Assembly (NCBI GenBank): GCA_019233695.1 | Contig: JAFAME010000179.1 | Coordinates: 1-32,033, forward strand | Direction: 5' to 3' | DNA length: 32,033 nucleotides | Source: Methylobacteriaceae bacterium | Lineage (GTDB): Bacteria > Pseudomonadota > Alphaproteobacteria > Rhizobiales > Beijerinckiaceae | Shown: piece after piece, positions 1 through 32,033 of the stretch | Layout: every line of letters starts with the position of its first letter | Numbering within the stretch: the stretch's first letter is position 1 | Program-made: the position numbers and the translations under genes | The notes under the pieces: generated by a model | What the model was told of the DNA's origin: nothing | What the model saw: only the letters and a program-made list of their open reading frames with translations | Database searches by the model: none

Positions 1-581
1 GGATCGTTCCACGCCGCGCCGGTCGTGCCGGTCATGTTGGCGAAGATCTCGGCGTTCGGATTGACGTATTTGACGCCTTGCGCGTAGCCGCAGCCGAATC
101 GGCGGATCAGCGGGATGTCCATGCCGCCGACGAAGCCGAACTTGCCGGTCTTGGATGCCTTGGCGGCAAGGACGCCCACGAGGAAGGAGCCCTCGTGCTC
201 CTTGAACACCACAGACTGCACGTTCGGAAGATCGACGACCATGTCGATGATCGTGAACCGCGTCTTGGGAAATTCGGGCGCAACGACCTGCAGCGCCGAG
301 GCCCATGAGAACCCGGGGATGACGATCGGATCGAACCCGTCGCGGGCGAAGCGGCGCAACGCCTGCTCGCGCTGAGCATCGGTCTGCGGCTCGAAATCGC
401 GGAAATCGATGCCGGTCTTGGCCTTGAAGGCCAGGGCACCGTTGTAGGCGGCCTCGTTGAACGACTTGTCGAACCGGTGCCCCAGATCGTAGATCACGGC
501 CGGCTTCAGATCGGCGGCAGGCGCCGCGACTGCCGCGAACGCGCTCACGGCCAGCGCGAGGCCTAACTGCTTGAACGCCAT
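1..581 (-). CDS. BMP-family ABC transporter substrate-binding protein (5' part, runs off window)
   Basis: This is the N-terminal 193 residues of a periplasmic binding protein of the basic membrane protein (BMP/PnrA-like) family, which normally delivers nucleosides or related small molecules to an ABC importer. The ATG at 581 follows a GGGGAG ribosome site. The first ~23 residues form a short signal peptide (MAFKQLGLALAVSAFAAVAA). The mature start (AVIYDLGHRFDKSFNEAAY), the PIVIPGFSWASALQ strand, the EHEGSFLVGVLAA block and the GFVGGMDIPLI block are the usual lobe-I landmarks of the family. The frame is open to the left edge, so the second lobe and any permease or ATPase genes lie outside the window. 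The gene downstream of GST is on the same strand but separated by 126 bases, so it probably has its own promoter. Family is confident; the ligand is not known. Confidence 0.88.
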   Translation of the reverse strand, partial: MAFKQLGLALAVSAFAAVAAPAADLKPAVIYDLGHRFDKSFNEAAYNGALAFKAKTGIDFRDFEPQTDAQREQALRRFARDGFDPIVIPGFSWASALQVVAPEFPKTRFTIIDMVVDLPNVQSVVFKEHEGSFLVGVLAAKASKTGKFGFVGGMDIPLIRRFGCGYAQGVKYVNPNAEIFANMTGTTGAAWND

Positions 582-625
582 TTTTTGTCTCCCCGATCGG
601 CCCCGCGCGGCGGGGCGATGGGGGA

Positions 626-655
626 ACTATGTCACCGCGCCAGATGGCTTTTCAA
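626..655 (-). promoter_or_regulatory. Possible sigma70-type promoter for the BMP gene
   Basis: On the minus strand TTGAAA (650-655) and CATAGT (626-631) are separated by 18 bases, with the BMP start codon about 45 bases further on. A GC hairpin, GCCCCGC with loop GCG and GCGGGGC (600-616), would lie in the leader of this transcript, just before the GGGGAG ribosome site. It is a consensus-based guess only. Confidence 0.3.
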
Positions 656-707
656 GCTCACAATTGGAGGCCGAAGCATCGGCTGCACGCTGCGGCCATG
701 CCGCACC

Positions 708-1370
708 TCATGCCGCCTTGAGCATCGCGGCAGCAAAGCACCCGTTCTGGCGCCGCAGAAAGGCTTCGAGGCGAGAGGGATAGTCGGCGGCTGTCGCGCC
801 CTTGACGGACGGCCGCTCCGCAAGCGCCGAGCGCCAGCGAACGACACGTGGCACATCGGCAAACGTGCCGAGATCAAAATGCCGGTCGAACACATCGAAA
901 TACCTGAACACCGGCCCGAAGACCGCATCGACAAGGCAGAAGCGCTCGCCGGCGAAATAGGAACCGGCGCCGAGTGCGGTCTCGATGCGCCCGAATTTCT
1001 CCGCCACGAGCTTGCGCTTGGCTTCGAATGCCGACACGTCCGCTGTGGTCTCGATCACCCAAATGTCCTGCAGGACCGAAGATCCGAATTCGATCCAGGC
1101 GCGGTGGCGCGCGCGAACCAGCGGATCGGCCGGATGAAGCGGATGTGGCTGCGTTTCCTCCAGATATTCGAGGATGGCCGCGGATTCGAAGATCACGTCA
1201 TCGCCAACCTTCAGCAGTGGCACTTTGCCGAGCGGCGACATCCTCCTGAACCAGTCTGGGGGGTCGGCGAGGTCAACTGTGAGCCGCTCGAACCGAACAT
1301 TCTTTTCGGTGAGCGCGATGACCGCGCGTTGGACGTAGGGACAAAGATGGTGGCTGACCAGGGTGAGCAT
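708..1370 (-). CDS. Glutathione S-transferase family protein
   Basis: A 220-residue two-domain GST, presumably a cytosolic glutathione-dependent transferase or thiol reductase. Residues 1-80 are a thioredoxin-like domain starting MLTLVSHHLCPYVQR. Cys10 in CPYV is placed like the catalytic cysteine of omega-like and other Cys-type GSTs. MSPLGKVPLLKVGD holds the cis-proline, and ESAAILEYLEE is the glutathione gamma-glutamyl-binding motif. The rest is the alpha-helical C-terminal domain. The frame continues upstream, but the ATG at 1370 was chosen because the GST fold begins there and GGAGGG lies 5-8 bases ahead. The gene is divergent from a MarR gene and shares operator-like palindromes with it, so it is probably the MarR target, induced by an electrophile or phenolic compound (inference). 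The substrate is unknown. Confidence 0.92.
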   Translation of the reverse strand: MLTLVSHHLCPYVQRAVIALTEKNVRFERLTVDLADPPDWFRRMSPLGKVPLLKVGDDVIFESAAILEYLEETQPHPLHPADPLVRARHRAWIEFGSSVLQDIWVIETTADVSAFEAKRKLVAEKFGRIETALGAGSYFAGERFCLVDAVFGPVFRYFDVFDRHFDLGTFADVPRVVRWRSALAERPSVKGATAADYPSRLEAFLRRQNGCFAAAMLKAA

Positions 1371-1400
1371 ATGCCCTCCGCTTGCGGGTCGCTCAGATAG

Positions 1401-1440
1401 ATGCATTTGCATATATAGACTCAAATCAATGCATTTGCAA
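1401..1440 (-). promoter_or_regulatory. GST promoter with two MarR-type operator palindromes
   Basis: Two direct copies of ATGCATTTGCA occur at 1401-1411 and 1429-1439. The first extends to a perfect inverted repeat, ATGCA-TT-TGCAT (1401-1412). The second is TGCA-TT-TGCA with one outer mismatch. On the minus strand a good promoter fits exactly between them: TTGCAA (1435-1440), a 17-base spacer and TATATA (1412-1417), leading to GST. One palindrome covers the -35 box and the other abuts the -10 box, so binding there would block GST transcription and probably also marR. The sites are seen directly; the regulator assignment is inference from the divergent arrangement. Confidence 0.65.
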
Positions 1441-1453
1441 GGATCCTGACTTG

Positions 1454-1945
1454 ATGCCGGAAACAAGCACGGAGTCCGTGCACCTCGAACCCTCCGAAGC
1501 AGTGGTCCATGCCTGGACAAGGCTCAACCGCGCCCAACACTTCCTCCTCGACCATATCGAGGAGGACCTGAAGTGCGCGGGCCTTCCTCCTCTCATCTGG
1601 TATGACGCACTCTTGGAGCTCTGGCGCGCCAAGGATCACCGCTTGCGGCAGGTAGACCTCGAGCAGCGCATGCTTTTCCCGCAGTACAGCATTTCGCGCC
1701 TCGTAGACCGGCTCCAGGATCAGGGCCTCGTGCGGCGCGAACGAAGCAAGGAAGACGCAAGGGCCTATTGGATCATGCCGACGCAGGCGGGCCTGGCCCT
1801 GCGCGAACGCATGTGGCCCGTCTATGCCGACGCAATTGCCAGGCATGTGGGGGGCCGTCTGTCGGAATCCGAGGCGAGGTTGGTGGCAAGGCTATTGGGG
1901 CGCTTGTATGCCGAAGTGAGCGATGTCGGCGGCGCCCGAGCCTAG
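1454..1945 (+). CDS. MarR-family transcriptional regulator
   Basis: A 163-residue winged-helix repressor. The MarR core is clear: WYDALLELWRAKDHRLRQVDL, then the recognition region SISRLVDRLQDQGLVRRERS, then the wing KEDARAYWIMPTQAGLALRE, and a C-terminal dimerisation helix. The ATG at 1454 was chosen over an in-frame upstream start because it gives the normal N-terminus and follows AAGGA. The gene is divergent from a GST gene, the usual layout where a MarR protein represses its neighbour and itself until a ligand releases it. Ligand-binding residues cannot be predicted. It converges on recN, whose stop lies 30 bases downstream. Confidence 0.92.
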   Translation: MPETSTESVHLEPSEAVVHAWTRLNRAQHFLLDHIEEDLKCAGLPPLIWYDALLELWRAKDHRLRQVDLEQRMLFPQYSISRLVDRLQDQGLVRRERSKEDARAYWIMPTQAGLALRERMWPVYADAIARHVGGRLSESEARLVARLLGRLYAEVSDVGGARA

Positions 1946-1975
1946 GCGGCTGCGTTTGCAAGCCGTGGTCGCGTG

Positions 1976-3643
1976 CTATACCCCCTCGATCAAGCGCCGG
2001 GCCGCCGCCCGTGCCTCCTTGGTGATTGTGGCGCCCGCCAACATGCGGGCGATCTCTTCGCGTCTCGACTCCGGATCGAGCAACGCCACAGATGTTGCGA
2101 CCCGCTCGCCCTCCCCGGCCGGCTCCTTGGCGATGCGCAGATGGGTCATGGCCCGGGCCGCAACCTGCGGCGCGTGAGTGACGGCGAGCACCTGCACGCG
2201 CCGTGCCAGTCGATCGAGGCGCTGGCCGATGGCATCGGCAACCGCTCCACCCACTCCGGTGTCGATCTCGTCGAACACCAGCGTCGGCGCCGAGCCGCGG
2301 TCGGCGAGCACCACCTTCAGCGCCAGCATGAAGCGCGCGAGCTCGCCGCCAGAGGCGACCTTGGTCAGCGGGCCCGGCCGAGTGCCGGGGTTGGTGGTCA
2401 CCCAGAATTCGACGCGATCGGTGCCGCCCGACGTCGGCTGCGCCGGATTGGAGGCAATCTGCGTGAGGAAACGCGCCCGCTCAAGCTTGAGGGGACCGAG
2501 CTCCGCGTTGACCGCCGCGTCGAGCTCAGCCGCAGCGCCCCGGCGCGCCGCGGTTAGGCCTTCGGCTGCCGCCTCGTAGGCCGCGCGGCGCGCCGCCACA
2601 TCGGCGGCGAGCTTGGCGAGCTGTGCTTCTCCGGCATCAAGCGCCGCGAGCTCATCGGCAAAACGCTGGGCGAGGGCTGGAAGCTCGGCGACAGGCACGG
2701 AATGCTTGCGGCTCGCCCCGCGCAGCGCGAAGAGCCGCTCTTCGATCCGGTCAAGTTCCCTCGGATCGAAGTCCGCCTGGCGCAGCGCCTGGTCGAGAGC
2801 CACCTGCGCGACATCAATTGCCGCCAGCGCCTCGTTGAGGGCGCGCGCAGCCGGCACGATCAGGTGCGGCGCCTGGGAAGCGCGCCGCTCCAGCCGACGT
2901 AACACGGCGCCGAGGGCGGGACCCGGCGCGGCCTCTCCGGCGACGGCCTCATGGGCCTCTCGGAGATCGCCGGCAACCTTCTCCACCGCCATCATGGCGG
3001 CGCGCTGATTGGCGAGCTCCGTCTCCTCGCTAATCTGCGGTGCCAGCTGCGACAGCTCGGCATGGGCGTGGCGCAGATAGTCGGCCTCGCTGCGGGCCTT
3101 CTCGAGCCGCGCCTGTTCGGCCGCAAGATCGGCCTCGACGGCGCGCCAGGCACGATAGGCCGCCTGAACCGTCTCGACCTGCGCCTCCAGGCGGCCGAAG
3201 GCGTCGAGCAGCGCGCGATGCACGGCAGGCTCGACGAGCGCCCGGTCGTCGTGCTGGCCATGAATCTCGACGAGCGCGCTGCCGATCGAGCGCAGCGCCT
3301 GGGCGCTCACCGGCGCATCGTTGACATAGGCGCGCGTGCGGCCGTCGGCGGCCTGGACGCGGCGCAGAATGAGATCGCCGTCGGCGTCGAGCTCATGATC
3401 TTGCAGGACGGTGCGCACCGGATGGTCCGCCGGCGTATCGAAGACGGCGGTCACCTGTCCTTGCGATTGTCCATGGCGCACCAGCGAGCCGTCGCCGCGC
3501 GCACCAAGGGCGAGGGAAAAGGCGTCGAGCAGGATCGACTTGCCGGCGCCGGTCTCGCCGGTCAGCACCGTAAGGCCCGAGCCAAGCTCAAGATCAAGGC
3601 GTTCGATGAGAACGATGTCGCGGATCGCGAGCTGAACCAGCAT
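1976..3643 (-). CDS. recN: DNA repair protein RecN
   Basis: A 555-residue SMC-like ATPase for double-strand break repair, a normal length for RecN. The Walker A motif GETGAGKS is at residues 29-36, close to the N-terminus. The centre (about 150-380) is Ala/Glu/Arg-rich coiled coil. The ABC signature SGGE (431-434) and Walker B TLVFDEID (454-461) follow, then DTGVGG and the VLAVTHAPQVAARA block near 485-498. The start at 3643 (ATG) gives the canonical MLVQLAIRDIVLIERLDLEL opening. It lies 24 bases downstream of bamD and is probably co-transcribed with it. In many Rhizobiales ligA follows recN; here the next gene is the unrelated, convergent marR. Confidence 0.97.
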   Translation of the reverse strand: MLVQLAIRDIVLIERLDLELGSGLTVLTGETGAGKSILLDAFSLALGARGDGSLVRHGQSQGQVTAVFDTPADHPVRTVLQDHELDADGDLILRRVQAADGRTRAYVNDAPVSAQALRSIGSALVEIHGQHDDRALVEPAVHRALLDAFGRLEAQVETVQAAYRAWRAVEADLAAEQARLEKARSEADYLRHAHAELSQLAPQISEETELANQRAAMMAVEKVAGDLREAHEAVAGEAAPGPALGAVLRRLERRASQAPHLIVPAARALNEALAAIDVAQVALDQALRQADFDPRELDRIEERLFALRGASRKHSVPVAELPALAQRFADELAALDAGEAQLAKLAADVAARRAAYEAAAEGLTAARRGAAAELDAAVNAELGPLKLERARFLTQIASNPAQPTSGGTDRVEFWVTTNPGTRPGPLTKVASGGELARFMLALKVVLADRGSAPTLVFDEIDTGVGGAVADAIGQRLDRLARRVQVLAVTHAPQVAARAMTHLRIAKEPAGEGERVATSVALLDPESRREEIARMLAGATITKEARAAARRLIEGV

Positions 3644-3667
3644 CGGGCCGCGCCAGGACCGCCACGA

Positions 3668-4570
3668 TCAGGAAAGCCCGATGCGCTTGAACGCCTTGGA
3701 AATCCAGGAGCCTTCGTCTTCGCGAGGCTCGAGGCCGCCGGTCTTGAGAAGGTCGTAGGCGTCCTTGTACCACTGGCTGTCGGGGAAGTTGTGGCCGAGG
3801 ATCGCGGCTGCGGTCTGCGCCTCGTTGGTGATACCGAGCGCCATGTAGGCCTCCGTCAGGCGCTCCAGCGCCTCTTCGGTGTGCCGCGTGTTTTGGTATT
3901 TGGCGAGCACTTCGCGAAAGCGGTTGATGGCTCCCACATAGTTCTGGCGGGCGAGATAGTGCCGGCCGATCGACATCTCCTTGCCGGCAAGCTGGTCGCG
4001 CGTCACCTGGATCTTGAACTTCGCATCGTCAGCGTATTCGGATTTCGGATACTTGTTGACGAGATCGGTGAAGGCTTCGAGCGCCTTTTCCGTTCGCTCC
4101 TGATCGCGTGAGACATCGGGGATCTGGTCGTAGTTGGCCATGCCGACGAGATAGAGCGCGTAGGCAGCATCCGAATCAGCGGGGTAAAGCGAGACGTAGC
4201 GCTTGCCGGATTCGATGGCGTCATCGTACTTGCCGCCCATGTAGTTGGCATAGGTTGACATCAACAGGCCCTTCTTCGACCAGTCGGTCGAGGGGAACTG
4301 TTTTTCGATCGCGGAGAATTTCTTGGCTGCCCCTTCCCCGTCGCGGTTGCGCAGGCGCGCCAAGCCCTGGTCGTAGAGCGTCTCCGGCGGATTGTTCGGC
4401 AGGATCTTGGTTTCGTACTTCTCTGGACCGAAGGGATTGAGGCTGCCGAGGGTCGAACAGGCGGCAATCGGGGCAAAGAGGATCAGGGCGGCCGCGATCC
4501 TGCCGACCAAGGCTGCCGTCCCATGCAAGCGGCTCCCGGAAGAAACAGCGGCGAAACTGGCAAACGTCAT
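3668..4570 (-). CDS. bamD: Outer membrane assembly lipoprotein BamD
   Basis: A 300-residue lipoprotein of the BAM complex, which inserts beta-barrel proteins in the outer membrane. A hydrophobic signal ends in a lipobox, IAAC, giving lipidated Cys38. TPR-type helical repeats follow: LYDQGLARLRNRDGEGAAKK, then YANYMGGKYDDAIESGKRYV, then ALYLVGMANYDQIPDVSRDQ with the conserved YDQIPD...RDQ patch, then the AEYADDA/FREVLAKYQNT repeats. The ATG at 4570 was preferred; the longer frame begins with a TTG at 4609 and adds only 13 unconserved residues. The order lpxC-bamD-recN after the dcw cluster is the normal alphaproteobacterial one. It ends 24 bases before recN. Confidence 0.95.
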   Translation of the reverse strand: MTFASFAAVSSGSRLHGTAALVGRIAAALILFAPIAACSTLGSLNPFGPEKYETKILPNNPPETLYDQGLARLRNRDGEGAAKKFSAIEKQFPSTDWSKKGLLMSTYANYMGGKYDDAIESGKRYVSLYPADSDAAYALYLVGMANYDQIPDVSRDQERTEKALEAFTDLVNKYPKSEYADDAKFKIQVTRDQLAGKEMSIGRHYLARQNYVGAINRFREVLAKYQNTRHTEEALERLTEAYMALGITNEAQTAAAILGHNFPDSQWYKDAYDLLKTGGLEPREDEGSWISKAFKRIGLS

Positions 4571-4760
4571 CGGCGAATCCGTCTCCGAGGGACCAGGGGA
4601 CAAGGACAACCGGCCCTGCCCAGATCACCCCTAGCTTTTGGCGCACCCCGGCCCTCATCGGCACCCTGCGGCGGCGGAGCAACGAAATAGATCAAATGTG
4701 GCGTGATCGTGCTCACGAATCGCTGAGTGCGCTTTTCCCTCGACCGCTGCAACGATGTCA

Positions 4761-4781
4761 CGCTTTTCCTAACGAAAAGCG
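4761..4781 (-). terminator. Hairpin between lpxC and bamD
   Basis: CGCTTTTC (4761-4768) and GAAAAGCG (4774-4781) form a perfect 8-base-pair stem with a 5-base loop, about 80 bases after the lpxC stop. No run of U follows on either strand, so it may be an attenuator or protein site rather than a full terminator. The remaining bases between bamD and lpxC show no further gene. Confidence 0.35.
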
Positions 4782-4859
4782 CTGCGTGTGCACATAGTGC
4801 GGCGCCCGGCCGCCCACCAAATCCTGCCGCTGTGGAGGGCTCAGTTCCGTGTGGCGGGC

Positions 4860-5810
4860 TCAGTTGGTCTCGGCCGCATAAGCGGGCAAGGCAGCAAGGC
4901 TGAGGCCGGCAAATCCGCCCTCGCGCCGTCGCGGCGCCTCGACCAGCGCATAGGCCGAGCGGTCGGCGAAGAGGGCTTCCAGCACCGCAACGTTGAGCCT
5001 GTGGCCTGAGCAATAGGACCGATAGGCGCCGATGAGCGGCGCACCGGCAAGCGCCAAGTCACCAACCGCGTCGAGCATCTTGTGGCGGACGAACTCGTCG
5101 GGAAAGCGCAATCCCTCCGGATTGAGCACGCGATCATCGTCGAGCGCGACCGAATTTTCCAGAGACGAGCCCAGGGCAAACCCGGCGCGCCACAATTGCT
5201 CCACATCGCGCAGGAAGCCAAACGTTCGGGCTCGCGCCAATTCGCGCCGGAAGGTTGCTGGTTCGAGGAGGATGGCCTTCCTCTGGCGGCCAATGATCTT
5301 GGAAGGAAAGTCGATCTCGACCTCGAGCCGGAGGCCGTGACCGGCCGGACGGAGTTCGGAGAACGCCCGCCCATCCTCGACCCGCACCGACTTTACGATT
5401 CTGATGTAGCGGCGCGTGGCGCCGAGGTCCGAAATGCCGACCTGATCGATGGCGTCGACGAAATCCTGTGCAGAACCGTCCATGATCGGCATCTCGGGGC
5501 CGTCGACCTCGATCAGCGCGTTGTCGACGCCAAGCCCCGAGAGGGCTGCAAGCACATGCTCGACGGTGGCGACGGACGCCCGGTCCGGATCGCCGATGAC
5601 CGTGCACAATCGCGTCGCGGCGACCTCACTCCATCGCGCGTCGATGGAATGGGAGCGACCGTCGTCGAGCCCCGTGCGCACGAAGGAAATGCCAGTATTG
5701 GCATCCGACGGATGAAGGACAATTTGGACCGGAGCATTGGAGTGGACGCCCCGACCGGAGAGCACCGCACGTTCACACAGCGTCGTCTGTCTTCCCGGCT
5801 TCATGCCCAT
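4860..5810 (-). CDS. lpxC: UDP-3-O-acyl-N-acetylglucosamine deacetylase LpxC
   Basis: A 316-residue zinc deacetylase that catalyses the committed step of lipid A synthesis. Both LpxC domains are present, opening RQTTLCERAVLSGRGVHS. The catalytic Glu84 and zinc ligand His85 lie in VEHVLAALSGLGVDN. The motif FPSKIIG and TFGFLRDVEQL follow, zinc ligands His243 and Asp247 sit in RHKMLDAVGDLAL, and the general-base His270 in SGHRLN. The frame can start at a GTG (5849), ATG 5810 or ATG 5804. The last two sit directly before the conserved domain; 5810 is chosen and the choice is uncertain by a few residues. It lies downstream of ftsZ beyond a hairpin and a ~300-base gap, so it probably has its own promoter. 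Confidence 0.95.
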   Translation of the reverse strand: MGMKPGRQTTLCERAVLSGRGVHSNAPVQIVLHPSDANTGISFVRTGLDDGRSHSIDARWSEVAATRLCTVIGDPDRASVATVEHVLAALSGLGVDNALIEVDGPEMPIMDGSAQDFVDAIDQVGISDLGATRRYIRIVKSVRVEDGRAFSELRPAGHGLRLEVEIDFPSKIIGRQRKAILLEPATFRRELARARTFGFLRDVEQLWRAGFALGSSLENSVALDDDRVLNPEGLRFPDEFVRHKMLDAVGDLALAGAPLIGAYRSYCSGHRLNVAVLEALFADRSAYALVEAPRRREGGFAGLSLAALPAYAAETN

Positions 5811-6035
5811 CCCGTTCAATGCGAACCCTTGATCGCCGATTTCCGGCACTGAGGGTTTCGTCCCCAGCTAACTCGCCACCGCCACGGACCCGCCCTGCTT
5901 TCGCCCCCTGGCGATTGCATTCGACGGAAATTGAGTTCGAATTTCCTCCCCTCGAATCCGATCGCGGTACGCAAATCGACTTAGCAAGGGTACGCTGCAA
6001 AGCCGGCTCCGCCAAATCACGCTTTCTTACGCTCT

Positions 6036-6070
6036 GTTACAAATCAGCCGCTTTTGCTGCACAATTTGTG
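6036..6070 (-). promoter_or_regulatory. Possible lpxC promoter with a CACAA-type palindrome
   Basis: The gap 5811-6104 between lpxC and the ftsZ hairpin holds no gene. On the minus strand TTGTGC (6059-6064) and TGTAAC (6036-6041) are 17 bases apart, a weak promoter fit. A perfect palindrome, CACAA-T-TTGTG (6060-6070), overlaps the -35 box and could be an operator. The surrounding DNA is clearly richer in A and T than the genes. If used, the leader would be over 200 bases long. Confidence 0.28.
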
Positions 6071-6104
6071 AGGCGGGACATTAGATAAATTTCAAATGCT
6101 TACG

Positions 6105-6125
6105 CGCCCGGGCGGAACCCGGGCG
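6105..6125 (-). terminator. GC hairpin after ftsZ
   Basis: CGCCCGGG (6105-6112) and CCCGGGCG (6118-6125) form an 8-base-pair perfect stem with a 5-base loop, beginning 34 bases after the ftsZ stop. On the minus strand it is followed by an A/T-rich stretch but not by a clean U run. It probably ends or reduces transcription of the dcw operon before lpxC. Confidence 0.5.
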
Positions 6126-6158
6126 AGAAGCTGTTTCAGCCCGCGCGAGACCTCTGTT

Positions 6159-7841
6159 TCAGCTCGATTGGCGGCGCAGGAAGGCGGGAATTTCGAGCTG
6201 ATCGTCCTCAGCCGGCCGAACCGGGGGCGCCACCCGGCCGTGCTGGTCGAGCGAGGCCTGGGCCGGCCGGGGAGCATGCGGGTGCGTCGCACGTTTGCCA
6301 TATTCGGCGTGCGACGACACGGGCTGCGGCATGCGCGCCGGAGCAGGCTGGGCAGGTTGCATTTGGGGAACCTGCTGGACGGGTGCAGCCACTGTCGCCC
6401 GCGGCGGCAGCTCCTCCTGGCGGCTCATCCCGAAGGCGGCGAGCCGATCGAGCAGCGTGCGCCGCTTTGCTTCGACGGGGTGGGCTTCCGCCGCAGCCTC
6501 GCCGCGCTGGGCGCGGATCTGCTTTTGTGTCTGCGGCGGCAGGTCTTCGAGTTTCGGCAGCCGCTGGGGCCGGATGGGCTGCTCGGCCGCAGGCGGAATG
6601 AATGGACCGGCGGGCGGCGGCTCCGCGGCGTGCGCCGGCTCGACCGGAACCTCGTAGAGGCTCGGCCTCGCCTGCACCGGGCGAATTTCGACGTCATGAT
6701 GCCTTTCGGCCTCGGCGACCGCGTGCGGCTGGGGCGCTGCGGGCGCGCCGGTGTCGATGACGATCGGGGCGCGTTGGGCGGCGAAGTCGGTCTGCCGGGA
6801 CCCGGACTGGGCGCGCAGTTTCTGTGCCGCCTCCGCGATACGCGTCTCGGCGGCGCTGAAATCGCGCATGCCGGCAGGCGTGTCGATGCCCGTCGCCACG
6901 ACCGACACGCGCACGATGCCGTCGAGGCTCTGGTCGAAGGTGGCGCCGAGAATGATGTTGGCGTCGTCGTCGACCTCCTGACGGATACGGCTTGCCGCCT
7001 CGTCGACCTCGTAGAGCGTGAGGTCGTTGCCGCCGGTAATCGAAATCAGGAGGCCGCGGGCCCCCTTCATCGAGGTTTCGTCGAGCAGCGGGTTGGCGAT
7101 GGCGGCCTCCGCCGCCTGGATGGCGCGCTTGTCGCCTGATGCCTCGCCCGTCCCCATCATCGCCTTGCCCATTTCGCGCATGATCGCGCGCACGTCGGCG
7201 AAGTCGAGGTTGATGAGGCCTTCCTTGACCATCAGGTCGGTGATGCAGGCGACGCCCGAATAGAGCACCTGATCGGCCATAGCGAAGGCGTCGGCGAAGG
7301 TCGTCTTCTCGTTGGCGACGCGGAATAGGTTCTGGTTCGGGATGACGATCAACGTGTCGACCGCCTTTTGCAGCTCGCTGATGCCGTTCTCGGCCACGCG
7401 CATGCGCCTCTGCCCCTCGAACTGGAAGGGCTTCGTGACGACGCCGATGGTCAGGATGCCCATATCGCGCGCCGTCCCGGCAATGACCGGGGCCGCACCG
7501 GTGCCCGTGCCGCCGCCCATGCCGGCGGTGATGAAGACCATGTGGGCGCCGGCAAGATGGTCGCGGATCTCGTCGATCGCCTCCTCGGCGGCGGCGCGAC
7601 CGACCTCCGGCTGCGATCCCGCGCCGAGGCCCTCGGTAACCTGCAGCCCCATCTGGATGATGCGCTCGGCCTTCGATGAGGTGAGCGCCTGCGCGTCGGT
7701 ATTGGCGACCACGAAGTCGACCCCCGATAGTCCCGACACGATCATGTTGTTGACGGCATTACCACCGGCGCCGCCGACGCCGCAGACCGTGATGTGCGGC
7801 TTCAGTTCCCTGAGCTCAGGGGCTTTGAGATTGATGGTCAT
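6159..7841 (-). CDS. ftsZ: Cell division protein FtsZ
   Basis: A 560-residue tubulin-like GTPase that forms the division ring. The GTPase core spans about residues 10-320, with the tubulin signature GGGTGTG (109-115), NTDAQAL and the [22 protein letters not shown] region. A Pro/Ala/Gln-rich linker of more than 200 residues follows, as is common in rhizobial FtsZ. Within it two ordered-looking islands stand out, [13 protein letters not shown] (about 427-439) and [15 protein letters not shown] (about 460-474). The last residues, [13 protein letters not shown], are the conserved C-terminal peptide that binds FtsA and other partners. The ATG at 7841 with GAGAGG upstream was chosen over a longer frame reaching 7901. 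It is the last dcw gene before a terminator-like hairpin. Confidence 0.98.
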
Positions 7842-7943
7842 CGTCTGGCCTCTCGACGTTTGGGCCCGTCGCCGGGACCCGACTGGGTTGGTGTGACGCA
7901 TCGCGGGTTGAGAGCGGCCGCCGCGCCGCTCCAGCCGCGTTAC

Positions 7944-9263
7944 TCAGAAGTTTTCCCTCAGCCATCGCCCGACACGCGCTACATATCCGTCCGCCCCGCC
8001 GGCGACGGCCATTCCGCTTCGCCGCGGTTCGAAATGCTCGATGCCGGCAACCTGCGGATAGACCAAGAGCCCTACCGCCGCCGCAAAGGCAGGGCTTTTG
8101 GCCGATTCCGGCAGCCCATGGATGCCGAGCGGACGGCCGATGCGCACCTGTTGGGAAATGATCGCTCGGGCAAGATCGGCGGCGCCGGTGAGCTGGCTCG
8201 CACCGCCCGTCAGCACGAGGCGCCGGCCCGCGTGGGCGGCATAGCCCGCAGCCTTCAGCCGATCGCGTACGAGCTCCAGGATCTCCTCGACGCGCGGCTT
8301 GATGATGCGGGTGAGCTGCGACTTCGGCAGGTGATTGGGATGATCACCATCCTCCCCGACGTGGGCGACATCGATCATCTCGCGCTCGTCCGAGGCGGCG
8401 CCGATGCAGGAGCCGTAAAGCGTCTTCAGCCGCTCCGCATCGGCAAGACGCGTCGTCAGGCCGCGCGCCACATCTGTCGTCACGTGATTGCCACCGACTG
8501 CGATGGCATCGACATGCACGAGCCGGCCTTCGGAGAAGACGCCGACCGAGGTCGTGCCCCCGCCCATATCGATGATCGCCGCGCCGAGCTCTGCCTCGTC
8601 GTCGACCAGCGCCGAAAGCCCGGCCGCGTAGGGGGTTGCGACCATGACCTCGATCTTGAGATGGCAGCGCTCGATGGCAAGCATCAGGTTGCGCGCCGCG
8701 GCGGCCTCGCAGGAAACGACGTGGAGATCGGCGCCAAGCTCGTCGCCGATCATGCCGCGCGGATCGCGAATGCCGCGCGTGCCGTCGAGCGAGCAACCGG
8801 TCGGCAGCGAGTGCAGGACCGCGCGGCCCTGGCGGGCTTTGGTCGCCGTCGCTGCCTCGAGCACGCGATGGATGTCGGGGTCCGACACGGTCCTACCGCC
8901 CACCGAGATCTTGGCACTGTAGAGCTGCGAGCCGAGCCTGCCGCCGGTCATGTTGACAATGACGCTTTCGACCTCGACCCCGGCCATGCGCTCGGCAGCG
9001 TCGACCACATGACGGATCGCCTGTTCGGCCGCCTCCATGTCGACGACCGTGCCGCCCTTCATGCCGCGCGACCGCTGATGGCCGATGCCGAGGATGCGGC
9101 ACCGATGTGTGCGGCCCGGCAGTGCTTCGGAAGGATCGGACGGCGCGAGGCGCGCGATAAGGCAGGCGATCTTCGAGGTGCCGATGTCGAGAACGCAAAG
9201 GATCGCACTCTTGCGCGCTGCAATCGGCTTCATGCGCGGGGGCAGATTGCGGTTCACGCTCAC
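7944..9263 (-). CDS. ftsA: Cell division protein FtsA
   Basis: A 439-residue actin-like ATPase that tethers FtsZ filaments to the inner membrane. Visible are the phosphate-1 motif LDIGTSKIACLIARL near residue 25, the 1C domain region (GIGHQRSRGMKGGTVVD), phosphate-2 IIDMGGGTTSVGVFSEG, and the adenosine motif VLTGGASQLTGAADLA. The final residues, GYVARVGRWLRENF, are an amphipathic membrane-targeting helix. The start is a GTG at 9263 whose last two bases begin the ftsQ stop (GTGA, 4-base overlap), with AGAGGAG upstream, so translation is probably coupled to ftsQ. The gap of 102 bases to ftsZ may hold an extra ftsZ promoter, but none is obvious. Confidence 0.97.
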   Translation of the reverse strand: MSVNRNLPPRMKPIAARKSAILCVLDIGTSKIACLIARLAPSDPSEALPGRTHRCRILGIGHQRSRGMKGGTVVDMEAAEQAIRHVVDAAERMAGVEVESVIVNMTGGRLGSQLYSAKISVGGRTVSDPDIHRVLEAATATKARQGRAVLHSLPTGCSLDGTRGIRDPRGMIGDELGADLHVVSCEAAAARNLMLAIERCHLKIEVMVATPYAAGLSALVDDEAELGAAIIDMGGGTTSVGVFSEGRLVHVDAIAVGGNHVTTDVARGLTTRLADAERLKTLYGSCIGAASDEREMIDVAHVGEDGDHPNHLPKSQLTRIIKPRVEEILELVRDRLKAAGYAAHAGRRLVLTGGASQLTGAADLARAIISQQVRIGRPLGIHGLPESAKSPAFAAAVGLLVYPQVAGIEHFEPRRSGMAVAGGADGYVARVGRWLRENF

Positions 9264-10255
9264 GTGGGACCGCTCCTCTTGCCGGCCTTGCGGTTGAGGA
9301 GATCGGCCCGGTTTGAGGCCGCCTCTTCGGTGAGGCGTGCCACGACCCGTCCGGGTACGCGCAGATCCAGTGACACGATATCCTTTTCGAGAATGTGGGC
9401 GGTACGCTCGAGCCGTGCCAAGCCGGCGAGCGCCGTGGCGGGGTCGATTTCCGGCAGCTTGACGATGACGCCGGACGTCATCACGAGATTCCAGCGCCGC
9501 TCGGCAATAAGGGCGCCGGCACGGATTTTCGGCTGCAGATCGTCGGCGGCCGCGAGCAATTTGACGTATTCGGCGACATGCGCGTTGGCGTTCTCGCCGG
9601 CGACGAACGGCAGGCCGTCATGGCGCTCATCGTGCCGCTCGTCGATGACTTGTCCGTCCGATCCGATGATGGCCACCTGCCCGTCCTTCTGCCATAGCGC
9701 ATAGGGCTGGCGCTCGGTAATGGCGACGAGCAGGCGATCGGGATAGAGCTTGGTGACAGAGGCGTCCCGAACGAGCGGCAGCGCCTTGAGGCGGCGACGT
9801 ATGTCGGCGGCATCGAGAAACGCCAGCGATGATTTCGGCGTGATGCCGGCTGCCGCGAGGACCTGCGTCTCCGACAGCTCGTTGAGGCCGGAGATGGTCA
9901 CCGCCGCAATGCTGAAGCCGACGCTGCGCGCAATAAGGTCGGGGAGTGTGCCATTGGCCTCGACGAAGGCCGCATATTCGCCGCTGCAGACCGCGCCATA
10001 GGCGCCAACCGAAGCAAACAGCGTGGCTGCGAGCAGATTGCCAACCAGCCGGGGGCGGCGGCTCAAGATGCCGAGGAGGCACCCGCCAAGGCCGTGCGGC
10101 GTGCGACGCCGGGCTGGCCGAAGCGGTTCGGCGAGGGCTCGTGCCGGCACCGCAACCAGCGCTCCCGCCACGGCAAGGCGCGGCGGTGCAAAGCCCGGCA
10201 TCATGTCCGGGACCACCGCGCTCAGCGATCGCAGGAGGCGTCCTCCACCATCCAT
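9260..10255 (-). CDS. ftsQ: Cell division protein FtsQ
   Basis: A bitopic division protein linking early and late divisome parts. From the ATG at 10255 it has 331 residues: a basic cytoplasmic tail, one membrane segment at about 71-89 (NLLAATLFASVGAYGAV), then the POTRA domain at about 117-186 (ITISGLNELSETQVLAAAGI...), and the FtsQ beta domain with ERQPYALWQKDGQVAIIGSDG. The frame runs on upstream without family features. The start is uncertain: 10255 overlaps the ddl end by 34 bases, whereas ATG 10204 would follow ddl and still leave a 53-residue tail. Neither has a strong ribosome site. Order ddl-ftsQ-ftsA-ftsZ is standard. Confidence 0.93.
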   Translation of the reverse strand: MDGGGRLLRSLSAVVPDMMPGFAPPRLAVAGALVAVPARALAEPLRPARRRTPHGLGGCLLGILSRRPRLVGNLLAATLFASVGAYGAVCSGEYAAFVEANGTLPDLIARSVGFSIAAVTISGLNELSETQVLAAAGITPKSSLAFLDAADIRRRLKALPLVRDASVTKLYPDRLLVAITERQPYALWQKDGQVAIIGSDGQVIDERHDERHDGLPFVAGENANAHVAEYVKLLAAADDLQPKIRAGALIAERRWNLVMTSGVIVKLPEIDPATALAGLARLERTAHILEKDIVSLDLRVPGRVVARLTEEAASNRADLLNRKAGKRSGPT

Positions 10256-11145
10256 TTCACCAACTCGCCAAACGAATATCCCGCATGGGCAGCCATCTCG
10301 GGCACCAGGGAGGTCTCGGTCATGCCGGGCTGCGTGTTGACTTCCAGGCAGACGAGCGTGCCGGTTCCGGTCGCAGTGTCGTCGTAACGGAAGTCGGCAC
10401 GGCTCACGCCGCGGCAACCAAGCGCCCTGTGCGCCACGACTGCCAACTCTTGGACACGTTGGTAAACATTTGGTTTAATTTTTGCAGGCAGGACGTGAAT
10501 CGACCCGCCTTTCGAATACTTTGCGTCGTAGTCATAGAAGACTCCGGTGGCCGGGCGGATGTCGATCACCCCGAGCGCCTGCTCGCCCATTACCGCGCAG
10601 GTGAGTTCGCGTCCGGCGATGAATTCCTCGGCGAGCACCAGATCGCCGTACGGCCAGTCCGGCCGCGACAATTCCTGCGGCGGATGGGACCGGTCCTCCC
10701 GCACGATGATGACGCCGACCGAGGAGCCTTCGTTCACCGGCTTGACGACGTAAGGGGGCGGCAAGGCGTGGCGTTCGGCTGCCGCAAAGCGGCTGAGCAC
10801 GACACCTTGGGCCGTCGGCACGCCGGCGGCCGACATGACGACCTTCGCCTTGTCCTTCTGCATGGCGAGCGCCGAGGCGAGCACGCCCGAATGGGTGTAG
10901 GGGATGCGCAGGATTTCCAGAATTCCTTGGATGGTGCCGTCCTCGCCGACGCGTCCGTGCAGCGCGTTGAAGGCGACGTCGGGCTTAAGCCGCTCCAGCA
11001 CCGCCGCGATATCGCGCTTCACGTCGATCAGCGTGACGCGATAGCCCACTGCTTCGAGCGCCTTGGCGCAGCCGGCGCCGCTGTTGAGGCTGACCTCGCG
11101 TTCAGCCGACCATCCGCCCATCAGAACGGCGACGTGCTTGGGCAT
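10222..11145 (-). CDS. ddl: D-alanine--D-alanine ligase
   Basis: A 307-residue ATP-grasp ligase that makes the D-Ala-D-Ala dipeptide for MurF. The N-terminus, HVAVLMGGWSAEREVSLNSG, holds the substrate Glu/Ser motif. HGRVGEDGTIQG, PYVVKPVNEGSSVGV (ATP-binding lid) and the metal/ATP region CLEVNTQPGMTETSLVPEMA follow in the normal order, and the length is typical of DdlB. The ATG at 11145 is preceded by AAAGGA and starts the family fold; the frame upstream of it is not conserved. It is cut off from murB by about 620 bases, so it may have its own promoter. Its last codons overlap the likely ftsQ start. Confidence 0.96.
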   Translation of the reverse strand: MPKHVAVLMGGWSAEREVSLNSGAGCAKALEAVGYRVTLIDVKRDIAAVLERLKPDVAFNALHGRVGEDGTIQGILEILRIPYTHSGVLASALAMQKDKAKVVMSAAGVPTAQGVVLSRFAAAERHALPPPYVVKPVNEGSSVGVIIVREDRSHPPQELSRPDWPYGDLVLAEEFIAGRELTCAVMGEQALGVIDIRPATGVFYDYDAKYSKGGSIHVLPAKIKPNVYQRVQELAVVAHRALGCRGVSRADFRYDDTATGTGTLVCLEVNTQPGMTETSLVPEMAAHAGYSFGELVKWMVEDASCDR

Positions 11146-11157
11146 GGCAGAATCCTT

Positions 11158-11189
11158 TACTGGAATGCGCATGTACTGGAATGCGCATG
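11158..11189. repeat. 16-base tandem duplication upstream of ddl
   Basis: TACTGGAATGCGCATG occurs twice head to tail (11158-11173 and 11174-11189), starting 13 bases upstream of the ddl start codon and just outside its ribosome site. It looks like a recent slippage duplication; each unit contains the palindrome ATGCGCAT. Confidence 0.85.
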
Positions 11190-11481
11190 CGAAAGGCGCC
11201 GAATCGCGACCTGTCGCGTCAACTTCGTCTAAGGCCAAATTCCCTTTTGCGGAATCGCTTGTGCGTCTCGAGCTCCGCTTGCGGAATCCACCCCTGCATT
11301 GGTTAGGCCGCGGACCTCGGCTATTCTCAACCGACGATGGCCGGCATGCTGGCCATGCCAGGAGTGACCGTACGCTGGTCGACCTGGACAAGTCGTTTTG
11401 TTACGGCGGCGTATGAGGTCAGGGCCGACATTCTTCAAGCTGCCGATAGTGGGGTCGCGTTCGTGCTCTTGGTCATGACTC
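11190..11481. other. Intergenic stretch upstream of ddl without a supported gene
   Basis: No open frame here has protein-like composition. A near-palindrome, TGGCCGGCATGCTGGCCA (11338-11355, one mismatched pair), could form a hairpin in the ddl leader. The base composition is less GC-rich than the genes around it. A ddl promoter would be expected here, but no convincing -35/-10 pair was found. Confidence 0.5.
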
Positions 11482-11775
11482 TCAATAGGGTGGGAGCGCA
11501 TAGCGCAGAACGTCGAAATAGGCGTCGACCGCCGTGATCTCCAAGACTTGGTTCACGAGGTCTGCGTCGGTCGAGTTCGTCCAGCGCAACCAGAAACGTC
11601 CCGGGGTCAGATCCAGGTCCATGCCCTTCGCCGGGCCGTTGAGACAGATGAGCCCCGCATGCAGCGCCGCGCCAGCGTACTGACCTCCCGCGCCGCGATC
11701 TTCCGCAGGCCCGTGGGTGGCGAAACAAACCAACCAGCCCAGACAAGACGTCACTCGCTCGGAGCGCTTAGGCAC
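11482..11775 (-). CDS. Small hypothetical protein between murB and ddl
   Basis: A 97-residue frame that starts with a GTG at 11775, overlapping the murB stop by 8 bases; a second GTG at 11754 would give 90 residues. It is not recognised. The C-terminal half (from [14 protein letters not shown] to VLRYALPPY) has codon third positions mostly G or C, as in the neighbouring genes, which argues for real or recent coding. The N-terminal half is Cys/Gly/Ala-rich and less convincing. No signal peptide or membrane segment is seen. The HAGLICLNG...NQVLEI pattern loosely recalls the C-terminal part of small PIN-like toxin proteins, so it may be a truncated remnant of an accessory gene. That is a weak impression, not an assignment. 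Position and overlap suggest it is read with murB. Confidence 0.4.
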
Positions 11776-12691
11776 CGACCCCGATCCGTTTGATTTCCCA
11801 CTCGAGATCGACGCCTGAGGTCTCTTTTACGCGCCGGCGCACCTCCTCGCCCAAGGACTCGATATCGGCCGCCCTGGCATTGGCGCGGTTGATGAGGAAG
11901 TTGCAGTGCATCGGCGAGACCTGCGCATCGCCAATCGCAAGGCCGCGGCAGCCGGCCTTGTCGATCAGCTGCCAGGCCTTTTGGCCGGGCGGGTTCTTGA
12001 AGGTCGAGCCGCCGGTCTTTTCGCGGATCGGCTGGGAAGCCTCGCGCGCCTCGGTGATGCGATGCATTTCGGCGAGGATGGCGGCGGGATCGCCGGGACG
12101 GCCGCGGAAAAAAGCCTGGGTGAAAATGACGTCGTCGGAGACGCTGCAATGCCGGTAGGAAAAGCCCATGTCCGCGTTGGTGAGGATATGGATTGCGCCC
12201 TTCCGATCGACGCCGTGCGCAGCGACGAAGCAGTCCTTGGTCTCGCCGCCGTGAGCTCCCGCGTTCATGCGCAGGGCGCCGCCGATCGAGCCCGGAATGC
12301 CGCGATAGAATGCCAGTCCGTCGATCCCCGCGTCGGCGGCGGCGCGCGCCAGCCTGACGTCCGGCACGGCGGTGCCGGCGCGCAGATGGCAATTCGGCTC
12401 GACGGCCACCTCGCCGAACGGCTTGCCGCCAAGCCGGATGACGACACCCGGCACGCCGCCGTCACGCACGATGAGGTTCGAGCCGAGGCCGACCGTCGTC
12501 ACCGGCATGTCGTCGGGCAGGCGGGTAAGAAAATACGACAGATCCGCTTCGTCGCCAGGCGCGAACAGGAGCTGCGCCGGCCCGCCGACGCGGAACCAGG
12601 TGAACGGCGCCAAGTCCTGGTTGGCGGCAAGGCGACCGCGCAGCTCCGGCATGCGGTCGCGCAAGTCCTGGGCGAGATCCGGAAAGGTCAT
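11768..12691 (-). CDS. murB: UDP-N-acetylenolpyruvoylglucosamine reductase MurB
   Basis: A 307-residue flavoenzyme that reduces UDP-GlcNAc-enolpyruvate to UDP-MurNAc with NADPH. The FAD-binding segments are [21 protein letters not shown], then [15 protein letters not shown], then [20 protein letters not shown]. The C-terminal domain contains [20 protein letters not shown] with the proton-donating Ser, and [19 protein letters not shown] near the end. The ATG at 12691 (MTFPDL) is chosen; a GTG at 12700 would add three residues. A palindromic repeat element lies between it and murC upstream. Its stop overlaps the start of the unknown small gene. Confidence 0.96.
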
Positions 12692-12746
12692 CGCACGCAC
12701 CGGCCGTGCCGCGGCATGAATGTGGGAAGGAGCGCGCCGGCGCTGG

Positions 12747-12900
12747 CCCCCTCTCTCCCCGCTTGCGGGGACAGGGAAGGTGAGGGGCGGGGCGAGTAGC
12801 CGCGAATTGCGTGAACGAGGTGGGCGGAGCGCGTTTGGAGTCCGAGGTCAATCGCTCGGCCCCTCACCCCTGCCCTCTCCCCGCGCGCGGGGAGAGGGGG
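12747..12900. repeat. Palindromic intergenic repeat element between murC and murB
   Basis: About 42 bases at 12747-12788 and 12859-12900 are imperfect inverted copies of each other. Each arm also contains its own hairpin: CCCCGC-TT-GCGGGG on the left (12757-12770), and CTCTCCCCGC-GC-GCGGGGAGAG on the right. The pattern CCCCTCACC...CCCTCTCCCCGC is of the kind found scattered through Rhizobiales intergenic regions. No transposase is present, so it is a REP/MITE-like nonautonomous unit. The two strong stems also give it terminator-like potential in both directions. Confidence 0.75.
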
Positions 12901-12914
12901 TCTTGCGGCGACCC

Positions 12915-14321
12915 TCATGCCTCGCCTCCGGCAAGCTCGCTCGGCAGGGCATAGGCCCATTGGGTGATACTGCCCGCCCCGAGGCACACGACATAGTCGC
13001 CGGGCTTGGCAAGGCCGCGCACCTGGCACGCCAGCTGCTGCGGCCCGGGGAGCGCAACAACGTTGCGGTGGCCGTGGGCCTTGATCGCGGCCACAAGCGA
13101 ATCGCGATCGGCGCCGGCTATCGGCTTTTCCCCCGCCGGGTAGACGTCGGCGACGATCACCGCGTCGGCATCGTTGAAGCAGGTGGCAAACTGGTCGAAC
13201 AGCGAGGCAAGCCGCGTGTAGCGATGTGGCTGAACGATGGCGATGACCTGGTGCCTGGTCGAGGCGCGCGCGGCTTTCAGCACTGCAGCGATCTCGACCG
13301 GATGGTGGCCGTAGTCGTCGAAGATGGTCGCCCCGTTCCACACGCCCGTCTTGGTGAAGCGCCGCTTGACCCCGGCGAATGCCGCGATCGCCTGCCGGAT
13401 TGTCTTGACCGGCATCCCGAGCTGGTGGGCAACGGCCACCGCCGCAGTCGCATTGAGCGCATTGTGGTGGCCCGGCATCGGCATGACGAGATCGCCGATA
13501 TAGGTTGCATTGGTGGTCGAGCGGTCGCGGATCAGCACGTTGAAGCGCGAAACGCCGTCGGCGAGATCGACATCGAGAAGGCGAATATCGGATTGTGGGT
13601 TCTCGCCGTAGGTCAGCACGCGCCGGTCCTCGATCCGGCCGACGAGTTCCTGCACGGTCGGATGGTCAAGGCACATGATGGCAAAGCCGTAGAACGGCAG
13701 GTTCTCGACGAAAGCGCGGAAGGCATCCTTGATGGCATCGAATGTCCTGAAATGGTCGAGATGTTCGGGGTCGATGTTGGTGATGATGGCGACGTCGGCC
13801 GGCAGCTTCAGGAACGTGCCGTCGCTTTCATCGGCCTCCACCACCATCCAGTCGCCGGCGCCCAGGCGCGCGTTGGTGCCGTAGGCGTTGATGATGCCGC
13901 CGTTGATGACGGTCGGGTCGAAGCCGCCTGCATCGAGCAGGGTTGCCACGAGCGACGTCGTCGTCGTCTTGCCGTGGGTTCCGGCAATGGCGACGCATTG
14001 CTTCAGGCGCATGAGCTCGGCGAGCATCTCAGCCCGGCGCACGACCGGCAGACGCTTTTCGCGCGCCCCGGCGAGCTCCGGGTTGTCACGCTGGATCGCC
14101 GTCGAGACGACAACGACTGCCGCCTCGCCGAGACTGTCGGCGCTGTGACCGACGCTGATCGGCACGCCCTTGTCGCGCAGGCGCTTGACGTTGGCGCTGT
14201 CGGCCGCGTCCGAGCCCTGGACGCGATAGCCGAGATTGACCAGCACCTCCGCGATGCCGGACATGCCGATGCCGCCGATACCGACGAAATGAATGGGGCC
14301 GAGCTCACGCGGCAGCTTCAT
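12915..14321 (-). CDS. murC: UDP-N-acetylmuramate--L-alanine ligase MurC
   Basis: A 468-residue Mur ligase that adds L-Ala to UDP-MurNAc. The N-terminal Rossmann-like motif is [18 protein letters not shown]. The ATP-binding P-loop is [17 protein letters not shown], followed by the [12 protein letters not shown] and [12 protein letters not shown] motifs. The third domain carries [20 protein letters not shown] and [11 protein letters not shown]. The ATG at 14321 has GGAGAGG upstream and lies inside the end of murG (17-base overlap), so translation is probably coupled. The long frame continuing upstream is the antisense-free run through murG in another frame and is not part of MurC. Downstream comes a repeat element before murB. 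Confidence 0.97.
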
Positions 14322-15435
14322 GAGACCTCTCCGCGTGGTCCGGCAGGCCCGCGACAGCGAGGACCCGATCGGCAAGCCGCTCGGCGGCATCGGCGATGCC
14401 GACGCTTCTGGCTGCTGCCGCCGCCTGACGCAGGCGGCTGGCATCGGCGAGGCCGCCAACGAGCTCGGCGGCCAGTGCCTGGGGCGTGAAGTCGCGCTGC
14501 GCCAAGACAAGGGCGGCTTGGCGTTCGCCGAGCCAAGCGGCGTTGGCCGCCTGATCCTGATCGAGGCTGCCTGGCAACGGCACGAGGATGGCCGGGCGTC
14601 CGATTACGGCGAGTTCCGCGACGGTCGATGCGCCGGCGCGCGCCACGACGAGATGCGCGGCCGCGACCCGGGTCGGCAGGTCCTTGAAGAACGGCGCGAC
14701 CTCCGCCGCGACGCCGAGGCTTGTGTAGGCGCCGCGCACCCGCTCGACGTCCTCCGGTCGTGCCTGCTGGACGATGGCCAGGCGCTGACGCACCAACGGC
14801 GCCATGGTGGCAACAGCCGCGGGCACGATGTCGGACATGATGCGCGCGCCCTGCGACCCGCCGGTGACGAGAACCCGCAGGCGGCCGTCGTCGAAGCCGG
14901 GATAGGAGACGCCCGCCGCCTCGATCACCGCCGGGCGCACCGGATTTCCCGTATGCGTCGCCTTGGCGCGAAGCCTGTCGGCGATGCCCCCGATCTTCGG
15001 GAAGCCGGTGGCGATCGCCGTGACGCGGGGGGCGAGAAACCGATTGGCACGGCCCATCACGGCGTTCTGCTCGTGAATCACGGTCGGGACGCGCGCAAGG
15101 ACGGCGGCGAGTACGGGCGGCACGCTCGGATAGCCGCCAAAGCCGACGACGCACAGCGGCGCGAGGCGTCGTATGAGCGAACGCGCCGCAAGCGTTCCGA
15201 GCCCGAGCTTAGCCAGCGCGGCTGCCTTCGCCGCGACCGAGCCGCTGAAGGGGGTCGCGGCCTGCAGCGCGTGCACAGCCTCGGCGGGGAAAGCGGTGCC
15301 GTAGTCGAGAGCCCGCCGATCGGTTGCGAGTTCGACGGCCTGGCCGCGGCCGGCGAGCGCCCGGGCAAGCGCTTCGGCTGGAAACAGGTGGCCGCCGGTG
15401 CCGCCGGCGGCGAGCAGGATGGGTGGCCGCCTCAT
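14305..15435 (-). CDS. murG: UDP-GlcNAc:lipid I transferase MurG
   Basis: A 376-residue GT-B glycosyltransferase that turns lipid I into lipid II on the inner face of the membrane. The first glycine-rich loop, [19 protein letters not shown], is at residues 9-27. [16 protein letters not shown] follows, then [13 protein letters not shown] (second glycine loop), and [36 protein letters not shown], the UDP-GlcNAc site. The ATG at 15435 shares its bases with the ftsW stop (ATGA overlap). The same frame stays open upstream through ftsW, but those codons give no family sequence. Its end overlaps the murC start by 17 bases. Confidence 0.97.
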
Positions 15436-16583
15436 GCGCTGGCGGCCTGCGCGGGCGCGAGGGGGGCATCCAAGGCGGCGCGCGGCCGCTTGCGCGTCAC
15501 CGCGACGAGAAAGCCCATGCCCAGGGCAAGCGAGATCACGGACGATCCGCCATACGAGATGAATGGCAGGGTCATGCCCTTGGCCGGCATCAGCTGCAGA
15601 TTGACCGCCATGTTGATCAAGCTCTGCAGGCCGAACAACATGACGAGGCCTGCGGCGGTAAAGCGGCAGAACGGATCTTCGTTGCGGGCCGACAACAAAA
15701 GTCCGCGCAGCACGATGAAGCCGAAGAGCAGCATCACGCCGATGCAGGCGAGGATGCCGAATTCTTCGCCGGTAACAGCAAAGGTGAAGTCCGTGTGCGC
15801 ATCGGGCAGGACGCGCTTCAGTGTCCCCTCCCCCGGACCCTTGCCGAACCATCCGCCCGCCACGATGCTGTCGAGGGCCGTGTCGACCTGAAAGCGATCG
15901 CCGGTGCCGGTGCCGTTCACTGAATCGATGAACTGCAGGATGCGGGCGCGCACGTGCGGTACGAGTTCGTAGGCAAGCAGCGCGCCGACCGCGCCGACCC
16001 CGCCGATGCCGGCGACCCAGAACCAGTGCAGTCCCGCCATGAAGAACAGGGTCGCCCAGACGAGCGAGATCAGCATGGTCTGGCCGAAGTCCGGCTGCAG
16101 GATGAGCGGCACGATGGTGGCGGGCAAGAGCAGCAGGGCCAGGACGTTGCCGGGCACTTCGCCGCGACGACGGCCCCCCTCGGCAAAGGCCCAGGCCGCA
16201 AGCACGACGAAACAGGGCTTCACGAATTCCGACGGCTGAATGCCGAGAATCCACCGCCGCGAGCCCTTGACCTCCTGGCCGAAAAGGAGGCCGGCGGCGA
16301 CAAGCGCCATGCCGATGAGAAAGGCCAGAAGCGCCGCGCGCCGCACGTGGCGGGGAGACAGGAACGAGGTGACGATGAGCAGGACCGCCGAAAGCCCCAG
16401 GAACAGCACCTGGCGATGCACGAAATGGAAGGTTGAGAGGCCGAGCCGCTCGGCAACAGGCGGGCTTGCCGCCATGGTCAGCACCACGCCCACGACCATC
16501 AGCACGCCAAGGCCGCCGAGGAGCCAGCGATCGACGGTCCACCACCAGTCGGCGAAGGGCGAGCGGTGCGTGCGCGAAACCAT
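15432..16583 (-). CDS. ftsW: Septal peptidoglycan polymerase FtsW
   Basis: A 383-residue SEDS-family protein with about ten membrane segments, the glycosyltransferase that polymerises lipid II at the septum together with FtsI. SEDS landmarks are visible: GSRRWILGIQPSEFVKPCFV, QPDFGQTMLISLVWATLFF, the large periplasmic loop with DRFQVDTALDSIVAGGWFGKGPGEGTLKRVLPDAHTDF[split], and GLQSLINMAVNLQLMPAKG with PFISYGGSS. The ATG at 16583 has GGAG seven bases ahead. It ends in an ATGA overlap with murG. A palindromic repeat element separates it from murD upstream. Confidence 0.97.
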   Translation of the reverse strand: MVSRTHRSPFADWWWTVDRWLLGGLGVLMVVGVVLTMAASPPVAERLGLSTFHFVHRQVLFLGLSAVLLIVTSFLSPRHVRRAALLAFLIGMALVAAGLLFGQEVKGSRRWILGIQPSEFVKPCFVVLAAWAFAEGGRRRGEVPGNVLALLLLPATIVPLILQPDFGQTMLISLVWATLFFMAGLHWFWVAGIGGVGAVGALLAYELVPHVRARILQFIDSVNGTGTGDRFQVDTALDSIVAGGWFGKGPGEGTLKRVLPDAHTDFTFAVTGEEFGILACIGVMLLFGFIVLRGLLLSARNEDPFCRFTAAGLVMLFGLQSLINMAVNLQLMPAKGMTLPFISYGGSSVISLALGMGFLVAVTRKRPRAALDAPLAPAQAASA

Positions 16584-16610
16584 GGTCAGGCTCCGTTAGT
16601 GTGGTCGGGT

Positions 16611-16737
16611 CCTCCCCCGCTTCTGCGGGGGAGGGGGACCATGCGAAGCATGGTGGAGGGGGCGCCGGACGGCGAGGCCGATAGGAAGCGCCCCCTCAGT
16701 CGGCTGCGCCGACAGCTCCCTCGCATTGCGGGGGAGC
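16611..16737. repeat. Multi-hairpin palindromic repeat between murD and ftsW
   Basis: Four consecutive stems are seen. CCTCCCCCGC-TTCT-GCGGGGGAGG (16611-16634) is perfect. ACCATGC-GAA-GCATGGT (16638-16654) is perfect. GTCGGC-TGC-GCCGAC (16699-16713) is perfect. GCTCCCTCGC-ATT-GCGGGGGAGC (16715-16737) has one wobble pair. In addition GAGGGGGCG near 16656-16664 pairs with CGCCCCCTC at 16690-16698. The whole block is symmetric, has no coding capacity, and resembles Rhizobiales palindromic intergenic units. It differs from the element at 12747-12900. Confidence 0.75.
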
Positions 16738-16761
16738 ATCCGACGGACTGCATCCGCGTAT

Positions 16762-18321
16762 TCATCTCGCCGCTCCCGTCGGCGTCACTCCGGGAAGACC
16801 TCGCACGAGTTCGCGAAAGCGGTCGCCGCGGACCTCGAAATTGGGGAATTGGTCGTAGGAGGCACAAGCGGGCGAGAGCAGCACGATGGGCTCCGGTGCA
16901 GTCGAACGCATTGCATCCTCCGCGGCGTGGGCGACGGCCACGTCGAGCGTGCCGCCGCGCTCGAAAGGAACGTCCGACCCGAGCGTCCCCGCAAACTCTT
17001 CGGTCGCTGCGCCGATCAGATAGGCTTTATCGATTCGGTTAAAGAGCGGCTTCAGCGGCTCGATGCCACCCTCCTTCGCCTTGCCGCCGGCGATCCAGAA
17101 GATGTTGCGGAAGGACAAGAGCGCCTTCTCGGCGGCATCGGCATTGGTCGCCTTCGAATCGTTGATGAAGAGGACCCTGCCGTTGCGGCCGACCTCCTCC
17201 ATGCGATGCGGGAGACCTGGAAAGGTAGAAAGCCCGTGCTGGATCATGTCGATGCGGACCAGCCACGCATCGGGATTATTTTTGGCGACGAGATCGCCAA
17301 AGACTTCTTCGACAATCGCCTTGTCCCGATCGAGCACTTCAGCCAGTTTCCCGCCGCCGCCCTTCCTTTCGGCCCACGACTCCAAGGCCGCGCGATAGAG
17401 CTCCCGTTTCAAGCCATGATGCAACATTCGGACAGCGGAGGTCGCCGCAATCGCGTTTTGGGCATTGTGCTGCCCCCTGAGGGAAGCAATCCCGGCAACG
17501 TCGGCAAGCCATATCGCTCCGGTTCGGGAGTTCCCTCCTTCGAGGATTCGGGTTCCGACGGTGTGGAAGCCTTCGGCAACCTCGCCGGAAAAGCGGGTGA
17601 CATGGTGGCTGCGTGACTTCAGTCGGTCGGCGATTGCCCGGCACCATGCATCGTCGACGGAGAGTGCGGCAATTGAGGCGTTCGCGACCAGTCGCTCCTT
17701 CACCGCCGCATAGTTCTCCATGGTGCCGTGGCGGTCGAGATGGTCGGGCGTGAGGTTCAAAAGCACACCGATCGTGGGCGCCAGCGACGGCGCAAGGTCG
17801 ATCTGGAACGAGGAGACCTCGATGACGTGGATGCGCTCGCTCGACGGCGGCTCGAGCGCCAGGATGGCGGTGCCGATGTTGCCGCCGAGCTGCACGTCCT
17901 TGCCTGCCGTGCGCAGGATGTGTGCCGTGAGTGCGGTCGTCGTCGACTTGCCATTCGTCCCGGTGATGGCGATGAGCGGCGCATGAGGCGCCAGCTTCGC
18001 CCGCTCGCGGCAGAAGAGCTCGATGTCGCCGATGATCTCGACGCCCGCCGCCTTTGCCTTCTCGACCGTCCAGTGCGGCCGCGGATGCGTCAGGGGAACG
18101 CCCGGCGTCAGCACGAAGCTTGCGAACCACGACCAGTTGGCCGTGCCAAGGTCCTGGACCTCGAGCCCCAGCCTGCGCGCCTTGTCGAGCGCCATGGCGC
18201 TGTCGTCCCAGCAAACGACGCGCGCTCCGCCGGCGACGAGCGCCCGCGCCGTCGCGAGCCCGGACCCGCCAAGGCCGAAGAGCGCGACCGTCTTGCCGGC
18301 GAAGCTCGTGACCGGGGTCAT
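16762..18321 (-). CDS. murD: UDP-MurNAc-L-Ala--D-glutamate ligase MurD, with internal insertion
   Basis: A 519-residue Mur ligase that adds D-Glu; MurD is usually about 440-470 residues. Landmarks are [17 protein letters not shown] (13-29), the P-loop [18 protein letters not shown] (119-136), [20 protein letters not shown] (189-208), HNAQNAIAA (285-293), [13 protein letters not shown] (367-379) and [20 protein letters not shown] near the C-terminus. Between the HNAQN helix and FPGLPHRM there is an in-frame extra segment of about 54 residues (304-357), rich in Lys/Glu/Asp, which other MurD proteins known to me lack. All catalytic motifs are kept, so the enzyme should be active. The ATG at 18321 is one base after the mraY stop. 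Confidence 0.96.
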
Positions 18322-18322
18322 G

Positions 18323-19405
18323 TCAGCGCACCTTCAGGGTCGCAAGGCCCACGATCGACAGCACGAGCGCGATGATCCAGAAGCGGATGACGATCTGCGG
18401 CTCCTTCCAGCCGAGCTGCTCGAAATGGTGGTGGATCGGCGCCATCCTGAAGACGCGCTTGCCGGTGAGCTTGAAGGAGATCACCTGGACGATGACCGAG
18501 ACCGCTTCGAGCACGAAGAGCCCGCCGACGATGGCGAGCACGAACTCGTGCTTGATGGCGAGCGCGATCGTGCCGAGGAGGCCGCCGAGGGCGAGCGATC
18601 CCGTGTCGCCCATGAAAATCTGCGCCGGCGGCGCATTGAACCACAGGAAGCCCAGGCCCGCTCCGATGAGGGCGCCGCATACGACCGAGAGTTCGCCCGT
18701 TCCGGGCACGAAATTGATGCCGAGATAGACGGAAAAGATCGCGTTGCCGGCAAGCCAGGCGATGATCCCGAAGGTGCCGGCCGCCAGCATCACCGGCACG
18801 ATGGCAAGGCCGTCGAGGCCGTCGGTCAGGTTGACGGCGTTGCCGGCCGAGACGATGACGAAAGGACCGAAGACCAGGAAGAACAGGCCGAGGTCGACGA
18901 CGAAACCGTTGATGAAGGGAACGGCGAGCGAGGTCGCAATCGGCGTGCCGCTGACGCGGATCAGTGCCCAGCATGCAAGCAGGGCGATCAGCGCCTCGAG
19001 CCCCAGCCGGGCGCGCCCGGAAAAGCCCCTGTGCGTCTGCTTCGTCACCTTCAGGAAATCGTCGTAGAAGCCGATGAGGCCGAACCCGAGGGTCACCAGC
19101 AGCACGACCCAGACGTAGCGGTTCTGCAGGTTGGCCCACAGCAGCGTGCCGACGATGAGGCCCGAGAGGATCATCAGGCCGCCCATCGTCGGGGTGCCGA
19201 CCTTGAGGATGTGCGACTGCGGTCCGTCGGCGCGGATGGGCTGACCCTTGCCCTGCTTGAGGCGCAGCGCCGAAATGATTCGCGGCCCGAAGAAGAAGAC
19301 GAACAACAGCGACGTCGCCGTCGCGCCGCCGGCCCGGAACGTGATGTAGCGGAAGAGGTTGAGCGGACTGAAATGATGCGACAGATCCGCAAGCCAGCTG
19401 AGCAT
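18323..19405 (-). CDS. mraY: Phospho-MurNAc-pentapeptide transferase MraY
   Basis: A 360-residue membrane enzyme with about ten transmembrane helices that attaches the UDP-MurNAc-pentapeptide to undecaprenyl phosphate, forming lipid I. Conserved cytoplasmic loops are present: [11 protein letters not shown], the Asp-rich [41 protein letters not shown] and [16 protein letters not shown] with the three-histidine motif. The ATG at 19405 starts nine bases after the murF stop. The end abuts murD with one base between stop and start, and AAGG near the mraY end serves murD. The length and order are those of the standard family. Confidence 0.98.
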
Positions 19406-19414
19406 GAAGCTTCC

Positions 19415-20866
19415 CTAGGGCCGCCCGGTCTCCGCAACCGCCGTGTAGCGCTCCCTCAGCGCGGCGACGATGGCGGACATGCGGCTCCCCTTCGACCCCT
19501 TGACCATGACCACATCGCCGCCGTGCACGGCGTCGAGGACCGCCGACTCGATGTCGGCTGCCCGTTCCGCCCAGCCACCGTAGACGTTGCTTGGAATGGC
19601 ATCGGCAAGGTGCTGCATCAGCAGGCCCGCGGCAAAGACCACGTCGACCCGGCTCTCGGCAATGGCTTCGGCAAGCTCCGCGTGGAGGGCCGGAGCATCG
19701 GGCCCGAGTTCCAGCATGTCGCCGAGGACCGCGATGCGCCGGCCGAGCCAGCCCGGAGAAGTGCCGGCGAGAACCGCGAGCGCTGCGCGCATCGAGACGG
19801 GATTGGCATTGTAGCTTTCGTCGATGAGGGTGAAGGCGCCACCGGTCGCCTGAAGATTGACGCGCGCCCCGCGGCCCGGCGGCTGGGCGAGATAGGCGAG
19901 CGTTGCAGCAGCGCTCCCGACATCCCCGTCCGCTGCTTCGACGGCAGCAAGAACCGCAAGCGAATTGACGGCAAGGTGCCTGCCCGGCGCGCCAAGCCGG
20001 TAGGTCATTTCGTCGCCGTTGATCAGGGCCGTGATATCGGAATGATCCGCCGCAAGCACCAGCGAGATGAGCCGGGCCTCAGCCTCCTCGTGCTCGCCGA
20101 AGCTGACGATCGAGCCGGCGGGCGACGCCTCGGCGCGCTCGCGCAGGCGTTCGAATTGGGGAATGTCGCGGTGAATGACCGCGACGCCACCTTGTTCGAG
20201 GCCCGAGAAGATCTCGGCCTTGGCGTCGGCGACCGCTTCGACCGAGCCCAGGAATTCGGTATGGACGGGCGCGACGGTCGTCACGATTGCAACGTGCGGG
20301 CGCACCATTGCGGCGAGGGGGATGATCTCGCCGGCGTGGTTCATGCCGATTTCGAAAACGCCGAAGCGTGCTCTTGACGGCAAGGTCGCGAGCGTCAACG
20401 GCACGCCCCAGTGGTTGTTGTAGGAGGCGGTCGAGGCATGCGTCTGACCTTGTTCGCCGAGGACCAGTCGCAGGGCCTCTTTCGTGCTGGTCTTGCCGAC
20501 CGAGCCGGTGACGGCAATGATCTTGCCCTTCGAACGGGCCCTGGCGGCGCGGCCGAGACGCTCCAAGGCGGCGAGCACATCGTGCACGATGTAGAGGGTG
20601 CCCGCCGCCTCGAATTCGTGGGCCCGCGCTTCCGCGACGACCGCCGCGGCCGCCCCGTTCTCGAAGGCGGCATGCACGAAGTCATGGCCGTCGTTGGTGT
20701 CGCCCTCTATGGCGAAGAAAAGGTCGCCCGGCTGCAGGCTGCGCGAATCGATCGAAATGCCGAAGATACCGGGGCGCGGCAGCACGCCGGTGACCCGCGC
20801 CTCGAGCGGCGCCACCAGCCCGAGACCCGACCACAGCATGTCCGGAAGCGGCGATTGCTCGTTCAT
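19415..20866 (-). CDS. murF: UDP-MurNAc-tripeptide--D-Ala-D-Ala ligase MurF
   Basis: A 483-residue Mur ligase that adds the D-Ala-D-Ala made by Ddl. The N-terminal domain has GISIDSRSLQPGDLFFAIEGDTNDG[short of full motif], the P-loop is VTGSVGKTSTKEALRLVL, followed by SYNNHWGVPLTLATLP, FEIGMNHAGEI and HTEFLGSVEAVADAKAEI. The third domain has LIDESYNANPVSMRAAL and AVLGDMLELGPDAPALH. The final region holds VMVKGSKGSRMSAIVAAL. The ATG at 20866 overlaps the murE stop (ATGA), so the two are probably translationally coupled. The next gene, mraY, follows after nine bases. Confidence 0.97.
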   Translation of the reverse strand: MNEQSPLPDMLWSGLGLVAPLEARVTGVLPRPGIFGISIDSRSLQPGDLFFAIEGDTNDGHDFVHAAFENGAAAAVVAEARAHEFEAAGTLYIVHDVLAALERLGRAARARSKGKIIAVTGSVGKTSTKEALRLVLGEQGQTHASTASYNNHWGVPLTLATLPSRARFGVFEIGMNHAGEIIPLAAMVRPHVAIVTTVAPVHTEFLGSVEAVADAKAEIFSGLEQGGVAVIHRDIPQFERLRERAEASPAGSIVSFGEHEEAEARLISLVLAADHSDITALINGDEMTYRLGAPGRHLAVNSLAVLAAVEAADGDVGSAAATLAYLAQPPGRGARVNLQATGGAFTLIDESYNANPVSMRAALAVLAGTSPGWLGRRIAVLGDMLELGPDAPALHAELAEAIAESRVDVVFAAGLLMQHLADAIPSNVYGGWAERAADIESAVLDAVHGGDVVMVKGSKGSRMSAIVAALRERYTAVAETGRP

Positions 20867-22311
20867 TGCAAGGGTTCCTGGAGGGCCGCGCGGACGGCCT
20901 CGTGATCCGAGAAGGGGAGGATTGTCCGACCGACAATCTGGCCGGTTTCATGGCCCTTTCCAGCTACAAGCAGGACGTCGCCATGGGCAAGCATGCGAAC
21001 GGCCTCGCCGATTGCCCTTCGCCGGTCGCCGATTTCTAGCGCGCCGGGCGCACCGGCAAGGACTGCGGCGCGGATCGCGGCGGCATCCTCGGTCCGCGGA
21101 TTGTCGTCGGTGACGATCACGACGTCAGCGTTCCTTGCCGCCACCTCGCCCATGATCGGGCGCTTGCCCGGGTCGCGGTCGCCGCCCGCCCCGAAGACCA
21201 CCAGAAGCCGCGTGCCGGCCAGCGGGCGCAGCACCTGCAAGGCTTTTTCGAGCGCATCGGGCTTGTGGGCGTAGTCGACGAAGATCGGCGCGCCGTCCTT
21301 GTGGCCGACGAGTTCGAGCCGGCCTGGCGCGCCATGAAGATCGCCGAGGGCCGCGAAAATGGCGGCCGCCTCGCCTCCGGTCGCAATGCAAAGCCCGGCG
21401 GCAACAAGCGCGTTCTCGACCTGGAAGCGGCCGAGCAGCGGCAGGCGGGCCACATGCTCGCGGTTGGCGTGGCGCAACCTGAGGCGCGTGGCAAATCCGT
21501 CCCGTTCCGCGGCAATGAGTCGGATGTCGTCGCCGTGCTCGCCCGTCGTGACGACTTTCAGGCCGCGTGCCTTGCAGACCTCGATGACCTTCACGGAGGC
21601 GGTAGCATCCGCATCGACCACCGCGGCGCAGCCGGGCGCCAGCAGCACCTCGAACAAGCGGAGCTTCGCGGCAAGGTATGCCTCGAGCGTCGGATGATAG
21701 TCGAGATGATCGCGCGATAGATTGGTGAAGGCGCCGGCTGCCAGCCGGACGCCGTCGAGCCGCCGCTGATCGAGGCCGTGCGAGGAGGCTTCCATTGCAA
21801 GATGCGTGACGCCGTCGCGGGCGAGCCGATCGAGGGTCGCATGAAGCGATACCGGATCAGGCGTCGTCAGCGCGCCGTAGGTTTCGCCTGAAGGCGAGAC
21901 GAGGCCGATGGTGCCGAGCGAGGCTGCAGGGTGGCCGAGCCTCAGCCAGATCTGCCGCACGAACGCGGCGACGGAGGTCTTGCCGCTGGTGCCGGTCACC
22001 GCAACGATCGTGGCAGGCTGCAGCGGGTGGAAACGCGAGGCGGCATGCGCCAGCGCGGCGCGCGCGTCCTCGACCCGCACGAAGGCGACCCCCTCGGGCA
22101 GGCCCTCCGGCCGCCGCTCGGCGACGATGGCAGCCGCACCCTTGGCGATCGCCTGGGGAACGAAGGCAAGCCCGTCGGTTTTGCCTCCGGCGATGGCAAA
22201 AAAGACAAAGCCCGGCTCGACGGCACGGCTGTCGGCGGTCAGGCCCGTGACCGCCCGTTCCGCCGCCGGCGGCGGCGCGGCGTCGGCGAATAGTCGTTCA
22301 AGCGCGATCAT
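20863..22311 (-). CDS. murE: UDP-MurNAc-tripeptide synthetase MurE (meso-DAP type)
   Basis: A 482-residue Mur ligase that adds the third stem residue. The P-loop is VTGTSGKTSVAAFVRQIW. TTPDPVSLHATL, MEASSHGLDQRRLDGV and FTNLSRDHLDYHPTLEAYLAAK[motif] follow. The substrate-selecting motif DNPR is at residues 403-406, which in this family marks meso-diaminopimelate as the amino acid added; this gives a Gram-negative-type peptide stem. AGKGHETGQ lies close to the end. The ATG at 22311 overlaps the ftsI stop (ATGA) and the stop overlaps the murF start (ATGA), so ftsI-murE-murF is a tightly coupled run. Confidence 0.97.
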   Translation of the reverse strand: MIALERLFADAAPPPAAERAVTGLTADSRAVEPGFVFFAIAGGKTDGLAFVPQAIAKGAAAIVAERRPEGLPEGVAFVRVEDARAALAHAASRFHPLQPATIVAVTGTSGKTSVAAFVRQIWLRLGHPAASLGTIGLVSPSGETYGALTTPDPVSLHATLDRLARDGVTHLAMEASSHGLDQRRLDGVRLAAGAFTNLSRDHLDYHPTLEAYLAAKLRLFEVLLAPGCAAVVDADATASVKVIEVCKARGLKVVTTGEHGDDIRLIAAERDGFATRLRLRHANREHVARLPLLGRFQVENALVAAGLCIATGGEAAAIFAALGDLHGAPGRLELVGHKDGAPIFVDYAHKPDALEKALQVLRPLAGTRLLVVFGAGGDRDPGKRPIMGEVAARNADVVIVTDDNPRTEDAAAIRAAVLAGAPGALEIGDRRRAIGEAVRMLAHGDVLLVAGKGHETGQIVGRTILPFSDHEAVRAALQEPLQ

Positions 22312-24122
22312 CGCGTGATGCCGATACCGAGCTTTGCGACGAGCGGAAAGGGCTGCTCCGGCAGATCGATGCGCGGCGCCATGCCCAGCAGGGGACCGAC
22401 CCGCTCGATGATCTTGCCTGTCACGACCCCGCTGTTCCAGGCGGCGGTCGCAAAGCCGCCGGTCTCGGGAAGGCCTTTCGGCTCGTCATAGGTCGTCAGG
22501 AACAGGTATCGCGGCTTGTCGGCCGGAACGATGGCCATGAACGTCGTGAACAGCTTGTGCCTCTGATAGTGGCCGAACATGACCTTTTCCGCCGTTCCAG
22601 TCTTGCCGCCGACGAAGTAGCCTGGAATGTTGGCCTTCTGCGCCGTGCCCTTCTCGGCATTGAGGCGCATCAGATAGCGCATTTCCTCGCTCGTTTCGGC
22701 ACGGATGACACGCGGAGCGTTGGCGCGCGCCTCTTCGGCCGTGCGCGGCAGGAAGGTCGGGTTGATCATCAGCCCGCCGTTCATCAACGCCCCAACGGCC
22801 ATCGCCGCCTGCAGCGGCGCAACCGCGATGCCGTGGCCGAAGGCAATCGTCATCGTGTTGAGCTCGCCCCAGTTCCTCGGATAGAGCGGCTCGGCCGATT
22901 CCGGCAACTCGGTGCGCATGCGATCGAGCTGGCCCATCTTCCTCAGGAACGCCTTGTGAGCCTCGACGCCGACCATCAACGCCATGCGAGCCGCGCCGAT
23001 ATTGGATGAAAAAGTGAACACCTCCGGGACGGTCAAAACCCGGCTCTTCGCCTCGTAGTCATGGATGGTGAACCGGCCATAGCGCAATGTGCCGCGCGCG
23101 TCGATGCGCGAATTCAAGGTGACCTTGTTGCTGTCGAGCGCCATGGCGAGCGAAATCGCCTTGAAGGTCGAGCCCATCTCGTAGACGCCGACCGTCAGGC
23201 GATTGATGTGGTCCTTGTCGAGCGCCTCGGCGGCAGCGGTATTGGGATCGTAGTCGGGAAGCGAGGCGAGCGCGATGACCTCGCCCGTGTTGACGTCGAG
23301 GATGGCGCCCGCGGCCGCATTGGCCTTGTATTTGGCAATGCCCTGCAAGAGCTCGTCGCGCAGGGCGTAGGTGACCTTCAGGTCAAGCGACAGGCGCACC
23401 GGCTTCATGTCGGCCGCCGACAGGTTGAAACCAGCGCCGTGGAGTGCGCCGAGGCCCTGGTCGTCGATGTATTTCTCGATGCCGGCGATGCCGGCGTTGT
23501 CGACGTTGGTGAGCCCGAGCACGTGCGCGGCAATCGGACCGTTGGGGTAGACACGCTTGTCTTCGGGCAGGAAGCCCACGCCAGGCAGCCCGAGGCGGAA
23601 GACCTCCTCCTGTTCCTTCGGCGTCACGCCTCGCTTGACCCAGGCAAAGCCCTTACGAGAGCTCAGGCGGTCGCGCAATTCGCGGGCGTTGACGTCAGGG
23701 AGCACCGCCGTGAGCAGTTCGACCGCCTCATCCTTGTCGATGATGCGCTTGGGCTCGGCGAAGATCGACATGACCCTGATGTCGGTCGCCAGGATTTCCC
23801 CGTTTCGGTCGATGATGTCAGGGCGGGCGGCTGCCGCTGCCTCCGCTGCGACATGCTTGAACGTATCGGGCGTGTCCGGCCGCATGCCGAGCTGGATCAG
23901 CCTGCCGCCGACGACGCAATAGATTGCGGCAAAGCCGAAGGCGACGACCCTGATGCGAGCCCGGCTCTTGTCAAGCCGGGTGCGAAAGACGTCGCGCAAG
24001 AAGGCGCCAAGAAGGCGCGGCAGCGAGCGCCGGCGCGGTGCCGGTTCGCCAATCTGCGACGGCACGCGCGCGACGTCCGGTGCGGCGGCGGTAGAATCGT
24101 CGTGAATGGCTTGGCTCGACAT
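22308..24122 (-). CDS. ftsI: Septal transpeptidase FtsI (PBP3)
   Basis: A 604-residue class B penicillin-binding protein that cross-links septal peptidoglycan. A long cytoplasmic tail rich in Arg (about 1-55) precedes one membrane segment at about 58-75. The PBP dimerisation domain begins near RPDIIDRNGEILATD (100-114). The transpeptidase motifs are STFK (318-321, catalytic Ser318), SSN (372-374) and KTG (507-509). The ATG at 24122 is four bases after the ftsL stop; the frame extends upstream to 24212, but those codons lie within ftsL and are unlike the family. The stop is in an ATGA overlap with murE. Partner of FtsW in this same cluster. Confidence 0.97.
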   Translation of the reverse strand: MSSQAIHDDSTAAAPDVARVPSQIGEPAPRRRSLPRLLGAFLRDVFRTRLDKSRARIRVVAFGFAAIYCVVGGRLIQLGMRPDTPDTFKHVAAEAAAAARPDIIDRNGEILATDIRVMSIFAEPKRIIDKDEAVELLTAVLPDVNARELRDRLSSRKGFAWVKRGVTPKEQEEVFRLGLPGVGFLPEDKRVYPNGPIAAHVLGLTNVDNAGIAGIEKYIDDQGLGALHGAGFNLSAADMKPVRLSLDLKVTYALRDELLQGIAKYKANAAAGAILDVNTGEVIALASLPDYDPNTAAAEALDKDHINRLTVGVYEMGSTFKAISLAMALDSNKVTLNSRIDARGTLRYGRFTIHDYEAKSRVLTVPEVFTFSSNIGAARMALMVGVEAHKAFLRKMGQLDRMRTELPESAEPLYPRNWGELNTMTIAFGHGIAVAPLQAAMAVGALMNGGLMINPTFLPRTAEEARANAPRVIRAETSEEMRYLMRLNAEKGTAQKANIPGYFVGGKTGTAEKVMFGHYQRHKLFTTFMAIVPADKPRYLFLTTYDEPKGLPETGGFATAAWNSGVVTGKIIERVGPLLGMAPRIDLPEQPFPLVAKLGIGITR

Positions 24123-24126
24123 CGCG

Positions 24127-24516
24127 CTACCGGCGTGCCGACGGGGTGGTCCCGCCCGAAGACTTCGGATCGCGCGGCGTACTCGTCGACAAGCCCACGC
24201 CGAGTGTCTCAAGCTTGCGGCCGATGGTGTCGACCTTCGGGGCGCGCTCCGGCAGATCGGCGACCTTCACCATCTGGTTGAGGGCAAGTGGCAGGGTCTC
24301 GAGATAGGCCGACACCAATTGCTGGACCCGTTCCGGTCGCGTCAGATGCGCCCATTCGGCGCGCAGCATGGCGATCTGGTCATGCTCGCCAGCGATCTTG
24401 TGCTTCATTTTCACGATCTGCTCGGCATACCAGATCGTCTGGTATTTGACGGAGTAGGCATAGACTGCCGAACCCATCAACGCGCCGATCGCGCCGATAT
24501 GGAGGAGGCGCCACAT
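24127..24516 (-). CDS. ftsL: Cell division protein FtsL
   Basis: A 129-residue small bitopic divisome protein. An N-terminal membrane segment (about 5-22, LHIGAIGALMGSAVYAYSVK) is followed by a heptad-like coiled-coil stretch, TIWYAEQIVKMKHKIAGEHDQIAMLRAEWAHL[up to ~58], and then the rhizobial-type motif RPERVQQLVSAYLETLPL, which ends in a disordered Ser/Thr/Pro tail. Sequence conservation of FtsL is low, so the call rests on size, topology and its place between rsmH and ftsI. The ATG at 24516 directly abuts the rsmH stop (TGA then ATG with no gap), which points to translational coupling. Confidence 0.88.
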   Translation of the reverse strand: MWRLLHIGAIGALMGSAVYAYSVKYQTIWYAEQIVKMKHKIAGEHDQIAMLRAEWAHLTRPERVQQLVSAYLETLPLALNQMVKVADLPERAPKVDTIGRKLETLGVGLSTSTPRDPKSSGGTTPSARR

Positions 24517-25572
24517 TCAGTGTCCCCTCTGACCCAGGGCGGCGGGTTGGGCGAGCGCTGCGACTTCGGGCGGCACCGCCAAGGGCGGCGCCGCGGTGCG
24601 GACTGCAAACCGAAGCTTGGCCGAGCGAGCCCGGGGGTTCATGCGCATTTCGGCCGCGGTGGGGATCACAGGCTGCCCGCCCGGCACGGTGAAGCTCGCG
24701 CTTGCCGCGATGGCTGTCTCCGGCAGATGACGGGAACCTGCGGGTCGGCGGCCGGAGCAGGCGGCAAGGAACTGCTTGACGAGGCGATCTTCGAGCGAGT
24801 GGAACGTCACGACGACGAGCCGGCCCGCCGCCTTCAATATCCGCTGCGCGGCCTCAAGCGCGCGCAAAAGCTCGCCGAGCTCATCGTTGACGGCAATGCG
24901 CAGCGCCTGGAAGACGCGCGTGGCGGGGTGGATATCACGCGATCCGCGCGGCGCGATCCGCTCGATCAGTTCGGCGAGCGCGCGTGTTGTGGCGATCGGC
25001 GCCCTTTCCCGCTGAGCGACGAGCGCCCGGGCGATGCGGCGCGCGGCCCGTTCCTCGCCGTAGTGATAGAAGATGTCGGCGAGCCGCCCTTCGCTTTCCA
25101 AATTGACGATGTCAGCAGCACTCCTGCCACGCTGCTCCATGCGCATATCGAGCGGACCGTCGAGGCGGAACGAAAACCCGCGGCTTGCCTCGTCGAGCTG
25201 CATCGAAGACACGCCGATGTCGAGCGCAACCCCATCGAAGGAAGGCTCAGGCCCTGTGATGAATCCATGGTCCAAGGCGACGCGATCAAGTTCGCCGAAC
25301 CGCGCTTCCACGAGGGTCAGGCGGCCGGGCGCGGCCCCGGCGAGCTCCCGGCCTTCGTGGATTGCAGAGGGATCGCGGTCGAGCGCCAGTACCCTGGTTC
25401 CCTCGACCGCGAGGATGCTGCGCGCATAGCCGCCGGCCCCGAACGTTGCATCGAGATAGAGGCCGCCGGGGCGTAGGTCGAGCGCCGCCAGAGCCTGGTC
25501 ACGGAGCACGGGAACGTGCCGGGCGGGTCCGCCTGCGGCGGGACTGGGTCCTGCGCCGCCGCCCGGTGTCAT
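24517..25572 (-). CDS. rsmH: 16S rRNA (cytosine-1402-N4)-methyltransferase RsmH
   Basis: A 351-residue SAM-dependent enzyme (formerly MraW) that methylates C1402 in the ribosomal P site. HVPVL is at residues 19-23 and the SAM-binding motif DATFGAGGYARS at 41-52. LDIGVSSMQLDEASRGFSF, the RVFQALRIAVNDEL stretch, TFHSLEDRLVKQF and NPRARSAKLR near the C-terminus are all typical. The frame is open far upstream, but the ATG at 25572 is right, since it overlaps the mraZ stop (ATGA) and precedes the conserved HVPVL motif by a short Gly/Pro leader. A Pro/Ala-rich tail of about 25 residues closes the protein. Confidence 0.97.
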   Translation of the reverse strand: MTPGGGAGPSPAAGGPARHVPVLRDQALAALDLRPGGLYLDATFGAGGYARSILAVEGTRVLALDRDPSAIHEGRELAGAAPGRLTLVEARFGELDRVALDHGFITGPEPSFDGVALDIGVSSMQLDEASRGFSFRLDGPLDMRMEQRGRSAADIVNLESEGRLADIFYHYGEERAARRIARALVAQRERAPIATTRALAELIERIAPRGSRDIHPATRVFQALRIAVNDELGELLRALEAAQRILKAAGRLVVVTFHSLEDRLVKQFLAACSGRRPAGSRHLPETAIAASASFTVPGGQPVIPTAAEMRMNPRARSAKLRFAVRTAAPPLAVPPEVAALAQPAALGQRGH

Positions 25573-26072
25573 TCCCGTGCTCCATGAGGCGCAGCGGGAG
25601 GCGAAGCTCGCGCTGCGTGCCGGTCGCTGAGCTGTTTGCGAAGAGTGCGCACCCGGTCTCTGGCCTCGTCCAGATGCGCACGGAAACGGCTCGGCTCCCA
25701 GATCTGAAACTTGTAGCCCTGCCCAACGAAGGTGACTTCGGCAGCGATGCCGGCGTATTCCTTCAGCGATTCTGTAAGGATCACCCGGCCTTCGGAATCG
25801 ACTTTGAGAATTTCGCTCGTCCCGAGAAGCGCCGTCGAATAGGTGTCGCGTTCCTCGGAAAACGGCGAGAACGTGTCGAGCAGTCCTTCGATCTGCCTGA
25901 GCAGCGAATTGCCGCCGCAGTCGAGAGCCTCCGCGTCGAGCGATGGATGCACGTAGAGACCCTCGAAACCATCGCGCGCCAGCACCGCTCGAAATGTCGC
26001 AGGGATCGACACCCGCCCCTTGGCGTCGACCCGGTTCACGTAGTGCGAGACGAAGCGATCCAATTGCTTCAC
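25569..26072 (-). CDS. mraZ: Transcriptional regulator MraZ
   Basis: A 167-residue DNA-binding protein with two AbrB/SpoVT-like half-repeats. The DXXGR signatures are at RVDAKGRVSIPATFR and KVDSEGRVILTESLKEYA. It forms a ring-shaped oligomer in its family and represses the dcw operon from GGG repeats upstream of its own gene, which are present here. The start is a GTG at 26072 (MKQLDRFVSHYVNRVDAKGR). It is somewhat longer than the 140-150 residues of many relatives because of a basic C-terminal tail (RHAARASPPAAPHGARE). First gene of the cluster, with an ATGA overlap into rsmH. Confidence 0.95.
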   Translation of the reverse strand: MKQLDRFVSHYVNRVDAKGRVSIPATFRAVLARDGFEGLYVHPSLDAEALDCGGNSLLRQIEGLLDTFSPFSEERDTYSTALLGTSEILKVDSEGRVILTESLKEYAGIAAEVTFVGQGYKFQIWEPSRFRAHLDEARDRVRTLRKQLSDRHAARASPPAAPHGARE

Positions 26073-26217
26073 CCGATCCCGTGCGCGCGGCGTCGCCGCA
26101 CCCTGGCCGGCCTGGCCCGGCCTCCCCTCCTTCGATCCGCCCCATCGCTCCGGGCGCGACTGCTGGGCTACGCACCAAGAGGCAGCGCATTGCGGGCAGT
26201 GGCTCCGGTACGATACG

Positions 26218-26257
26218 CGGGATGATTTGGGATAGCATGGGATGACATGGGCGTCAA
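26218..26257 (-). promoter_or_regulatory. MraZ operator array and possible dcw promoter
   Basis: On the plus strand GGG cores recur every ten bases: CGGGA (26218), TGGGA (26228), TGGGA (26238) and TGGGC (26248). The TGGGN repeat with 5-base spacers is the published MraZ binding pattern. Here it reads opposite to the direction of mraZ transcription. A possible minus-strand promoter, TTGACG (26252-26257), a 17-base spacer and TATCCC (26229-26234), is covered by the array, giving a leader of about 150 bases. Repeats are seen; the function is inferred from the family. Confidence 0.7.
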
Positions 26258-26614
26258 TGCGACGCGCTCGGAGTAATCCGGGACGGCGCGCCCATTAGGG
26301 TGCGTTAACGTTAATGAAGCGTTGCGAGGCTTGCGCCGATCCCGGGGCGTGCGCCTTCAAGCCGAATCAATGGGTTCCGAACGCCCGAGGCGCGACGCCT
26401 GAAGCGCTGGCGAAAAGCCTTGACCGGAGGGTGGAAACGGTATTGAACCGCGCCTGCAACTGACTTTGGCCCGCTTGGCCATTCGACCCGTTCGCGCGCC
26501 GCCCTTCGAGCGACGTCAGCTCAGGGCGCCTGATCAAGACACCCCAAGTGTCCGTTGTCGGCCCCGCACCGCGGCGGTGCAGGCCGCCTTACCGAAATCG
26601 ACAAGGACTTCCCG
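26258..26614. other. Intergenic region between mraZ and the cold-shock gene
   Basis: No gene is supported. It holds a perfect palindrome, TTAACGTTAA (26305-26314), in an A/T-richer patch, which might be a regulator site. Further on are a weak promoter pair for the cold-shock gene, TTGACC (26420) and TATTGA (26441) with only 15 bases between, and two small hairpins in its leader, GACAC-CCCAA-GTGTC (26538-26552) and GCACC-GCGGC-GGTGC (26566-26580). Long structured leaders are common for cold-shock genes, but these stems are short. Confidence 0.4.
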
Positions 26615-26818
26615 ATGCAAAAAGGTACCGTCAAGTGGTTCGATGCCACGCGAGGCTATGGCTTCATCCAGCCGGCCGGAGGCGGTCGCGACGTCTTCGT
26701 GCACATTTCCGCGGTCGAGGCCGCGGGTCTGCGCACACTCAACGAAGGCCAGCAGGTGTCCTTCGAACTGAAGACCGATCGTGGCCGCACCTCGGCTGTC
26801 AACCTGCAGGTCAGTTGA
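26615..26818 (+). CDS. Cold-shock domain protein (CspA family)
   Basis: A 67-residue single-domain OB-fold protein that binds single-stranded RNA or DNA and acts as an RNA chaperone. It starts [20 protein letters not shown], includes RNP1 (GYGFIQ) and RNP2 (DVFVHI), and ends with the usual [17 protein letters not shown] strand. The ATG at 26615 follows AAGGA by eight bases; an upstream in-frame start would add 20 unconserved residues. It stands alone, divergent from mraZ and convergent with dps, with a strong hairpin terminator after it. Whether it is cold-induced or growth-related cannot be said. Confidence 0.95.
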
Positions 26819-26905
26819 ACCGCTTGCCTACCTCATCAAGCTTGCCGACCGCCATGGCTCCCGATCCGCTGCGCGACGGGCATCCCTGACCGGTAGGCCA
26901 ATCGA

Positions 26906-26941
26906 AAAGGCGCGGCGGAGGCAGCTCCGGTCCGCGCCTTT
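26906..26941 (+). terminator. Bidirectional rho-independent terminator between csp and dps
   Basis: AAAGGCGCGG-CGGAG (26906-26920) pairs with CTCCG-GT-CCGCGCCTTT (26925-26941): a 15-base-pair stem with a 2-base bulge and a 4-base loop. A-rich bases precede and T-rich bases follow, so it can end the cold-shock transcript on the plus strand and the dps transcript on the minus strand. Confidence 0.85.
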
Positions 26942-26974
26942 GCTATTCAGAGCCGGTGCTTCCCAAGCCGCGCC

Positions 26975-27514
26975 TCAGTGCCCCGTACGGTCGGCGTCCC
27001 GACTTGCCTCGAACAGGAACCAGGTGCGCCGCTCCGCCTCGTCGATATAGACTTCGAGCAGACTTGCCGTGGCGACGTCCTTGTGCTCGTCGCAAACATC
27101 GTGGGCGTGCCGCATGCCGGCGACGACGGCCTTGTTGTCGGCCATCAGTTCGCGCAGCATGTCGAGCGGCGGCACGAATTCCTTGTCGTTGTCCTTGATT
27201 CGCGACAGTTTGGCGATCTCGCCGATCGAATGAAGCGTTCGGCCGCCGAGCTTCCTGACGCGCTCGGCGATGGGATCGGTGGTGGCGAAGATCTGCTCGG
27301 ATTGCTCATCGAGCATGAGGTGGTAGTCGCGAAAATGCGGCCCGCTCATGTGCCAATGGAAATTCTTGGTCTTCACGTAGAGGGCGAAAGTATCGGCGAG
27401 CACATTGTTCAATTCGGCTGCGATCACCCGCGTGGCATTGCCGGTGAGATCGGTCGGCGTATCGAGCGCCGGCGCGGTGGCGCTCTTGTCCTGCTTGCCT
27501 GACGGCATCGTCAT
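26975..27514 (-). CDS. dps: Dps-family DNA-binding ferritin-like protein
   Basis: A 179-residue protein of the Dps family, which forms a dodecameric shell, stores iron and protects DNA from oxidative damage. The ferroxidase ligands are visible: His53 in KNFHWHMSGPHF, His65 and Asp69 in HLMLDEQSEQIF, and Asp80 and Glu84 in TTDPIAERVRKLGG. The C-terminal helix ends EVYIDEAERRTWFLFEAS. The ~25-residue N-terminal tail contains Lys but is not strongly basic. The ATG at 27514 was chosen for its GGAG site six bases ahead; ATG 27526 and 27508 are also possible. It converges on csp and shares its terminator. A hairpin lies in its upstream region. Confidence 0.95.
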   Translation of the reverse strand: MTMPSGKQDKSATAPALDTPTDLTGNATRVIAAELNNVLADTFALYVKTKNFHWHMSGPHFRDYHLMLDEQSEQIFATTDPIAERVRKLGGRTLHSIGEIAKLSRIKDNDKEFVPPLDMLRELMADNKAVVAGMRHAHDVCDEHKDVATASLLEVYIDEAERRTWFLFEASRDADRTGH

Positions 27515-27585
27515 GTTCGGCTCCATCGATTGCGGGAAAAATCGGGATTGCGCGGCGGTCTCGCTCCACGGGAGAGCAAATCGAT

Positions 27586-27627
27586 CCGCCCCCGTGCTTT
27601 TCAAGCTCCGGGCAGAGCACGGGGCGG
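27586..27627 (-). other. Long hairpin upstream of dps
   Basis: CCGCCCCCGTGCT (27586-27598) pairs with AGCACGGGGCGG (27616-27627): 12 pairs with one bulged C and a 17-base loop, about 70 bases upstream of the dps start. It may be in the dps leader or may insulate dps from the divergent regulator gene. Function unknown. Confidence 0.5.
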
Positions 27628-27682
27628 CCCAATGAGAGCCGCAGGCCAGCACCGGACAAACTTGATTTGCGCCGCATTCAGG

Positions 27683-27700
27683 TATAAAGATATGTTTATA
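27683..27700 (+). promoter_or_regulatory. Operator palindrome before the ArsR-methyltransferase operon
   Basis: TATAAAGATATGTTTATA is an 18-base inverted repeat with one mismatched pair (TATAAA-g-ATAT-g-TTTATA), 19 bases before the start codon at 27720. A/T-rich palindromes of this size are typical ArsR-family operators, so autoregulation of the met operon is likely. A weak promoter could use TTGATT (27662-27667) with TATAAA (27683-27688), though the spacer is only 15 bases, placing the site over the -10 box. Confidence 0.65.
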
Positions 27701-27719
27701 TCGTTACGTGGAATGTCAG

Positions 27720-28733
27720 ATGACCGCCGCCGGATGCGCCCCCCTCGATTCGATCCTAGCCGGCCTCGAGGCTTCCGGCGAAGAGACGCGCCTGCGGCTC
27801 CTCGCCTTGCTTGGCGAGGCCGAGCTCACGGTCAGCGAACTTGTCAACATCCTCGGCCAGTCGCAGCCGCGGGTCTCGCGCCATCTGAAGCTGCTCCTCG
27901 AGGCAGGGCTCGTCGAGCGCCACCGTGAGGGCGCGTGGGCGTTCTTTCTCGTGAGCGAGCATGGGCCGCTGGCGGGACTTGCGAAGGACATCATCGCGCG
28001 ACTTGACCCCGTCGACCCCACTCTCCTCGCCGACCGCGCCCGTCTCGCCGATGCGCGCCGCGAGCGGGCCGCCCAGGCGGCCTCCTATTTCGCGGCGCAC
28101 GCCCGCGACTGGGATCAGATTCGCTCCCTGCATGTGCCCGAAGAACGCGTCGAGGCTGCCATCCGCGAAATCCTCGGAACCGCCCCCGTCCATGCGCTCC
28201 TCGATCTCGGCACGGGGACCGGGCGCATGCTCGAGCTGCTGGCGCCACTTGCCGACCGCGCCGTCGGCATCGACGCAAGCCACGCCATGCTCGCCGTGGC
28301 GCGCGACCGGCTCGAGCGGGCCGGCCTGCGCAACGCGCAGCTGCGCCAGGGCGACATCTATGCGCTGCCGATCGAGCCCAACGCTTACGATCTCGTCGTC
28401 GTCCACCAAGTGCTGCACTATCTCGACGATCCGGCGCGCGCCGTGCGCCAGGCGGGCCGCGCGTTGCGGCCCGGCGGCCGGCTCATCGTCATCGACTTTG
28501 CCCCGCACGAGGTGGAATTCCTGCGCGAGGCACATGCGCATCGCCGGCTTGGCTTTGCGGCCGATGAGATCTCGGGCTTCATGCGCGAGGCAGGCCTCGA
28601 CCCGCTCGTCCATCGCCTGCTCGAGCCGACAAAAGGTGAACCCGACAAGCTGACCGTATCGATCTGGCTCGGGCGCGACCGCCGCATCCTCGGCGACGCG
28701 CCCGTCGAACCAACCGAGAGAAAGGTTGCCTGA
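27720..28733 (+). CDS. ArsR-type regulator fused to a SAM-dependent methyltransferase
   Basis: A 337-residue two-domain protein. Residues about 8-90 are a winged helix of the ArsR type, with ETRLRLLALLGEAELTVSEL and the recognition helix SQPRVSRHLKLLLEAGLVERHREG. Residues about 140-320 are a class I methyltransferase domain with motif I LLDLGTGTGRMLELLA, acidic Asp in VGIDASHAML, motif GDIYALPIEPNAYDLVVVHQVLHYLDDP, and RPGGRLIVIDFAPHE. This fusion is known next to metF in alphaproteobacteria and is thought to control methionine genes in response to SAM or SAH (family knowledge, specific ligand not shown here). The ATG at 27720 is preferred over a GTG at 27708. The stop overlaps the metF start by one base (TGATG). 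Confidence 0.92.
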   Translation: MTAAGCAPLDSILAGLEASGEETRLRLLALLGEAELTVSELVNILGQSQPRVSRHLKLLLEAGLVERHREGAWAFFLVSEHGPLAGLAKDIIARLDPVDPTLLADRARLADARRERAAQAASYFAAHARDWDQIRSLHVPEERVEAAIREILGTAPVHALLDLGTGTGRMLELLAPLADRAVGIDASHAMLAVARDRLERAGLRNAQLRQGDIYALPIEPNAYDLVVVHQVLHYLDDPARAVRQAGRALRPGGRLIVIDFAPHEVEFLREAHAHRRLGFAADEISGFMREAGLDPLVHRLLEPTKGEPDKLTVSIWLGRDRRILGDAPVEPTERKVA

Positions 28734-29641
28734 TGTCGACCCAGCCTCTGCGCGTCAGCCGGTTTTCGCGTTCCTCGATCCAGGTCTCCTTCGAGTTCTT
28801 CCCGCCGAAGACGCCGGAAATGGAGCAGACGCTGTGGGAATCGATTGCCCGCCTCACCCCGCTCCAGCCCCAGTTCGTGTCGGTTACCTATGGGGCGGGC
28901 GGATCGACGCGCGAGCGCACCCATCAGACCGTCGAGCGCCTGGCGCGCGAGAGCCACGTCAAGCCCGCCGCGCACCTGACCTGCGTCGGCGCGACTTGCG
29001 CCGAGATCGATGAGATCGTGCGTTCCTACAAGGCGGCGGGCGTGCAGGCGATCGTCGCCCTGCGCGGCGATCCCCCGGGCGGCGCGGGCAAGGCCTATGA
29101 GCCTCACCCCGAAGGCTACCAGACCACAGCTGACCTCGTCGCCTCGATCAAGGCGATCGGCGGCTTCGAGGTCTTCGTCTCTGCCTATCCCGAAAAGCAC
29201 CCCGAAAGCCTGTCGGTCAACGCCGACATCGAGGTTCTCAGGCGTAAGGTCGATGCCGGCGCCGACAAGGCGGTCACGCAGTTCTTCTTCGAGAACGACG
29301 TCTATTTCCGCTACCTCGACAAGGTCAGGGCGAAGGGGATCGACATCCCGATCGTTCCAGGCATCGTGCCGGTGCAGAATTTCCGCCAGACGGCGAACTT
29401 CGCCAAGCGCGCTGGGGCGAGCGTGCCGCAATGGCTCGCCGACCGCTTCGACGGGCTCGACGATGACCCCGCAACGCGCCGGCTGATCGCCGCAACGGTT
29501 GCCGCCGAGCAGGTCATCGACCTCCTCGATCGGGGCATCACCGAGTTCCACTTCTACACGATGAACCGCGCCGATCTCGTCTACGCGATCTGTCATCTCC
29601 TCGGCTTGCGCTCGAAAGTCGAGAAGCAGCAGGCGGCCTGA
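28733..29641 (+). CDS. metF: 5,10-methylenetetrahydrofolate reductase MetF
   Basis: A 302-residue flavoprotein of the TIM-barrel family that reduces methylene-THF to methyl-THF, the methyl donor for MetH. Landmarks are VSFEFFPPKTPEME with the catalytic Glu, VSVTYGAGGSTRERT, HLTCVGATCAEID, ALRGDPPGG, VSAYPEKHPES, KAVTQFFFEND and the C-terminal TEFHFYTMNRADLVYAI with the folate-contacting stretch. It starts one base inside the stop of the regulator gene and ends three bases before metH, so the three form one operon. The length is normal. Confidence 0.97.
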   Translation: MSTQPLRVSRFSRSSIQVSFEFFPPKTPEMEQTLWESIARLTPLQPQFVSVTYGAGGSTRERTHQTVERLARESHVKPAAHLTCVGATCAEIDEIVRSYKAAGVQAIVALRGDPPGGAGKAYEPHPEGYQTTADLVASIKAIGGFEVFVSAYPEKHPESLSVNADIEVLRRKVDAGADKAVTQFFFENDVYFRYLDKVRAKGIDIPIVPGIVPVQNFRQTANFAKRAGASVPQWLADRFDGLDDDPATRRLIAATVAAEQVIDLLDRGITEFHFYTMNRADLVYAICHLLGLRSKVEKQQAA

Positions 29642-29644
29642 GCC

Positions 29645-32033
<2,389 letters not shown>

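Follow-up and report, generated by a model that had tools for sequence, protein, structure and literature searches.

A net gain of 53 residues in MurD of a Methylobacteriaceae bacterium, at a turn of recurrent length change

Rickettsia palindromic elements are in-frame insertions in a housekeeping gene, and they are comparable in size to the segment described here. In E. coli MurD the hinge loop comprises Thr294-Glu304 (PMC4816537). Among the papers listed by literature searches, none, judged from its title or the opening of its abstract, deals with an insertion at the MurD position considered below. The gene in question lies on a single contig of 32,033 nucleotides (G000:C399:1-32033, referred to as the window) from a draft genome of 5.36 Mb in 514 contigs, 96.5% complete and with 3.87% contamination, and this genome is the only one by which its genus was sampled. 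The neighbours of the gene, named from sequence, resemble mraY and ftsW.

The assignment of the gene to murD is well founded, the TIGR01087 profile scoring 336.8 bits against a curated cut-off of 211.95 over residues 12-507, and Mur_ligase_M and Mur_ligase_C of Pfam both exceeding their cut-offs. Translation of the reading frame gave no internal stop over its 519 residues. The Mur-ligase motifs had been described as intact, and this is borne out by a 48-row alignment that includes the window MurD, across which the ATP-binding motif and hinge residues G369, L370, H372 and R373 are invariant. Relatives of the protein are found in Microvirga, Methylobacterium, Beijerinckia, Methylocystis and Alsobacter, among others, which points to a Beijerinckiaceae-like bacterium within the Hyphomicrobiales. 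The nearest aligned MurDs (L105 and L176; G146) are 68.3% identical to it and have the usual spacing of 24 described below.

Table 1. Features of murD in the window, with positions on the 32,033-nucleotide stretch
Feature	Position	Strand	Basis or state
murD, UDP-N-acetylmuramoyl-L-alanine--D-glutamate ligase, 519 aa	16762..18321	-	TIGR01087 and Pfam matches
ATP-binding motif GTNGKST, residues 121-127	17941..17961	-	intact; columns invariant in 48-row alignment
Hinge loop, residues 365-375	17197..17229	-	intact; counterpart of E. coli Thr294-Glu304 by alignment
Insert with a net gain of 53 residues, about 302-354 (+/- about 3 at each end)	17260..17418	-	MurD alignments

An in-frame insertion of about 54 residues was the central claim of the original prediction, and the spacing of two conserved motifs confirms it. 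From N289, which ends HNAQN, to F367 of FPGLPHRM there are 77 residues in the window MurD, and in an alignment of 110 MurDs (the window protein and 109 from the loci of relatives, some of them duplicates) this spacing is 24 in 103, 26 in one, 27 in two, 29 in two and 61 in one, with the window alone at 77. Window residues 305-355, together with 268-269 and 300-301, are occupied in fewer than 10% of the other 109 proteins. The comparison across the order proposed at the outset shows the segment to be absent from the aligned MurDs of the order. Positions 17251-17412 do correspond to residues 304-357, as first proposed, but the alignments place the net gain rather within the slightly different borders of Table 1. 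The site had also been described as the junction of the central and C-terminal domains, which does not hold. The insert begins where a central-domain helix ends and finishes about 10 residues ahead of the hinge loop; in the numbering of the E. coli gene product it maps between residues 284 and 285 (one lower in the PDB numbering of PMC4816537). Because it aligns ahead of an intact hinge loop, its site is, by alignment, a turn between two helices, the second being the last of the central domain, and not an interdomain linker.

The AlphaFold2 model of the window MurD, built with the 48-row alignment, has a mean pLDDT of 91.4 and a pTM of 0.90. MurD chains fill the top 30 rows of a structure search with this model (E. 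coli 8v8w, Z 35.4), a second comparison with VIA-align covered 1000 chains, and superposition on E. coli MurD over residues 5-513 (rmsd 3.0, 420 aligned) gives the three-domain MurD fold. The HNAQN helix is extended in the model, running from 284 to 320, and further helices occupy 326-332, 334-348 and 350-353; block means of pLDDT over residues 301-350 are 75, 75, 63, 61 and 65. With low to moderate confidence, then, the insert is modelled as a loosely held helical protrusion. The amphipathicity of its predicted helices is not significant in three stretches (permutation p 0.62, 0.27 and 0.40), and its 54 residues carry 10 positive and 10 negative charges.

The sequence of the insert appears to be an orphan, and the available searches support its being lineage-specific within the sampled genomes. 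A query of the insert with short flanks (68 residues, E up to 0.01) found its own genome and weak matches in 3 of 397 genomes of the family, its own genome only among the 397 of the order (1/397), and its own genome and weak matches in 3 of 385 genomes of the class; in the family, where loci of about 3.1 kb surrounding the four matches were read, there was no other MurD match at E up to 1e-3. Pfam gave no match, PHROGs and NCBIfam gave none below E 0.19, sequences of solved structures none better than E 0.81, and a plasmid search with a limit of E 1 gave none at all. The lineage specificity first proposed thus stands as far as family, order and class were sampled, these genomes having yielded no homologue.

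Although the insert sequence is, among the sampled genomes, confined to one lineage, lengthening at the same turn is not. A split search was made with the MurD query minus the insert, which collected the genes whose match fell into two parts, each at E 1e-25 or better, and since shorter insertions can hide within single matches the resulting counts are lower bounds. Matches were obtained in 382 of 397 genomes of the order sample, at least 19 of them split, the window's own included. The 18 others were searched again, ten by alignment (two as partial frames) and eight, all of genus g77, from match coordinates; three proved longer at the turn (G590 by 36 residues, G725 by 12 and G644 by 5), and the others split elsewhere, span the site or represent second copies. 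Of the 338 genomes in the family sample, 325 matched and at least 16 split; 14 of these were searched again, seven by alignment and seven by coordinates, the fifteenth (G022, which is L021) has no long insertion, and G169 was left out of judgement because contig ends break close to the insertion site. Genus g59, of the same family as the window, has gains of 37, 27 and 26 residues at the turn in three genomes (L039/L163, L164 and L165), the turn sequence of the first of these (L163) being identical to that of L039, and a fourth (G094; L174) has a gain of 6. A different family of the order contributes the +36 of G590 (L141), two species of genus g170 (L130 and L177) have +12, and smaller gains were seen in L098, L104 and L139 (+5 each) and in L051 (+3). 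Six genes taken separately, five chosen for length and that of G146 for closeness, comprised G094 with +6, G768, which belongs to g170, with +12, and four with the spacing of 24. The window insert is the longest among the expansions found at the turn; none of the inserts of other lineages resembles it (best E 3.9). A tree of 104 MurD rows from which the loop had been removed groups L039 with L045, apart from the window; it is a quick tree, with modest support near L039 and the window without a starred neighbour. As far as the aligned proteins go, these comparisons show a recurrent indel site at which unrelated sequences have been gained repeatedly in the order.

Within g59 the ends of the insertion are conserved in three species and the middle is variable, PWPNFGER occurring in two and with one change in the third, a hint that constraint can act on inserts of this kind. 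Other variable regions of MurD differ in length as well, the proteins of g101 (L143 and L144) having some 40 additional residues in a different variable loop, around window residues 237-261, and those of g77 (L132 is one example) missing most of that region. Two further genomes, G119 and G543, each gave two MurD-like matches on separate contigs, as a strain mixture or a second copy would.

The reading that we consider probable is that, in an otherwise normal MurD, a tolerant surface turn has grown in this lineage. The turn that joins the HNAQN helix to the final helix of the central (ATP) domain would have gained about 53 residues because it tolerates length change, and the insert would have arisen and diverged through ordinary indel and point mutation. 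The enzyme presumably still folds and works as MurD, with D-glutamate ligase activity predicted from its sequence, and the insert is expected to lengthen the HNAQN helix and to make a small, loose helical protrusion near the hinge that takes no part in catalysis. If the insert does influence the binding of partners or the closure of the domains, that influence would be secondary and specific to the lineage.

An alternative, close to the contact with MraY, FtsW or MurG first suggested, is that the protrusion is a selected docking or regulatory module that binds MraY, MurG, FtsW, MurF or MurD itself, or that adjusts how the C-terminal domain swings. The predicted helices, balanced charges and coding-like codons of the insert are consistent with such a role, as is the preservation of the insertion ends in g59. 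The corresponding model of L039, with block-mean pLDDT of 59, 42, 47 and 51 over residues 301-340 and values below 50 for 306-323 and 329-335, predicts its 37-residue insertion to be largely disordered, and since the window insert is modelled as helical (pLDDT 61-75) and that of L039 is not, a folded module fits the former somewhat better than mere filler would. Nevertheless, the insert has no homologue, its pLDDT is low to moderate and its helices are not significantly amphipathic, and the turn holds unrelated inserts in other lineages, one of them the largely disordered one just described; these unrelated inserts make growth of a tolerated loop a simpler account than contact with MraY, FtsW or MurG. 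Alignments to relatives contained no extra stretch of 8 or more residues inside MraY (105 BLAST pieces), FtsW (98) or MurF (74), so that a general lengthening of these proteins was not seen in a comparison that a long, match-splitting insertion would escape. A docking or regulatory module is on balance unlikely, and the more specific proposal that the insert is a new folded helical hairpin which docks a partner or tunes closure, the turn being a site of independent accessory modules, is improbable.

Codon use bears both on whether the segment is genuine and on where it came from. The in-frame score of the insert, 0.305 bits per codon, falls at the 16th percentile of 89 gene windows of 54 codons and exceeds all 1000 nucleotide shuffles, and since a score of 0.199 is obtained in the mirrored antisense frame too, the in-frame score is taken as support and not as proof of coding. 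An artefact of assembly or sequencing, for example a chimeric join, might be suspected in a draft of 514 contigs with 3.87% contamination and a single genome for the genus. Against this, the insert lies mid-contig, keeps the frame (a 1 in 3 event) and is free of stops (expected with a chance of about 0.12 in 54 random codons of like composition), its in-frame codon use matches that of the host, and the MurD sequence on either side is closest to the same family. An artefact is accordingly very unlikely, and the sequencing error that the original prediction named as an alternative is likewise unlikely, the stretch being in frame, stop-free and coding-like as judged from the assembled sequence. 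The excess of A/T-ending codons reported for the segment holds against the remainder of murD (GC3 of 0.70 and 0.81, respectively) but not against native residues 250-303, whose GC3 is lower still at 0.65, and compositional foreignness of the insert was rejected for this reason. With GC3 and codon use in the normal range and no element detected at the DNA level, a recent foreign origin is not supported; the recent insertion first envisaged likewise lacks support, codon use being normal and the DNA showing no repeat, duplication or mobile-element signature.

The DNA of the insert was also examined for traces of an in-frame insertion, either of a small mobile or palindromic element or of neighbouring DNA copied in inverted orientation. 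The size of about 159 nt, the frame and the lineage specificity would suit such an origin, and short imperfect inverted arms are present at the edges of the insert (17237-17248 and 17415-17426). The insert, however, is present in a single full copy in its own genome (a draft 96.5% complete) and has no DNA palindrome, its folding z is -0.59 as RNA and -0.43 as DNA, and its self-complementarity is at the level of shuffles under two scorings (0.43, 0.48 and 0.65 under one; 0.30, 0.76 and 0.18 of nucleotide shuffles under the other). The best other match in the genome (E 0.006) is an exact one of 20 nt on contig C503; it does not extend, is situated close to where an unrelated frame ends, and was set aside. 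Tandem duplication within murD was rejected, 0.18 and 0.70 of shuffles scoring at least as high as the insert against its flanks, and the best match of the insert protein to the rest of MurD had E 0.39. The sole Rfam match, a sub-threshold isrG at 17124-17200 (18.9 bits against a cut-off of 100), is outside the insert.

Adjoining the 3' end of murD, at 16605-16745, is one copy of a dispersed palindromic element, GC-rich and some 140 bp long. Counting itself, it has at least 38 matches in the genome at E 1e-5 or better (40 of 62 candidates scored), near-whole copies being 70-83% identical and partial ones matching one half. A genome search of the type used for the insert picks up this dispersed repeat, which serves as a control for the single copy of the insert.

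One result goes against the main reading and is incompletely explained. At 17203-17403 the region of the insert resembles its own antisense translation (E 0.002, and 8.1e-4 in a second comparison); 1 of 1000 codon shuffles reaches this score, which is the highest of 118 overlapping windows taken from the genes of the cluster (58, the next being 52). When 73 pieces of 67 residues were compared, the insert gave the only antisense match among those listed, the rest being in sense and several of them between Mur ligases, and the first part of the insert matched the antisense of the native hinge DNA with p 0.003 in one of three frames. A score taken across a centre, however, counts every pairing twice, and no expression of the antisense frame is known. 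Alignments of the antisense-similar arms as DNA were no better than shuffles, and as an inverted copy needs similarity at the DNA level, the resemblance is treated as chance after many looks; it slightly raised the small probability given to an inserted element and slightly lowered that given to growth of the turn. With a single copy, no palindrome and no repeat, and with a comparable search that does detect the dispersed palindromic repeat, a mobile or palindromic element was rejected at the DNA level, and an origin of this kind is most improbable.

Growth of a tolerated turn, the reading preferred here, has some practical import. MurD is a much studied drug target, and the turn just before its hinge loop takes long unrelated insertions; such a tolerant position helps in the placement of tags or sensors and in the interpretation of structures, and the window MurD is a caution against calling a long lineage-specific loop a functional module on sight. 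The Rickettsia palindromic elements differ from the window insert, which is without a second copy and without a DNA palindrome. E. coli MurD (8v8w, 1e0d, 5a5e; TIGR01087) has its fold, ATP-binding motif and hinge loop in common with the window MurD, and the E. coli gene order mraY-murD-ftsW is matched by the window as its mraY and ftsW are named from sequence, whereas the E. coli protein has the short motif spacing of 24. The MurDs of g59 are like that of the window in carrying an insertion at the turn, and differ from it in the unrelated sequence of that insertion, which in L039 has a Ser/Thr/Pro/Gly fraction of 0.36 against 0.13 in the window. The MurD of G590 is likewise extended at the turn by unrelated sequence and has extra residues in other loops too. 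Set beside these proteins, the window insert does not suggest a new system but the ordinary growth of a loop where length change is tolerated. Most likely the order holds several such cases that arose separately, this being one of them, and a docking role is not called for.
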